DNA of 56,363 nucleotides from an uncultured Oscillospiraceae bacterium. Lineage in GTDB: Bacteria > Bacillota > Clostridia > Oscillospirales > Oscillospiraceae. The stretch's first letter is position 1, and the number at the start of each line of letters is the position of its first letter. This document shows, piece after piece, positions 1 through 56,363 of the stretch. The DNA is taken from the NCBI GenBank assembly GCA_905234855.1, contig CAJOIU010000011.1, positions 4,582 through 60,944 on the forward strand, written 5' to 3'. The notes under the pieces are model-generated. The model saw only the letters and a list, made by a program, of their open reading frames with translations. It had not been told where the DNA came from and made no database searches. The translations under genes were made by a program, and so were the position numbers.

Positions 1-380
1 GCCATCTGGAAGCACATGCAGCAGCAGCGCAGCACGAAGCTGGAGATGGTGTACAGCCAGAAGATGCCCATGCCGCCGGTGACGAGCTGGCCGTTGGCGG
101 TGACGATGCCGACGCAGCCGAGGGCGCACAGCAGGATGCAGGGGATCAGGGTCCTGCGGACGCCGAACTTCATGAAGAAGGTGCCGTAGACGAAGGTCAG
201 CGCGATGCAGACGTATTCAGCGATGGTGCGGCCGAGCTGGACCTGCGTGGGCGTCCAGCTGGTGAAGGTCTGGATGATGTTGTAGTGGTCGTTCTGCAGG
301 CCGGAGTACATGAACATGTAGATCACGCCGAGAATGCAGAATGCGATCGTATAGGCACCGAATTTCTTATTTTTCAACAT
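1..380 (-). CDS. MFS-type transporter, N-terminal part (runs off the window)
   Basis: The minus-strand frame starts with ATG at 380 and is open to base 1, so only about 126 residues are visible and the C-terminus is missing. The ATG follows a strong AGGAGG site 8 nt upstream. The visible part has hydrophobic segments around residues 8-27, 53-72 and 80-98, and a short charged loop (FMKFGVRR, about residues 71-78) between helices that resembles the loop 2-3 signature region of major facilitator proteins. The start MLKNKKFGAY is a typical cytoplasmic N-terminus. It lies 44 nt downstream of the surface-protein gene and is probably co-transcribed with it. Substrate cannot be told. Confidence 0.7.
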   Translation of the reverse strand, partial: MLKNKKFGAYTIAFCILGVIYMFMYSGLQNDHYNIIQTFTSWTPTQVQLGRTIAEYVCIALTFVYGTFFMKFGVRRTLIPCILLCALGCVGIVTANGQLVTGGMGIFWLYTISSFVLRCCCMCFQM

Positions 381-424
381 TGATGCTTCCTCCTGAAAAA
401 TTCCGAATTTTCGTTATGTACTGA

Positions 425-1153
425 TCAGACGTTTTTCTTCTTGCCGAAAGAAAGCATCAGAACGGCACCAACGACGACGATGACGATCGTCATAACGATC
501 TCAATGCTCGCCCAGTTATGAGCAGCGGGGTCATAGTTGGGATTGGAGACCTCAGGGGCAGGCTCCTCGGCAGGCGCAGTCTCGCCGGAAGCGGCGGAGG
601 CTTCCCCGGAGGGAGCAGCGGAGGGCTCGCCGGAAGCGGCGGGCGCGGGGGCGGCAGCCTCTTCCTGCAGGCCGTAGTAGTAGACGGCGTTGCCCTCGGT
701 GGCTTCAACTACATCGCCGCAGTTCTCGCACTTCCAAGTGCCGAAGGTGGCGAAGCTGCCGTCGGCATTGCGGGTGGCGTCATACTGATAGGTGTAGTTG
801 TGGCCGGAGGCGGGGGCGGTCACCTCCGTATAGGTGTCGCCGCACATGGTGCAGGTATAGGTCGTGACGCCGTCCTCGGTGCAGGTGGCTTCCTGAACCT
901 CTGCGACATAGTTATGCTCGCCGGTGGCGGGAAGCAGAACCGTGCTGAGGATCTCGTTTGTCTCGACGTTATACACAGCGGCATAGCCTGCGGTCGTGCA
1001 GGTCGGCTCCTTGATAACCACCGTGTCCGTCTGCGCTTCGGCGGCGGGCGCGGCAGCGGCGGCAGCAGGCGCGGGCTCGGCGGATGCGAACACCGGGCAG
1101 GCCAAAGCGACCGTCAGAACCAGCATGAGAACAATTGCGAGAGTTTTCTTCAT
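425..1153 (-). CDS. exported, C-terminally membrane-anchored surface protein with CxxC repeats
   Basis: This 242-residue protein starts at MKKTLAIVLM after a GGGAG site; an upstream in-frame codon lacks a site. A signal peptide (residues 1-27) is followed by an Ala/Pro stretch, then cysteine-bearing modules: a TCTTAGY unit, a TCTEDGVTTYTCTMCG unit and a WKCENCG unit, of the type scattered through large Firmicute surface proteins. A second Ala/Pro/Glu linker contains three SGE[PAT] motifs. It ends with a hydrophobic helix (about 217-236) and a GKKKNV tail, so it is anchored facing outwards. There is no LPXTG; a weak NPNYD sequence precedes the helix. The same cysteine module occurs in the LRR protein at 8617-11409. 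Function unknown. Confidence 0.8.
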   Translation of the reverse strand: MKKTLAIVLMLVLTVALACPVFASAEPAPAAAAAAPAAEAQTDTVVIKEPTCTTAGYAAVYNVETNEILSTVLLPATGEHNYVAEVQEATCTEDGVTTYTCTMCGDTYTEVTAPASGHNYTYQYDATRNADGSFATFGTWKCENCGDVVEATEGNAVYYYGLQEEAAAPAPAASGEPSAAPSGEASAASGETAPAEEPAPEVSNPNYDPAAHNWASIEIVMTIVIVVVGAVLMLSFGKKKNV

Positions 1154-1195
1154 AGTTTGTTTCTCCCTTCCTTGATATGGATGAATGCTTATTGA

Positions 1196-1224
1196 ATTGT
1201 AACATAACTTTTCGAAAATGCCAA
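1196..1224 (-). promoter_or_regulatory. sigma-A promoter of the anchored surface protein
   Basis: Reading leftward, TTGGCA (1224-1219) and TACAAT (1201-1196) are separated by 17 nt. Each is one mismatch from consensus, and the start site would be about 40 nt before the ATG at 1153. Confidence 0.7.
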
Positions 1225-1362
1225 CACCTTTCGTGTTAAAACAATAATTTTGCAAAGGTTTTTTCTGGGGTCACACCCCTGCCGCGCCGGTCGATCTATA
1301 CAATTTGCCGCAATTTCCTACCGTTCTTCTGTGTATTTTGCCGGAAAGGGCGCGAACAGCGC

Positions 1363-1396
1363 AAAAAAGACCCCGTTCCGACGAATCGGAACGGGG
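1363..1396 (-). terminator. intrinsic terminator of rpmE
   Basis: An 11-bp perfect stem (1371-1381 with 1386-1396, loop CGAA) is followed on the minus strand by a run of six T (1369-1364). It sits 22 nt after the rpmE stop. Confidence 0.9.
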
Positions 1397-1418
1397 AGCG
1401 TATATTGTCCCAAAAGGA

Positions 1419-1619
1419 TTAGCCGAGGCCGTACTTGCGGTTGAACTTGTCCACGCGGCCGCTGGTATCGACGAGCTTCTGCTTGCCGGTATAGAACGGG
1501 TGGCACTTGGAGCAGATTTCCACCGTGATATTCTCGCGGGTGGAGCCGGTCTCGATGACGTTGCCGCAGGCGCAGCGGATGCTGGTGCGGTAATACTTGG
1601 GATGGATGCCTTCCTTCAT
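1419..1619 (-). CDS. rpmE: 50S ribosomal protein L31
   Basis: The 66-residue protein begins [10 protein letters not shown], the family start, and carries the four zinc-binding cysteines of the C+ form of L31: C16 and C18 in RCACG, then the CSKC pair at about residues 37-40, followed by [20 protein letters not shown]. The length matches the family. It is a component of the large subunit. A GAGGTG site precedes the ATG. It has its own promoter and terminator, so it is monocistronic although it follows addA. Confidence 0.97.
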
Positions 1620-1644
1620 GATGAATCACCTCAATCGATACTAT

Positions 1645-1674
1645 CTTGAGTGCGGCTTCCGCCGCCGTTACAAG
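1645..1674 (-). promoter_or_regulatory. leader stem-loop before rpmE, possible L31 autoregulatory site
   Basis: The leader folds as CTTG/CAAG (1674-1671 with 1648-1645) around a GCGGC/GCCGC stem capped by a GGAA tetraloop. Leaders bound by L31 are known in Firmicutes. The match here is structural and by eye only. Confidence 0.4.
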
Positions 1675-1685
1675 ACGCAAAAGGT

Positions 1686-1714
1686 ATGTTACCACACTTC
1701 CCGCGAAAGTGCAA
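1686..1714 (-). promoter_or_regulatory. candidate promoter of rpmE
   Basis: TTGCAC (1714-1709) and TAACAT (1691-1686) are 17 nt apart on the minus strand, just after the addA stop codon. The -35 is weak. Confidence 0.5.
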
Positions 1715-1723
1715 CCGATTTTT

Positions 1724-4700
1724 TCACGTTTTATCGGTTTTTTTCGGCGGCAGCGGCACGTCGGCGGCACATCGGCGGCGCAGATACCACAGCACCGCGC
1801 CCCGGACGGGCTTTCGCAGGATGCGCTCCATCGCCATGGCATAGGCGGCGAGCTGCGCCGTATGGCGCTCCGGCTCGATCCTCGCGTCGGTTTTGAAGTC
1901 GATGATGGTCAGAGCGCCGTCCTCCTCGATGCAGCAGTCCACCACGCCCTGCAGGAGGATCTCCTCCCCCGCGGGCGCCTCTGCGAACCACGCCTCAGCG
2001 GGACACAGCAGAGAAAAGCGGAACTCCCGCACCGTCCGATCGGCTCGCAGCGCCCGCCGCCCGATCTCGGAGCGGAAAAAGGCCAGAATATCCTCCGGCG
2101 GCACCGCCGCGGCCTGCCGATCATCCAGAAAGCCCAAGACGCGCAGCCGCTCGATCTCGTCCGCGATCTCCGATGCGCTGCCGGTGCGGGCAAAGTCGAT
2201 ATGCTGCATCACAAGATGCGCCGCCACGCCCCGCTCCGCGCCGGTCAGCGGCGCGTCCGTCACGCCCAGCTCCGGCGCGCGGAATCGGCGCGTCCTCTCC
2301 GGTGGCTCGGCAAGCTCCCGCGCCTCGGGATCGCCCTCCGCGATCCGATGGGTCGCCCCCGTGGCCGTGAGCTTCGACGGGAGCGTGACCGCGCCCATAT
2401 GGGGATAGCGCCATTCGATCCGCTCCCGCAGAAGGCTTATATCCGCCTCCGCCGCGGGCAGACGCTCCGCGGCCGCCGGGGGCGCGTTTTCCGCCGCCTG
2501 TCCCGGCTTCACGACGCGGAGCCTGATCGTCGCGCCACCGTCCGCCGCCGCGGCGCGCAGGAGCCATTGGGCGGTATTCTGCGCTCCCGCCAGCACACGG
2601 GGGCGGATCGCGCCTCCCGCTGTCGGCAGCGCCGCCAGCGTTTCCTCCGCCTTCGGCAGGACGCAGGTCATGATGAGTCGCTCCCGGGCGCGGGTCATGG
2701 CCACATACAGCACCCGTTCCTGCTCGGACAGCTCCTCCATCCGTGTTTTTCGGTCGATGGCGCGCCATGGCAGCGTCGGCCAGTCCACGCCGCGCACCGC
2801 GTCCGTCATGCGCATACCGAAGCCCAGCTCGCCGTGACACAGCACCTGCCCGGATCGGGTGTTCCAGCGATGGCTGTTATCGGCCAGAAACACCACGGGA
2901 TATTCCAAGCCCTTCGATCTGTGCACGCTCAGGATCTGCACGGCGCTGCCCGCAGCGGCGCCGCTCGGCTCCATGCCCCGTTCCTCCAGCTCCCGCAGCC
3001 ATGCGAGGAAGCGGAAAAGGCCGCGGTTCCCATCCTGCTCGAACCGGCGGGCATACTCATAGAGCTGCATGAGGTTTGCATAGCGGCGCTCCGCGTCCGG
3101 CAGGACGGCGCAGGCCGCCAGAAGCCCCGTTCGGTCATACAGCCAGCGCAGCACGCTCTCCGTCGGCTCGTCCACGGCGCGCTCCCGCAGCTCGCTGACT
3201 GCGGCGACGAAGCGTGCGCATTTTCCGTCCGTTTCCGCCCTTTTCAGGAGCGCGTCCCAGAAATCTCCCTTCCCGGCGGCGCGGACAGCGGTCAGCTCGT
3301 CCGGCGTGAAGCCGAAGGGCAGACCCCGAAGCGCCGCGATGAGCGGCACGTCCTGCCGGGGATTGTCCGCCGCCGCCAGCATCGACAGCGCGAAGCTCAC
3401 CTCCGGCTGGGAGAAGAATGCGCCGCCCTGCCGGGCGTCCACGGGCACGCCCGCCTCCGCCAGTGCGCGGCGATAGGCCGCTCCCGAGGTCCCCGGCGTA
3501 CGCAGCAGCACGGCGATATCCCCGTAGGTAACAGGCCGAAGGCCGCCCTGCCCGTCCGACACCGGCTCCCCCCCCGCGACCATATCCCGGATGCGCCCGG
3601 CCACATACAGCGCCTCCGCCCGGGTCTTTTCCGGGGTCTCCTCGCCCTCGTCCGCCGTCTCGGGATCGACGACGCACAGCTCCGGCAGAGCCTCGCCCCG
3701 CACGGGGTATTCCGCCCCCGGGAGCAGCCGTGCCTCGTCGTTGTATTCGATCTCGCCCAGCGCCGGGGACATGATCCGAGAGAAAACGGCGTTGCAGGCG
3801 TTCAAAACCGCGCCTCGGCTGCGGAAATTTTCCCGCAGCAGCACACGCTTGGCGTGATCGCTCTGCGCAAATTCCGCGTATTTGCGGTTGAATATCTGCG
3901 GCTCCGCGAGGCGGAAGCGATAGATGGACTGCTTCACATCGCCCACCATGAACAGTCGCTCACCCTCGTCGCTGACGCGGCGGAAAATGAGCTCCTGCAC
4001 CTCGTTCACGTCCTGATACTCGTCCACCATCACCTCGGAAAAGCGGGCAGACAGCGACCGCGCCACTACCGTCGGCGCGTCGGTTTCCTCCTCGCAGAGG
4101 AGTTTTATGCAGAAATGCTCCACATCGGAGAAATCACAGGCGTCGGCGCGGCGCTTGCGGGCGGCATAGGCCCGATCCAGCGCGAATACCAGCTCCGTCA
4201 GCGCCTCCAGCGCGGGACGGGAGGCCCCGATGCCCGCCAGCAGCGCGGCGCTCTCGCCGGCCAGCTCCTTCTGGAGCTTCTTGACGGCATCCTTCGCCCC
4301 GTCCCATACGGCCTTGACCCGCGCCTTCAGAGCCTCGTCCGCGTCCGCCTTCGTGCGGCCGAGCCGGGGGTAATCCGCCGCCAGAGCACAGCGCGCCCTG
4401 TCCCAGCTCTCGCCCGATGCGCGGGCGATATCCCGAAACCACAGCGCCGCGTCGGCAAAGCTCGCCGTATAGCCCGCGAACGCGGCGGTATGCTCCGGCT
4501 GCCGCATGAGGACGGCGGCTTCCTCCAGCGCCTGCGCCCGGTCAGACGCCTCCGCCGCCGCGTCGTCGAGCAGATACCGCCCCCAAGCCGTTTCGGCAGC
4601 GTCGGACAGCCCCGACACATCGAACATCCCAAGCTTTTCCGCCGCCCATTTTTCCGGCCAGACACGGCTTTGGAGCTGATCGTGCAGCGAGAGGACGAGC

Positions 4701-5218
4701 GCCGCGAGCCGCCCGTCGTCCCGTCCCGCGCCCACGCTGTCCACAAGGCTCTGCAGGCCGGGATCGCCCCCGATGCCCTCATACGCGCGGTCAAGGACCT
4801 CCTCCAGCGCCCGGGCGCGAAGCCCCTGCGCGCGCTCCTCGTCCAGCACCGAAAACCCCGGCGATATGCCGAGGATATGGGCATGCTCCCGCACCACCGA
4901 TGCGCAGAAGCTGTCGATGGTGCCGATGGACGCGCGGTATAACAGCGCGCTCTGCCGCCGGAGGCGACGGTCGCCGGGATGCGCCCCCGAGAGCGCGTTC
5001 AACTCCGCGAGGATGCGTCCCCGCAGCTCCGCCGCCGCGGCACGGGTGAAGGTGATGACGAGGAAGCGGGTGATATCCTCCCCCTCCCGCACGCGGGCGA
5101 TGAGCCGCTCGGTGAGGACGCGGGTCTTGCCGCTGCCCGCCGCCGCACTCACCAAGATGGGACAGCCGCGCGTTTCCACGGCCTCCCGCTGGGCGGGCGT
5201 CAGTTGAAAATCACTCAT
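1724..5218 (-). CDS. addA: helicase-nuclease subunit AddA
   Basis: This 1164-residue UvrD/RecB-like protein is the motor and nuclease subunit of AddAB, which resects double-strand breaks for RecA loading. Visible motifs: Walker A AAAGSGKT (25-32), the helicase motif II VDEYQDVNE, GDVKQSIYRFR, VHRSKGLEYPVVF and VAMTRARERL, and at the C-terminus the RecB-family nuclease residues GVVDCCIE and IIDFKTD. The length is normal for the family. Its ATG overlaps the end of addB by 8 nt, so the two are translationally coupled. GC content is high and long open frames on the opposite strand are shadows. Confidence 0.97.
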   Translation of the reverse strand: MSDFQLTPAQREAVETRGCPILVSAAAGSGKTRVLTERLIARVREGEDITRFLVITFTRAAAAELRGRILAELNALSGAHPGDRRLRRQSALLYRASIGTIDSFCASVVREHAHILGISPGFSVLDEERAQGLRARALEEVLDRAYEGIGGDPGLQSLVDSVGAGRDDGRLAALVLSLHDQLQSRVWPEKWAAEKLGMFDVSGLSDAAETAWGRYLLDDAAAEASDRAQALEEAAVLMRQPEHTAAFAGYTASFADAALWFRDIARASGESWDRARCALAADYPRLGRTKADADEALKARVKAVWDGAKDAVKKLQKELAGESAALLAGIGASRPALEALTELVFALDRAYAARKRRADACDFSDVEHFCIKLLCEEETDAPTVVARSLSARFSEVMVDEYQDVNEVQELIFRRVSDEGERLFMVGDVKQSIYRFRLAEPQIFNRKYAEFAQSDHAKRVLLRENFRSRGAVLNACNAVFSRIMSPALGEIEYNDEARLLPGAEYPVRGEALPELCVVDPETADEGEETPEKTRAEALYVAGRIRDMVAGGEPVSDGQGGLRPVTYGDIAVLLRTPGTSGAAYRRALAEAGVPVDARQGGAFFSQPEVSFALSMLAAADNPRQDVPLIAALRGLPFGFTPDELTAVRAAGKGDFWDALLKRAETDGKCARFVAAVSELRERAVDEPTESVLRWLYDRTGLLAACAVLPDAERRYANLMQLYEYARRFEQDGNRGLFRFLAWLRELEERGMEPSGAAAGSAVQILSVHRSKGLEYPVVFLADNSHRWNTRSGQVLCHGELGFGMRMTDAVRGVDWPTLPWRAIDRKTRMEELSEQERVLYVAMTRARERLIMTCVLPKAEETLAALPTAGGAIRPRVLAGAQNTAQWLLRAAAADGGATIRLRVVKPGQAAENAPPAAAERLPAAEADISLLRERIEWRYPHMGAVTLPSKLTATGATHRIAEGDPEARELAEPPERTRRFRAPELGVTDAPLTGAERGVAAHLVMQHIDFARTGSASEIADEIERLRVLGFLDDRQAAAVPPEDILAFFRSEIGRRALRADRTVREFRFSLLCPAEAWFAEAPAGEEILLQGVVDCCIEEDGALTIIDFKTDARIEPERHTAQLAAYAMAMERILRKPVRGAVLWYLRRRCAADVPLPPKKTDKT

Positions 5219-8200
5219 GCTCTCCCCCGATCCTTTCCCATGCCTGCGCGGGCGTCAGGCTCGTCCGCATACGCCAGCAGTCGCGGGCATCGTCGAAGAG
5301 GCACGCCTTCGCGTAATCGCAGAAGACGCAGGCGTTGTCCCGGGCGCTTTTGAACCACGGGTCGGCGGCCACGCTCCCGGCGCGCAGCTCCGCCGCCATC
5401 GCGCGGAGCGTATCGCCGATATACCGCCCGAGAGCGCCGAACTGCGCCAGCGTCGCCACGCTGCCCTCCGTCTGCTTCGTGAAGCCGCCGGATTTCAGAA
5501 AACGTATCGGGAGAAACCTCTTCTCCGTCCCCGGCTCCATCGCCTCGATGACCTCCGGGTCGTTCAGCACTAGACCGCTCCGGCGGGCGCTCGTGCGGCG
5601 CAGCGCCGCGAGTTCCTCATCCGTCACCTCCGCGTCCGCGCGGACGGTATCGAACCGCGCCGGGGAATACAGCACCCCCGCCGGACGGATCTCCTCCGCG
5701 CCGAAATAGGTCTTCCCCCGCTGCTCGAGGGTGAAGAGATACAGCAGCATCTGCAGATGGATGCCCTCGCACACGTCGGAGAGCGAGAATTTCTGGACGC
5801 CCGTTTTATAGTCCGTGATCCGCAGATACAAAACGCCGTCCTTCACCCAGCCGTCCACCCGGTCGGCGCGTCCGGCAAGACGAAGACCGTCGTCCTCCCC
5901 CGGATCGAGCACGCCCTCCGCCGTGAGGTCGAGTTCGAGGTCGATGGGCTGGAATTTCGAATTGCGCAGTTCCTCCCACATATCCTCCGTCACCCGCCGC
6001 ACCGTCGTGCGAAGGCGGCGGAAAAGATACTCGAACCGCGCCGTTTTTTCCGCGAAATCCTTCAGCTCCTCCCGGATATACTTGTCAATACAGCGATCGG
6101 TCAGCGCGCCGATCTGCTCCCGGGTCACGGCTTGGAAGCCGCCCATGGCCAGCGCCTCCCGGGCAACGTTTTCCAGAATATAGTGCATGAACGTGCCGTA
6201 ATCCCGAGGGTCGAACACCGCCTGCTGGCGGGGCTTGGCCTTGAGGCCGTACTGCAGGAAATAGGAAAACCGGCAGTCAGCGAAGCGCTCCGCGCGCGTC
6301 GCCGTCAGCGTAGGCTTCTCCCCATAAAGGGAGCGCACCGCCGCCGGACTGAGACCGCCGCGTCCCGCCTCCGCCGCCGCCACAAGAGCGGAGAGCTCCC
6401 CGCCCCGCCCGGCCGCCTCGAAATAGTCCCGCGCCGCAAGGCAAAGGGGCGACGCGTCCCCCGCAGCGCCCCGCACGGCAAGCTGGAAGGCGGCCTCCCG
6501 CGAGAATGTCCGCGCCCGCTGGATATCCCCCCGCTCCGGCACAAGACCGAAGATCGCCCGGGCGCGCTCCGCGATCACGGACGGGCGGGTCTGCCCGCTT
6601 TCTCCGTCCGTCAGCGGCCAGCTTATATATAGCGAATCGGACGGCAGCGTAAGGCAGCTGTAGATGCCCCAAAGCTCCCGGGCAAGCTCCTCCTCCGCGC
6701 CGCCCATGGCAAGGCCGAGGGCGGAAAGCTCCTCCCGCTCCTCCGGCGTGAACACGCCGCCGGTCTCCTCCGGCGCGGGCAGCCGCCCGTCCGAAGCGCC
6801 CAGCACAAAAAGATGCTTTACATGCCGACGGCGCATCCCGTCGAAATCCCCGGCCTGCACCCGGTCGAGGGAGACGGGGATCACGCCCGTGTCGTATTTC
6901 GAGAGCATGAGGCAGAACAGCTCCCGGAACCGCTCCGCGTCCATCGGCATATCCCCCAGCACGGCCGCAAACTGCTCCAGAGCCGCGCAGACGATATCCC
7001 ACAGCCGCTCGTACTCCGCCGCAGCCTCCTGCCGCCCTGCGGCCTCCAGCGCCGCGGCGCGGGCGTCAAGCCGCTCCGGCAGCCGGATATCCGTCAGAAA
7101 ATCCGCCAGCGCCCGCGCCTGCGCCGAGGCCGTCTCCGCCGCCTTGACGGCGGCTTCCAGCTTCTTGAGGGGCCGGATCACCCGCTCCCGCTGCACATTC
7201 AGCGCCTCCAGCAGCGCCTTGGCATCGTCGCCGAACGCCCGGTTATACCCCTCCGGGTGCATGGTAAACGGCCGCTCCCACAGGCTTCCGCGCACGTTCC
7301 AGAGAATGACATAGTTTTCGAGCCGGTCGCAGTCCGCCGCCGGGAGAGGGGCAAGATCGGTCTTCAGGTAGCCGAACACCGCCTCGTATTCATACCCCCG
7401 GCATACCGCCTCCAGCGCGGAGACGATGAGTAGCGGCACGCTTTTGCGCAGCATATCCCCCCGGCCGGAGAGAAACAGCGGCACGTCATACCGGGCGCAC
7501 GCGCTCTCCAGCGCCGCCCGGTAATCGCCGAAGCCCCGGATCGCCGCGGCCATCTCCCGCCAGCGTGCGCCGGAGCGCGCCAGCTCCGCCATGCGCGAGG
7601 CGGCCAGCTCGCATTCCTCATAGGCGTCCGCCGCCGTAACGAGGCGGATCGAGCCGTCGTCCGCAGGCGGATCGTCCGGCGCAAAATCAAAAAGATGCTC
7701 GCAGTAATAGGGCAGCATGCCGCCGCGCTCCGGCTCCATCCATTCCTCGGTCACGGTCTGCCCGTATTCCTCCGCCGTACGGCGCAGCCATCGCGCCGTC
7801 TCGGCGGGCAGGGAAAACAGCTCCGCCTCGCCGTCCGGGGAGCAGGTGAGGCAAACGGTCAGCGCCGCTCCCGCGCGGATCAGCTCGCGCAGCACCCTTT
7901 TTTCGAGCTCCGTGAAGTCCGAAAAGCCGTCGATATAAAACGTGCCGCGCACGGCAAGACTGTCCCCGATGAGGTCGGCCAGCCGCTGCATCACATCCGC
8001 CGGATCGGCGGCGCTGCGGCTCTCCGCGGCGGTGTAGGCCTCCAAAAGCAGCGCCAGATCCCGCAGCTTGTCCCCCAGCATACCGGGAAAGCGCTCTGCC
8101 GCCTCGTTCAGCTCTTCCGCGCCGACACCCGCGTTTTTCAGCTCTTCGACCGCGTGGAGCAGACTTTCCAGCAGCCGGGCATCGCCGCGGCTGCGATGGT

Positions 8201-8516
8201 ATACCCGCAGAGAGCCGGAAACGGCCTGCGCTGCCACAGCCATGCACAGCAGACGGCCGCCCCCGTCCATCACGGGACGCGCGCCGCCGCATTGGGAAAA
8301 AACCTTCCGGGCAAGGCCGGTGAAGGACAGCACCTCTCCGTAAAGACTCAGGCTGTCCCCCGCGGCGCGGCACAGCTCGCGCTCGGCCTCATGGCTGTAC
8401 TGCTCCGGCACGAGCAGCACCATGCCGCCCTGCTCCGCCGCCGCGCGGGCGGCGATCTCGTCGAATACGCGGGCGGTCTTGCCGGAACCCGCCCGACCTA
8501 AAATCAATCGTACCAT
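5211..8516 (-). CDS. addB: helicase-nuclease subunit AddB
   Basis: This 1101-residue protein is the second subunit of AddAB. It begins MVRLILGRAGSGKT, so the Walker A lies at residues 7-14 as in other AddB proteins, which fixes the start. The C-terminal nuclease shows GRADRVDGW and ITDYKTG, and four cysteines of the iron-sulphur staple are present: one in ADCRFSYF (about residue 747) and three in NACVFCDYAKAC near residue 1065. There is no Shine-Dalgarno site before the ATG; an extended -10 box lies only 7 nt upstream, so the mRNA seems leaderless. Confidence 0.97.
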   Translation of the reverse strand: MVRLILGRAGSGKTARVFDEIAARAAAEQGGMVLLVPEQYSHEAERELCRAAGDSLSLYGEVLSFTGLARKVFSQCGGARPVMDGGGRLLCMAVAAQAVSGSLRVYHRSRGDARLLESLLHAVEELKNAGVGAEELNEAAERFPGMLGDKLRDLALLLEAYTAAESRSAADPADVMQRLADLIGDSLAVRGTFYIDGFSDFTELEKRVLRELIRAGAALTVCLTCSPDGEAELFSLPAETARWLRRTAEEYGQTVTEEWMEPERGGMLPYYCEHLFDFAPDDPPADDGSIRLVTAADAYEECELAASRMAELARSGARWREMAAAIRGFGDYRAALESACARYDVPLFLSGRGDMLRKSVPLLIVSALEAVCRGYEYEAVFGYLKTDLAPLPAADCDRLENYVILWNVRGSLWERPFTMHPEGYNRAFGDDAKALLEALNVQRERVIRPLKKLEAAVKAAETASAQARALADFLTDIRLPERLDARAAALEAAGRQEAAAEYERLWDIVCAALEQFAAVLGDMPMDAERFRELFCLMLSKYDTGVIPVSLDRVQAGDFDGMRRRHVKHLFVLGASDGRLPAPEETGGVFTPEEREELSALGLAMGGAEEELARELWGIYSCLTLPSDSLYISWPLTDGESGQTRPSVIAERARAIFGLVPERGDIQRARTFSREAAFQLAVRGAAGDASPLCLAARDYFEAAGRGGELSALVAAAEAGRGGLSPAAVRSLYGEKPTLTATRAERFADCRFSYFLQYGLKAKPRQQAVFDPRDYGTFMHYILENVAREALAMGGFQAVTREQIGALTDRCIDKYIREELKDFAEKTARFEYLFRRLRTTVRRVTEDMWEELRNSKFQPIDLELDLTAEGVLDPGEDDGLRLAGRADRVDGWVKDGVLYLRITDYKTGVQKFSLSDVCEGIHLQMLLYLFTLEQRGKTYFGAEEIRPAGVLYSPARFDTVRADAEVTDEELAALRRTSARRSGLVLNDPEVIEAMEPGTEKRFLPIRFLKSGGFTKQTEGSVATLAQFGALGRYIGDTLRAMAAELRAGSVAADPWFKSARDNACVFCDYAKACLFDDARDCWRMRTSLTPAQAWERIGGEHE

Positions 8517-8522
8517 GCCGCT

Positions 8523-8551
8523 ATTATACCATACCGAAAAAACGCTGTCAC
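8523..8551 (-). promoter_or_regulatory. extended -10 promoter of addB giving a near-leaderless mRNA
   Basis: GTGACA (8551-8546), a 17-nt spacer and a perfect TATAAT (8528-8523) preceded by TGG form a strong promoter. Only 6 nt separate the -10 box from the addB ATG at 8516, so transcription should begin at or next to the start codon. Confidence 0.75.
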
Positions 8552-8566
8552 CCTCCGCGCCATAGA

Positions 8567-8599
8567 AAACGGGCGGCTCCCCTTTTCAGAGCGCCGCCC
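8567..8599 (-). terminator. terminator of the LRR/Fn3 protein gene
   Basis: A GGGCGGC/GCCGCCC stem (8571-8577 with 8593-8599) is followed on the minus strand by a short T run. It lies 18 nt after the stop codon. Confidence 0.6.
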
Positions 8600-8616
8600 C
8601 GCCGATCCGTTTGGAT

Positions 8617-11409
8617 TTATTTGCTTGTGATGGATTTCGCCTCGCTGTAGGCGGAGTTGGCAGCGGAAACGCTGCTCACCGCGACGACCTTGTAGTAATA
8701 TCTCTGTCCCGCCTCGGCGGAGACGTTCGTAAGCTCCGTGGCTGTGATCCCTGCTCTCAGCTTAGTGTATGTCCCATCCTTGCTGGTTGCGCGGTACACG
8801 GTATAGCTCTTCGCGCCCTCGACGGCTTCCCATGTGAGATACGGTTTACCGGCAGAATTAAGCGCTATGCTCACCACCGGGCGCGGCAGATCGCAGGTGC
8901 GATATTTGGCTGCGCTCGCCGCGGAGTTCGCGGCGGAAACGCTGCTCACCGCGACGACTTTGTAATAATACGTCTTCCCGGCCTCAGCGGAGACGTTCGT
9001 GATCTCCGTAGCGGTGATCCCCGATCTCAGCTTGGTATACGTCCCGTCCTTGCTGGTTGCGCGGTACACGGTATAGCTCTTTGCGCCGTCAATGGCATTC
9101 CAGCTTATCTTGATCTTGCCCGTGGACGCCACGGTCGATAGCGTGATGACCGGCTGCGGCAGATCACAGGTGCGGTATTTCGGCGAGCAGAACTCCGAAT
9201 CGCCGTAGGTTGCCCCGCCGATGGTTTTGACCTTGTAATAGTAGGTCGCTCCGGGCGCAGAATCCGTATCTGTCAAAGTCAGCTTCGTCGTTGTGCTGAT
9301 ACGAGTAAAGGGCAGCGCCAAACTTGGCGACCGCCAGACCTCGTATTTCACCGCTCCGCTGACGGCCTCCCAACTGATCTTTACTTTGCCGGTAGCTGTA
9401 TCATGCGACAGAGTCATGATCGGTGCGGTCATTCGTCTGGGGGCTCCGGCGACAAGGGTTACAGAGGCATCGTAGGCTAGATCACGGTCGATGCTCTCCT
9501 CAGAAGAATAGTAATTCTTCACTCCAGAGTCCGTTTTCACGATATTTTGACTGACCACTTCGCAAAGGCCGCAGCAATTCCGGATATCCAGCGTATCGAT
9601 CTGATTACTATTGCACAGCAGCCTCGCAAGATTCTTATTGCTGCTTAGATCAAGCTTCGTCAACTGATTATAACCGCAGAAGAGATTTTCCAGCGATGTA
9701 TCATTGCTGATATCCAGTGAGACAAGACTGTTGTATTCGCAGTCTATATACTGCAGCTCGGGACAGCCGCTGGCATTCAGCGCTGTAAGACGGCCACTGT
9801 CGCAATTCAGCCTTTTCAGCTTTGTATGGTTGCTTACATCCAGCGTAGACATCCTATTATAGGTGCACGACAACGACTCCAGATTTTCGCAGCCGCTCAA
9901 ATCCAATTCATCCAGAGCGTTATCGCTGCAGCCCAGAACGGTCAGATTCGTGCAGCCCTTCACGACCAGCTTGCTCATTTGATTGGATGGACAATACAGT
10001 CTTATTAGCTTCTTGTTCTTGCTTACGTCCAACGAATCGATCTTGCAGGACTCACACGAAATACTTGTAAGCTCGGTCAGATACTCAATGCCTTGCAAAG
10101 AGGTGAGGGATTCATTAGAAAAAAATTTGATTTCAGTCACTTTCGATATCTCGGAAACTGAAAGCGCCCCGTCCTTATTCTTATCGAAGTCACCGAGTCT
10201 GCTACGAAAGGCCTTGCTGGGGAAGTGCACCTCATCGATAGGAATGAGTTTCTCTCCGCAACGGGTGCAGACATCATTTTCAATGTTATGTCCCAGCGCT
10301 GAGATCGACTCTGTTTCGATATCGCCGCAGATAGTGCAGGTGCGTGTTTTCTTCCCCGATTTCGTGCAGGTGGGTTTTGTTGCGGTCTTCCAGCTCGTCC
10401 ATTCGTGGTATTCGGTGATCAGCTTGACACCTTCATCATAAACAAGGATCATATTCTCATCTTCGTCTATGAAAATGATCCCGTCGCCGTCATATGAGCG
10501 TTCCCCGCGCTGCGCATAAAAAATCAGCGTACTGCAGTGGGATATATCCAATTCCTTCAGCTTGTTATCTGAGCAATTGAGCTCTGACAGCAGGGGGTTC
10601 GAGCTTATATCCAGCTCCGTCAACTCATTTCCATAGCAAATCAGTCTCGTCAGCTTTGCGTTATTGCTCACATCCAGTTCCGGCAGCTTATTGCTTGCGC
10701 AGTAGAGATCTGCCAGTTCCGTATTCTTGCTTAGGTTCAATGACGTCAATGCATTACTACCGCAAGAGAGCTTTGTCAGCTTTGTGTTCTTTCTCAGATC
10801 CAGCGTTTTAAGTTCCTTATTACTGTAGCAAACAAACTCCGTCAGCTTTGTTTGGTTGCTCACGTCCAGCGTCTTGATTTGGGTATTATTACACTTAAGC
10901 GTTGTCAGCTCGGTGAAAAACTCGATGCCCTGCAAAGAATAGATATTGGCACTATCAACCTCGAGCGTCTTAACTGCCGCAACCTCTGCATTGGACAATA
11001 CGCCATCGCTGTTCGTGTCTTTCTTGCTCACGATCTTTCGGAATATTTCATCGGGGAAATTCGTTGTATTGATGGCAACGCTTCCGGCCTCTGACGCCTC
11101 GTCCGTGACCTCGACCGGCTCTGCTTCCTCCTCAACGGGTTCCTCGACCTCGGCGGGCTCTTCGACCTCAACGGGCTCCTCGACCTCAGCCGGTTCCTCA
11201 GCCTCGGCGGGCTCTTCGGCTTCCGCGGGCTCTTCGATCTCGGCGGTTTCCTCGATCTCCGCCGGTTCTTCTTCGATGATCTCGATCTCTTCAATGGCCT
11301 CGGCCGACTCTATCTCTGCCTCCGGCTCGTCGCTCGCCATGGCCGACATGGGCAGCAGCGAGAGCACCATCAGAAGCGCCATCAACAGGGACAGGATTCG
11401 CTTACTCAT
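8617..11409 (-). CDS. large exported leucine-rich-repeat and fibronectin type III surface protein
   Basis: The 930-residue protein starts at MSKRILSLLM, 8 nt after GGAGG. In order: signal peptide (1-26); a Glu/Pro-rich stretch (28-105, repeated EEPAEV units); an EF-hand-like DTNSDGVLS (131-139); a first LRR block with CNNTQIKTLDVS-type repeats (about 165-300); a cysteine module TCTKSGKKTRTCTICG plus CTRCG; a second NFPDEIF-like entry HFPSKAF with DKNKDGALS; a second LRR block (about 455-640); and three tandem Fn3 domains (about 660-930), the last two nearly identical. Such proteins usually bind host or plant glycoproteins at the cell surface. There is no anchor signal in the visible sequence. 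It is monocistronic behind an unusual folded leader. Confidence 0.85.
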   Translation of the reverse strand: MSKRILSLLMALLMVLSLLPMSAMASDEPEAEIESAEAIEEIEIIEEEPAEIEETAEIEEPAEAEEPAEAEEPAEVEEPVEVEEPAEVEEPVEEEAEPVEVTDEASEAGSVAINTTNFPDEIFRKIVSKKDTNSDGVLSNAEVAAVKTLEVDSANIYSLQGIEFFTELTTLKCNNTQIKTLDVSNQTKLTEFVCYSNKELKTLDLRKNTKLTKLSCGSNALTSLNLSKNTELADLYCASNKLPELDVSNNAKLTRLICYGNELTELDISSNPLLSELNCSDNKLKELDISHCSTLIFYAQRGERSYDGDGIIFIDEDENMILVYDEGVKLITEYHEWTSWKTATKPTCTKSGKKTRTCTICGDIETESISALGHNIENDVCTRCGEKLIPIDEVHFPSKAFRSRLGDFDKNKDGALSVSEISKVTEIKFFSNESLTSLQGIEYLTELTSISCESCKIDSLDVSKNKKLIRLYCPSNQMSKLVVKGCTNLTVLGCSDNALDELDLSGCENLESLSCTYNRMSTLDVSNHTKLKRLNCDSGRLTALNASGCPELQYIDCEYNSLVSLDISNDTSLENLFCGYNQLTKLDLSSNKNLARLLCNSNQIDTLDIRNCCGLCEVVSQNIVKTDSGVKNYYSSEESIDRDLAYDASVTLVAGAPRRMTAPIMTLSHDTATGKVKISWEAVSGAVKYEVWRSPSLALPFTRISTTTKLTLTDTDSAPGATYYYKVKTIGGATYGDSEFCSPKYRTCDLPQPVITLSTVASTGKIKISWNAIDGAKSYTVYRATSKDGTYTKLRSGITATEITNVSAEAGKTYYYKVVAVSSVSAANSAASAAKYRTCDLPRPVVSIALNSAGKPYLTWEAVEGAKSYTVYRATSKDGTYTKLRAGITATELTNVSAEAGQRYYYKVVAVSSVSAANSAYSEAKSITSK
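8650..9090 (-). repeat. duplicated Fn3-coding segment inside the LRR protein gene
   Basis: The last two Fn3 domains share long identical protein stretches (SYTVYRATSKDGTYTKLR and YYYKVVAVSSVSAANSA) and near-identical DNA (for example 8661-8700 against 8932-8971), pointing to a recent module duplication of about 270 bp. Confidence 0.75.
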
Positions 11410-11422
11410 GCTAAAACCTCCA

Positions 11423-11452
11423 AATAAAAAGTGCGCAGCCGAGGCCGCGCAC
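11423..11452 (-). terminator. leader terminator (attenuator) before the LRR gene
   Basis: On the minus strand GTGCGC and GCGCAC arms (11452-11447 and 11436-11431) close a GC-rich hairpin followed by TTTTTATTT, then by the GGAGG site of the gene (11421-11417). It lies inside the transcript between promoter and start codon, so it can only act on this gene. Confidence 0.65.
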
Positions 11453-11474
11453 GAAAAACGCAGGCTTCGTTTGC

Positions 11475-11579
11475 TGCCACACAAATGAAAATTGACGCTA
11501 TCACGCACATCAATTAGCCCGCATTTTTACCGAAGGTAAAAATGCACACAATAGCGTCACAATATGCATTTGTGTGGCA
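11475..11579 (-). promoter_or_regulatory. folded leader RNA of the LRR gene: three nested inverted repeats
   Basis: Three nested stems are seen: a 13-bp outer stem (11567-11579 with 11475-11487), an 8-bp middle stem GACGCTAT/ATAGCGTC (11551-11558 with 11494-11501, flanked by partly paired A/T bases), and an 11-bp inner stem (11521-11531 with 11535-11545) capped by three bases. About 19 nt on one side of the inner stem stay unpaired. The fold begins at the predicted transcription start. With the downstream terminator this looks like a riboswitch- or attenuator-type leader; I could not match it to a class I know. Confidence 0.55.
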
Positions 11580-11584
11580 TGTCA

Positions 11585-11613
11585 ATCATATCACAAATCT
11601 ATTCTTTTTGCAA
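11585..11613 (-). promoter_or_regulatory. promoter of the LRR gene
   Basis: TTGCAA (11613-11608), 17 nt, TATGAT (11590-11585) with a TGA extension. The start site falls at about 11578-11580, at the first base of the folded leader. A second possible promoter (TTGACA 11643-11638, 16 nt, TATAAA 11621-11616) lies just upstream. Confidence 0.6.
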
Positions 11614-11670
11614 TCTTTATATCCATCCATAATATTATGTCAACTTTGGTTGCCACAGTATAGGTAAGGT

Positions 11671-11693
11671 AAGTCCAGTCAAGTCCAGTCCAG
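11671..11693 (+). repeat. short tandem repeat AAGTCCAGTC x2
   Basis: Two perfect copies of a 10-bp unit (11671-11690) plus three more bases, in the divergent intergenic region. No function visible. Confidence 0.6.
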
Positions 11694-11731
11694 CCGAGCA
11701 GAGGGAAGGAAAGCGGAGTCCCCGCGGGGGC

Positions 11732-11789
11732 TGTGGAAAACCCGGTTTTCAACAACACTTTCCACATGTTTTGCACAGAGTTTTCAACA
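11732..11789. other. cluster of DnaA-box-like sites
   Basis: TTTTCCACA on the minus strand (11740-11732, one mismatch to TTATCCACA), CTTTCCACA (11758-11766) and TTTTGCACA (11769-11777), two mismatches each, are interleaved with two copies of GTTTTCAACA (11745-11754, 11780-11789). The cluster lies where gene direction switches from minus to plus. No replication genes are adjacent. Confidence 0.35.
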
Positions 11790-11814
11790 TTCCGGCGCAA
11801 AACACATCCGGCTC

Positions 11815-11843
11815 TTCCCATTTTCGTGCGGGTGTGCTATACT
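11815..11843 (+). promoter_or_regulatory. promoter of the GtrA-family gene
   Basis: TTCCCA, 17 nt, TATACT (11838-11843) with a TGC extension; the start site would be about 25 nt before the ATG. Confidence 0.5.
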
Positions 11844-11875
11844 TCAAGAAATTGATATTCCCCGGAGGGACGGTC

Positions 11876-12328
11876 ATGGAAAAGAAAAAATCGCGCGAGA
11901 TATGGCGCTTTATCAAATTCGCATTGTTCTCCGCCTCGGCGGGCATCATCGAGTTCCTCTCGTTCACGCTCCTCAACGAGCTGACGCCGTGGGGGTACTG
12001 GGCGTGCTATCTGCCCGCGCTGGTGCTGAGCGTGGTCTGGAACTTCACGCTCAACCGCCGCTATGCCTTCCGCGCCGAGGGCAGCTATACCCGGCAGATG
12101 CTGCTGGTATTCCTGTTCTACTGCGTGTTCACGCCGGTATCCACCCTCGCGGGGGACTATCTCGCCGACACGCTCGGCTGGAACGAATACCTCGTTACTG
12201 CGCTCAACATGATCGCCAATTTCGTGCTGGAATTTCTCTACGACAAGCTCGTGGTCTTCCGCGGGAAGATCGACACAAACGAGCTCGCGCAGAAGAAGAA
12301 CGCGGCGGAAGTTGACGAGCAGGCATAA
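11876..12328 (+). CDS. GtrA-family membrane protein (candidate polyprenyl-phosphate sugar flippase)
   Basis: The 150-residue protein begins MEKKKSREIW after CGGAGGGA; earlier in-frame codons have no site. It has four hydrophobic helices (about 13-33, 40-60, 77-97, 103-125) with the family pattern RFIKFALFSASAGIIEF and VWNFTLNRRYAF, and ends in a charged tail. GtrA/GtcA proteins work with GtrB/CsbB-like glycosyltransferases that load sugars on undecaprenyl phosphate. A GT2 of that type (28783-29757) and a YfhO-family protein (33290-35854) are in this window but not adjacent. Sugar and polymer are unknown. Confidence 0.85.
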   Translation: MEKKKSREIWRFIKFALFSASAGIIEFLSFTLLNELTPWGYWACYLPALVLSVVWNFTLNRRYAFRAEGSYTRQMLLVFLFYCVFTPVSTLAGDYLADTLGWNEYLVTALNMIANFVLEFLYDKLVVFRGKIDTNELAQKKNAAEVDEQA

Positions 12329-12340
12329 TCATGCTAAAAT
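12312..12340 (+). promoter_or_regulatory. promoter of the CorC/HlyC-like pair
   Basis: TTGACG (12312-12317), 17 nt, TAAAAT (12335-12340) with a TGC extension, overlapping the 3' end of the GtrA gene. Confidence 0.65.
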
Positions 12341-12387
12341 AACGGAAATATTACATTTTATTAGGAAATACGAGGTGGTCATCCTCC

Positions 12388-13677
12388 ATGGATGAGGGCA
12401 GTTGGCTCTCCCTTGCGGCGCTGGTCGTTCTGCTGGCCTGCGCGATATACTTTGCCGCCGCCGAGACGGCGTTTGCCTCCGCATCCCGCCCGCGCATCCG
12501 CGCCCGGCAGGAAAAGGGCGATCCCCGGGCGAAAAAGGCCCTGTGGGTGATGGATAACATCGACCGTGCCATCACGACGATCCTGATCGGCACGAACATC
12601 GTGCATCTGAGCGCCGCCGCCGTCGTCACCGTGCTGGTGACGCGCCGGTGGGGCACGGGCGCCGCCGTTTGGGGCACCGTCGCCACGACGCTGGTGCTTT
12701 TCTTTTGCGGCGAGATGCTGCCGAAAACCGTTGCCAAAAGATACAGCGAGCGGCTGTGTATGCAGACCGCAGGTTCGCTGTGCTTTTTTATGCGCTTTTT
12801 CGCCCCGCTGGGGGCGCTGCTGACCGCCATTGGCCATGCCGCCGCCAAGCTCACGAAGGGCGACGGCGAGGTGTCCGTCACCGAGGACGAGCTGTACGAC
12901 ATCATCGAGGACATGACCGACGCCGGCACGCTTGACGAGGAGCAGGGCGATCTCGTGCAGTCCGCTCTTGAGTTCGGCGACATCACGGTGGAGCACGTCC
13001 TCACCGCGCGCGTGGATATGGCCGCCATCGACGCGGCGTGGCCGCCCGCGCAGATCACCGCGTTCATCCGCGAGCAGCGGCACAGCCGTCTGCCCGTTTA
13101 CGACGGCTCGATCGACAATATCATCGGCGTTCTGCAGATCCGCAAATACATCAAGGCATGGCTCGCGCAGGGTGAGGCGCTCTCCCTCCCGGAGCTGCTG
13201 GACGAGCCGTATTTTGTCCCTGCGACGACGATGGTCGCCGACCTTTTGCCGGAGATGAGCCGCAAGCGGCTGAACATCGCCATCGTGACGGACGCATGGG
13301 GCGGCACGCTAGGCCTCGTCACGGTGGAGGATATCCTCGAGGAGCTCGTCGGCGAGATCTGGGACGAGGAGGACGAGGTGGAGGAATACTTCCAGCCCCT
13401 CGGAGGCGGCCGGTATGAGTTGGACGCCCGGCTCGATGTGGACGAGGCCTTTGAGCTTCTCGATTTTGAAGACCCCGAGGATGACGAGGAGCTGATCCAC
13501 AAGCCCCTGAATGAATGGACGCTGGAGCATTTCCAGCTCATGCCCGCCCAGCGGGACAGCTTCACCTATCACGGGCTGGAGTTCACGATCTCCGATGTGT
13601 TCCAGCACCGCATCCGCAAGCTCATCGTTCGCCGCCTGCCCGAAGCGCCCGCGCCGGAGGGAGGTGAGGCCGAATGA
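12388..13677 (+). CDS. CNNM/CorC-HlyC family membrane protein, first copy
   Basis: This 429-residue protein has an N-terminal DUF21/CNNM membrane domain (about 1-150; four helices), a pair of CBS domains (about 180-310, with HSRLPVYDGSIDNIIGVLQ and LNIAIVTDAWGGTLGLVTVEDILEELVGEIWDEED) and a C-terminal CorC_HlyC domain (about 330-415). The name haemolysin C is historical; members are linked to magnesium or other cation export. The stop overlaps the next gene's ATG by 4 nt (ATGA), so both are one transcriptional and translational unit. The ATG follows GAGGTGG at a longish distance. Confidence 0.9.
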   Translation: MDEGSWLSLAALVVLLACAIYFAAAETAFASASRPRIRARQEKGDPRAKKALWVMDNIDRAITTILIGTNIVHLSAAAVVTVLVTRRWGTGAAVWGTVATTLVLFFCGEMLPKTVAKRYSERLCMQTAGSLCFFMRFFAPLGALLTAIGHAAAKLTKGDGEVSVTEDELYDIIEDMTDAGTLDEEQGDLVQSALEFGDITVEHVLTARVDMAAIDAAWPPAQITAFIREQRHSRLPVYDGSIDNIIGVLQIRKYIKAWLAQGEALSLPELLDEPYFVPATTMVADLLPEMSRKRLNIAIVTDAWGGTLGLVTVEDILEELVGEIWDEEDEVEEYFQPLGGGRYELDARLDVDEAFELLDFEDPEDDEELIHKPLNEWTLEHFQLMPAQRDSFTYHGLEFTISDVFQHRIRKLIVRRLPEAPAPEGGEAE

Positions 13678-14939
13678 CCGCTTACGTCATCGCGCTGCTC
13701 CTGTGCCTCGCGCTCTCGGCCTTCTTTTCCGCCGCGGAGATGAGCCTGTCCTCCGCGAACCGGCTGCGCATGGAAAACGCTGCCGAGGACGGCGACCGCC
13801 GCGCCAAGGCAGCGCTCTCGCTGCTCGACCGATTCGAAAGCGCCCTCGGCGCGATCCTCATCGGCAACAACCTCGTGAATGTGGCCGCCTCATCCCTCAG
13901 CTCCGTCATCGCGCTGACCGCCGCGGCCGGCATCGGATGGCCGGAGGGGCTGTGCGCCACCCTTGCCACCGTCATCGTCACCGTTCTCGTCATCATCTTC
14001 GGCGAGACGATCCCGAAGATCCTCGCCAAGAAAAACGCGAACCGGCTTGCTCTCGGCCTGTCCGGCGGGGTACGCGCGTTCTCGGCGCTGCTGTATCCCC
14101 TCGTATGGTGCGCCGTGAAGCTGACGGACGCCGCCGCGCGTCTGCTGCCCGCCGAGACGGTGGACGGGGACGAGGCGCAGGAGGCCGCCGTGGAGGAGCT
14201 GCAGTCCATCATCGAGACCGCCGAGGACGAGGAGGTGCTGGACGAGGAGCAGAGCGAGCTCCTGCAGGCCGCGCTGGACTTTGCCGATATCTCCGCCAGC
14301 GAGGTCATGACCGCCCGGGTAGACATGATCGCCATCGACATCGACGACGACTGGGACGATATCCTGCGCGCGGTATACGACGCGCCCTACTCCCGCCTGC
14401 CCGTGTATGAGGGCGATACGGACAACATCATCGGCGTGCTGCACTTAAACGCCCTGTTCCGCGCCATGCTCGACGCGGAGCCGGTGGATCTGCGGCCGCT
14501 GCTGTCGGAGCCGTGCTGGATCTATAAGACCATAAAGCTCCCCGCCGTTTTGGAGGAGCTCAAAAAGCGCAAGACCCACCTTGCCATTGTCACGGACGAA
14601 TACGGCGGCACCGCCGGCGTCATCACCATGGAGGACGTGCTGGAATCCCTCGTAGGGGACATCTGGGACGAGACGGACGAGGTGGAGCCGGAGGTGGTGG
14701 AAACGCCGGAGGGCGCTTGGGAGCTCGACGGCGATATGGCCATCGGCGACTTCTGGGAGCTGACGGAAATGGAGGAGGACGCCTCCGACTTCGAGAGCGA
14801 GACTGTAGGCGGCTGGATCATGGAGCTGCTGGGGGGCTTCGCCTCACCCGGCGACGTGGTGGAATACAAAAACCTGCGCGCCGCCGTCCTCGAAACCGAC
14901 GACAAGCGCGTGGAAAAGGTGCGCGTTACGAAACAATAA
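13674..14939 (+). CDS. CNNM/CorC-HlyC family membrane protein, second copy
   Basis: The 421-residue paralogue of the preceding gene has the same order: DUF21 membrane domain (about 1-150, with AEMSLSSANRLRMENAAEDGD and FGETIPKILAKKNA), two CBS motifs (YSRLPVYEGDTDNIIGVLHL; THLAIVTDEYGGTAGVITMEDVLESLVGDIWDE) and a CorC_HlyC end domain. The two proteins could form heterodimers through their CBS domains, which is inference. A strong terminator follows directly after the stop codon. Confidence 0.9.
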   Translation: MTAYVIALLLCLALSAFFSAAEMSLSSANRLRMENAAEDGDRRAKAALSLLDRFESALGAILIGNNLVNVAASSLSSVIALTAAAGIGWPEGLCATLATVIVTVLVIIFGETIPKILAKKNANRLALGLSGGVRAFSALLYPLVWCAVKLTDAAARLLPAETVDGDEAQEAAVEELQSIIETAEDEEVLDEEQSELLQAALDFADISASEVMTARVDMIAIDIDDDWDDILRAVYDAPYSRLPVYEGDTDNIIGVLHLNALFRAMLDAEPVDLRPLLSEPCWIYKTIKLPAVLEELKKRKTHLAIVTDEYGGTAGVITMEDVLESLVGDIWDETDEVEPEVVETPEGAWELDGDMAIGDFWELTEMEEDASDFESETVGGWIMELLGGFASPGDVVEYKNLRAAVLETDDKRVEKVRVTKQ

Positions 14940-14967
14940 AGAGCGGGAACCTTTCCCGCTCTTTTTC
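14938..14967 (+). terminator. terminator of the CorC/HlyC pair
   Basis: A 12-bp stem (14938-14949 with 14953-14964, loop CCT) ends in a T run reaching 14966. It starts within the stop codon. Confidence 0.9.
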
Positions 14968-14996
14968 GTCTGATATTGCGAAGGGAGGCGAGAGTC

Positions 14997-15989
14997 ATGC
15001 ATACGCGCCGCAGGACGGCGGTCTATGCCGCCGGGCATTTTCTCGTGGACTTTGCGTGCGCCCTTGCCATGTTCCGCTTCGCCCGCCAAACGGCGGCCTG
15101 GCAGGAGGCTGTGCTTCTCTATAACTTCTGCGCCTTCGCCCTGCAGATGCCCTTCGGCCTGCTGGCCGACCGCTGGGGGCATGGCCGCTTTTTCGCCGCG
15201 GGAGGGTGCCTGCTCGTATCGGTCGCGTATCTCCTGCCCGCCGCGCCGCTTCTCATGAGCGTCGCCGCCGGGATCGGGAACGCCCTCTTCCACATCGGCG
15301 GCGGCCTCGATACGCTCCACACCAGCGAGGGCAGGGCGGGGCTGCTGGGCATTTTCGTTTCCCCCGGCGCGTTCGGACTGTTTCTCGGCGCCATACTCGG
15401 CAAGGGGAGCGCTCCCGCCGTTTTCGTGCCGCTTCTTCTGCTTCTCGCGGCGGCGGCGATCCTGCTTCTGTGCGGCGGGATCGGATATGCGCCGTTTTTC
15501 CTTGACCTCTCCCGGGCGGGGGCGCTGGCGGGCTTTTCGCTGTTTCTCGTGGTCTGCCTGCGGTCGTATGCGGGATTTCTGTTTGCGTTCCCGTGGAAGA
15601 CGGGCGCATTGGCATGGGTCTTCACCCTTTGCGTCGTGCTGGGGAAAACCGCCGGCGGCCTCCTATATGACCGCATCGGCAGTCGGCAGACGTCTGTTAT
15701 TTCCCTCGGTCTCGCCGCGGCGCTGTTTCTCCTGTCGGGAAACCCTCTGTGCGGCTGCGCCGCCGTGCTGCTCTTCAATATGACCATGCCCGTCACCCTG
15801 CGGGCGGCGGCAGACTGGATGCCCGGGGCGAAGGGCTTTTCCTTCGGACTGCTGACGTTCGCGCTGTTTCTGGGCTTTCTGCCCTCCTATCTCGGCCTGC
15901 CGGGGGTAAGCGCGGGGTGGATGTACGCCGCGCTGGCCGTCCTGTCGCTCACGCTGCTGCTGCCCGCGCTGAAAAAGGAGCCGGCATGA
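14997..15989 (+). CDS. MFS-like multi-pass membrane transporter
   Basis: The 330-residue protein is taken from ATG 14997, 9 nt after AGGGAGG; a TTG at 14976 would place the site inside the gene. About ten hydrophobic segments are seen, with an MFS-type loop FGLLADRWGHGRFF near residue 55 and a second-half LLYDRIGSRQTS near residue 225. It is shorter than usual MFS proteins (about 400). The next gene overlaps by 4 nt and encodes a small membrane protein, so the two likely act together. Substrate unknown. Confidence 0.75.
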   Translation: MHTRRRTAVYAAGHFLVDFACALAMFRFARQTAAWQEAVLLYNFCAFALQMPFGLLADRWGHGRFFAAGGCLLVSVAYLLPAAPLLMSVAAGIGNALFHIGGGLDTLHTSEGRAGLLGIFVSPGAFGLFLGAILGKGSAPAVFVPLLLLLAAAAILLLCGGIGYAPFFLDLSRAGALAGFSLFLVVCLRSYAGFLFAFPWKTGALAWVFTLCVVLGKTAGGLLYDRIGSRQTSVISLGLAAALFLLSGNPLCGCAAVLLFNMTMPVTLRAAADWMPGAKGFSFGLLTFALFLGFLPSYLGLPGVSAGWMYAALAVLSLTLLLPALKKEPA

Positions 15990-16330
15990 CGGCGCGCTGG
16001 CTCGCCGCGCTGGGGCTGTCGCTGGGACTCACGCTGCTGTTTGAGCTGACCTTCGCCCTCGCGTGCCGCAAGCGCGGATATGCGCTCGTATTCGTCGCGC
16101 TCGCCAACGTACTGACGAATCCCCCCGTGGCGCTGACCGCCCTCCTGTGGCGGTATTGCGCGCTGCCGGGCTATCCCGCCGCCGTGTCGGCGCTGGAGGT
16201 GCTGGCGGTGCTGACCGAGGGCTTCGTATATCGCAAAAGCGAGACAGGCTTTGCCCGGCCGTATCTCTTCTCCCTCTGCGCGAACGGCCTATCCTTCGGT
16301 CTGGGGCTGCTCCTCGGCCGACTTGTTTAA
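15986..16330 (+). CDS. small membrane protein coupled to the MFS gene
   Basis: The 114-residue protein begins MTARWLAALG at an ATGA overlap with the MFS gene. It is almost entirely hydrophobic (about four helices) with a conserved-looking ANVLTNPPVAL segment near residue 42 and EGFVYRKSETG near residue 78, a pattern I associate with uncharacterised Clostridial membrane proteins. Function unknown; tight coupling suggests an accessory subunit or partner of the transporter. Confidence 0.7.
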   Translation: MTARWLAALGLSLGLTLLFELTFALACRKRGYALVFVALANVLTNPPVALTALLWRYCALPGYPAAVSALEVLAVLTEGFVYRKSETGFARPYLFSLCANGLSFGLGLLLGRLV

Positions 16331-16348
16331 GAAGAAAGGATGATCCTC

Positions 16349-17287
16349 ATGAAAAAGCTGATCTCTCTGCTGCTGTGCCTGCTGCTCGCCGCGATGCTCG
16401 CCGTGCCCGCGCTGGCCGACGTGATCTGGGAGCCGTGGGACGATTTCTATACCCAGCACCGCTCGGAGTGCCTCCATATGGATGCCCGCTTTGAGGCGCA
16501 GACGGACGTCGACGTGTATAAAAGCCCGCAGAAGCGCACCGTCGTGACGACGATCCCCGTCGGCACGGAGGTCTATATAAGCTGGGTCTGGCCGTCCGAT
16601 GTTGAATGGGGATATTACGAATACGTCACCGACACCGACGAGGGCGACGGTTGGCTCGAGCTGAGCGGCCTCCGCCGCCTGTATAACGCGGACGATTTCG
16701 ACAGGGAGTACGCCGGCGAGATCACAGAGGAGGCGGGCTTCATCCCGCTCGAGGAATACGGGAGCATCTATATCTGGCCGTACCCCGGTTCCGGCGAATG
16801 GATCGACTGCATCGACAGCGCCGCGTGGGACTGGGCAGAGGATCCCTCCTATTATGCGACATGGACAGATGACGCCGGACACCGGTGGGGGCATGTCGGA
16901 TATTATTACGGCATCCAAGGCTGGGTCTGTCTGACCGATCCCGGCGCCGACGACCTGCCCCGCACGGCGCCGCGTTATGCCGACGAGAGCGGCGCGCCCC
17001 TGCCGACCCCGGAGGCGCCGCCCATTCCGGAGGAGCTGGACGAGCCCGGTGCCTTGGCTGAGCCCGAGATTGCTGAAGAACCCGAGATCGTAAACGAGCC
17101 GGAAGCCGCGGACGAACCCACCGTGCCGAACGACCCCGTGACAGAGCCGGAGCCCACGCCCCTGCCCACGCCCATCCCCGAGCGGGCTGTACAGCCCATC
17201 GTGCCGCTCCTCGTGCTGCTGGTGGCGCTCGTCGTGATCGTCACGGCGGTGATCCTCGCGGTGCTGATTCGGAAGAAACGGAAGTAA
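16349..17287 (+). CDS. exported, membrane-anchored SH3-like surface protein
   Basis: The 312-residue protein is taken from ATG 16349, 7-9 nt after AGAAAGG; an ATG at 16340 touches the site and is less likely. It has a signal peptide (1-23), a segment resembling a bacterial SH3 domain (VDVYKSPQKRTVVTTIPVGT through DGWLELSGL, about 38-95), a Trp/Tyr-rich middle (YIWPYPGSGEWIDC; GHVGYYYGIQGWVCL), a Pro/Glu linker (about 205-275), a membrane helix (about 283-306) and a RKKRK tail. It faces outward and lacks LPXTG. Function unknown; SH3-like domains often bind peptidoglycan. Confidence 0.8.
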   Translation: MKKLISLLLCLLLAAMLAVPALADVIWEPWDDFYTQHRSECLHMDARFEAQTDVDVYKSPQKRTVVTTIPVGTEVYISWVWPSDVEWGYYEYVTDTDEGDGWLELSGLRRLYNADDFDREYAGEITEEAGFIPLEEYGSIYIWPYPGSGEWIDCIDSAAWDWAEDPSYYATWTDDAGHRWGHVGYYYGIQGWVCLTDPGADDLPRTAPRYADESGAPLPTPEAPPIPEELDEPGALAEPEIAEEPEIVNEPEAADEPTVPNDPVTEPEPTPLPTPIPERAVQPIVPLLVLLVALVVIVTAVILAVLIRKKRK

Positions 17288-17300
17288 CACCCTTTTTGCC

Positions 17301-17340
17301 AAAGAAAAATCCCCGAAGCGGTTGCTTCGGGGATCGTTTT
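17301..17340. terminator. bidirectional terminator between the SH3-like gene and rpmB
   Basis: An 11-bp stem (17309-17319 with 17324-17334, loop GGTT) has a T run on the right and an A run on the left, serving both converging genes. Confidence 0.85.
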
Positions 17341-17349
17341 CTCGGAAAA

Positions 17350-17538
17350 TTACACGGCGCGTTCGACCTTGCCGCTGCGCAGGCAGCGGGTGCAAGCGTA
17401 AATATGCGTCGGCTTGCCGTTGACGACCGCCTTCACGCGCTTTACGTTCGGCTTCCACATACGGTTGGTGCGCCTGTGGGAGTGGCTGACCTTGATGCCG
17501 AAAGTCACACCTTTTCCGCAAATTTCACATTTTGCCAT
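17350..17538 (-). CDS. rpmB: 50S ribosomal protein L28
   Basis: The 62-residue protein MAKCEICGKGVTFGIKVSHS has the L28 pattern with two zinc-type CxxC pairs (CEIC at 4-7, CTRC near 50) and the core RRTNRMWKPNVKRV. The length is normal. A strong AGGAAGGAGC site precedes the ATG. It has its own promoter and shares a bidirectional terminator. Confidence 0.97.
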   Translation of the reverse strand: MAKCEICGKGVTFGIKVSHSHRRTNRMWKPNVKRVKAVVNGKPTHIYACTRCLRSGKVERAV

Positions 17539-17579
17539 CGTAATCAGCTCCTTCCTGCCGCTATCTGAACAGCCTCAAT

Positions 17580-17608
17580 ATAATAGCAGACCCGCGCGGG
17601 AAATGCAA
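17580..17608 (-). promoter_or_regulatory. promoter of rpmB
   Basis: TTGCAT (17608-17603), 17 nt, TATTAT (17585-17580) preceded by TGC (extended -10). Confidence 0.6.
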
Positions 17609-17665
17609 GCATTTTTTTCAATTCTTCCAAAAACAATGAATTTTTCCTCAAATTGAAGGTTATCG

Positions 17666-17695
17666 TTGCGCAAAACCGCACATATGTATTAAAAT
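17666..17695 (+). promoter_or_regulatory. candidate promoter of the hprK-yigZ operon
   Basis: TTGCGC (17666-17671), 18 nt, TAAAAT (17690-17695), about 30 nt before the hprK ATG. The -35 is poor. Confidence 0.45.
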
Positions 17696-17731
17696 AATAG
17701 ATACGACATCACACAAAACGGGGGTGTTTCC

Positions 17732-18667
17732 ATGCAATACTCGGTGAAGCTTTCACAGGTGGCGGAGGAGCATTCGCTCAAGATCGTCTATGCCGCACCC
17801 GATTACGATGATAAGCTCATCACCACCGTGGATCTGAACCGTCCCGGCATCCAGCTTCTGGGGCATCTGGAATACTTCGATACCGACCGGCTCCAGATCC
17901 TCGGTAAGGCCGAGCATGCCCTGCTGGGGGAGATGACCCTCGACGGCCGCCGCGCCGCCTTTGAGATCATCATGAGCCATCACGTCCCCGCCGTCATCAT
18001 CGCCCATAACGAGGCGGTCATGCCCGAATGCCTCGAGATGGCGCAAAAACACGGCGTGAGCGTACTGACCTCGGATATGGACACCTCCGAGTTCTACGCC
18101 CAGCTCATCGGCACGCTGCGCCGCCATCTCGCGCCGCGGAGAACCGTACACGGCGTGCTGGTGGAGGTCCATGGCGAGGGCATGCTCATCACCGGCGACA
18201 GCGGCATCGGCAAATCCGAGACCGCCCTCGAGCTCATCAAGCGCGGCCACCGCCTCATCGCCGACGACGCGGTGGAGATCCTGCGTACCTCCCGCACCAC
18301 GCTGGAGGGACGCTCCCCCGCCATCATCCAGTATTTCATGGAGCTGCGGGGCATCGGCGTCATCAATGTACAGACCGTGTTCGGCGTTGGCGCGGTGAAG
18401 CCCTCCTGCCCCATCGACCTCGTGGTATCCATGGAGCTTTGGGACGACGAGCGCACCTATGACCGCCTCGGCATCGAAACCCAGACGACGGAGATCCTCG
18501 ACGTTTCCGTGCCGCTCGTCACCATTCCCGTCCGCCCCGGGCGCAACCTCGCCGTCATCCTCGAGCTGGCCGCCATGACGAACCGCCAGAAGAAATCCGG
18601 CTACAGCGCCGCCGAGGAGCTGGCTCGCCGCATCGACGAGCAGGTGGACAGCGGCACCGTTTACTGA
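17732..18667 (+). CDS. hprK: HPr kinase/phosphorylase
   Basis: The 311-residue protein phosphorylates HPr on serine and reverses it, the switch for carbon catabolite control in Firmicutes. An N-terminal domain (about 1-125) precedes the kinase domain with Walker A GDSGIGKS (about 154-161), HRLIADD (about 172-178) and the HprK signature LRGIGVINVQTVFG (near 210), ending in KKSGYSAAEELARRIDEQ. Length and order match the family. It is the first gene of a cluster through yigZ (27905); murB follows after 15 nt. Confidence 0.97.
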   Translation: MQYSVKLSQVAEEHSLKIVYAAPDYDDKLITTVDLNRPGIQLLGHLEYFDTDRLQILGKAEHALLGEMTLDGRRAAFEIIMSHHVPAVIIAHNEAVMPECLEMAQKHGVSVLTSDMDTSEFYAQLIGTLRRHLAPRRTVHGVLVEVHGEGMLITGDSGIGKSETALELIKRGHRLIADDAVEILRTSRTTLEGRSPAIIQYFMELRGIGVINVQTVFGVGAVKPSCPIDLVVSMELWDDERTYDRLGIETQTTEILDVSVPLVTIPVRPGRNLAVILELAAMTNRQKKSGYSAAEELARRIDEQVDSGTVY

Positions 18668-18682
18668 GAGGAGCATGATCCT

Positions 18683-19591
18683 GTGGCATATCCTTCCCTG
18701 ATCCGTGAGCTGCGGGCGGCGTTCCCCGCCGTCGGACTTCTGGAAAACGAACCGCTTGCCCGACATACCTCCTTCCGCATCGGCGGCCCCGCGCCGCTCA
18801 TGCTGCTGCCCGCCTCCGCAGAGGAGCTGGCGGCGCTGTGCGTCTTTCTCGCCGACAAGGGCATACACCCCTTCGTGCTGGGAAACGGCACGAACCTGCT
18901 TTTCTCCGACGCGGGGATCGACCGGGTCGTGGTGAAGACCTGCCCGAACGCGGGCGGCATCGCCGTTTCGGGCAGCCGCATCACCGCCGAGGCGGGAGCA
19001 AGCCTCGCCCGGGCTGCCTCGGCAGCGCTGGACGCGGGACTCACCGGCCTCGAATTTGCCCACGGCATCCCGGGCAGCGTAGGCGGAGGCGTCGTGATGA
19101 ACGCAGGAGCCTACGGCGGCGAGCTCAAGGATGTCGTTGCGGAAACGGAATACCTCGACGAGCGCATGACGCCCCGCACGCTGCGCGGCGCGGAGCACGG
19201 GTTTTCCTACCGGCACAGCTTCCTTTCCGATGCCGAGGGCGTAGTGCTGCGCTGCGTTTTTTCCCTTGCGCCCGGCGACCCGGCGGCGATATCCGCGCGG
19301 ATGCGGGAGCTGGCCGAAAAGCGCCGCGCAAGCCAGCCTCTTGACCTGCCCTCCGCAGGCAGCACCTTCAAGCGGCCGGCGGGCGGCTTTGCTGCCGCCC
19401 TCATCGACGAGGCAGGCCTGAAGGGCTTCTCCGTGGGCGGCGCACAGGTCTCCCCGAAGCACGCCGGCTTCGTGGTGAACACCGGCGGCGCAACCTGTGA
19501 CGATGTGCTGCGGCTCATGGAGCATATCCAAAACACCGTGCTTTCCCGCTCCGGCATCGAGCTGGAGCCGGAGGTGCGCATCATCCGATAA
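18683..19591 (+). CDS. murB: UDP-N-acetylenolpyruvoylglucosamine reductase
   Basis: The 302-residue FAD enzyme completes UDP-MurNAc synthesis in the cytoplasm. Start is GTG 18683, 9 nt after GAGAGGAG; this gives MAYPSLIREL and the family N-terminus NEPLARHTSFRIGGPA. FAD-site motifs VLGNGTNLLFSD and GIPGSVGGGVVMNAGAYGG are present, with the catalytic serine in PSAGSTFKRP (about 229) and a C-terminal glutamate in ELEPEVRIIR. Classic member of the hprK-whiA cluster of Clostridia. Confidence 0.97.
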   Translation: MAYPSLIRELRAAFPAVGLLENEPLARHTSFRIGGPAPLMLLPASAEELAALCVFLADKGIHPFVLGNGTNLLFSDAGIDRVVVKTCPNAGGIAVSGSRITAEAGASLARAASAALDAGLTGLEFAHGIPGSVGGGVVMNAGAYGGELKDVVAETEYLDERMTPRTLRGAEHGFSYRHSFLSDAEGVVLRCVFSLAPGDPAAISARMRELAEKRRASQPLDLPSAGSTFKRPAGGFAAALIDEAGLKGFSVGGAQVSPKHAGFVVNTGGATCDDVLRLMEHIQNTVLSRSGIELEPEVRIIR

Positions 19592-19604
19592 AGGACGGTG
19601 GAGC

Positions 19605-20459
19605 ATGGAGCTTCTCATCATTACCGGCCTGTCCGGCGCGGGCAAGACCCGGGCGGCCGATATCTGCGAGGATCTGAACTACTACTGCGTGGACAACCTC
19701 CCCGCGGCGCTGCTGCCGCGCTTTGCCGAGCTGTGCAGCGTGGCGGGCGGGCGGTATGAGCATGTCGCCCTTGTGATGGACGTGCGCAGCGTCGGCGGCG
19801 AAGCAGAGCTGCGGGAGGCGCTCACAGCGCTGGACGGCTTGGAGGGCGTCATCCGGATCATCTATCTGGAGGCCTCGCCCGAGGCGATCCTGCGCCGCTA
19901 TAAGGAGAGCCGCCGCCGGCACCCGCTGGCCGGCTCCTCCGGCAGCATCCGGGACGCCATCGGGCGGGAGGCCGCGCTTCTGACGCCGCTGCGGGAACGC
20001 GCCGATCTCGTGATCGACACCTCCGGCATGAGCCTCAACCTGCTCAAGGCGCGCATCCGCAGCCTGCTGACCCCGGACGAGGAGGCCTTCAACGTGAACG
20101 TCGTTTCCTTCGGCTACAAAAACGGCATCCCGCCGGAGGCGGATTTCGTCTTCGACGTGCGCTGCCTGCCGAACCCCTATTACGAGAACGCCCTGCGGGA
20201 TCTCACGGGCTTGGATACCGCCGTCACGGAATACGTCTTCCGGGACGGAGAGGCGCAGCGGCTCTTGGATCGACTCACGGAGCTGATGGCGTATCTGATT
20301 CCCCTCTTTGAGCATGACCGCACGGAGCTGACCGTGGCCATCGGCTGCACCGGCGGGCATCATCGCAGCGTCGCCATCGCGCAGGCGCTGGCCGACGCGC
20401 TGGAGGCGCGGGCGTTTTCCGTCAGCGTCGTCCATCGGGACAAGGAGCGCGCCGTATGA
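19605..20459 (+). CDS. rapZ: RapZ/YvcJ family nucleotide-binding protein
   Basis: The 284-residue protein begins MELLIITGLSGAGKT (Walker A 8-15); earlier in-frame codons overlap murB and lack a site. Family markers: DNLPAALLPRF, YLEASPEAILRRYKESRRRHPL, SFGYKNGIPPEADFVFDVRCLPNPYY, and IGCTGGHHRSVAIA near the C-terminus. In proteobacteria RapZ steers GlmZ decay; in Bacillus YvcJ is a GTPase with a role in competence. The ATGA overlap with yvcK couples translation. Confidence 0.95.
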   Translation: MELLIITGLSGAGKTRAADICEDLNYYCVDNLPAALLPRFAELCSVAGGRYEHVALVMDVRSVGGEAELREALTALDGLEGVIRIIYLEASPEAILRRYKESRRRHPLAGSSGSIRDAIGREAALLTPLRERADLVIDTSGMSLNLLKARIRSLLTPDEEAFNVNVVSFGYKNGIPPEADFVFDVRCLPNPYYENALRDLTGLDTAVTEYVFRDGEAQRLLDRLTELMAYLIPLFEHDRTELTVAIGCTGGHHRSVAIAQALADALEARAFSVSVVHRDKERAV

Positions 20460-21448
20460 GCCGCCGCTATGCGCCCAAGATCGCCGTGCTGGGCGGCGGC
20501 ACCGGCCAATCCACCATGCTGCGCGGCCTGAAGGCCCATTCCGACGCCATTACCGCCATCGTCACCGTCACGGACGACGGCGGCGGCAGCGGCATCCTGC
20601 GGCGGGAGCTGAATATGCCTCCCCCCGGGGATATCCGAAGCTGCATCCATGCGCTGGCAAACGCCGAGCCCGCTATGCAGGCCATGCTGAACTACCGCTT
20701 CCACGAGGGATCGCTCGCGGGGCAGAGCCTCGGAAATCTCCTGCTGGCAGCGCTTTACGACATGTCCCCCAGCTTCGACGCCGCCGTGACGGCTCTCAGC
20801 GACGTCCTTGCCATCACGGGACGGGTGCTGCCCGTCACGAACACCGACCTCGTGCTGCAGGCGCGGTTCAGCGACGGCGCCGTCATCCGGGGCGAGACCA
20901 CCATTACCGACTATAAAAAGCAGACCGACGCTGTCATCACCCGGGTCAGCATCGATCCGCCGGACGCGGAAGCGCTCCCAGCCGTGCTGGAGGCGATCGC
21001 CGAGGCCGATCTGATCGTCCTCGGCCCCGGGAGCCTCTATACGAGCGTGCTCCCGAACCTGCTGATCCCCGGCGTTTCCGATGCCATCTGCGCCTCCGAC
21101 GCCGTCAAGGTCTATGTCATGAACGTCATGACGCAGGACGGCGAGACCGAAGGGTATTCCGCCGCGGATCATGTGCGCGCGCTGTTCGATCACGGCGGCT
21201 CGAAGCTTTTTTCCCATGTCCTCGTGAACGACCTGCCCATCCCGGAGGAGTATCTGGCTGCCTACCGAAGGGAAAACGCCTTCCCCGTCGCCGTCAGCCG
21301 CGGAGAGCTGCTCTCTTTGGGTCTGAAGCCCACCTTCGCCCCCGTTGCCGCATGGGACGGGAAGCTCGTGCGCCACGATCCTGCCGCTCTCTCCCGGACG
21401 CTGATGGGGATCTACAACAAATTTGCCGCCACAAGGATCGCCGATTGA
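20456..21448 (+). CDS. yvcK: YvcK/CofD-like gluconeogenesis factor
   Basis: The 330-residue protein has the family start KIAVLGGGTGQSTMLRGLK (nucleotide loop at 13-20), VTVTDDGGGSGILRRE (about 42-57), GNLLLAAL and LGPGSLYTSVLPNLL. YvcK binds UDP-GlcNAc and is needed for growth on gluconeogenic carbon and for envelope synthesis in Bacillus and Listeria. It overlaps rapZ by 4 nt; whiA follows with 1 nt between the stop and its ATG. Confidence 0.95.
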   Translation: MSRRYAPKIAVLGGGTGQSTMLRGLKAHSDAITAIVTVTDDGGGSGILRRELNMPPPGDIRSCIHALANAEPAMQAMLNYRFHEGSLAGQSLGNLLLAALYDMSPSFDAAVTALSDVLAITGRVLPVTNTDLVLQARFSDGAVIRGETTITDYKKQTDAVITRVSIDPPDAEALPAVLEAIAEADLIVLGPGSLYTSVLPNLLIPGVSDAICASDAVKVYVMNVMTQDGETEGYSAADHVRALFDHGGSKLFSHVLVNDLPIPEEYLAAYRRENAFPVAVSRGELLSLGLKPTFAPVAAWDGKLVRHDPAALSRTLMGIYNKFAATRIAD

Positions 21449-21449
21449 C

Positions 21450-22352
21450 ATGAGCTTTTCCGCCGACGTAAAAATGGAAATATGCCGGGACGAGCCCGGT
21501 AAAAAATGCTGCGCGCTGGCGGAGGCCTACGGCGTCCTCCTGTACGCCAACAGCTTCACCATGCGCCAGATCCGCATCATCACGGAAAGCGACGCCTTTG
21601 CCGCGCGGCTGCCCCGGCTGTTCCGCCGCGCCTTCGGCGTGACCTTCGACATTCTTCCGCCGGAGGACAAGACCGGCAAGCGCTCCTTTTCCATCACGGA
21701 CGGGGACAAGCTTCATACGGTCTTTTCCGCCTTCGGCTACGACCCCGGACGCACCGTGGCGCATCATATCAATCTCGCTCTCGTGGAAAACGACTGCGAC
21801 CGCGTGGCCTTTCTCCGGGGCGCGTTTCTGGGGGGCGGCAGCGTGACCGACCCCGCCAAGCGCTATCATCTCGAGCTGGTAACGAGCCACGCCAGCGTTT
21901 GCCGGGAGGTGCACGCCCTGCTGCTGGAGATGGGCTTTGAGCCAAAGGACTCGAAGCGCGGCGCGAGCTTCATCACCTATTTCAAGCAAAGCGGCGCCAT
22001 CGAGGATCTCCTCACCACCATGGGCGCGCCGATCTGCGCCATGGAGGTCATGCAGACGAAGGTGGAAAAGCACATGGCAAACGCCATCAACCGCCTCACG
22101 AACTGCGATATGGCAAACGCCGACAAGATCACCGACGCGGCGCGCTCACAGCTCGACGCCATCCGCGCCATCGAGGCCGGGCCGGGACTGGGATCCCTGC
22201 CGCCGGTCCTGCAGGATACCGCGTTGCTGCGCATCGCCAATCCCTCGTGCAGCCTCTCCGATCTGGCGCAGCTCGCCTCGCCCCCCGTCACAAAAAGCTG
22301 CATGAACCACCGCCTGCGGAAGCTGATGGAATTTGCCCGCGGCGTCCGATAA
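21450..22352 (+). CDS. whiA: DNA-binding protein WhiA
   Basis: The 300-residue protein begins MSFSADVKMEICRDEPGKKCCALAEAYG, the WhiA start. An N-terminal LAGLIDADG-like part contains FLRGAFLGGGSV and HLELVTSH, and the C-terminal helix-turn-helix region reads ANADKITDAARSQLDAI through SLSDLAQLASPPVTKSCMNHRLRKL. WhiA controls division and chromosome segregation genes in Gram-positives. It lies in the usual place after yvcK. Confidence 0.95.
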   Translation: MSFSADVKMEICRDEPGKKCCALAEAYGVLLYANSFTMRQIRIITESDAFAARLPRLFRRAFGVTFDILPPEDKTGKRSFSITDGDKLHTVFSAFGYDPGRTVAHHINLALVENDCDRVAFLRGAFLGGGSVTDPAKRYHLELVTSHASVCREVHALLLEMGFEPKDSKRGASFITYFKQSGAIEDLLTTMGAPICAMEVMQTKVEKHMANAINRLTNCDMANADKITDAARSQLDAIRAIEAGPGLGSLPPVLQDTALLRIANPSCSLSDLAQLASPPVTKSCMNHRLRKLMEFARGVR

Positions 22353-22369
22353 TATCCGAGGAAACCGTC

Positions 22370-25300
22370 ATGTCCTTTGTTCATCTGCATGTTCACAGCG
22401 AATACAGCCTTCTGGACGGCGCCTGCCGCATCTCGGAAATGGCGGAGCGCGCCCGCGAGATGGGGCAGACCGCCCTTGCCGTCACCGACCACGGCGTCAT
22501 GTACGGCGCGGTGGCCTTTTATAAGGCCTGCCAGGCCGCTGGGATCAAGCCCATTATCGGCTGCGAGGTCTATGTAGCCCCCCGGAGCCTCACCGACCGG
22601 GAATACGGCGTCGACAACAACTACTCCCACCTCATCCTGCTGTGCAGAAACGAGACGGGCTACCACAACCTCTGCGAGCTCGTATCGAAGGCCTTTGTGG
22701 ACGGCTTCTATGTGAAGCCGCGCATCGACTGGCCGCTGCTGCATCAGCACGCCGAGGGACTCATCTGCCTCTCCGCCTGCCTCGCGGGGGATATCCCCCA
22801 AAAGCTCGTCCACGGGGATTACGAGGCCGCGAAGGCGCGCGCGCTGGAGCTGGATGAGCTTTTCGGCCGGGGCAGCTTCTATCTGGAGCTTCAGGATCAC
22901 GGCATCCCCGATGAGCGCCGGGCGGCGCAGGGGCTCATCCGCCTCCACCGTGAGACGGGCATCCCCCTCGTCGTCACAAACGACGCCCATTACCTGCGCC
23001 GGGAGGACGCCCGCATCCAAGACGTCCTCATGTGCATCCAGACGGGCAAGACCGTGGACGAGACCGACCGCATGAAATTCGACTCCGACCAGCTCTACCT
23101 CAAGAGCGAGGAGGAGATGCGAGCCCTCTTCCCCGAATGGCCGGAGGCGGCCGACAACACCGTGAAGATCGCCGAGATGTGCGATTTCGACTTTGAGTTC
23201 GGCCATTACCACCTGCCGCAGTTCCAGCTTCCCGCGGGGGAGACGGACAGCTTCGCCTATCTGCGCCGTCTGTGCTTCGAGGGGCTGGCCGCCCGGTACC
23301 CCGAGGGCGGACAGGCGCTTTCCGATCAGCTCGAATACGAGCTGGGCGTCATCCGGCAGATGGGCTTTGTGGACTATTTCCTCATCGTGTGGGATTTCGT
23401 GAACTACGCCAAAAATCAAGGCATACCCGTGGGTCCCGGCCGCGGCTCCGCCGCCGGCTCCCTCGTGAGCTATACCCTCCGCATCACCGATGTCGATCCC
23501 GTCAAATACAGCCTTTTTTTCGAGCGCTTCCTCAATCCCGAGCGCGTCACCATGCCGGATATCGACATGGACTTCTGCGTGCGCCGGCGGGGAGAGGTCA
23601 TAGATTATGTAAACCGCAAATATGGCTCGGATCACGTCGCGCAGATCGTCACCTTCGGCACCATGGCGGCGCGCGCCGCCATCCGCGACGTGGGGCGGGC
23701 GCTGAACGTGAGCTACGGCGAGACGGACGCGGTGGCAAAGCAGGTGCCGTTCGCGCTCAATATGACGCTTGACGAGGCGCTGAAGCTCTCGAAGCCCCTG
23801 AAGGAATATTACGACACGAACGAGCAGCTCCATACGCTGATCGACACCGCCCGCGCCTTGGAGGGCATGCCCCGCCACGCCTCCACCCACGCCGCAGGGG
23901 TGGTGATCTCGCGCAATCCGCTGACCGACTACGTCCCACTCGCGCGGAACGACGAGTCCATCGTTTGCCAGTTTCCCATGACGACGCTCGAGGAGCTGGG
24001 ACTTCTCAAAATGGATTTTCTCGGTCTGCGGAACCTCACGGTTCTGGAGGACGCCGCCGTCCTCGTTCGGAAGACCGATCCGGCTTTCTCGGTGGACGCC
24101 ATCCCGGAGGACGATCCCGCTACCTTCGCCATGCTCACCGAAGGGCGCACCTCCGGCGTGTTCCAGCTCGAATCCGCGGGCATGACCGGCGTGGCCGTCG
24201 GCCTCAAGCCCAAAAGCATCGAGGATATCACCGCCATCATCGCGCTGTACCGACCCGGGCCGATGGACTCCATCCCCCGCTTCCTCGACTGCGCCTCCCA
24301 TCCCGAAAAGATCACCTATAAACATCCCCTGCTGGAGCCGATCCTGAAGGTCACCTACGGCTGCATCGTCTATCAGGAGCAGGTCATCGAGATTTTCCGC
24401 AAGCTCGCGGGCTTCTCCCTCGGGCAGGCGGACACCATCCGCCGCGCCATGTCGAAGAAAAAGCACGCCGTCATCGACGCGGAGCGCAAGGCCTTCGTCC
24501 ATGGCGATCCCGCGCGCGGCATCGTCGGCTGCGTCCGAAACGGCGTTTCCGAAAGCATCGCGAACAGCATCTACGACGAGATCCTCGATTTCGCCTCCTA
24601 TGCCTTCAACAAAGCCCATGCCGTGGCCTATGCCATCGTGTGCTACCGCACGGCGTGGATGAAGTGCCATTGGCCGCGGGAATATATGGCGGCGCTGCTC
24701 ACGAGCGTGCTCGATTCCTCCGGGAAGGTGGCGGAATATATCGCGGAATGCCGCGCCATGGGCATCCGGCTCCTGCCGCCGGACGTGAACGAATCGGACG
24801 CGGATTTCACCGTCGTGGGCGAGAATATCCGCTTCGGCCTCGTGGCCGCGAAGGGCATCGGCAGGGGCTTCATCAACGAGGTCATGGCCGAGCGCGCCGT
24901 GGGCGGACCGTTCACCGCCTTTGACGAGTTCTGCCGCCGGATGTACGGCAAGGAGCTGAACCGCCGCCCGGTGGAGAGCCTTATCCGCGCCGGCGCCTTC
25001 GATTCCCTCGGCTATAAGCGCAAGGCGCTGCTGCAGGTGCTGGACAGCGTGCTGGCCGGCGTGAACGGCGAAGGACGCAAAAACATCGTCGGGCAGATGG
25101 ATCTCTTTTCCATGGGCGCGAACGGGGACGAGGCCGTCACCACGCTGGAGCTGCCGGACGTGGAGGAATTCACGCCCATGGAAAAGATGGTGATGGAAAA
25201 GGAGACCACCGGCCTGTACCTCACCGGCCATCCCATGGACGGTTACCGGGACGCCGCCGCCAAGCTGGGCGCGGTGCGGGTCGGCGCGATCCTTGCCGAT

Positions 25301-25906
25301 TTTCAGGAGCAGGACAGCCCCCATCACTTCCGGGACGGGCAGCATGTGATCCTCGCGGGAGTGGTGCAGTCCGTCCGCACCCGGACGACGAAAAACAACA
25401 CTCTCATGAGCTATGTCGTTTTGGAGGACGATTCCGGCTCCATGGAGCTGATCGCCTTCCAGCGCGCCATCGACGCAGGGGGCGCCTATCTGCGGGAAAA
25501 CAGCGCCATAGCCTGCGCCGGGCGCATCTCCGTGCGGGACGAGAAGGATCCGCAGCTCATGCTGGATACCGTAGAACCGCTGGACGCCATGAAGGACGAC
25601 GCCGCCATCGCCGCCGCCCGGCGAACGCTGGGCGATCCCCGGCCGCAGCGCGACCAGCGCCCGATCCGGGAGATGCCGCCGCAGACAGCGGAGAAGCCCC
25701 GCACCCTTTGGGTGAAGCTCCCCAGCAGGGAGACGCCCGCCTTCCATCGCATCGAGCTGATCCTCACCATGTTCCCCGGCACAGAGCCGATGGTGGTTTA
25801 CTTTGCCGATACGAAAAAGCGCCTCGGCGCGCGCTGCGTCATCCATCCCGCGCTGGTGGACGAGCTGCGGGAAATGCTCGGCGCGGAAAACGTCGTGGTG
25901 AAATAG
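22370..25906 (+). CDS. dnaE: DNA polymerase III subunit alpha (DnaE type)
   Basis: The 1178-residue polymerase starts MSFVHLHVHSEYSLLDG (PHP domain; AVTDHGVM follows). The palm has GPGRGSAAGSLV and the catalytic aspartates in PDIDMDFC (about 396-403), then FGTMAARAAIRD, YRPGPMDSIPRF and FNKAHAVAYA. A C-terminal OB fold reads VILAGVVQSVRT through LEDDSGSMELIAF. Length fits DnaE1-type enzymes without the proofreading insert of PolC. The ATG is set by the PHP motif; an upstream extension in frame overlaps whiA. Confidence 0.97.
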   Translation: MSFVHLHVHSEYSLLDGACRISEMAERAREMGQTALAVTDHGVMYGAVAFYKACQAAGIKPIIGCEVYVAPRSLTDREYGVDNNYSHLILLCRNETGYHNLCELVSKAFVDGFYVKPRIDWPLLHQHAEGLICLSACLAGDIPQKLVHGDYEAAKARALELDELFGRGSFYLELQDHGIPDERRAAQGLIRLHRETGIPLVVTNDAHYLRREDARIQDVLMCIQTGKTVDETDRMKFDSDQLYLKSEEEMRALFPEWPEAADNTVKIAEMCDFDFEFGHYHLPQFQLPAGETDSFAYLRRLCFEGLAARYPEGGQALSDQLEYELGVIRQMGFVDYFLIVWDFVNYAKNQGIPVGPGRGSAAGSLVSYTLRITDVDPVKYSLFFERFLNPERVTMPDIDMDFCVRRRGEVIDYVNRKYGSDHVAQIVTFGTMAARAAIRDVGRALNVSYGETDAVAKQVPFALNMTLDEALKLSKPLKEYYDTNEQLHTLIDTARALEGMPRHASTHAAGVVISRNPLTDYVPLARNDESIVCQFPMTTLEELGLLKMDFLGLRNLTVLEDAAVLVRKTDPAFSVDAIPEDDPATFAMLTEGRTSGVFQLESAGMTGVAVGLKPKSIEDITAIIALYRPGPMDSIPRFLDCASHPEKITYKHPLLEPILKVTYGCIVYQEQVIEIFRKLAGFSLGQADTIRRAMSKKKHAVIDAERKAFVHGDPARGIVGCVRNGVSESIANSIYDEILDFASYAFNKAHAVAYAIVCYRTAWMKCHWPREYMAALLTSVLDSSGKVAEYIAECRAMGIRLLPPDVNESDADFTVVGENIRFGLVAAKGIGRGFINEVMAERAVGGPFTAFDEFCRRMYGKELNRRPVESLIRAGAFDSLGYKRKALLQVLDSVLAGVNGEGRKNIVGQMDLFSMGANGDEAVTTLELPDVEEFTPMEKMVMEKETTGLYLTGHPMDGYRDAAAKLGAVRVGAILADFQEQDSPHHFRDGQHVILAGVVQSVRTRTTKNNTLMSYVVLEDDSGSMELIAFQRAIDAGGAYLRENSAIACAGRISVRDEKDPQLMLDTVEPLDAMKDDAAIAAARRTLGDPRPQRDQRPIREMPPQTAEKPRTLWVKLPSRETPAFHRIELILTMFPGTEPMVVYFADTKKRLGARCVIHPALVDELREMLGAENVVVK

Positions 25907-26080
25907 CCGTTACGGAAGCCCCGGTGACGGAGCGATCTGTCACCAAAGCTATCGGCGAGAGCGCCGACGGAAGACCAATTTATAAAACAAACTATCCAGA
26001 AAAACACGAGGGATACGACCATAGAAGACACAACGATCAAAAAAGAACGCGCCGCGCTGGCAGGCCTGAGCGCGGCCAGC

Positions 26081-27292
26081 ATGACATCAAGCGAGCGAAG
26101 CGACGACGTGAGCATGGAGGAGCTTTGGTGCCTCACGGAAACGGCCGGGGCGGAGCCGGTCTGCACGCTGCTGCAGACGCGGGACAAGCCCGATCCGCAC
26201 AGCTTCCTCGGCGGCGGCAAGGTGGCGGAGCTCAAGGAGCTCATCGAAAACGAGGAATGCGATCTCGCCGTTTTCGATAACGAGCTCTCGCCCTCGCAGG
26301 CGCGGGTATTGGAGGAAGCCCTCGGTGTGCGCGTCCTCGACCGCACGGGGCTGATCCTCGACATCTTCGCCCAGCGGGCGCATACGCGGGAGGGCATCCT
26401 GCAGGTGGAGCTCGCGCAATACCGCTATCTTCTGCCGCGGCTCACCGGCATGTGGACGCACCTCAAGCGGCAGGCCGGCACCTCCGCGCCCATCGGCACG
26501 CGCGGCCCCGGCGAGACACAGCTTGAGACCGACCGGCGGCATATCCGCCGCCGCATCCAGAAGCTTGCCGAGGAGCTGGAGCAGGTGCGCCGCGTCCGCG
26601 GCACCCAGCGTAAGCAGCGGGAGAAAAACTCCATGCCCGTCGTAGCGCTCGTCGGCTATACGAATGCGGGCAAGTCCACCCTGCTGAACACCCTCACGGG
26701 CGACAGCATCCAGACCGGCGACCGCCTGTTCGACACGCTGGACACCACCACCCGCAAGCTCTCGCTCGACGAGGCGGGACAGGTGCTGCTGTCCGACACC
26801 GTCGGCTTCATCCGCAAGCTGCCGCATGAGCTGGTGGACGCCTTCAAGGCCACGCTGGAGGAGCTGACCTACGCCGACCTGCTGCTGCACGTCATCGACA
26901 TCTCGAACCCCGACTGGGAGACGCAGGCGCGGATCGTAGAGGAGCTGATCGTCCGCCTCGGCGCGGCGCAGACGCCGTGCATCCGGGTCTACAACAAGTG
27001 CGACGCCTATTTCGGGCGGCTGCCGTCAGGCGAGGACGAGGTATGCATCTCCGCCCGCACGGGCGAGGGGACGAAAACGCTGCTGTATGCCATCGGCCAG
27101 AAGCTCGGAAACGATCTGACCCGGGTGCGGCTGCATCTGCCCTATGACAAGACCTCGCTGCTCGATCCCCTCCGGCGGGAGGCGAACGTCCTCGATCTGC
27201 AGTATCTCGACGACTGCGTGAGCGTCCTTGCCGTGGTGCGCCCCGATCTGCGCGCGCGGCTGCGTCCTTATGAGGTGGAAGCCGATGGCTGA
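26081..27292 (+). CDS. hflX: ribosome-associated GTPase HflX (start codon uncertain)
   Basis: HflX binds the ribosome and splits stalled subunits. Motifs: GGGKVAELKEL (glycine-rich N-domain), GTRGPGETQLETDRR, G1 GYTNAGKST (about 191-199), G3 DTVGF, G4 NKCD. The listed start is the first ATG, 403 residues. However, the frame is open from 25928, and the codons just before the ATG encode KKERAALAGLS, the normal first strand of HflX. No ATG, GTG or TTG precedes that stretch; an ATA at 26021 follows GAGGG at good spacing, so the true start may be a non-standard codon there. The yigZ ATG overlaps the hflX stop. Confidence 0.9.
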   Translation: MTSSERSDDVSMEELWCLTETAGAEPVCTLLQTRDKPDPHSFLGGGKVAELKELIENEECDLAVFDNELSPSQARVLEEALGVRVLDRTGLILDIFAQRAHTREGILQVELAQYRYLLPRLTGMWTHLKRQAGTSAPIGTRGPGETQLETDRRHIRRRIQKLAEELEQVRRVRGTQRKQREKNSMPVVALVGYTNAGKSTLLNTLTGDSIQTGDRLFDTLDTTTRKLSLDEAGQVLLSDTVGFIRKLPHELVDAFKATLEELTYADLLLHVIDISNPDWETQARIVEELIVRLGAAQTPCIRVYNKCDAYFGRLPSGEDEVCISARTGEGTKTLLYAIGQKLGNDLTRVRLHLPYDKTSLLDPLRREANVLDLQYLDDCVSVLAVVRPDLRARLRPYEVEADG

Positions 27293-27905
27293 CGCTGTGC
27301 GGATGAAGCTTTGCGGCTACGGCACCGGCGAATACGAGGAAAAGCGCTCCCGGTTCATCGGGGAGCTTTGGCCGGTGTCGGACGAGGCCGAGGCGCGGCG
27401 GTACATCGACGGCGCGCGCAAAAAATACCCCGATGCGCGCCATCACTGCTGGGCATGGGTGCTGCCGGACGGGGCGTTCCGCTGGTCGGACGACGGCGAG
27501 CCGGGCGGCACTGCGGGCGCGCCGATGGCCGATATCCTGCGCAGCGTGAACGTATACGGCGTCGTTTGCGTCGTGACGCGGTATTTCGGCGGCACGCTGC
27601 TCGGAAGCGGCGGCCTCGTGCGGGCCTATTCCAAGGCCGCGTCGCTCGCACTGGCCGACGCGGGCATCGAGCCGGATCCCGAAAAAGCCGTGCTGGAGAT
27701 CACCTGCCGCTGGGAGAGCCTCGACCGCGTGCATCGCCTCGTGCGGGAATACGGCGGAGCGCTCCTCGATACGGACTATGAATCGAACCCGAGCTGCGCC
27801 ATCCTGCGCGCGGAGCTGCTGGAGTCGGACGCGGACGGCTTCATCGCCCGCCTCACCGACATGACGGGCGGAAAGGATTCCGCCGCGCGGTATAGGGGTA
27901 AATAA
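27285..27905 (+). CDS. yigZ: IMPACT/YigZ family protein
   Basis: The 206-residue protein shows the UPF0029 signature: EEKRSRFIGELWPV, ARHHCWAWVL, WSDDGEPGGTAGAPMADILR and VVCVVTRYFGGTLLGSGGLVRAYSKA, then a ferredoxin-like C-terminal domain. Its biochemical role in bacteria is unsettled; the eukaryotic IMPACT relative acts in translation control. It overlaps hflX by 8 nt and ends the operon. Confidence 0.9.
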   Translation: MADAVRMKLCGYGTGEYEEKRSRFIGELWPVSDEAEARRYIDGARKKYPDARHHCWAWVLPDGAFRWSDDGEPGGTAGAPMADILRSVNVYGVVCVVTRYFGGTLLGSGGLVRAYSKAASLALADAGIEPDPEKAVLEITCRWESLDRVHRLVREYGGALLDTDYESNPSCAILRAELLESDADGFIARLTDMTGGKDSAARYRGK

Positions 27906-27942
27906 AAATAACTGGACGGTTTCGCTCCGTCCAGTTATTTTT
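27904..27942. terminator. bidirectional terminator ending the hprK-yigZ run
   Basis: A 16-bp stem (27904-27919 with 27927-27942) with A and T runs on its outer parts serves yigZ and the converging deacetylase gene, whose stop codon touches it. Confidence 0.9.
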
Positions 27943-28796
27943 TACAGCTTTTTCAGACATTCATATTCCCGCAGGCGGCCGGGGTCGAGATAAAACGCCT
28001 CGAAGGGGCCGCCCGGCACGTCCAGTCCCTCGCCGGAGCGGATGCCCCAGCCGGGATGCATCACGAGCTCCAGATCGCAGTCCCGCTCCGCGGCGAGCCG
28101 CTCAAAATCCGGCAGCAGCGCGCTGACGAGCCGGTATTCGAGGTTGCCGGAGATGACGAGCCCCATGACCATATTCTTCCGCAGGCCGAGATCGCGCATA
28201 TATCGCCCGCCGAACCGTGAGAGCACATTCAGGACGAGATTTTTCAATACGTTCACGGGCTTATAATCCCGCCAAAGCTCCCGGTGCCGCAGGTACGGCG
28301 CAAGGGGCTCGGCCGACCAGCGGACATACGACGGCGCAAGACCGAGCTCCCACGCCGCGTCCCGCGCGGCGCGCAGGACGGCGGGGATCATCTGGATATG
28401 CTGGTGCCCGTCCAGCCGCAGAGGACGATCCCCCGCGAGAGAGCGCACCCGTCCCATCTGCGCGGCAAACTCCCGCCGCATCTGCGCAAGCAGCCGCTTC
28501 CGCCACGGACTGACCGACAGCAGCAGCAGCCGGGCAAAGGAACCGCGGAACCGCCCGTTCGGCGCCGCCAGCAGCGGCACCTCCGCCGGATCGGAGAGAC
28601 AGCAGCCCTCCGTCAGATTCAGATGCACGGCGACGTGCAGCCCGGGATCGTCCGCCAGCGCGGCCATGGCCTTGTCGAGCCGCTGACTGTTGGGCATGGC
28701 GCTCACGCCGGTGAGCCGGCCGTTTTTCCGGCATTCCCGGATATGCGCCGCCTGCGCGTCGGTGATGCCGTAATCGTCCGCGTTAAAAAGTGTCAT
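27942..28796 (-). CDS. ChbG/YdjC-family carbohydrate deacetylase
   Basis: The 284-residue protein starts MTLFNADDYGITDAQA; the DD and later VAVHLNLTEG and LDGHQHIQMIP histidines form the metal site of this family, which removes acetyl groups from N-acetylated sugars. It lacks a signal peptide, so it acts in the cytoplasm. Its start lies inside the end of the upstream glycosyltransferase gene (14-bp overlap), so the two are made together. This suggests it trims the sugar used or transferred by that enzyme, for example a polyprenyl-linked GlcNAc; that is inference. Confidence 0.85.
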   Translation of the reverse strand: MTLFNADDYGITDAQAAHIRECRKNGRLTGVSAMPNSQRLDKAMAALADDPGLHVAVHLNLTEGCCLSDPAEVPLLAAPNGRFRGSFARLLLLSVSPWRKRLLAQMRREFAAQMGRVRSLAGDRPLRLDGHQHIQMIPAVLRAARDAAWELGLAPSYVRWSAEPLAPYLRHRELWRDYKPVNVLKNLVLNVLSRFGGRYMRDLGLRKNMVMGLVISGNLEYRLVSALLPDFERLAAERDCDLELVMHPGWGIRSGEGLDVPGGPFEAFYLDPGRLREYECLKKL

Positions 28797-29757
28797 GACC
28801 GTCCCTCCGGCTCGTGATGCCCAGCGTTTTCGCCACGATATAGCGGTGGCGACCCTTGACCTCGTCATAGATCTTGGCGATATAGCCGCCGATGATGCCG
28901 AGGCTGAGCATGACGATGGAGCCGGTGATGAGTTCGATGAGGATCACGGTCGTGAAGCCCGGCACTGCCCGGTGGGTGGCGTAGGTGATGATGCACTCGA
29001 TCCCTTGGATCAGCGCCAGCACGAAAAAGATGACGCCGAGGATCAGCACGAGCTGCAGGGGCTTGGTGGTGAAGGAGGTAATGTTGTTCACCGCGTATTT
29101 CACGAGGCTCACCGTGCTCCATTTGCTCTGGCCGACCTCCCGCTCCTGCACAGTATAGCCGACGCTCGCGGTCTTATACCCCACCCACGACGACAGTGCG
29201 CGGAAAAACGTGTTCCGCTCCGGCAGGGCAACGAGCGCGTCCACCGCCTTGCGGTCAAGCAGCTTATAATCCGAGGCGCGGGACATGTCGATCTTCGTCG
29301 CGCCGCTCATGAATTTATAAAACAGCGCGGACATGCCCTTATACAGCAGGTTCTCGCGCCCCCGATCCTCCTTGACGCCCTCAATGACCTCGAAGCCCGC
29401 CTCCCAGAGGCGGTACATCTCCACCAGCGTCTCGGGCGGATGCTGCAGATCGCAGTCCATCACGGCGCAGCAGTCGCCCGCCGCCATTTCGAGCCCCGCG
29501 AAGATCGCGGCCTCCTTGCCGAAATTGCGGGAAAAACGGATGCCCTTCACGCCGCTGTCAGCCGCCGCCTTTTCGATCTCCGCCCATGTCCCGTCCGTCG
29601 AGCCGTCGTCCACGAAATAGATCGCGGCGGCGATATGCTCCCGCTCCATAATGCTGCGGATCGTTTCCGCGGCGCGGGCAATGTTCCCGACCTCGTTGTA
29701 CGCGGGTATGACGATGGATAGGGTCTCTCTCTGTTCTGTCCGTGTCTGTTCTGCCAT
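28783..29757 (-). CDS. GT2 polyprenyl-phosphate glycosyltransferase (CsbB/GtrB-like)
   Basis: The 324-residue protein starts MAEQTRTEQR after GGGAGG. An A-type GT2 domain (about 10-235) shows SIVIPAYNEVGNI, YFVDDGSTDGTW and the DCDLQHPPE metal-binding motif; LSSWVGYKTASVGYTVQEREVGQSKWS is the usual acceptor-side signature. Two C-terminal membrane helices (about 240-262, 275-297) are as in GtrB, DPM-like and CsbB enzymes, which transfer a sugar to undecaprenyl phosphate on the inner face. A perfect sigma-A promoter drives it with the deacetylase gene. Confidence 0.92.
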   Translation of the reverse strand: MAEQTRTEQRETLSIVIPAYNEVGNIARAAETIRSIMEREHIAAAIYFVDDGSTDGTWAEIEKAAADSGVKGIRFSRNFGKEAAIFAGLEMAAGDCCAVMDCDLQHPPETLVEMYRLWEAGFEVIEGVKEDRGRENLLYKGMSALFYKFMSGATKIDMSRASDYKLLDRKAVDALVALPERNTFFRALSSWVGYKTASVGYTVQEREVGQSKWSTVSLVKYAVNNITSFTTKPLQLVLILGVIFFVLALIQGIECIITYATHRAVPGFTTVILIELITGSIVMLSLGIIGGYIAKIYDEVKGRHRYIVAKTLGITSRRDGHDTF

Positions 29758-29787
29758 TGGTATGCCTCCCGTGGGCGATCTGCAGAT

Positions 29788-29816
29788 ATTATAGTTTCCC
29801 GGAAAGCGCCTGTCAA
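29788..29816 (-). promoter_or_regulatory. consensus sigma-A promoter of the GT2-deacetylase operon
   Basis: TTGACA (29816-29811), 17 nt, TATAAT (29793-29788): all 12 consensus bases. Transcript start about 25 nt before the ATG. Confidence 0.85.
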
Positions 29817-29826
29817 GAAAGCATGA

Positions 29827-29859
29827 AAAGAGACGCCGCCGGACGGGCAGCGTCTCTTT
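29827..29859 (-). terminator. terminator after the lipoprotein gene
   Basis: AAAGAGACGC/GCGTCTCTTT stem (29827-29836 with 29850-29859), 13 nt after the stop; the T-rich stretch is part of the stem. Confidence 0.6.
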
Positions 29860-29872
29860 CGATGATTTCCGA

Positions 29873-30436
29873 TCAATACACGGAGATGATGACCTCTCCG
29901 CCGCTGTAGTAGCGCATCGTGCCGACGGTGAAGCCGTCATAATACAGCACGCCGTCCTCGCCCATGCCGGGGGCAAGGCAGCTTTCGCTGTAGCCGGAGG
30001 AATTGGGCTGACCCACGGCGGCGTACAGCGCGGATACATCCTCGCCGATGAGGCTCAGCGCCACGGTCATGGGATCCTGCTCCGGGGTGGGCTCCGGAGT
30101 CGGCTCCGGAGTGGGTTCCGGCTCCGCCGGGGCGGCGGGCTGCTCCTCCTGCGGGGCAGGCTGCTCCGGCTCCGCCGGGGCTTCCGCCGCCGGGGCTTCC
30201 TCTGCGGGAGCCTCCTCGGCCGGGGCTTCGGTGGGCTCGGGCTCCGCCGGCGCTTCCTCGGCGGGGGCTTCGGTGGCCTCCGGCTCGGGAGTCTCCTCCG
30301 CCGCGGGTTCGGCGGTGGGAACGGGCGCCATGGTCGCGGAGATCTCCGCGCGCTCGGTGTTATTTTGGCTGCCGCAGGCGCAGAGCATAAGAAGCATGCT
30401 CACGGCGAGCAGCAGGGCGAATACTTTCTTGTTCAT
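29873..30436 (-). CDS. lipoprotein with Pro/Glu/Ala linker and small C-terminal domain
   Basis: The 187-residue protein has a lipoprotein signal (MNKKVFALLLAVSMLLMLCACGS, lipid cysteine at about 21), a long Ala/Pro/Glu/Thr linker with EAPAEEAPAEP units (about 40-130), and a C-terminal domain MTVALSLIGEDVSALYAAVG through GGEVIISVY. The end domain recalls small outer-envelope lipoproteins of the SmpA type only in size. It begins 40 nt after the SLH-transglutaminase gene and is probably in its transcript. Function unknown. Confidence 0.75.
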   Translation of the reverse strand: MNKKVFALLLAVSMLLMLCACGSQNNTERAEISATMAPVPTAEPAAEETPEPEATEAPAEEAPAEPEPTEAPAEEAPAEEAPAAEAPAEPEQPAPQEEQPAAPAEPEPTPEPTPEPTPEQDPMTVALSLIGEDVSALYAAVGQPNSSGYSESCLAPGMGEDGVLYYDGFTVGTMRYYSGGEVIISVY

Positions 30437-30463
30437 GGGTAAAAATCTCCTTTAATTTTTCTC

Positions 30464-30480
30464 ATGATCCGCGGGATCAT
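30464..30480 (-). other. palindrome at the stop codon of the SLH-transglutaminase gene
   Basis: ATGATCC-GCG-GGATCAT, 7-bp arms, without a T run; it may modulate read-through into the lipoprotein gene. Confidence 0.4.
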
Positions 30481-33056
30481 GTATCATCCTTGAAATAATA
30501 ATTGAGGCCATAGCACTCGGGGTTGCTGTATTTCGTGACCCACTGGCTGCTGAGCGCCTGCGCAAACAGGTTGCGATAGACCTTCTGTCCGGGATAATAG
30601 CCCTTCAGATGTCCCCATTCGATCTCCACATCGGAGATATGCCAGACGCCGTCCCACTCGATCATGCACCAGCAGTGGCGCGCATCCACATCGGCGGCAT
30701 GGTCGTACCAGATGTTGCCGACGACGATATAGGCGTCGAAGCCCAGCCGCCGCGCCAAGTAGAGGTAAGAGGCCGCCCAGCCGTAGCACATATCGGCCTT
30801 ATAATAGAACATGTTCTTCGCGCAGTTGATGATCCATTCGAAGTTCTGCTGCGAAACATACCGCGCGCGGGTGAAGCCCTCGCCGGTCTGGCGGTAGCCG
30901 AAGCCGCTGTCCACGAACTGACTTCCCTCGCCGCCGCGCAGGTAATAATACGCCTTCAGCAGCTTCTGCTCCTTCGTGAGGTTCGTATTGTTGATGAACT
31001 CCTTCACCACGTCCCACACATAGGCGTCCAGCGTTGCGTCGCCGGAGGTATATTTGCAGTCCTTGCCGAAATACAGGTGGGTGATCCATTGATCGTTCGC
31101 CAGCGAGTAGTCCGACTGGATGTAATACATATTGCCCTCAAACTCGTAGGTATGATCCCGCAAATCCATGGTAGTGGGCTTGCTGGAGGCCGAGGCGTAG
31201 GCAAGGCCGGACGTGATGATATCGCATTGGCCGCCGGAGAGATACCACTTGCCTCCCAGCTTCACCGTACCCTTGCCGAAGTCGTTGCGGATAGTATATC
31301 CGGCAGCGTCGGCCCAATAGGTCTTTCCGGCGATGCTGTTGAGACCCGCCGTCAGCTTCAGCGGCGCGTTCTGCTCAAGATTCCAGTAGAACAGGATCCG
31401 GCCGATGCGGTTGAAGCCGTCCGCCAGCTTCTGCTCCGTGCCGTCGGAAAACACCACCTTGCCTGCCTTTTTGCTCAGATCGCCGGTGGCGGTATACCCG
31501 GCCTGCGGGGCGAAGTAATAGCTATTGCCGATCTTGTTGATGCCGGCCTTCATGGCCGTCGGCTGGCCGTTTTTGTCGATATAGTAGTAGAGGTCATCCA
31601 CCGTGTAGAGCCCCTGCTTGAGGCCCGTGGTCTCGGTGTCGTAGCTCGTCCACTTTTCGCTGCCGGAAGCCGTGGTGCGCTTATGGGTGATGGAGGCCTC
31701 CATCACCGCCGCGTAATACCACGCGTTCTCGCTCACGTCGATAAAATGCCGGAGGTTGGCGCCGTTTTTCAGCGTCGTCAGATCCGCGCTGCGCTTGAGC
31801 ACGCGGTTCATCAGCACCACCGCCTCCGCGCGGGTAATGCTCTTGCCCGGGCGGAAGGTATAGCTCCCGTCCTGCTCCTTATAGCCGGAGATCCATTCCT
31901 GTTCCGCCGCGGCGATGATGACGTCCTTCGCCCAGTGCTTCGAGATATCCGTGAACGCGGTCTTTTTCGTTCCCGTCACACCCGTGAGGTTTACGAGCAT
32001 TTTGACGAACTCCGCGCGGGTCACGGCCTTGTTCGGCCGGAAAGAAAAGCTTCCGTCCTGCTCCTTATAGCCGGAGATAACACCGCAGGAGGCGAGCGTC
32101 TTCACCGCTTGGGCATACCACGCGGTATCGGGGACATCCGTGAATACACACGCGTTCGGCCCCATCTCCTTGGAGGTGAGAAGATTATAGAGGATGGTGG
32201 CGGCCTGCGCCCGGGTCAGCTCGCCGCCGGGTTCGAACTTTGCGTTGCCCGTGCCCTGTATGTAGCGCTCATGGGTGGCCGTATTGAGCTTCGGCATGAA
32301 CCATGCGTAATACTTGGTATCCGCCTTCACGGCGATCTCTGCGGGCTGCACGAACTCGCCCTTTTCGTTTTTCCAGCCCTTGATGGTCTTGCTTCCTGAC
32401 GTCGTCGGCACCGCCGTGGGCTTCTTGCCGTTTTTGACGGTTTCCTCGGACAGGAGCTTGCTGCCCGAATAATAGGACACCTTAAACGTCGCCGGCTCCG
32501 CCGCATCCGCCGGCTCATCCGACGCGCCGATCTCCGGCAGCTCCGCCGTGATGACCGGCTCGGCGGTCTCTTCCGGCTCGGCGGTCTCTTCCGGCTCGGT
32601 CGTCTCTTCCGGCTCGGCGGTCTCTTCCGGCGCGGTCGTCTCCTCCGGCGCGGTCGTCTCCTCCGGCTCGGCGGTTTCCTCCGGCTCGGCGGTCTCCTCC
32701 GGCTCGGCGGTCTCCTCCGGCGCGGCAGTCTCTTCCGGCTCGGCGGTCTCCTCCGGCGCGGCGGTCTCCTCCGGCTCGGCGGTTTCCTCCGGGGCTTCCG
32801 GTTCTTCTATCTCTTCCGGCTCCGTGGGCGCCGGGGATTCCTCCTGTACTTCCGCCTCCGGCTGCGGCTCCGATTCCTCGATGACATTGACCATCGGGAT
32901 CTCCGCGTCCTCCGGGGCTGCTTCCTGCGCGCCGACAGCTTCCTGCACCGGCTCGACCGCGGGTGTCTGCCCCTCGTCCGCCAGCACCGGCAGCGCCAGC
33001 ATCGACAGACACATGGCCATCGTCAGCAGCACGCTGATCCATCGATTTTTGTTCAA
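30477..33056 (-). CDS. exported SLH-domain protein with a transglutaminase-like C-terminal domain
   Basis: The 859-residue protein starts with TTG after AGGAGAGG. Order: signal peptide (1-26), Glu/Pro-rich region with 13 copies of the hexapeptide EET[AT][EA]P (90-167), an InlB-like YYSGSKLLSEETVKNG module (about 193-256), three SLH-like repeats (about 260-425) with TRAQAATILYNLL, TRAEFVKMLVNL and TRAEAVVLMNRVL, repeat modules with YYIDKNGQPT and YYFAPQAGYT (about 470-610), and a transglutaminase-fold domain with C757, H794 and D809 as the likely triad. SLH domains hold such proteins on the cell wall. The catalytic domain could be a protease, amidase or cross-linker. Confidence 0.88.
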   Translation of the reverse strand: MNKNRWISVLLTMAMCLSMLALPVLADEGQTPAVEPVQEAVGAQEAAPEDAEIPMVNVIEESEPQPEAEVQEESPAPTEPEEIEEPEAPEETAEPEETAAPEETAEPEETAAPEETAEPEETAEPEETAEPEETTAPEETTAPEETAEPEETTEPEETAEPEETAEPVITAELPEIGASDEPADAAEPATFKVSYYSGSKLLSEETVKNGKKPTAVPTTSGSKTIKGWKNEKGEFVQPAEIAVKADTKYYAWFMPKLNTATHERYIQGTGNAKFEPGGELTRAQAATILYNLLTSKEMGPNACVFTDVPDTAWYAQAVKTLASCGVISGYKEQDGSFSFRPNKAVTRAEFVKMLVNLTGVTGTKKTAFTDISKHWAKDVIIAAAEQEWISGYKEQDGSYTFRPGKSITRAEAVVLMNRVLKRSADLTTLKNGANLRHFIDVSENAWYYAAVMEASITHKRTTASGSEKWTSYDTETTGLKQGLYTVDDLYYYIDKNGQPTAMKAGINKIGNSYYFAPQAGYTATGDLSKKAGKVVFSDGTEQKLADGFNRIGRILFYWNLEQNAPLKLTAGLNSIAGKTYWADAAGYTIRNDFGKGTVKLGGKWYLSGGQCDIITSGLAYASASSKPTTMDLRDHTYEFEGNMYYIQSDYSLANDQWITHLYFGKDCKYTSGDATLDAYVWDVVKEFINNTNLTKEQKLLKAYYYLRGGEGSQFVDSGFGYRQTGEGFTRARYVSQQNFEWIINCAKNMFYYKADMCYGWAASYLYLARRLGFDAYIVVGNIWYDHAADVDARHCWCMIEWDGVWHISDVEIEWGHLKGYYPGQKVYRNLFAQALSSQWVTKYSNPECYGLNYYFKDDT
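32556..32789 (-). repeat. 13 tandem 18-bp repeats coding EET[AT][EA]P
   Basis: The Glu/Pro region is built of 13 head-to-tail 18-bp units with few changes, so copy number may vary between strains. The opposite strand is open too (Ser/Gly/Val repeats), a shadow. Confidence 0.85.
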
Positions 33057-33123
33057 TCGGACCTCTCCTTTCGTTAGGCTTATCGCAGCGGGAAACTCCC
33101 GTCAGATTCATTTCCAATAGAGT

Positions 33124-33152
33124 ATTATATGCAATGGAAAACTGCGTGTCAA
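33124..33152 (-). promoter_or_regulatory. consensus sigma-A promoter of the SLH-transglutaminase gene
   Basis: TTGACA (33152-33147), 17 nt, TATAAT (33129-33124): all 12 bases match. The leader of about 60 nt contains a small CGGGA-GTT-TCCCG hairpin. Confidence 0.85.
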
Positions 33153-33203
33153 GCCTTGTTCCGCCGGTTTTTCGGCGCAAAAAACAGCGCCCTCCGGCAA
33201 ATC

Positions 33204-33233
33204 TTGTTATATAACCGCATCCTGTGGTATAAT
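33204..33233 (+). promoter_or_regulatory. extended -10 promoter of the YfhO-family gene
   Basis: TATAAT (33228-33233) is preceded by TGG; a poor -35 TTGTTA sits 18 nt upstream. Confidence 0.65.
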
Positions 33234-33289
33234 GATATATCCTTCCTGTTCCCAAATCTTCGGAAATCCTTTGAAAAGAGCCTTCGCCT

Positions 33290-35854
33290 ATGAAGCCCTG
33301 TTCCAAACGCATCGTTCTTCCGCTGGCCTTTCTGCTGCCGGCGGCGGTCATGGCCGCGGTATTCGCCGCCTGCGGTCTCGCACCCTTCGGCACGCGCACC
33401 ATGGGCGTGATCGACATGACCCATCAGTATCTCGCCTTTCTGTATTCCCTGCGGGACATCCTCGCGGGGCGGGCGAGCCTTCTGTATCTTCCCAGCATGT
33501 GCCTCGGGGGGAATATGCTGGGCGTGGCGGCGTATTACCTCACGAGCCCGCTGAACCTCATCACCTGTCTCTTCCCGCGGGAGGGGATGTATACGGCGGT
33601 GAGCGTCGTCTATTTCCTGCGGGTGGGGCTGTGCGGCCTCACGATGTGCGTCTATGCCGGGCGGCGGCACGGCTACAGCCTGCGCTGCCTCGTGCCTGCC
33701 ATGGCCTACGCTTTCATGGCCTATATGGTGGGCTATTGCTTCAACTACCTCTGGCAGGACTGCGTGATCCTGCTGCCCATCGTCGCTCTCGGCATCGCGC
33801 GGCTGTGCGAGGGGAAAGCGCCGTGGCTGTATATCCTCGCCCTCGCGGGGGCGCTTTTTCTGAACTTCTACATCGGCTATATCCTATGCATCTTCGCGGT
33901 GCTGTTTTTCCTCTATGAGCTTTTCTCGAAGCCGCGCGCGGAGCGGGTCTCCCCTTGGCGCACGGCGGGGCTGTTCGCCCTTTCGAGCCTCGCGTCAGGC
34001 GCGCTGGCGGCCGTCATGCTGCTGCCCGCTTTTCTGTCTCTCATGGGCGGCAAGGCGGAGTTTTCTCTGTCCGTGCTGACGCTCGCCCCGAAATTCGACC
34101 CCGTGCGGCTGTTTTCGAAATTCTATATCGGCGCGTTCGACTATGCCGAGATCATGCCCGACGGCCTGCCGCAGGTCTTCTGCGGCACGCTGACGGCCGC
34201 GCTGACGGTCCTGTACTTCGGCAATCGGCGCATCCCGCGCCGCCGCCGCGTCCTTACGGGCGTGTTTTTCGCGCTCCTCGCCGTCTCCTTCTGGATCACG
34301 GCGCTCGATCTCATTTGGCATTGCCTCAACACGCCGAGCTGGTATAACTACCGCTATTCGTTCCTCATGAGCTTTCTGATGGCCGCCGCCGCGGATCGGG
34401 AGCTTTCCGCGCTGCGGGAGGGAACGCGCCCATGGCAGCTTCTGATGCCGGTGGGGCTGGCCGCCGCGGTATCCGTCCTCGTTTTCGCCGGGCGCTCCTA
34501 TGACTATGCGACATGGAAAAACGCCGCGGCCGCCGTCGGCATCACCGCGGTCTTCTGCCTGCTGCTGTGGTGCTGTCTTCGCCCGCAGACCGGCCGCAAA
34601 GCCGTCTGCGTCCTCGCCGCCGCGATCCTCGCGCTCCATGCGGGCGATCTTGCCATGAACGCCAAGCTCTCGCTGACGGAGCTGACGGCGACCGCCTCGG
34701 ACAGCGCCGCCTATGCCCGCTATACCGCCGCCAAGGGCGCAGCCTTCTACCGCATTGACACGGAGGGGATGCTCGTTCGTACGGAAAGCCCCGTCTGCTT
34801 CGATCTCGACCGCTGCGAGCCGATGCTCTTCGGCTATGACGGCGTTTCCCACTACGGCTCCACTATCTCCCAAAAGAGCCTCGATTTTCTCGATCAGCTC
34901 GGCCTCGACCGCTACAGCGATCTATGGGCGATGTACGGTCCCGGCGTGACCGGCGCGGCGGATACGCTGCTGGGCATCCGCTATATCGTCAGCCAGACGC
35001 CTGTCCGGGACTATGCCGCCGCGGCGGAGGCCGAGGGCTATACGGTTTGGGAAAACCCTTATGCACTGCCCGCGGGCTGGACGGCGGACGAGGCCGTGAC
35101 GCGGCCGATCGCCGCGAAAAACAGCTTCGGGTATACCGACGCGCTGCTTGCCGCCGCCGCGCCGGAGGTGGGCGCGGACATCTTCACGCCCGCGCAAATC
35201 GTCTCCGTCGAAACGGAGGGTCTCGCCCAAAGCGGGGATACCTTCTCCCTCACCGGCGAAGCCGCCGGTTCCGTGATCTATTCGCTGACCGCCCCGGCGG
35301 ACGGCGCAATGTATGCCGAGCTGTCGATCCCCGATCAGCCCAGCGTGATGCTCTATGTGAACGGCGCGTTCTGCACGATGTACGCCACCGCACAGTCGAA
35401 CGGCACCGTGTATCTCGGCCGCTTCGCCGCGGGGGATGCCGTGACCGTCAAGTTGCAGACCTTCGCGGATATCCGCATCGAGTCCGCAGCCTTCGCCAGC
35501 GAAAGCGCCGAGGCGCTCTCTAAGTACCATGACGCGATCTCTGCCGGCGGCTGCCCCCTCCGAAAGCTCTCCGCCTCCCATTACACCGGGTCGTTCGTGA
35601 CCGGGGAAGGCGATAAGTATCTCGTCTTCACGCTGCCGTATGACGGCTCATGGCGCGTCCTTCTGGACGGAATGCCTGTCCAGCCTCTCGAGGCGCAGGA
35701 ATGTCTCATGGCGATCCCCGTCGCCGCGGGCGGACACACGGTGGAGCTGCGGTATATCCCCGCGGGACTGATCCCCGGGGCGGTCATCTCCGCCGGGACG
35801 GTCTTGCTGTGCGCCGCCGCCTATATCCTTGCCCGGCACAGGAGGAAAGCCTGA
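33290..35854 (+). CDS. YfhO-family multi-pass membrane glycosyltransferase-like protein
   Basis: The 854-residue protein has about 12-13 membrane helices: an N-terminal bundle with GVIDMTHQYLAFLYSLRDIL and SLLYLPSMCLGGNMLG (about 38-75), NYLWQDCVILLPIVALGIARL, and FCGTLTAALTVLYFG, an extracytoplasmic region (about 480-830) and a last helix (about 825-848). This matches YfhO/PF09586, a GT-C-like group that in Bacillus and Listeria moves sugars from C55-P-sugar to teichoic acids outside the cell. It stands alone with its own promoter and terminator, next to the GT2 and sortase genes. Confidence 0.9.
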   Translation: MKPCSKRIVLPLAFLLPAAVMAAVFAACGLAPFGTRTMGVIDMTHQYLAFLYSLRDILAGRASLLYLPSMCLGGNMLGVAAYYLTSPLNLITCLFPREGMYTAVSVVYFLRVGLCGLTMCVYAGRRHGYSLRCLVPAMAYAFMAYMVGYCFNYLWQDCVILLPIVALGIARLCEGKAPWLYILALAGALFLNFYIGYILCIFAVLFFLYELFSKPRAERVSPWRTAGLFALSSLASGALAAVMLLPAFLSLMGGKAEFSLSVLTLAPKFDPVRLFSKFYIGAFDYAEIMPDGLPQVFCGTLTAALTVLYFGNRRIPRRRRVLTGVFFALLAVSFWITALDLIWHCLNTPSWYNYRYSFLMSFLMAAAADRELSALREGTRPWQLLMPVGLAAAVSVLVFAGRSYDYATWKNAAAAVGITAVFCLLLWCCLRPQTGRKAVCVLAAAILALHAGDLAMNAKLSLTELTATASDSAAYARYTAAKGAAFYRIDTEGMLVRTESPVCFDLDRCEPMLFGYDGVSHYGSTISQKSLDFLDQLGLDRYSDLWAMYGPGVTGAADTLLGIRYIVSQTPVRDYAAAAEAEGYTVWENPYALPAGWTADEAVTRPIAAKNSFGYTDALLAAAAPEVGADIFTPAQIVSVETEGLAQSGDTFSLTGEAAGSVIYSLTAPADGAMYAELSIPDQPSVMLYVNGAFCTMYATAQSNGTVYLGRFAAGDAVTVKLQTFADIRIESAAFASESAEALSKYHDAISAGGCPLRKLSASHYTGSFVTGEGDKYLVFTLPYDGSWRVLLDGMPVQPLEAQECLMAIPVAAGGHTVELRYIPAGLIPGAVISAGTVLLCAAAYILARHRRKA

Positions 35855-35867
35855 TACCGCCTCATGG

Positions 35868-35896
35868 AACCGGCCGCAGCGCGGCCGGTTTTTTTG
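35868..35896 (+). terminator. terminator of the YfhO-family gene
   Basis: AACCGGCCGC/GCGGCCGGTT stem (35868-35877 with 35881-35890) followed by a T run to 35895, 13 nt after the stop. Confidence 0.9.
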
Positions 35897-36901
35897 TCAG
35901 CGGATCGGCACCAGCATGCCTTGGAGCTGGAGCCGGGCGTCCTCAAAGCCCGCCGCGGCGGTGGTGCTGCAGGTGGACATGGTGATGAGCTGATAATCCG
36001 TCGTCACCGCCTCGGCGTTCACCCAGAAGGCGGAGGAGGTGATCTCGTTCAGATAGGTCTGATAATCCGCCAGCGTGCTGAAATAGCCGGGGTAATTGTC
36101 GATCGTGGCCTTCACCATATGCGCGCAGATGAGATCAATGCGGTAGTTCTGCTGCGGCGTCAGCAGATACAGGGTGGGATGCTCGTCATAATAGCTCGTA
36201 TCCACATACTTGCGGAAGGTGCCGAACATGGAGCCGTCCTTCATATTGTGGCCGTATACGATATAGTTGCATTGGGTGACGCCCAGCACGGCGTTCGTAT
36301 CGGTAAAGATCGCGCCGGAGGTATTGGACGCCTTGTCGAAGCCGTGGGTCAGATAAAACTCATTGTCCGTCGTCTGCACGACGGGATAGTTCACCACGGT
36401 GTCCGGGCAGTAGATCCAGCCGACGATATCCTCGTTTTCCGCGCGGAGAACCTCCCAGTCGATCACGAGAGGCACCTCGGAAACGAACCGCTCCTGCGTC
36501 TGTCCCGTGGGGGCGATCACATCGGGCTTATCCGTCTCCAGCCCCTGCACGGTGAACACGGCGCGGCTGGCGATGTCGTTATAGGCCGACCGATCCCGAT
36601 GATAGTTCAGAAAGATCGACGCAAGCTTCCAGCCCGCGAAGATCACGCCGCAGGCCAGCAGCACGATCAGAACAAGGATGGGGATATTCGTTTTTCCGCC
36701 GTCCTCCCTCCGGGGCGCGGAGGGGCTTTTGGCGCCGCGACGGCGGGATGCGCCCGCGCGGCTCGCCTCGTAATCGGCAAAGCGATCCCGCGCCTGCACA
36801 GAAGACGGCGAGGCATCCGATTCCTTCACCCAATCAGCCTCACGCTCCGAAGCGACGCGGAACTCTTCCAAATCAAAATCATCTGTATTATCCCGGCTCA
36901 C
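35897..36901 (-). CDS. class B sortase
   Basis: The 334-residue protein starts with GTG after GGGAGGA. A charged cytoplasmic tail (1-70) precedes one membrane helix (72-92), then the sortase domain with VDEY-like spacing: H218 in YGHNMKDGSMF, C311 in TMSTCS and R323 in DARLQ. The extra helix and N-terminal features fit class B. Sortases of this class attach proteins to the wall or polymerise pili. No clear substrate with a normal sorting motif is present in the window. Its end touches the terminator of the YfhO gene. Confidence 0.9.
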   Translation of the reverse strand: MSRDNTDDFDLEEFRVASEREADWVKESDASPSSVQARDRFADYEASRAGASRRRGAKSPSAPRREDGGKTNIPILVLIVLLACGVIFAGWKLASIFLNYHRDRSAYNDIASRAVFTVQGLETDKPDVIAPTGQTQERFVSEVPLVIDWEVLRAENEDIVGWIYCPDTVVNYPVVQTTDNEFYLTHGFDKASNTSGAIFTDTNAVLGVTQCNYIVYGHNMKDGSMFGTFRKYVDTSYYDEHPTLYLLTPQQNYRIDLICAHMVKATIDNYPGYFSTLADYQTYLNEITSSAFWVNAEAVTTDYQLITMSTCSTTAAAGFEDARLQLQGMLVPIR

Positions 36902-36937
36902 GGTGCTTCCTCCCGGAATTTGTAATTATTTGTAATC

Positions 36938-36965
36938 ATTATATCACCGAATTATCATTTTTCAA
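36938..36965 (-). promoter_or_regulatory. promoter of the sortase gene
   Basis: TTGAAA (36965-36960), 16 nt, TATAAT (36943-36938) with a TGA extension. Two TTTGTAAT direct repeats lie between it and the gene. Confidence 0.65.
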
Positions 36966-36983
36966 GCCGCAATCCACATTCTA

Positions 36984-37017
36984 AGAAAAAAATAAGGGAT
37001 CCCCGCGAGGAGATCCC
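36984..37017 (-). terminator. terminator of the methyltransferase gene
   Basis: A nine-bp stem with one mismatch (37009-37017 with 36996-37004) is followed on the minus strand by a run of seven T (36992-36986). Confidence 0.75.
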
Positions 37018-37029
37018 AAGAGACATACC

Positions 37030-38226
37030 TTATACTACTTGAAACAAATAAAATTCCAGATAATCCGTTTCCGGCACGCCCCAGAGGATGGGATGATCCG
37101 GCCCCTGCCGCCCGACATAGAGCTGCCGCAGGCGCACAGACACGTCCGCCGCCGCCTCCGCCAGCATCCGGCGGAACAGCTCGTCCGTCATGAAGTGGGA
37201 GCAGGAGCAGGTAGCGAGCAGCCCGCCCCGGGGCAGCAGCCGCATGGCGCGGCGGTTCAGCTCCTTATAGCCGTGAAACGCCGCCTGCACGGTGGCGCTG
37301 GATTTCGTGAAGGCCGGCGGATCGAGGATGATAAGGTCATACTCCCGGCAGCGCCGCTCGGTCATGTCCTTCAAAAGCTCGAACACATCCGCCTGCACGA
37401 ACTCTATGGTATCCACTCCGTTCAGGCGGGCGTTTTCCCGCGCCGTATCGAGAGCCGCTGCGGAAATGTCCACCGCCGTCACCCGCGCCGCGCCGCCTGC
37501 CGCCGCGTGGAGGGCGAAGCCCCCCGTATGGGTGAAGCAGTCCAGCACGCGCCTGCCCGGAGCGATGCGCATGATCTCCGCTCGGTTGCGGAGCTGATCG
37601 AGGAAAAAGCCCGTTTTCTGGCCGTGGATGTAGTCCACGCCGAATTTCACACCGTTCTGCTCGATGACCGTATAGCCGGAGCCCTCCCCCGCCATCCAGC
37701 CCTCGCAGACAGGCAGACCCTCCTTTTCCCGCAGGGGACTGTCGCTCCGCTCATAGATGGCCGTCACTTCGCCGCCGAGCTCCGCCAGCAGCGCGTCATA
37801 GAGGATCGATTTGATCCTATCCGTCCCGGCGCACAGCACCTCCGTCACCAGAACGTCGTTATATCGGTCCACCGTGAGGCCGGGGAGCTGATCGGCTTCG
37901 CCGAACACGAGGCGGCAGGCGGAAAACTCCGCCCCCATCACCGCCCGGCGATAATCCACGGCATAGCGGATGCGCCGGCGGAAAAACGCTTCGTCAAAGC
38001 GATCGTTGGCGCTGCGGGAGAGCAGCCGCACCCGGATCTTCGAGTGGCTGTTGCCGAAGCCTGCGCCGAGCCACTTGCCGCTGTGCGCATATACGTCTAC
38101 GATGTCGCCGTCCGCCCAGCCGCCGGGATCAGCCGTGACCTCCTCGCCGTATACCCACGGATGACCGCCGCGCACGGCCTTTTCTCCCTTTTTCGTCACG
38201 ATGAGACGCGGATAGCTTCGTTCCAT
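37030..38226 (-). CDS. class I rRNA (cytosine-5)-type methyltransferase, RlmI/RlmCD-like
   Basis: The 398-residue protein begins MERSYPRLIVTKKGEKAVRGGHPWVYGEEV after GGGAG. An N-terminal PUA domain (about 1-75) is followed by an EEHEE-type region and a Rossmann methyltransferase: DCFTHTGGFALHAAAGG (SAM loop, near 218), VTAVDISAAAL, LDPPAFTKS and a CSCSHF cysteine motif. RlmI modifies 23S rRNA in E. coli; the exact base here cannot be told. Its promoter overlaps that of tex head-on. Confidence 0.9.
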   Translation of the reverse strand: MERSYPRLIVTKKGEKAVRGGHPWVYGEEVTADPGGWADGDIVDVYAHSGKWLGAGFGNSHSKIRVRLLSRSANDRFDEAFFRRRIRYAVDYRRAVMGAEFSACRLVFGEADQLPGLTVDRYNDVLVTEVLCAGTDRIKSILYDALLAELGGEVTAIYERSDSPLREKEGLPVCEGWMAGEGSGYTVIEQNGVKFGVDYIHGQKTGFFLDQLRNRAEIMRIAPGRRVLDCFTHTGGFALHAAAGGAARVTAVDISAAALDTARENARLNGVDTIEFVQADVFELLKDMTERRCREYDLIILDPPAFTKSSATVQAAFHGYKELNRRAMRLLPRGGLLATCSCSHFMTDELFRRMLAEAAADVSVRLRQLYVGRQGPDHPILWGVPETDYLEFYLFQVV

Positions 38227-38250
38227 AGCGGTTCTCTCCCATTTCTTTTC

Positions 38251-38280
38251 TTTACAAACGATATCATAACACATTATAAT
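38251..38280 (+). promoter_or_regulatory. promoter of tex
   Basis: TTTACA (38251-38256), 18 nt, TATAAT (38275-38280), about 28 nt before the tex start site's ATG. Confidence 0.65.
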
Positions 38281-38291
38281 GGATTTTCCAA
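38263..38291 (-). promoter_or_regulatory. promoter of the methyltransferase gene, overlapping the tex promoter
   Basis: TTGGAA (38291-38286), 17 nt, TATGAT (38268-38263). It shares 18 bp with the tex promoter, so only one polymerase can bind at a time. Confidence 0.6.
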
Positions 38292-38314
38292 AACGATTTC
38301 ACAGAGGTACTTTC

Positions 38315-40489
38315 ATGCAGGATACGGAAACCCTTGCCGGGCTGCTGGCGCAGCAGTTCGGACAGAAGCGGAGCCACGTTGAAAACGTGATAAAGCTCCT
38401 CGACGACGGCAACACCGTCCCCTTCATCGCGCGCTACCGCAAGGAGCTGCACGGCTCCATGGACGATCAGCTCATCCGCGAGATATCAGAGCGTCTGGCG
38501 TATCTGCGCAATCTTGACAAGCGGCGGGACGAGATCCGCGCCGCCATCGAGGCGCAGGGGAAGCTCACGGACGAGCTGTCCGCCGATATCGACGCCGCGG
38601 AGACGCTGGCAGCGCTCGAGGATATCTACCGTCCCTATAAGCAGAAGCGGCGCACCCGCGCCACCGTCGCCCGGGAAAAGGGTCTTGAGCCGCTGGCGCA
38701 GACGCTTTTCGCGCAGGAGGGACGCTCCGGCGATACCGAGGCGCTGGCCGTGGGCTTCCTCGACCCCGAAAAGGGCGTGGAGACCGTGGAGGACGCCCTC
38801 GCGGGCGCGTCCGACATCATCGCGGAATGGATCGCGGACGACGCGGCTGTCCGCGCCAAGCTCCGGGGGCTGTATGAGCGGCAGGGGCGGCTCGTATCGA
38901 AGGCCGCCGGGGAGGAGGACTCCGTTTACCGGCTGTATTACGACTATGCCGAGCCTCTCTCCCGGGCGCAGAGCCACCGAATCCTCGCCATCAACCGCGG
39001 CGAGCGCGAGGGCTTTCTGAAGGTCGCCATCGAGACGGACGAGGCTGCCGCGATGCAGGCCGTCAGGCGCATGGTCGTAAAGCCCGGCAGCTTCTCGATG
39101 GCCTTCGTGGGCGCGGCGGCGGAGGACGCCTGCAAGCGGCTGCTGTTTCCCTCGCTGGAGCGGGAGATGCGCGCCGCCCTCACGGACGCGGCAAACGAGC
39201 AGGCCATCCGTAATTTCTCGCTGAACCTGCGGCCGCTGCTCATGCAGCCGCCGGTGAAGGATCGCGTCACGCTGGGCTTCGACCCCGCCTACCGCACGGG
39301 CTGCAAGCTCGCCGTCGTGGACGGCACGGGCAAGGTGCTGGAGACAGGCGTCGTCTATCCCACGCCGCCCCATAATAAAAAGGACGAGGCGCGCGCCGTT
39401 ATCACACGCCTCGTGAAAAAGCACAGGATCACCGCCATCGCCATCGGCAACGGCACCGCCTCCAAGGAGTCGGAGATCTTCATCGCGGAGCTTCTCAAAT
39501 CGCTGCCCGGCGTTGCCTATATGATGGTGAACGAGGCCGGGGCGTCGGTATATTCCGCCTCAAAGCTCGGCGCGGCGGAGTTTCCCGATTTCGACGTGTC
39601 GCTGCGCTCGGCGGTGTCCATCGCCCGGCGGCTGCAGGATCCGCTGGCGGAGCTCGTGAAGATCGACCCGAAGAGCATCGGCGTCGGTCAGTATCAGCAT
39701 GATATGCCGCAGGCGCGGCTCGACGAGGCGCTGGGCGGCGTGGTGGAGGACTGCGTGAACGCCGTGGGCGCCGATCTGAACACCGCCTCCGCGCCGCTGC
39801 TGACCCATATCGCCGGGCTGACCGCCGCCACAGCGAAGAATATCGTCGCCTATCGCGAGGCAAACGGCGCCTTCACCGCCCGCAGCCAGCTTTTGAAGGT
39901 GCCGAAGATCGGCCCCAAGGCCTATGAGCAATGCGCAGGCTTCCTGCGCGTGCCGGGCAGCCGCACGGTGCTCGACAACACCGGCGTGCATCCCGAATCT
40001 TACGCCGCCGCGGAAAAGCTGCTGCAGCTTTGCGGCTATACGCTGGCGGACGCGGCATCGGGACAGGTATCGGCGCTGCGGGAGCGGATCGCCTCCCTCG
40101 GCGCGGAAAAGGCCGCGGAATACGCGGGCGTCGGCGTTCCCACGGTGCAGGACATCGTATCGGAGCTTCTGAAGCCCGGGCGCGACCCCCGTGACGAGCT
40201 GCCGCCCACCATGCTGCGCACGGACGTGATGACCATGGACGATCTGACGCCCGGCATGGTCATGCGGGGCACCGTGCGGAACGTGGTGGATTTCGGCGTA
40301 TTCGTGGATATCGGCGTGCATCAGGACGGTCTCGTGCATATCTCCGAGGTCGCCGACCGATTCATCCGCCATCCCTCTGAGATCGTGAAGGTCGGGGACG
40401 TGGTGGATACCGTCGTCCTCGGCGTGGACAGCGCGAAAAAGCGCATCTCCCTCAGCATCAAGCAGGCCCCCAAGGCCGGAAAGGACTGA
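38315..40489 (+). CDS. tex: Tex family RNA-binding transcription/translation factor
   Basis: The 724-residue protein begins MQDTETLAGLLAQQFGQKRSHVENVIKLLDDGNTVPFIARYRKE after an AGAGGT site. It has the Tex N-terminal helical domain, a YqgF-like RNase H fold (LGFDPAYRTGCKLAVVDGTG, near 320), tandem HhH motifs (NIVAYREANGAFTARSQLLKVPKIGPKAYEQCAGFL) and a C-terminal S1 domain (about 640-715: GMVMRGTVRNVVDFGVFVDIGVHQDGLVHISE). All parts are present at normal length. Confidence 0.96.
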   Translation: MQDTETLAGLLAQQFGQKRSHVENVIKLLDDGNTVPFIARYRKELHGSMDDQLIREISERLAYLRNLDKRRDEIRAAIEAQGKLTDELSADIDAAETLAALEDIYRPYKQKRRTRATVAREKGLEPLAQTLFAQEGRSGDTEALAVGFLDPEKGVETVEDALAGASDIIAEWIADDAAVRAKLRGLYERQGRLVSKAAGEEDSVYRLYYDYAEPLSRAQSHRILAINRGEREGFLKVAIETDEAAAMQAVRRMVVKPGSFSMAFVGAAAEDACKRLLFPSLEREMRAALTDAANEQAIRNFSLNLRPLLMQPPVKDRVTLGFDPAYRTGCKLAVVDGTGKVLETGVVYPTPPHNKKDEARAVITRLVKKHRITAIAIGNGTASKESEIFIAELLKSLPGVAYMMVNEAGASVYSASKLGAAEFPDFDVSLRSAVSIARRLQDPLAELVKIDPKSIGVGQYQHDMPQARLDEALGGVVEDCVNAVGADLNTASAPLLTHIAGLTAATAKNIVAYREANGAFTARSQLLKVPKIGPKAYEQCAGFLRVPGSRTVLDNTGVHPESYAAAEKLLQLCGYTLADAASGQVSALRERIASLGAEKAAEYAGVGVPTVQDIVSELLKPGRDPRDELPPTMLRTDVMTMDDLTPGMVMRGTVRNVVDFGVFVDIGVHQDGLVHISEVADRFIRHPSEIVKVGDVVDTVVLGVDSAKKRISLSIKQAPKAGKD

Positions 40490-40495
40490 TCGGTC

Positions 40496-41143
40496 ATGGA
40501 CTATACAGGCAAAAAGTTTTCGATCCTCGGCGACTCCATCTCAACCTTCCATGGCGTTACCACGGACGATCCGAACACCTTCTACGGGCGCGTCATGTGC
40601 CAAAAGGGCGGCTTCTCCGGCGTAGAGGACACATGGTGGATGCGCGTGATCGGCGGCCTCGGCGGCGTGTTCGAGCGCGACAATGCCTATGCCGGCTCCT
40701 GCGTCACGGACAGCTTCGGCCTCGGCCGGGGCATGGGCGCATGGGAGCGCATCGACGCGCTGGGCGAGCCGGACGTGATCCTCATCTTCGGCGGCGCGAA
40801 CGACCTCGGCTTCGGCGTTTCGGCGGACGGCTTCCGCGAGGCCTACGCCCTCATGCTCTCGCGGCTGCGGGAGCGCTATCCCGCCGCGGAGGTCTGGTGC
40901 GGCACGCTGATAAACGGCCGGAAGGTTCTTGACGACGAGCCGTATTTCATGGGCGAGGAGCCGGGCAAGGCGCTCGAGCCGTTTTCTTCGATCATCCGCG
41001 CCTGCGCGGCGGAGGCGGGGGCGCATGTAGTGGACATGGCCGCGAGCGGCCTCGTCTACGACACCATCGACGGCTGCCACCCCACAGCGGGCGGCATGGA
41101 GCAGCTCGCCGCGCTGTGGCTCACGGCGCTGCGGGGAGAATAA
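40496..41143 (+). CDS. SGNH/GDSL-family hydrolase
   Basis: The 215-residue protein has block I ILGDSIST (serine at 14), block III IFGGANDLGFG and block V DGCHPTAGG, giving the Ser-Asp-His set of SGNH esterases. There is no signal peptide, so it is cytoplasmic. Substrates of this family include acetylated sugars and lipids. It starts 6 nt after tex and is probably co-transcribed with it. Confidence 0.88.
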   Translation: MDYTGKKFSILGDSISTFHGVTTDDPNTFYGRVMCQKGGFSGVEDTWWMRVIGGLGGVFERDNAYAGSCVTDSFGLGRGMGAWERIDALGEPDVILIFGGANDLGFGVSADGFREAYALMLSRLRERYPAAEVWCGTLINGRKVLDDEPYFMGEEPGKALEPFSSIIRACAAEAGAHVVDMAASGLVYDTIDGCHPTAGGMEQLAALWLTALRGE

Positions 41144-41151
41144 CGGCGCTG

Positions 41152-41182
41152 CCGAAAACAGCACCGCCCGGTTCGGTTTTTT
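41152..41182 (+). terminator. terminator after the SGNH hydrolase gene
   Basis: CCGAA/TTCGG stem followed by a run of six T (41177-41182). Confidence 0.55.
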
Positions 41183-41190
41183 GGGTACTC

Positions 41191-41220
41191 GAAACCGCCG
41201 CTCGGCCGAGCGGCGGTTTC
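41191..41220. terminator. perfect 30-bp palindrome between converging genes
   Basis: A perfect inverted repeat with 15-base arms and no spacer (41191-41205 with 41206-41220) lies just after the lysA stop. It lacks a good T run on either side but should form a very stable hairpin and likely stops or stabilises both transcripts. Confidence 0.55.
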
Positions 41221-41226
41221 TGCTTG

Positions 41227-42519
41227 TCATACATCACAAGCGACGAGATCCTCATATGTCTCGCGGCGGAGGACGACGCGGGATGCGCCGTCCCGCAGCA
41301 TGACGATGGGCGGACGCGGAACGCGGTTATAGTTCGAGGCCATGGCGTAGTTATACGCCCCCGTGACGAGCACGGCCAGCGTATCGCCCGCCTCGGTATG
41401 CTGCAGGCGCGCATCCGGGCGGATGAGGTCGTCGCTCTCGCAGCAGCGCCCGGCCACGTCCGCGACAAAGTCCGCCTGCTCGCCCGCGCGGCTCGCGTTC
41501 AGCACGGTATGGATCGCACCGTAGAGCGCAAAGCGCGGATTGTCGCCCATGCCGCCGTCGATGGAGATATAGCTTTTATAGCCGGGGATGGTTTTCACGT
41601 TTTCGACCGTATAGAGCGTGACGCCCGCGTCACCCACGATGCCGCGCCCCGGCTCCACGAACACCGCCGGCTGCGGCAGCGCAAGGGCGGCGCAGCGCGC
41701 TTTCATATAGGCCGCGATATCCCGCAGGATCGCGCCCGCGTCGGGGGCGGGATCCCCCTCCTCATACGGCACGCCGATGCCGCCGCCGAGGTTCAGCACG
41801 GACGCCGTATACCCCAGCTCGTCGCGGATCTTGGCCATATACGCCGTCATGATCTCCGCCGCGTCGGTAAACGGCTTCGGCTCGGCGATCTGGGAGCCGA
41901 TATGGCAATGGAAGCCCTTCACCGTCAAGCCCGGCAGCGACAGCGCAAAGCGCACGAACTCATCCGCCTGCCCCGTTTCGATGGCGACGCCGAACTTGGA
42001 GTCCACCCTGCCGGTATTCACCGCGTCGAAGGTATGGGGATCGATGCCCGGCGTAAGCCGCAGCAGCACCTGCTGGAGCACGCCCTTTTCCGACGCAATG
42101 CGGCTGATGCGGCGCAGCTCCTCGGGATTGTCCGCAATGATATAGCCCACGCCGCTCTCGACGGCATAGCATATCTCCGCCTCCGTCTTGGCGCTGCCGT
42201 GGAAGCCGATCTTCTCCGCGGGAAAGCCCGCCGCCAGCGCGGTATACAGCTCGCCGCCGGATACCACGTCCGCGCCGATGCCCTCCTCGGCGGCGATGCG
42301 GTAGATCTCCTTGAAGCTCAGCGCCTTGCTGGCATAGTACGCCATGCTCCCCGCGGGAAAGGAGCGCATCGCCTCGGCATACACGCGCATATTCCCGCGC
42401 AGGCGCGCCTCGTCCATCACATACAGGGGCGTGCCGTATTGCTCCGCGAGCGTCACGGTATCCACCCCGGCCACGGCGAGATGCCCGGCGTCGTTTACGG
42501 TGAGATTGTCTTGCAGCAT
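41227..42519 (-). CDS. lysA: diaminopimelate decarboxylase
   Basis: The 430-residue PLP enzyme makes lysine from meso-diaminopimelate. Motifs: YYASKALSF with the PLP lysine K65, GFHCHIGSQI, NLGGGIGVPY, EPGRGIVGDAG, and GRCCESDDLI, where the usual CESGD reads CESDD. The length is normal. The ribosome-binding site is weak (GAAAGAGAAG). A LYS riboswitch is not present; the leader is only about 30 nt. Confidence 0.95.
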   Translation of the reverse strand: MLQDNLTVNDAGHLAVAGVDTVTLAEQYGTPLYVMDEARLRGNMRVYAEAMRSFPAGSMAYYASKALSFKEIYRIAAEEGIGADVVSGGELYTALAAGFPAEKIGFHGSAKTEAEICYAVESGVGYIIADNPEELRRISRIASEKGVLQQVLLRLTPGIDPHTFDAVNTGRVDSKFGVAIETGQADEFVRFALSLPGLTVKGFHCHIGSQIAEPKPFTDAAEIMTAYMAKIRDELGYTASVLNLGGGIGVPYEEGDPAPDAGAILRDIAAYMKARCAALALPQPAVFVEPGRGIVGDAGVTLYTVENVKTIPGYKSYISIDGGMGDNPRFALYGAIHTVLNASRAGEQADFVADVAGRCCESDDLIRPDARLQHTEAGDTLAVLVTGAYNYAMASNYNRVPRPPIVMLRDGASRVVLRRETYEDLVACDV

Positions 42520-42557
42520 GGTCGTCTTCTCTTTCTCTGAAAAAATGATTTTTCCCT

Positions 42558-42586
42558 ATTATAACGGTATGTACGCGAGATTTCTA
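42558..42586 (-). promoter_or_regulatory. promoter of lysA
   Basis: TAGAAA (42586-42581), 17 nt, TATAAT (42563-42558). Confidence 0.55.
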
Positions 42587-42623
42587 TAGGGAATCTTCAT
42601 TTTTTTCGGAAAAGCGGCGCCGA

Positions 42624-42740
42624 TCAGCCCGCTTCCTCCTCCGCTTCCATGTATTCGTAATACTCCGCTTCGCTGGCAAACAGCATATAGCCGCCGTCCA
42701 CCTTCCCATAAAAGCCGCTGGCCGTGAAATATCCGCGCAT
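42624..42740 (-). CDS. 38-residue small protein, GYF-type
   Basis: A short frame starts MRGYFTASGFYGKVDGGYML and continues FASEAEYYEYMEAEEEAG before TGA. It follows a perfect AGGAGG site at 8-nt spacing, the strongest site in the area, which supports translation. Aromatic residues (F5, Y11, Y18, F21, Y27, Y28, Y30) recur with glycines, and I recall similar short Clostridial proteins of unknown role. It lies between lysA and a lipoprotein gene with no partner at operon distance. Confidence 0.65.
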   Translation of the reverse strand: MRGYFTASGFYGKVDGGYMLFASEAEYYEYMEAEEEAG

Positions 42741-42811
42741 GACGGTGTCCTCCTGTTTTTGTTTTCTGAGGACAGGATATCATTACGGCTGTACGATAAA
42801 ACGGACAGCAA

Positions 42812-42839
42812 ACCGGCGCCCCGAAAACGGGACGCCGGT
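42812..42839 (-). terminator. weak terminator of the first lipoprotein gene
   Basis: CCGGCG(C/T)CCCG stem around AAAA, followed on the minus strand by TTTGCTGTCCGTTTT. Confidence 0.45.
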
Positions 42840-42866
42840 GCGTAAGTATGGGGTTTTTCCTCAGGC

Positions 42867-43364
42867 TCAGGCCTGCGGCTCGCCGGTGGGCTCGCCGGAG
42901 GGGACGCCGGCGCCCATGGCCTCGCGGGCTTCCTGAATCGCCGTGAAGATGGGCTGCGCCGCGGGATCGTCAGCGGTGTACTGACCCTTGTCGATGCCGC
43001 CGGTGTAGGTTTCGCCCTGCCAGGTAACGCTCAGACCCTTGGTAGCCTGATCGCCGTTATCGGTCTCCTCGAAGGTCACGGTGCCGGTCACGCCGTCCAC
43101 GGTGATCTCCAGCTCGCCGTTGGCGGGCATCGGATTGCCGGTGGGTTCGCCGGAAGCATCGCCCTCAGCGGGAGCCTCGGGAGCGGCAGGGGCCTCAGCA
43201 GCAGGGGCAGCGGGAGCCTCGGCAGCGGGAGCGGCGGGGGCAGCGGCAGGAGCCTCGGCAGGAGCCTCGGCGGCGGGAGCGGCGGCCTCCTCGGAAGAGC
43301 TGCCGCAGGCGCACAGCGCGAGGACCATCATGAGAGCCAGAGCAAGCGCAAGAAACTTTTTCAT
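42867..43364 (-). CDS. lipoprotein with Ala/Pro/Glu linker and DNGDQ domain
   Basis: The 165-residue protein has a lipoprotein signal (MKKFLALALALMMVLALCACGS, lipid cysteine at about 20), an Ala/Pro/Glu linker (25-80) ending SGEPTGNPMPANGE, and a compact C-terminal domain with DNGDQ (102-106) and IDKG (124-127). The domain matches the end of the lipoprotein at 43533-44375 with the same 22-residue spacing, so the two are paralogues. It ends PSGEPTGEPQA. Cell-surface protein of unknown function. Own promoter and a good AAGGAG site. Confidence 0.8.
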   Translation of the reverse strand: MKKFLALALALMMVLALCACGSSSEEAAAPAAEAPAEAPAAAPAAPAAEAPAAPAAEAPAAPEAPAEGDASGEPTGNPMPANGELEITVDGVTGTVTFEETDNGDQATKGLSVTWQGETYTGGIDKGQYTADDPAAQPIFTAIQEAREAMGAGVPSGEPTGEPQA

Positions 43365-43410
43365 CGTATGATCTCCTTTTTATAGTATTTCCCATGCAGG
43401 GAACAGCGAG

Positions 43411-43439
43411 AGTATAGCACATACCCCTGCCTATGGCAA
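43411..43439 (-). promoter_or_regulatory. promoter of the first lipoprotein gene
   Basis: TTGCCA (43439-43434), 17 nt, TATACT (43416-43411) with TGC extension. Confidence 0.7.
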
Positions 43440-43480
43440 GAGAAAAATTACAAAAAGAAACAGTTTTTCCCCGCGCGCAG

Positions 43481-43510
43481 AAAACCGCCCCGGCGTTTTT
43501 GCCGGGGCGG
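43481..43510 (-). terminator. terminator of the second lipoprotein gene
   Basis: 10-bp stem CCGCCCCGGC/GCCGGGGCGG (43485-43494 with 43501-43510) then TTTT on the minus strand, 23 nt after the stop. Confidence 0.8.
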
Positions 43511-43532
43511 CTGCGGTATGGATGATTTCGGA

Positions 43533-44375
43533 TCAGGCAGCCCAGCTCGGGTCGAAGGCGGCATGGACAGCGTCCACGATCTCCTGATCGGCCGCATCGC
43601 CGGAATCAGCGACCCATTCGCCCTTGTCGATGCTGCCGGCAACGTCCTTGCCGTCCACGGTGATGACGAAGCTCTTCGTCATCTGATCGCCGTTGTCGAC
43701 ATCGGCATAATGCGCCGTGACGGTCTCGCCGTTCAGCTCGATCTCATAATCCTGCTCAGTATCGCCTCCGCTGGGCTCGCCGGAAGGCTCCTCGCCCTCG
43801 GCAGGCTCCTCGGTGGGCTCGCCGGAGGCTTCGTCGGAAGCGGGCATGGGGTTCGCGGCCATCTCGGCGGCCATCTGCTCGTTGAAGGCAATGGCTTCGT
43901 CGATCTCGGCTTGGGTGAAGTAGATGTGATAGAGACCCTCGCCCATGGAGGTAACGGCGTCGGTCACGGTGATGGTAACGTCGCCGGTGATGCCGGAGAC
44001 GGTGACCAGCTCGGCGGTGGGATACTGGAAGGGGCCGCCGGGGGTGACGTTCGAATAGGAGACCGTACCCTCGCTGGCCGTGATGCCGGCGCCGAAGCCG
44101 TCGGCCGCGAGCTTCCCATCGTCGGGCGCGCCGAGGTCGGCGGGAGCGTCGCACTGGAAGAAGAACACGAGGTCTTCCCCGGCGGGGAGGTTATAGGTCT
44201 CGCCGGTGGAGAAGGTGACGAGATAGGTCTCGCCGGCGGGAGCGGCAGCGGGGGCCTCCGCCGCGGGTGCCTCGGCGGCAGGGGCAGCAGCCGGAGCCTC
44301 GGGCGCGGAGCCGCCGCAGGCGCACAGCGCGAAGACCATCATGGCCGCCAGCATAAGTGCAAGAATCTTTTTCAT
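43533..44375 (-). CDS. larger lipoprotein paralogue with DNGDQ domain
   Basis: The 280-residue protein starts MKKILALMLAAMMVFALCACGG (lipid cysteine about 20). After a short Ala/Pro/Glu linker it has a domain ETYLVTFSTGETYNLPAGED through GLYHIYFTQAEIDEAI (about 50-175), a second linker with SGEPTEEP and SGEPSGG, and the C-terminal domain with DNGDQ (227-231) and IDKG (249-252) shared with the neighbouring lipoprotein. Upstream in-frame codons exist but only this ATG gives the signal peptide. Function unknown. Confidence 0.82.
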   Translation of the reverse strand: MKKILALMLAAMMVFALCACGGSAPEAPAAAPAAEAPAAEAPAAAPAGETYLVTFSTGETYNLPAGEDLVFFFQCDAPADLGAPDDGKLAADGFGAGITASEGTVSYSNVTPGGPFQYPTAELVTVSGITGDVTITVTDAVTSMGEGLYHIYFTQAEIDEAIAFNEQMAAEMAANPMPASDEASGEPTEEPAEGEEPSGEPSGGDTEQDYEIELNGETVTAHYADVDNGDQMTKSFVITVDGKDVAGSIDKGEWVADSGDAADQEIVDAVHAAFDPSWAA

Positions 44376-44421
44376 GGTTATCCTCCTAAAAAAATTTCCC
44401 TTGCGGGTTTTTTCCGCTTCT

Positions 44422-44450
44422 ATTATGGCACAAATCCGCGCCATTGTCAA
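44422..44450 (-). promoter_or_regulatory. promoter of the second lipoprotein gene
   Basis: TTGACA (44450-44445), 17 nt, CATAAT (44427-44422). The -35 overlaps the T run of the terminator just upstream. Confidence 0.75.
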
Positions 44451-44480
44451 AAAAAGAGAGAGCCGCATCCAGCGGCTCTC
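44449..44480 (-). terminator. terminator of the ncRNA candidate
   Basis: GAGAGCCGC/GCGGCTCTC stem (44472-44480 with 44458-44466) followed by a seven-T run on the minus strand (44455-44449). Confidence 0.85.
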
Positions 44481-44634
44481 GGATGAACTATAAACGCCCC
44501 TGCGCGCAGCGAGTCGGAAAGGAGTTTCCTTGCATGAGAAAGCATCAAGAGGAGAAAGGGGTATTGGTTTGCAAAAGCCCATGATGCAGGGGCGGTGGCG
44601 GCATTCGAAACGCATCGTGCGCTCTCCATCCGCC
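44450..44634 (-). ncRNA. candidate free-standing structured RNA, about 180 nt
   Basis: The segment is bounded by its own promoter (44638-44666) and a strong terminator, with no credible gene inside. The RNA's 5' end pairs with its 3' end just before the terminator (CGGATG 44632-44627 with 44485-44480); a 9-bp helix CGCCCCTGC/GCAGGGGCG follows (44594-44586 with 44503-44495). Between them lies a bubble of 32 nt (with a GCGCA-CGA-TGCGT hairpin) against 9 nt (TTTATAGTT). Size and end-pairing recall 6S RNA, but I could not confirm this. It lacks the conserved cores of SRP RNA, RNase P and tmRNA. Confidence 0.5.
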
Positions 44635-44637
44635 TAC

Positions 44638-44666
44638 AATAAAACATAAAAAACCCGCTTCGTCAA
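44638..44666 (-). promoter_or_regulatory. promoter of the ncRNA candidate
   Basis: TTGACG (44666-44661), 17 nt, TTTATT (44643-44638). The -35 lies in the loop of the preceding terminator-like hairpin. Confidence 0.5.
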
Positions 44667-44676
44667 GGGGTTTTTT
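44648..44676 (-). terminator. second terminator-like hairpin downstream of the beta-helix gene
   Basis: AAAAAACCC/GGGTTTTTT stem (44676-44668 with 44656-44648). Confidence 0.55.
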
Positions 44677-44687
44677 CAAATATTGCC

Positions 44688-44727
44688 AAAAAATAAACAT
44701 AAAGGATATTTCACCTTTATGTTTATT
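44688..44727 (-). terminator. AT-rich terminator of the beta-helix protein gene
   Basis: A perfect 14-bp A/T-rich stem (44714-44727 with 44692-44705, 8-nt loop) runs into six T on the minus strand. It lies about 45 nt after the stop in a markedly AT-rich patch (44680-44755). Confidence 0.75.
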
Positions 44728-44771
44728 AATTTATATTAAATATTTTTAATTTCTCCGAAGCGATCCGCGGT

Positions 44772-46547
44772 TCAGAAAGCGGGGGGAGGCGCTTCGCCGT
44801 TGGCCTGATAATAGGCCGCGAAGTCCTCGAAGCCGTAGGCGCCGAACTCGATCAGCATGGAAAACGGCATCTGGCTCTCGTCATAGCCCGCCTCGAACAC
44901 GGAATCGAGCGCGGCGTTGAATTCGTCGTAGAACTCGTCCTGCTGGAGCTGGGAGCGGATATACTCGATATACAGGTCGAAGAGATCCACGCCGTTTTCC
45001 GGCTCGCCGGAGGCCAGCACCACGCGCGGCTCATTCGACGCGCCGTTCACGTTCCCGGAGGCCGCCGCGATCACGGGCTGGACATAGGTGTCCCACGAGG
45101 TCTGGTAGCTGGAGAAGCTGTTGCCCGCCGCCCAGAGGCCGGATTCCTCCCGCAGCCAGTCGAGACTGCCGTAGGTATCGGCTGTGTATTCGGGCGCGGG
45201 GGAAACGGCCTCGGGATACCGATTCGCCTCATATTCGCCGTTATACTGCCCGCCGCCGTATACGTTGATGGTCACATCGCACTCGCCGTCCTTCACGACC
45301 TCGCCGGTCAGAACGGCTCCGTCGAAGAGATTGATCTCCACGACGCCGCCCTCATAGCAGTAGATATCGCCGACAAGCTCGGTATCCCACAGGTTCACGT
45401 AGACCTTGCCCGCGCCCATGCCGTTTTCGTATTCCACCATGACGGCATAATCCGCATTGCAGGCGGAGGTGTCGCAGTTTACGATATAATGATGCGTGAC
45501 GCCGCCCTGCTCGTGGATGACCGCGCTGCCGGTCGCCTCATACGCACAGTCGAAGGAGAAGGTGGTATCGCCGGAGGCGTTCGCCGGGGAGGGCATCGCC
45601 TGATGTCCGTCGAAGATCTCCGGGCCGTAGAGCGAGCAGTCCTTCAGAACGACGACGCTGTTGTTATGCGCGTTCATGACACACTCGGAGACGTTCGAAT
45701 GAAGGGTGGAGTTTTCCAGCACATAGATCGAAGAACCCGCCGCGTAGATGCCCGCTGAGCCGGCGGTATTCGACTCGGCATAGGTGTCCTTCACTTGGAA
45801 GAAGCCGCCGCCAAAGTCGGTGGACAGGGCGCTGGAGGCGCCGCCGTTCGTGCGGATGACGCAGTTATCCACATAGAACGTGCCGCCGAAGGTAGCGTCG
45901 AGGCCGTGGCCTTGATTATTGTTCGTGATAACGGTGGAATCGTGGATATCGATCACGGAGCCGTTCGCGGCAAAGGCGCCGTTCGAGGTGGAGCCGGAGG
46001 CGCAGAGGATCGTCACGTTGTCAAGATCGACCGCCGTGCCCTCGCCGGTGGCCAAAACGCCCGCCGCCATGCCGAACTTGCTCCCGTATTCGTTGCGGCT
46101 GTCGGAATAGAACTCGTCCTCGGTCAGCACGCCGTCGCCGTTATCGTCGCGGTACTCGCCGCTGATGAAGCCATAGGACAGGAAGGTGTCGCCGGAAAAG
46201 GCCACGGACGCGCCGTTCTCCACATAGGCCGCAGAGGCGCCGCGGATATTCTCGCCCACGATGGCGCCGGACAGGGGAAATACCGCCACGTCGCCATAGA
46301 AGGCATACGCCGTGCCGGGCTCCACGGTTTTGACGTACCCGTCCACCGTGACGACGGGAACGCTGCCCGCCGGGGCGGCGAGGCGGCTCGTCTCGTCGAT
46401 GGTGAGGCGGTACAGATGCAGCGGCTCCGTCACCGCAAAGACCGCGCCGTCGGTAAGGTCGAGGTAATCTTCCGCCGAGGCGAAGGCCGCCGTGCCGAGG
46501 CTCAGCACAAAGACCAGCGCCAGAAGAATGCCGAACAGTCGTTTCAT
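44772..46547 (-). CDS. exported parallel beta-helix-like protein
   Basis: The 591-residue protein starts MKRLFGILLALVFVLSLGTAAFASA after AAGGAGG. After the signal peptide (1-25) it has many short hydrophobic-turn units (DNVTILCASGSTSNGAF; VIDIHDSTVITNNNQGHG; IYVLENSTLHSNVSEC; VEINLFDGAVLTG), as in pectate-lyase-like right-handed beta helices. An EF-like DDNGDGVLTEDEF lies near residue 145. The end (about 430-591) is helical with LASGEPENG and ends GEAPPPAF. No anchor is visible. It may bind or cut polysaccharide; no catalytic site could be assigned. Confidence 0.78.
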   Translation of the reverse strand: MKRLFGILLALVFVLSLGTAAFASAEDYLDLTDGAVFAVTEPLHLYRLTIDETSRLAAPAGSVPVVTVDGYVKTVEPGTAYAFYGDVAVFPLSGAIVGENIRGASAAYVENGASVAFSGDTFLSYGFISGEYRDDNGDGVLTEDEFYSDSRNEYGSKFGMAAGVLATGEGTAVDLDNVTILCASGSTSNGAFAANGSVIDIHDSTVITNNNQGHGLDATFGGTFYVDNCVIRTNGGASSALSTDFGGGFFQVKDTYAESNTAGSAGIYAAGSSIYVLENSTLHSNVSECVMNAHNNSVVVLKDCSLYGPEIFDGHQAMPSPANASGDTTFSFDCAYEATGSAVIHEQGGVTHHYIVNCDTSACNADYAVMVEYENGMGAGKVYVNLWDTELVGDIYCYEGGVVEINLFDGAVLTGEVVKDGECDVTINVYGGGQYNGEYEANRYPEAVSPAPEYTADTYGSLDWLREESGLWAAGNSFSSYQTSWDTYVQPVIAAASGNVNGASNEPRVVLASGEPENGVDLFDLYIEYIRSQLQQDEFYDEFNAALDSVFEAGYDESQMPFSMLIEFGAYGFEDFAAYYQANGEAPPPAF

Positions 46548-46620
46548 GTGTGTCTCCTCCTTGATGATATATTGGGGTATGCTTATCTCCGCGCAAACGC
46601 CGCCGGACGCCTGCGATGGA

Positions 46621-46951
46621 TCACTCATAGATCAGAATGCTGCCCGCCGCCCGGATCGCCTCGAACTCAACGTAGTCCGTAATGCTGAAATAATCCCCCT
46701 CGGGAACCACGCTGCCCCGGGGATAGTCGTCCGGGATCACGCTGCCGTGGGGATACCTCAGCGTAACCCCCCGATTGATATTGGCGCTGTCCAGCGTAAC
46801 GACGACGGTATCTCTGCACCAGTCCCTGCCGCCGACATATTCGCGGCTCACCTCTTCGCCGAGCTCAGGCTGCTGGACCGGCTCCTCCTCCGCAGGCGCA
46901 CAGCGCCAACAGCATGACCGTTGCCAAAAGCATCACCGTGATCCTTTTCAT
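46621..46951 (-). pseudogene. small lipoprotein gene split by a frameshift
   Basis: From ATG 46951 the frame codes MKRITVMLLATVMLLALCAC and then GGGAGPAA before TGA at 46867-46865: a lipoprotein signal that stops at 28 residues. One base further, the frame reads EEEPVQQPELGEEV and runs on as SREYVGGRDWCRDTVVV to a stop at 46621. Together they form an ordinary lipoprotein of about 110 residues. The shift point lies in GGAGGAGGAG. It may be a true mutation, an assembly error, or less likely programmed +1 frameshifting. The ATG overlaps the nrnA stop by 4 nt. Confidence 0.75.
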
Positions 46952-47922
46952 CGTGCTTCTCCTCCCTTTTTTGCTTCTGTCTTCTCCAGCAGCGCCGCGA
47001 GGATCACCGCCTCCAGCGCCGCCGGATCGCCCGCACATACCGCGCCCGCCGCGTCGGGATGCCCGCCGCCGCCCACGGCGCGGAACACCTCCCCCGCGTT
47101 CACGGAGCCGTCCGTCCGCAGGGAGAGCTTCCATGTCCCGTCCGGCAGCTCGCGCAGCATCACGCCCGCCCATACGCCCTCCGGCGTCATGGTGAGGAGC
47201 GACAGCTTGTCCATATCGTCCTCGCCCGCGCCGCAGGCCTCGATCACGGAAAGCGGCAGCGTCATCACGCACACGCCCGCCGCAGGAAAGCGCATCGCCT
47301 CGAACAGCGCCGCCTCCAGCTTCAGCCGCGCCACGCTTTTCGTCTCGAAGAGCGCCCGCGTGAGGCCGAACACATCGAAGCCCGCGTCGTGCAGCGCCGC
47401 CGCGATGGCGAGGGTGCGCCCCGTCGTCCCCGCGGTACGGAAGCCGTTCGTATCGGTGGCAAGCGCCACATACAGCGCCTCGGCGATCTCCGGCGTCATG
47501 TCCACGCCCAGCGCCTGCAATATGAGATACACCAGCTCACCCGCCGCGGCGCTGTCCGACTCCAAGAGCGTTTCGGCGGCATAGCCGCCGTTCGTGCCGT
47601 GGTGGTCGACGGCAAGATCCGTCCGCGCCGCCAAATGCTCCCAGCCGGGGGGGAACTGCCCCGCGCCGGGGGTATCCACCGCCGCGATAAAATCCGGAGC
47701 GAAGGCCGCCGGAGCAAAATACGGCTCAAGATATTTCCGATACCGGATCATGGAGGCGCGGTTTTCCGCGATATAGGCCGTTTTTCCCAGCGCCCGCAGG
47801 CCAAGGCAAAGCGCGCAGCCGCTGCCCGCCGCGTCGCCGTCCGGGCGGATATGGGTGATGATGAGGATATTCTCCGCCGCCCGAAGCCGTTCGGCGGCGG
47901 TCTCCACGGAAATCAGCTTCAT
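46948..47922 (-). CDS. nrnA: DHH/DHHA1 family phosphoesterase, NrnA-like
   Basis: The 324-residue protein starts MKLISVETAAERL; upstream in-frame codons have no site. It shows the DHH motifs THIRPDGDAAGSG (23-35), DTPGAG, VDHHGTNGG and the C-terminal DHHA1 nucleotide motif VGGGGHPDAAGA. NrnA-type enzymes degrade nano-RNAs and pAp, and some cut pApA from c-di-AMP. The stop overlaps the start of the small lipoprotein gene (ATGA). Confidence 0.9.
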   Translation of the reverse strand: MKLISVETAAERLRAAENILIITHIRPDGDAAGSGCALCLGLRALGKTAYIAENRASMIRYRKYLEPYFAPAAFAPDFIAAVDTPGAGQFPPGWEHLAARTDLAVDHHGTNGGYAAETLLESDSAAAGELVYLILQALGVDMTPEIAEALYVALATDTNGFRTAGTTGRTLAIAAALHDAGFDVFGLTRALFETKSVARLKLEAALFEAMRFPAAGVCVMTLPLSVIEACGAGEDDMDKLSLLTMTPEGVWAGVMLRELPDGTWKLSLRTDGSVNAGEVFRAVGGGGHPDAAGAVCAGDPAALEAVILAALLEKTEAKKGGEAR

Positions 47923-47947
47923 GGTTCGCCTCCCGTTCCTTATCAAA

Positions 47948-47977
47948 ATTTTAACACGAAACCGCCTCCCATTGCAA
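47948..47977 (-). promoter_or_regulatory. promoter of nrnA
   Basis: TTGCAA (47977-47972), 18 nt, TAAAAT (47953-47948). Confidence 0.55.
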
Positions 47978-47985
47978 CAATATGT

Positions 47986-48014
47986 TTGAACGCCGCGGCT
48001 GGATATGATACTAT
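47986..48014 (+). promoter_or_regulatory. promoter of the alpha-galactosidase gene
   Basis: TTGAAC (47986-47991), 17 nt, TACTAT (48009-48014) with a TGA extension. It is divergent from the nrnA promoter. No cre-like operator was recognised by eye. Confidence 0.5.
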
Positions 48015-48049
48015 AGTGGCGACATCGCACAAACGGGAGGCGCAATCCT

Positions 48050-50353
48050 ATGATCGAAGTGCATGACGGGCTGTTCTGCCTGCATACGAAATCCACCTCC
48101 ATGCTCCTGCGCCGGACGGCGTTTGGGCATCTGGAGCTGGTGCATTACGGCGCGGCAGCCGATGCCGCGGACGCGGACGCGCTCGCCGTAAAGCGCACCA
48201 TCGCCTACGGCTGCGCCACAAATTACGCCGCGAACGATCCGACCTACTGCCTTGACGTTGTCCCGCTCGCATGGTCGGGCGAGGCGCGGGGCGATTACCG
48301 CGAAGCGCCGATCGAATGGGACACCGACCTCGGCGCGGCTTCGGATTTTCGCTATGCCGCCCATGAGATCCTCGACGGCGCGGCGATTATGGAGCGGCTG
48401 CCGCAGGCGCGCACGCCCGATCAGACGCTGGCAATCACCCTGACCGACGAGGCGGGCGCGGAGCTGATCTTATTCTTCTCCGTATTTGGAGATACGGACG
48501 TCATCACCCGACGCGCGGTGCTGAAAAACACCTCTGACACGCCCATCACGGTGAAAAAGCTCATGAGCTCCCTGCTCGACCTGCCGGGGCGGTTCGTCAT
48601 GACCACCTTCAGCGGCGGCTGGATCGCGGAGGCGCGCGCCGAGCGGGTTCCCGTCGGTGCTGCCCGCGTCGTGAACGAGGCCGTCACGGGCTTTTCCTCC
48701 AACCGGCACAATCCGGGCTTTCTGCTCTCCGAGCCGGACGCGGGGGAGGATCACGGCAGGGTCTACGGCTTCAACCTCATCTGGAGCGGCAACCATTACG
48801 CCGCCGCGCAACGCTCCTTCCAAGGGATCACCCGCGTCATGCAGGGCGTTTCCCCGGCGGATTTTGCAAAAAAACTCGCCCCCGGCGAGAGCTTCTGTAC
48901 GCCGGAGGCCGTGATGAGCTTTTCGGACGCGGGGTTCAACGGTCTCTCCGCCCATATGCACGACTTTGTGAACCGCCACATCGTCCCCGCCCATTGGCAG
49001 GAGCGGGAACGCCCCGTGCTGTATAACAGCTGGGAGGGCTGCGGCATGGATTTCACCGAGCGGCGGCTCGTGGAGCTGGCGAAAAAGGCCGCCAAGCTCG
49101 GCTGCGAGCTGTTCGTTCTCGACGACGGCTGGTTCGGCGCGCGCAACAGCGAAACGGCCGGCCTCGGCGACTATGCCGTGAACAAAAAGAAGCTGCCGGA
49201 CGGCCTCACGGGTCTTGCGGACAAGCTCCGCGCCCTCGGCCTCGATTTCGGTCTGTGGTTCGAGCCGGAGGCCGTGAACCCCGACAGCGACCTGTACCGC
49301 GCCCATCCAGACTGGGCGATTACCGAACCGGGACGGGAGCCCGTTTACGGAAGAAACGAGCTGCTGCTCGATCTCACCCGCCCGGAGGTGCGCGATTACA
49401 TCGTCGATTCCGTAGGCGCGGTGCTGGACAGCGCCGATATCCGCTATGTCAAATGGGACATGAACCGGCACAGCACCGCCCTCGGCGCAAAGGCATACGA
49501 CTATATCCTCGGCTTCTATGACGTACTGCGCCGCATCTTTGCGCCGCGGCCGGAGATCCTGCTCGAAAACTGCGCCTCCGGCGGCAACCGCTTCGACCTC
49601 GGCGTTTTGTGCTTCGGCCCGCAGGTCTGGGCATCGGACGATACCGACCCCATCGAGCGGCTCGATATCCAGAACGGTCTGTCGTATCTCTACCCGCTCT
49701 CCTGCATGGGAACGCACGTTTCCGCCGCGCCCCATTCGCAGACGCTGCGGCAGACCCCCCTTTCCACCCGGGGCAACGTGAGCTTTTTCGGGCTTTTGGG
49801 GTATGAGCTGGATCTGAAATTCCTCAGCTCCGTGGACGAGAAGGACATCCGCAGCCAGATCGAGTTTTATAAAAAATACCGCTCCCTGTTCCAGTTCGGG
49901 CGCTTTACCCGCCTGCCCGCGCCGGAAGGGGAGACCCGCTGGCAGGTCGCCCGGGAGGACTGCGCCGCGGCGGGCATGTTCTATCGCCTCGCCCCCGCCG
50001 CCCCCGGCATGGACGAGCTGCGCCTCGCCGATCTCGCGCCCAAGGCACGGTATACCGTCATGGCGCGGCAGCAGAACCTGCGGGTGGGGGATTTCGGCGA
50101 GCTTGTCCGCTATGTAGTGCCGGTGCGCCTCAACCCCAAGGGCGTCGTCATGAGCACCGCCGACTCTATCTATGTCATGCCCGACTGCGCGGAGGTCATG
50201 GAAGCCTCCGGCGCGGCGCTCATGAGCGGCATCCGGCTCGAAAACCGCTACGCCGGCACGGGCTATAACGAAAACATCCGTATGCTCCGGGACTTCGGCT
50301 CCCGGGTGTATATCGTCCAGAAGCAGAAGGAATGGGGCGATTCGGAGACGTGA
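48050..50353 (+). CDS. GH36 alpha-galactosidase
   Basis: The 767-residue protein has the GH36 arrangement: N-terminal beta domain (about 1-330), a TIM barrel with NSWEGCGMDFTERRLVELA, LFVLDDGWFGARN, FGLWFEPEAVNPDSDLY, the nucleophile region KWDMNRH (D470) and the acid/base region WASDDTDP (D530 start), then a C-terminal beta domain. There is no signal peptide, so it works on imported alpha-galactosides (raffinose, melibiose type). Its stop overlaps the next start by 4 nt (GTGA). Confidence 0.95.
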   Translation: MIEVHDGLFCLHTKSTSMLLRRTAFGHLELVHYGAAADAADADALAVKRTIAYGCATNYAANDPTYCLDVVPLAWSGEARGDYREAPIEWDTDLGAASDFRYAAHEILDGAAIMERLPQARTPDQTLAITLTDEAGAELILFFSVFGDTDVITRRAVLKNTSDTPITVKKLMSSLLDLPGRFVMTTFSGGWIAEARAERVPVGAARVVNEAVTGFSSNRHNPGFLLSEPDAGEDHGRVYGFNLIWSGNHYAAAQRSFQGITRVMQGVSPADFAKKLAPGESFCTPEAVMSFSDAGFNGLSAHMHDFVNRHIVPAHWQERERPVLYNSWEGCGMDFTERRLVELAKKAAKLGCELFVLDDGWFGARNSETAGLGDYAVNKKKLPDGLTGLADKLRALGLDFGLWFEPEAVNPDSDLYRAHPDWAITEPGREPVYGRNELLLDLTRPEVRDYIVDSVGAVLDSADIRYVKWDMNRHSTALGAKAYDYILGFYDVLRRIFAPRPEILLENCASGGNRFDLGVLCFGPQVWASDDTDPIERLDIQNGLSYLYPLSCMGTHVSAAPHSQTLRQTPLSTRGNVSFFGLLGYELDLKFLSSVDEKDIRSQIEFYKKYRSLFQFGRFTRLPAPEGETRWQVAREDCAAAGMFYRLAPAAPGMDELRLADLAPKARYTVMARQQNLRVGDFGELVRYVVPVRLNPKGVVMSTADSIYVMPDCAEVMEASGAALMSGIRLENRYAGTGYNENIRMLRDFGSRVYIVQKQKEWGDSET

Positions 50354-51297
50354 AACGGTTCGCGGCATTATTTCTGAGCCTTGCGCTGATGCTGTCCGCC
50401 CCGGCGCTGGCCTCCTCTGGGGAGCCGGAGGACGAGGCGCTGCGTTCGGCAGGGGAGGCCGCCCTTACGGCCTGCGTGGACGCCGCCATGACGGACGTGG
50501 AGACCCTCACCGCGCTCCATGACTGGCTGGCGCTGCACTGCGATTACGGCGCGACCCTGCGGGGCGGCACGGCCTACGGCGCGCTGGTAGAGGGACGTGC
50601 CAACTGCGTGGGCTACGCGGCGGGGCTCGCGTATCTCGCCTCTCTCGCAGGGCTGGACGGCAAGGCGACCTACAGTGCCGAAATGGATCACGCATGGATC
50701 CTAGCCACGCTGGACGGCTCCCGCTATTTCTGCGACTGCACATGGGATGACGGCAAAAACGCCAAGCTCGGCCTCATCCGGCATACCTACTGGCTGTTCG
50801 ACGGCCAGAACGCTTGGCAAACGGGTCATTACGGCTGGGACAGCGCTGAGGCCGTACCGGGCGGGTCTTTGGAGGACGCGCCGTGGGCGGAGGCCGTCAG
50901 CCGGGTGATCTTCCGGGACGGCTTCGCCTACTACATCGACGGTCAGTTCCGCCTCTGGCGGTGCGACCGGGCAACATGGCAGACCGAGCTTCTCTGCGCG
51001 CTCGAGGATCGCTGGCCGGACGACGACCCCGCCGACGGCAAAGCGCCCGAAATCTATTCCGGCCTCGTGCTGATGGGCTCGACGCTGTTTTTCAACACCC
51101 CCTACGCGCTGTGCGCCGTCGGCATCGAGGGCGGCGAGCCGCGCGTCCTGCACGCACCCGATACGTCGGAGCGGCTCCTGTATGGCTTCGGCGTGCGGGA
51201 CGGGCATCTGTGCTATTCCCTTGCGGAGGGGCCAAGCGATCTGCGCTATGAGATCGTGGACACCGGCCTGTCCGCCCGCCGCGCATGGGGATATTAA
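50350..51297 (+). CDS. exported transglutaminase-like protein
   Basis: The 315-residue protein is taken from GTG 50350, which makes a 4-nt overlap with the galactosidase gene; an ATG at 50332 would also keep the signal peptide. After the signal peptide (1-21) comes SSGEPEDE, then a transglutaminase/peptidase fold with C86 (RANCVGYA), H114 (MDHAWIL) and D129 (YFCDCTWDD). The C-terminal half has Trp/Tyr-rich repeats (GFAYYIDGQFRLWRC) like beta-propeller or KWG units. Possible wall amidase or protease; its link to the galactosidase is not obvious. Confidence 0.82.
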   Translation: MKRFAALFLSLALMLSAPALASSGEPEDEALRSAGEAALTACVDAAMTDVETLTALHDWLALHCDYGATLRGGTAYGALVEGRANCVGYAAGLAYLASLAGLDGKATYSAEMDHAWILATLDGSRYFCDCTWDDGKNAKLGLIRHTYWLFDGQNAWQTGHYGWDSAEAVPGGSLEDAPWAEAVSRVIFRDGFAYYIDGQFRLWRCDRATWQTELLCALEDRWPDDDPADGKAPEIYSGLVLMGSTLFFNTPYALCAVGIEGGEPRVLHAPDTSERLLYGFGVRDGHLCYSLAEGPSDLRYEIVDTGLSARRAWGY

Positions 51298-51414
51298 GAA
51301 TGCGGCAATCATCTGACGCCGCATCAATAATACTCATCTGATCCCCCAATTTGAATGGATCGGGGCGCAATAAACGGCATTCCATTCGTTCCTTATCGAC
51401 GTGCCATATATATG

Positions 51415-51444
51415 CTGACAAAAACTTCAAGTAATAATTAAAAT
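51415..51444 (+). promoter_or_regulatory. promoter of the FAD reductase gene
   Basis: CTGACA (51415-51420), 18 nt, TAAAAT (51439-51444) in an AT-rich stretch. An ATGCGGC/GCCGCAT hairpin at 51302-51326 may end the preceding transcript. Confidence 0.5.
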
Positions 51445-51484
51445 ATCAATATAACAAAAAACAGCATGAAAGGGGACGCATTCC

Positions 51485-53251
51485 ATGAAAGAGATTTCCA
51501 GAAGAAAATTCCTCAAGGGCGCGGCGGGGGTATCCGCGGCTGCGGCGGCAGCGGGCATCCTCGGCGGCGCGGCGCTGGCCTCCGGCGAGCCGGACGCGGT
51601 GACGGGCGCGAGCGTGACGGATAACGCCCGGGGCGGAGCTTCCGGCGGCTCCGGAGAAGCCGCTGCGGCGGAGCTTCCCGAGCTTTTTGCGGCGCCCGAG
51701 CCGATCCCCGAGGGGGAGATTTCCGAGACGCTCACGGCGGATGTGGTGATCGTCGGCTGCGGTGTGGCGGGACTTACGGCGGCGCGCAGCGCGAGCGAGG
51801 CCGGCGCGTCCGTGATCGTCATCGAAAAATCCACGAGCTATAACTACCGCTCCGGGCAATACGGCATCTGCGGCAGCACGCTGCAGAAGGAGCGGGGCAT
51901 GGACTTCGACGGCAGCGCCGCAGTGGGCGACCTCATGAAGGAGATGGGCTACCGCCCCGATCAGCGCCTGTGGAACTACTGGCGCGATCACTCCGGCGAG
52001 GCCTTCGACTGGCTGCTGGAGCCGGCGGGCGATAACGTCGAGGTCATCGACATGTACGCCAAGAGCTACGACAGCTCGAAGATCACCGTCTGCACCGTGC
52101 ATTGGCCGCAGCCGGAGGCTTACGATCCGGCGGAGGAATTCAGCCCGACGTATCCGGCGGCGACTCTGACCTTCATCCCCGATCAGGGGAACATCCTCGC
52201 TCTGACCTATCAGCGCTGTCTCGATCAGGGCGTGGATTTCCGCTTCTCCACATGGGCAAAGCAGCTTCTCCGCCCCGACCCGCAGGGACGCGTGGAGGGC
52301 GTCGTGGCGCAGGATATGGACGGGAACTATCTCCGGGTGCTGGCCAAAAAGGGCGTCATTATGGCGGCGGGGGACTATGCCTCCAACGAGGCGATGGTGA
52401 AGTATTTCTGCGGCGGGCGCACCTATCCCACCATGTTTACCTCCCGCGACGCCAAGGGCGCCGTTACGAACATCGGCGAGGGACAATGCATGGGCGCGTG
52501 GATCGGCGCGAAGATAGAGGACGGTCCCCATGCCCCCATGACCCATACCCTCGGCGGCGCGCTGGGCGTCGATCCTTATCTGCTCTTAAACGCCGACGGA
52601 CAGCGTTTCTGCAACGAGGACGTGGCCGGGCAGCAGCTCTCCAGCCAGCTTTACCGCCAGCGGGAGGCATGGGGCTGGTCGTTGTTTGACGATAACTACC
52701 CCGAGCAGGTGGAGCTGATGGGCTGCTCCCACGGCTCCGTGAACCACATCCTCCCGGCGGAGGATGTGCCGAACCTTGCCGGCGCTGTCATGACGATCGG
52801 CCGCTCCGCCATCACGAGCCGCAGCGCCGTGGAACGAAGCTGCACCACTGCGGACACCGTCGAGGCGCTGGCCGCAAAGCTCTATAAGGACGAGGCGGCG
52901 CAGAAAAACATGATCGAGGCCGTCCGGCGGTATAACGAGCTGTGCGAAAAGGGCGCGGACGAGGATTTCCACAAGACCGCCAAGCGCATGTTCCCCCTCG
53001 TTAAGGCGCCGTTTTACGCCACGCGGATCTCCGCGGGGAGTATGCTGGTATGTCTCGGCGGGCTGTCCGTCGATCCAGAGAGCCTGCATGTCGTGGATGA
53101 GGACATGAAGCCCATCGAGGGGCTGTACGCCGTCGGCAACAACATGGGCGGACGCATCCTGCAGGACTATCCCGTGACCATCGCGGGCGCGTCCCACGGA
53201 ACCTGCCTCACCTTCGGCTATCTCGTCGGCCGCCGCTGCGCGGAGGGCTGA
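51485..53251 (+). CDS. Tat-exported FAD-dependent reductase (fumarate/urocanate reductase-like)
   Basis: The 588-residue protein has a twin-arginine signal (SRRKFLKG, residues 5-12, then an Ala/Gly helix) and a linker with LASGEP and DAVTGASVT (37-45), which resembles the site where ApbE attaches FMN in flavinylated proteins, although no FMN-binding domain is seen. The FAD domain starts ADVVIVGCGVAGLTAARSA (GxGxxG 91-96), with IMAAGDYASNEAM, NADGQRFCNEDV and a C-terminal LYAVGNNMGGRILQDYPVTIAGASHGTCLTFG. It probably reduces a small unsaturated acid outside the membrane with electrons from a flavin carrier. Monocistronic. Confidence 0.85.
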   Translation: MKEISRRKFLKGAAGVSAAAAAAGILGGAALASGEPDAVTGASVTDNARGGASGGSGEAAAAELPELFAAPEPIPEGEISETLTADVVIVGCGVAGLTAARSASEAGASVIVIEKSTSYNYRSGQYGICGSTLQKERGMDFDGSAAVGDLMKEMGYRPDQRLWNYWRDHSGEAFDWLLEPAGDNVEVIDMYAKSYDSSKITVCTVHWPQPEAYDPAEEFSPTYPAATLTFIPDQGNILALTYQRCLDQGVDFRFSTWAKQLLRPDPQGRVEGVVAQDMDGNYLRVLAKKGVIMAAGDYASNEAMVKYFCGGRTYPTMFTSRDAKGAVTNIGEGQCMGAWIGAKIEDGPHAPMTHTLGGALGVDPYLLLNADGQRFCNEDVAGQQLSSQLYRQREAWGWSLFDDNYPEQVELMGCSHGSVNHILPAEDVPNLAGAVMTIGRSAITSRSAVERSCTTADTVEALAAKLYKDEAAQKNMIEAVRRYNELCEKGADEDFHKTAKRMFPLVKAPFYATRISAGSMLVCLGGLSVDPESLHVVDEDMKPIEGLYAVGNNMGGRILQDYPVTIAGASHGTCLTFGYLVGRRCAEG

Positions 53252-53255
53252 GCCG

Positions 53256-53312
53256 AAAAAAACGATCCCCGCACAGCCGCATCGCATATGCAGGCTGTGC
53301 GGGGCTTTTTTT
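53256..53312. terminator. bidirectional terminator between the FAD reductase and HD-GYP genes
   Basis: A 12-bp stem (53267-53278 with 53293-53304) has seven A to the left and seven T to the right; the loop contains GCATATGC. Confidence 0.9.
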
Positions 53313-53335
53313 CGCAGGGCATCGTTCGTTCGGCG

Positions 53336-54529
53336 TCATTCCACGCATTCGAGAAAGAGCGGGACCAAATGGGGATCAAACTGCGTTCCGCTGCCCTCCT
53401 GAAGGATCGAACGCGCCTTCTCCTTGGAAAAAGCCGGTTTATAAACCCGCTCCGAGATGAGCGCGTCATAGACATCGGCCAAGGCCATGATGCGCGCCTC
53501 CAGCGGGATATCCTCGCCCTTCAGGCCGTCCGGGTATCCCGTTCCGTCATAGCGCTCATGATGGTGCCTGGCGATGTTGCAGGCGATCTCGAAATAGTCC
53601 TTCTCCTCAACGTTTCTCATCGTCTTCCGGATGATTTCCGCGCCATAAGCGGCATGCTTTTTCATGATCTCAAATTCCGCTTCATCGAGTCGGCCGGGTT
53701 TATCCAGAATGACATCGGGGATCTTGATTTTTCCGATATCGTGCATGGGCGCGGCAAGGATCACGCACCGATAGTATTCCTCGGTCAGCCTCGCGTACCG
53801 CTCCTGTTTTTTCATGCGCACGGTCAGCTTGGCGACATATTCTTCGGTACGCTGGATATGGCCGCCGGTGTCCTCGTCCCGTTCCTCCACGACGGTGGCC
53901 AGCGAGGAGATCATCGTTCTCTGGATGCGCTCAACACGGACGTTCTGGTAGAGCTCCCGAACGTTCCGCGTGCAGATCACCGCATACAGCACCATGCCGA
54001 CGACGAAAAAGGTCACGACATTCATAACGTCCAGCGAGAACGCATGAGGATCCTTTTTCCAGAAGGACACAGCGAGATACGCCGCGGATTCCAGCAGCAT
54101 GACCGCGTACATCCGAGCGGGACGGTCGTCGATGCTCTGGGGAAGCAGCGCGATAAATACAATAACGCTGGTCGCGGGGATGGCGTAATTGCTCTGCTGC
54201 GTGCTGAGGATACTGGCGTAGACGCAAACAAGGATCATCTGCCCATAACACAGAAGAAGACTCCAGCCATCGCTTCGGTTCTCCCGCGTAAGGAGAAGCA
54301 GCGTCAGGATGATGACGCTTCCGCCCAACAAAAACAGATAGGGGAGCCAGATGCCCGTATGGAGCCAATAGTTGACAAGGAGGAACGCCAATCCCATGAA
54401 GCCCGCCAGCAGGGACGTGATCCGAAGCGTTTTTGTATTCCTTTGCCAGATCATGGGGCGGATCCCGTCGTACTCTTCCCTGTCTATGCCGCAGTACAGG
54501 AAAAAGCCTTTCACATCCCGCGTTATCAT
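53336..54529 (-). CDS. membrane HD-GYP domain phosphodiesterase
   Basis: The 397-residue protein has six or so membrane helices (about 35-190) and a C-terminal HD-GYP domain (about 205-395): LAAPMHDIGKIKIPD (HD pair), HAAYGAEII, RHHHERYDGTGYPDGLKGEDIPLEARIMALADVYDAL. HD-GYP enzymes hydrolyse c-di-GMP. The helices could sense an envelope or small-molecule signal. It starts after a GGGGGG run. No cyclase is in the window. Confidence 0.92.
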   Translation of the reverse strand: MITRDVKGFFLYCGIDREEYDGIRPMIWQRNTKTLRITSLLAGFMGLAFLLVNYWLHTGIWLPYLFLLGGSVIILTLLLLTRENRSDGWSLLLCYGQMILVCVYASILSTQQSNYAIPATSVIVFIALLPQSIDDRPARMYAVMLLESAAYLAVSFWKKDPHAFSLDVMNVVTFFVVGMVLYAVICTRNVRELYQNVRVERIQRTMISSLATVVEERDEDTGGHIQRTEEYVAKLTVRMKKQERYARLTEEYYRCVILAAPMHDIGKIKIPDVILDKPGRLDEAEFEIMKKHAAYGAEIIRKTMRNVEEKDYFEIACNIARHHHERYDGTGYPDGLKGEDIPLEARIMALADVYDALISERVYKPAFSKEKARSILQEGSGTQFDPHLVPLFLECVE

Positions 54530-54576
54530 AGAACCCCCCCTTCGTGTGTCGATGCGTCCCGGACGCCTTGCTCGTT

Positions 54577-54605
54577 ATTGTATCTGCCGGCCGCGAGTCT
54601 GTCAA
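54577..54605 (-). promoter_or_regulatory. promoter of the HD-GYP gene
   Basis: TTGACA (54605-54600), 17 nt, TACAAT (54582-54577). It lies right after the terminator of the upstream RNase gene. Confidence 0.75.
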
Positions 54606-54608
54606 CAG

Positions 54609-54643
54609 AAGAAAAGGGCAGGCGCACGTCGGCATCTGCCCTT
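54609..54643 (-). terminator. terminator of the beta-CASP RNase gene
   Basis: AAGGGCAG/CTGCCCTT stem (54636-54643 with 54614-54621) then TTTTCTTCTG on the minus strand. Confidence 0.75.
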
Positions 54644-54651
54644 GGCTTGCG

Positions 54652-56268
54652 TCACCGCCTCGCCCACGAGCTCCATTTCTCCGCGAGGGAGTTGATCTGC
54701 CCGGCGAATTTCCCCAACTCCTTGTTGGGGATGCCGCGGCAGGCGCGGATGATCTCCATGAGCCGCTCGCCCGCGGCCACGAGAGCGTTGAAGGCGTCGT
54801 TGGCGCGGCCCTCCTTGGGCTTTTCATGCGGCACTGGAACGCCCTCCGGAGCATCGAGATATTCCCCCGCGGCGAGATCGAAGATCGCGCCGCTGTAGGG
54901 CGCGGTGGCGTTATAGCCGTATTCGTCCTGCAGGAGATGGGCGTAGGATTTCACCACCGCGTCCTCGCCGTGGTTCACAAAGACCATGGCAGGCTTTTTC
55001 TGAAACGCGGTGATCCAGCGGATCAGTCCGTCCCGATCCGCGTGGCCGCTCTTGCCGGGCAGGAAAGCGATCTCGGCGTTCACGGCGATGTCCTCGCCGA
55101 AGAGCTTCAGCTCCTTCGCGCCGTCCCGCAGCTTCCGGCCGGTGGTGCCGACGGCCTGATAGCCAACGAACAGAACCGTGCACTCCCTGCGCCACAGGTT
55201 GTGCTTGAGATGATGACGGACGCGCCCCGCCTCGCACATGCCGCTGGCGGAAAGGATGACCTTCGGCGTATTGTCGAAATTGATTTGCTTCGATTCCTCC
55301 GCGCTGACGGCAAGCTTCACTCCCGGGCTCATGAGAGGATTGATCCCCCGGTCAAGGAGCGAGCGGGCTTCGTCGTCGAAATACTTGCGGTCGCATTGCA
55401 GATAGATGGCAGTGGCCTCGTTGGCGAGGGGCGAATCCATATACACGGGGAAATCCCCGTGGCCGGTGACGAGCCCCTGCTCCTTGATGATGCGGATGAA
55501 ATAGAGTATCTCCTGCGTCCGCCCCACCGCAAAGGAGGGGATCACCACATTGCCGCCCCGGTCGAGGGTGCGCTGGATGCAGCGGGCAAGGATGTCCACG
55601 CTGTCGCGCCCGTCGCTCTCATGCAGGCGGTCACCATAGGTGGATTCGGTCACCACATAGTCCGCCTCGTCGATATAGTGAGGGTCGTGGATGAGGGGCT
55701 GGTTGAAGTTTCCGATATCGCCGCTGAAAACGACCTTCTTTTCCGTGTCTCCCTCCCGGAGGAAGACCTCGATGCTGGCCGAGCCCATCAAGTGTCCCGC
55801 GTCCACGAAGCGGACGAAGATCCCCTCGCCGATCTGGATCAGCTCGTCATAGCCGCAGGGGCGCAGATGCTCGACGGCGGTCTGGGCGTCGTCCATGGTA
55901 TAGACCGGCTCCGCGGCGGCATTGCCCGCCCGCTTTGCCTTGCGGGAACGCCACTCCGCGTCCGTCTCTTGGATATGGGCGCAGTCGCGCAGCATGATCT
56001 CGCAGAGGTGGCATGTCGCCTCCGTTGCGTAGACAAGGCCGGCATAGCCGTTTTTATACAGCAGCGGGATATTGCCGGAATGGTCGATATGCGCATGGGT
56101 CAGCAGGACAAATTCCAGCCGATTCGCCTCCACCGGGAGGGGCTGGTTCACAAATACGTCCGCGCCCTGCTCCATGCCGCAGTCCACAAGGCCGTAATGC
56201 CCGCCGATCTCGATCATGGTGCAGCTTCCGGTCACCTCATGGGTGGCTCCGGCAAAAAACAGCTTCAT
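54652..56268 (-). CDS. metallo-beta-lactamase/beta-CASP RNA-processing nuclease
   Basis: The 538-residue protein has the MBL core MKLFFAGATHEVTGSCTMIE with HAHIDHSG (H58, H60, D62, H63), GHLMGSASIEV, FSGDIGNF, a beta-CASP insert (TYGDRLHES; PSFAVGRTQEILYFI; SASGMCEAGRVRHHLKHNL) and the RMMBL end region FLPGKSGHADRDGLIRW and VFVNHGED. Such proteins (RNase J/YbzG/CPSF73-like) act on RNA in the cytoplasm. The C-terminal 80 residues are helical and less conserved. The start follows GGAG. Confidence 0.93.
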   Translation of the reverse strand: MKLFFAGATHEVTGSCTMIEIGGHYGLVDCGMEQGADVFVNQPLPVEANRLEFVLLTHAHIDHSGNIPLLYKNGYAGLVYATEATCHLCEIMLRDCAHIQETDAEWRSRKAKRAGNAAAEPVYTMDDAQTAVEHLRPCGYDELIQIGEGIFVRFVDAGHLMGSASIEVFLREGDTEKKVVFSGDIGNFNQPLIHDPHYIDEADYVVTESTYGDRLHESDGRDSVDILARCIQRTLDRGGNVVIPSFAVGRTQEILYFIRIIKEQGLVTGHGDFPVYMDSPLANEATAIYLQCDRKYFDDEARSLLDRGINPLMSPGVKLAVSAEESKQINFDNTPKVILSASGMCEAGRVRHHLKHNLWRRECTVLFVGYQAVGTTGRKLRDGAKELKLFGEDIAVNAEIAFLPGKSGHADRDGLIRWITAFQKKPAMVFVNHGEDAVVKSYAHLLQDEYGYNATAPYSGAIFDLAAGEYLDAPEGVPVPHEKPKEGRANDAFNALVAAGERLMEIIRACRGIPNKELGKFAGQINSLAEKWSSWARR

Positions 56269-56290
56269 TTGAAAACACTCCGATCCGATT

Positions 56291-56317
56291 CTAAACTTAT
56301 TTATGTATACAGTTTAG
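56291..56317 (-). promoter_or_regulatory. inverted repeat over the -10 region of the RNase gene, possible operator
   Basis: CTAAACT and AGTTTAG arms (56291-56297, 56311-56317) enclose 13 bp including the -10 box; a dimeric repressor could sit here. Confidence 0.4.
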
Positions 56318-56332
56318 CCCAATGTTTGACAA
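56304..56332 (-). promoter_or_regulatory. promoter of the beta-CASP RNase gene
   Basis: TTGTCA (56332-56327), 17 nt, TATACA (56309-56304). Confidence 0.55.
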
Positions 56333-56363
56333 ATTGCAAGAAATACACGGGCAACATAAATCC

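Follow-up and report, generated by a model that had tools for sequence, protein, structure and literature searches.

A genus-restricted candidate small RNA of uncultured Oscillospiraceae with a nearly invariant core complementary to ribosome-binding sites in related species

The RNA gene and its surroundings

The stretch of DNA analysed (the window; 56,363 nt) contains a gene-free segment that encodes, judged by comparison with relatives, a real candidate RNA on the minus strand at about 44632–44450, with a promoter and a terminator of its own. A segment of this kind had been described in an earlier note on this DNA, and both signals (TTGACG-17-TTTATT; terminator at 44480–44450) were found in place. 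The promoter scored below the cut-off of the promoter scan; it was identified by visual inspection and is backed by conservation. The unit is composed as follows:

44450..44632, minus strand: small RNA, about 183 nt, of predicted function; unit kept across relatives
44661..44666, minus strand: -35 hexamer TTGACG of the RNA promoter; TTGAC in 30/30 loci
44638..44643, minus strand: -10-like TTTATT, 17-nt spacer to the -35; transcription would start near 44632
44648..44676, minus strand: hairpin AAAAAACCC..GGGTTTTTT, terminator-like and belonging to the upstream gene, with the -35 of the RNA in its loop
44450..44480, minus strand: intrinsic terminator of the RNA, GAGAGCCGC-TGGAT-GCGGCTCTC plus TCTTTTTT

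In relatives the -10 element was mostly TTATAT or TTAGAT, following TGTGn. Intrinsic terminators of unrelated sequence stood after the RNA in 27/30 loci (lacking in L023, L028, which is at a contig end, and L030), and the predicted RNA length was 181–224 nt across the 30 loci. The independent promoter/terminator unit expected of a trans-acting small RNA that blocks Shine-Dalgarno sequences is thus present as far as sequence evidence goes. The terminator-like hairpin around the -35 was similar in L002 (G022) and was not seen in L003. An A/T-rich element like AAAATTTCCAAAAATTTGCAAAA, which may be an UP element or a site for a regulator, was observed upstream of the -35 in many loci (e.g. L005, L019).

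In many genomes the nearest or second-nearest gene upstream, on the same strand, encodes a DHH/DHHA1 protein (nrnA-like by Pfam), and chromate-transporter-like genes were common downstream of the RNA; clustering of neighbours over 32 loci gave 18 proteins of the former and 15 of the latter kind. In the window an extra beta-helix-like protein (44772–46628, just below the Pfam cut-off) is placed in between. The frame of the lipoprotein-like gene downstream (43533–44615, minus strand, 360 codons) extends without a stop codon into the RNA gene, apparently by chance, as far as relatives show.

The position of the RNA just upstream of this gene and on the same strand would suit a leader or attenuator. 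Such a role is very improbable: the next gene is served by a separate promoter of its own (TTGACA-17-CATAAT), the terminators described above intervene, and the genes downstream differ among genomes and are often in the opposite orientation. The earlier note had likewise taken the segment for a separate noncoding RNA of about 180 nt, followed by a gene with its own promoter, and this description holds.

For the RNA itself, the following fold elements were assigned:

44586..44594, minus strand: 5' arm of the closing helix, CGCCCCTGC; in 29/29 aligned rows (21 distinct)
44495..44503, minus strand: 3' arm of the closing helix, GCAGGGGCG; 9-bp helix in 29/29 aligned RNAs
44597..44634, minus strand: variable 5' hairpin, predicted in the minimum-energy fold

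The 9-bp helix (44594–44586 with 44503–44495), noted earlier, is present. The 6-bp pairing of the RNA ends (44632–44627 against 44485–44480) and the 32/9-nt bubble that had been proposed together with it can be drawn, but the minimum-energy fold prefers the 5' hairpin (44634–44597). A loose scan with G-U pairs allowed gave some 6-bp end pairing, of other sequence, in 17/29 loci, the chance estimate being about 40%, so that the scan weighs neither for nor against this pairing. A local 5' hairpin was predicted in relatives too; it and the terminator stems vary in sequence (the hairpin in strength also), and the closing helix and the core of the RNA hardly change. The fold stability of the segment was modest (z -2.0; 8/200 shuffles as stable). 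Covariation was weak (1/20 pairs changes on both sides; 37/500 shuffles score as high), and the secondary structure is therefore mainly a prediction. The RNA was accepted as being beyond chance because its promoter, terminator and helix are conserved, and not on account of fold stability.

Distribution and relation to known RNA families

BLASTN of the segment gave matches in 31/60 relatives, all of the same genus (31/35, own genome included; 0/25 outside it). A pattern search added G004, so that a homologue is present in 32/35 genomes of this uncultured Oscillospiraceae genus; non-conservation in close relatives, which the earlier note had named as evidence against the RNA, is not what was observed. 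The RNA was not found in G005, G006 and G023, the assemblies of which are 64, 79 and 82% complete. Relatives with named records are uncultured Oscillospiraceae MAGs, many of them from rabbit (Lapin) and deer samples. A variant clade, the core of which has an insertion, is made up of L028–L030 plus G004 and G027, recognised by pattern; L028 (contig end) was left out of alignments A1 and A2, and L023 also out of A1.

A scan of 84,980 genomes with a 21-nt core pattern matched 33 contig stretches, 31 of which are this RNA gene, all 31 with the 5' arm of the closing stem and TTGAC (the L105 stretch ends ahead of the 3' arm). The remaining two were the feoA2 site of G032, described below, and a stretch in Arenibacter (L135) that has no stem and no promoter and was treated as chance. 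A covariance model, run under strict filters that could overlook distant relatives, gave no convincing match in 394 genomes of the order beyond the window's own genome (G000), and 6 matches in 300 genomes searched at family level, all of this genus; one weak match in G216 (7.2e-4) was coding-like sequence without the core and was rejected. There was no match to the RNA in plasmids and phages, and no exact pattern match in viral contigs. On these searches the RNA appears restricted to one genus so far, with no convincing homologue outside it.

No Rfam 15 family reached its gathering score in the window (0 matches, the 6S model included), and this held for the RsaE/RoxS, LhrC and csRNA families as they stand in Rfam 15; matches at lax thresholds (freshwater-2, Trp_leader, others) were below gathering and were treated as chance. 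The earlier note had compared the segment with 6S RNA, suggested an Rfam check and allowed equally for an unknown RNA. The size of about 180 nt and the closed stem with a large internal bubble do recall 6S RNA. However, a canonical 6S RNA (RF00013) is encoded elsewhere in the same genome (G000:C2:68657-68850; 64.5 bits vs gathering score 46.4), RF00013 matches 51/60 relatives, the locus fails the covariance model and the predicted fold has no long apical stem. The RNA as the genome's main 6S RNA is already refuted, and 6S identity in general deserves hardly any credence; the alternative of an unknown RNA proved to be the right one. In G015 two 6S RNA matches were seen in one genome (C54, C101). 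By its sequence, the candidate represents an RNA family that is new and has no entry in Rfam 15.

The conserved core and its matches at ribosome-binding sites

Within the large loop closed by the 9-bp helix, three stretches were distinguished:

44534..44561, minus strand: nearly invariant core CCCCTTTCTCCTCTTGATGCTTTCTCAT (variation at just two positions, in the variant clade), predicted to be the recognition region
44542..44554, minus strand: seed CTCCTCTTGATGC; its complement GCATCAAGAGGAG lies at the ribosome-binding sites of amtB, feoA2 and proC
44516..44525, minus strand: second anti-Shine-Dalgarno-like stretch ACTCCTTTCC; ACTCCTTT invariant in 29/29

The core is pyrimidine-rich and, in the prediction, mostly unpaired in the large loop closed by the 9-bp helix; CCUUUCUCCUC was unpaired with 0.74–0.92 in 7/7 RNAs folded.

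Read on the opposite strand, the core region offers a start-like GGAAAGGAG-TTTCCTTGC-ATG AGA AAG CAT, that is, a good Shine-Dalgarno sequence and an ATG, with nine first codons (MRKHQEEKG) common to the main clade. That a small protein gene explains the conservation is nevertheless quite improbable, because the frames diverge after the core (their lengths range from 16 codons to at least 100), in the variant clade MIRKH is followed by a stop, and promoter and terminator are on the RNA strand.

The exact 13-mer GCATYAAGAGGAG matched 42 times in the 35 genomes: 32 RNA genes and 10 others. Nine of these ten were GCATCAAGAGGAG in sense orientation at a ribosome-binding site (7 amtB, 1 feoA2, 1 proC); the tenth is in a leader, 45 nt upstream of a cysteine-desulfurase-like gene of G023, a genome in which the RNA was not found. 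There (L173, ~1312-1324) GCATCAAGAGGAG is inside a possible hairpin. The reversed-pattern control gave 12 matches, so that the number of non-RNA matches is not raised and only their placement stands out; when AAGAGGAG was kept and eight scrambled prefixes were put in front of it, 12 matches were obtained in the 35 genomes, 1 of them at a plausible ribosome-binding site. AAGAGGAG itself was present in 9/462 start regions from the fetched loci, namely 8 amtB and the proC. The seven amtB cases are orthologues and not independent, and the proC (1 genome) was assigned from sequence, a 50-aa fragment of it matching NADP-binding families in Pfam.

The longer pattern GCATCAAGAGGAGAAAGG (≤2 mismatches; 35 genomes) gave 11 matches outside the RNA gene vs 5 with the reversed control: 5 feoA2 sites, 3 amtB (G033, G014, G015) and 3 that lie within coding sequence or antisense to it (L136, L137, L141) and were rejected. 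Two other core segments, used as target finders, gave no more matches than their reversed controls: AAGAGGAGAAAGGGG (≤1 mismatch) had 5 non-RNA matches, one being feoA2 and another (L175) immediately preceding a start codon; for GGAAAGGAGTTTCCTG (≤2 mismatches) there were many, in numbers equal to or lower than those of the control, several being at ribosome-binding sites (16 inspected), and no target is claimed from them.

In G032 a second exact 22-nt match proved to be antisense to the feoA2 ribosome-binding site (22/22 nt); feoA2 is the second of two feoA genes in that genome (FeoA domain, Pfam). Duplex energies were expressed as z relative to 100 dinucleotide-shuffled cores; a background of 461 start regions had a mean z of 0.05 (sd 1.12), and four unrelated genes also reached z ≤ -3, besides amtB and proC. 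Strong feoA2 duplexes were found at 5/28 sites (G032, G018, G034, G012, G025; z -5.4 to -8.0; 0/100 shuffled cores better); the other 23/28 (z -2.6 to +0.7) do not stand out. The five strong sites depart from perfect complementarity by 10 differences in all, of which 8 are A>G facing a U, so that a G-U pair is kept.

amtB (Pfam Ammonium_transp) was found in 24/35 genomes; L169–L171, partial matches with no reliable start, were left out of the energy scoring. CATCAAGAGGAGG is the ribosome-binding site of 9/18 main-clade amtB genes; z was ≤ -3 in 7/18 and ≤ -2 in 10/18 of the main-clade sites, 8/18 not standing out, and each variant-clade amtB scored with its own genome's RNA gave z -2.8 to -3.4 (4/4). 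The matching site seems to have moved between genes, feoA2 vs amtB; this is suggested because the genomes with strong feoA2 pairing either have no amtB match (G032, G025) or have amtB sites without CATCAAG (G012, G034, G018).

Three further features of these genes were observed. Repeats such as TTAGTTAGTAAAAACTAA upstream of feoA1 (L041 2435-2560, G032, minus strand) resemble DtxR-type iron-repressor boxes. In L147–L164 the amtB ribosome-binding site is preceded, at a distance of 20–30 nt, by a GC-rich inverted repeat with a T run after it (CGTCCCTGCCGTTTTTT), possibly an attenuator of the kind that ANTAR proteins control. The feoA1 match of G026 and G030 (L064, L065) crosses two TGA codons in both.

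A motif of 13 to 22 bp common to the RNA gene and to target start regions would look identical if it were a double-stranded DNA site for a regulator. We consider this quite improbable, since the motif coincides with ribosome-binding sites and has its purine strand in the mRNA, the complement is part of the small RNA's own transcript, and 8 of the 10 differences at feoA2 are of a kind that G-U pairing tolerates.

The window's own genome gave less. Its feoA2 had z -0.7, no amtB match was found, there was no exact GCATCAAGAGGAG outside the RNA gene, and the single 2-mismatch match lies in coding sequence. An accessible, conserved seed complementary to unlinked start regions, as expected of an RNA that blocks Shine-Dalgarno sequences, is thus seen in relatives and was not seen here with the targets tested. 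No strong target was present among these, so the mechanism proposed for this species is an extrapolation from its relatives.

Proposed mode of action and comparison with known small RNAs

Judged by conservation and complementarity, we hold with some confidence that the RNA is a new, genus-restricted, trans-encoded small RNA, most likely an antisense RNA that blocks translation, and that in related species it probably switches off messages related to iron, ammonium and proline. The unpaired core would pair with the Shine-Dalgarno regions of the feoA2, amtB and proC mRNAs, the pairing would keep ribosomes off, and less of the ferrous-iron, ammonium and proline proteins would be made; the targets would differ among lineages, the core of the RNA being constant.

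The main competitor is a structured RNA, the core of which is kept by a binding protein or by another abundant RNA, the complementarity to ribosome-binding sites being incidental or secondary. The core is almost invariant even where there is no strong target (G000; for feoA2, five variant-clade genomes), and a small RNA with few targets need not hold 28 nt so strictly. This reading is clearly the less likely one, given that a perfect 22-nt complementarity and repeated long ones occur at equivalent functional positions in three genes and that the core is predicted to be unpaired.

A bolder version of the antisense reading, offered tentatively, is that of a genus-specific master anti-RBS RNA: with the core fixed, unlinked genes would gain or lose a matching ribosome-binding site, and uptake would be rewired by mRNA changes alone. 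feoA2 would be the target in one group, amtB in others and proC once, with iron and nitrogen uptake placed on one RNA.

Literature searches on these uncultured gut bacteria listed no described small RNA of such a kind, and a new RNA family is added to this group. If the pairing is right, iron and ammonium uptake are linked post-transcriptionally, and about 30 species form a natural series in which target sites for one and the same small-RNA core have been gained, kept or lost, and in which the rewiring of small-RNA regulons could be studied directly.

The best reading is that the RNA works like RsaE/RoxS, LhrC and the csRNAs, being a member of no Rfam family tested; each of the three differs from it in that their Rfam families give no match here. 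RsaE/RoxS of Staphylococcus and Bacillus is described as pairing through C-rich stretches with Shine-Dalgarno sequences and so blocking initiation (PMC4409812). It is likewise a Firmicute small RNA with Shine-Dalgarno pairing, predicted in the present case; unlike the single 28-nt core in a closed loop found here, it is described with several short C-rich regions, and its targets are other ones. In the LhrC family of Listeria, unpaired UCCC motifs are reported to pair, independently of Hfq, with AG-rich ribosome-binding sites of uptake genes (PMC8079631); by that account these RNAs are of 105–121 nt and multicopy, whereas the present RNA is single-copy and of ~180–200 nt. The csRNAs of streptococci, as reported in PMC3091779, have an unpaired region complementary to the Shine-Dalgarno sequence and the start codon (CAU in 53/61). 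They occur several per genome and under CiaRH, in contrast to a single gene in another order; the arrangement is alike in that here CUUUCUCAU adjoins ACUCCUUUCC.
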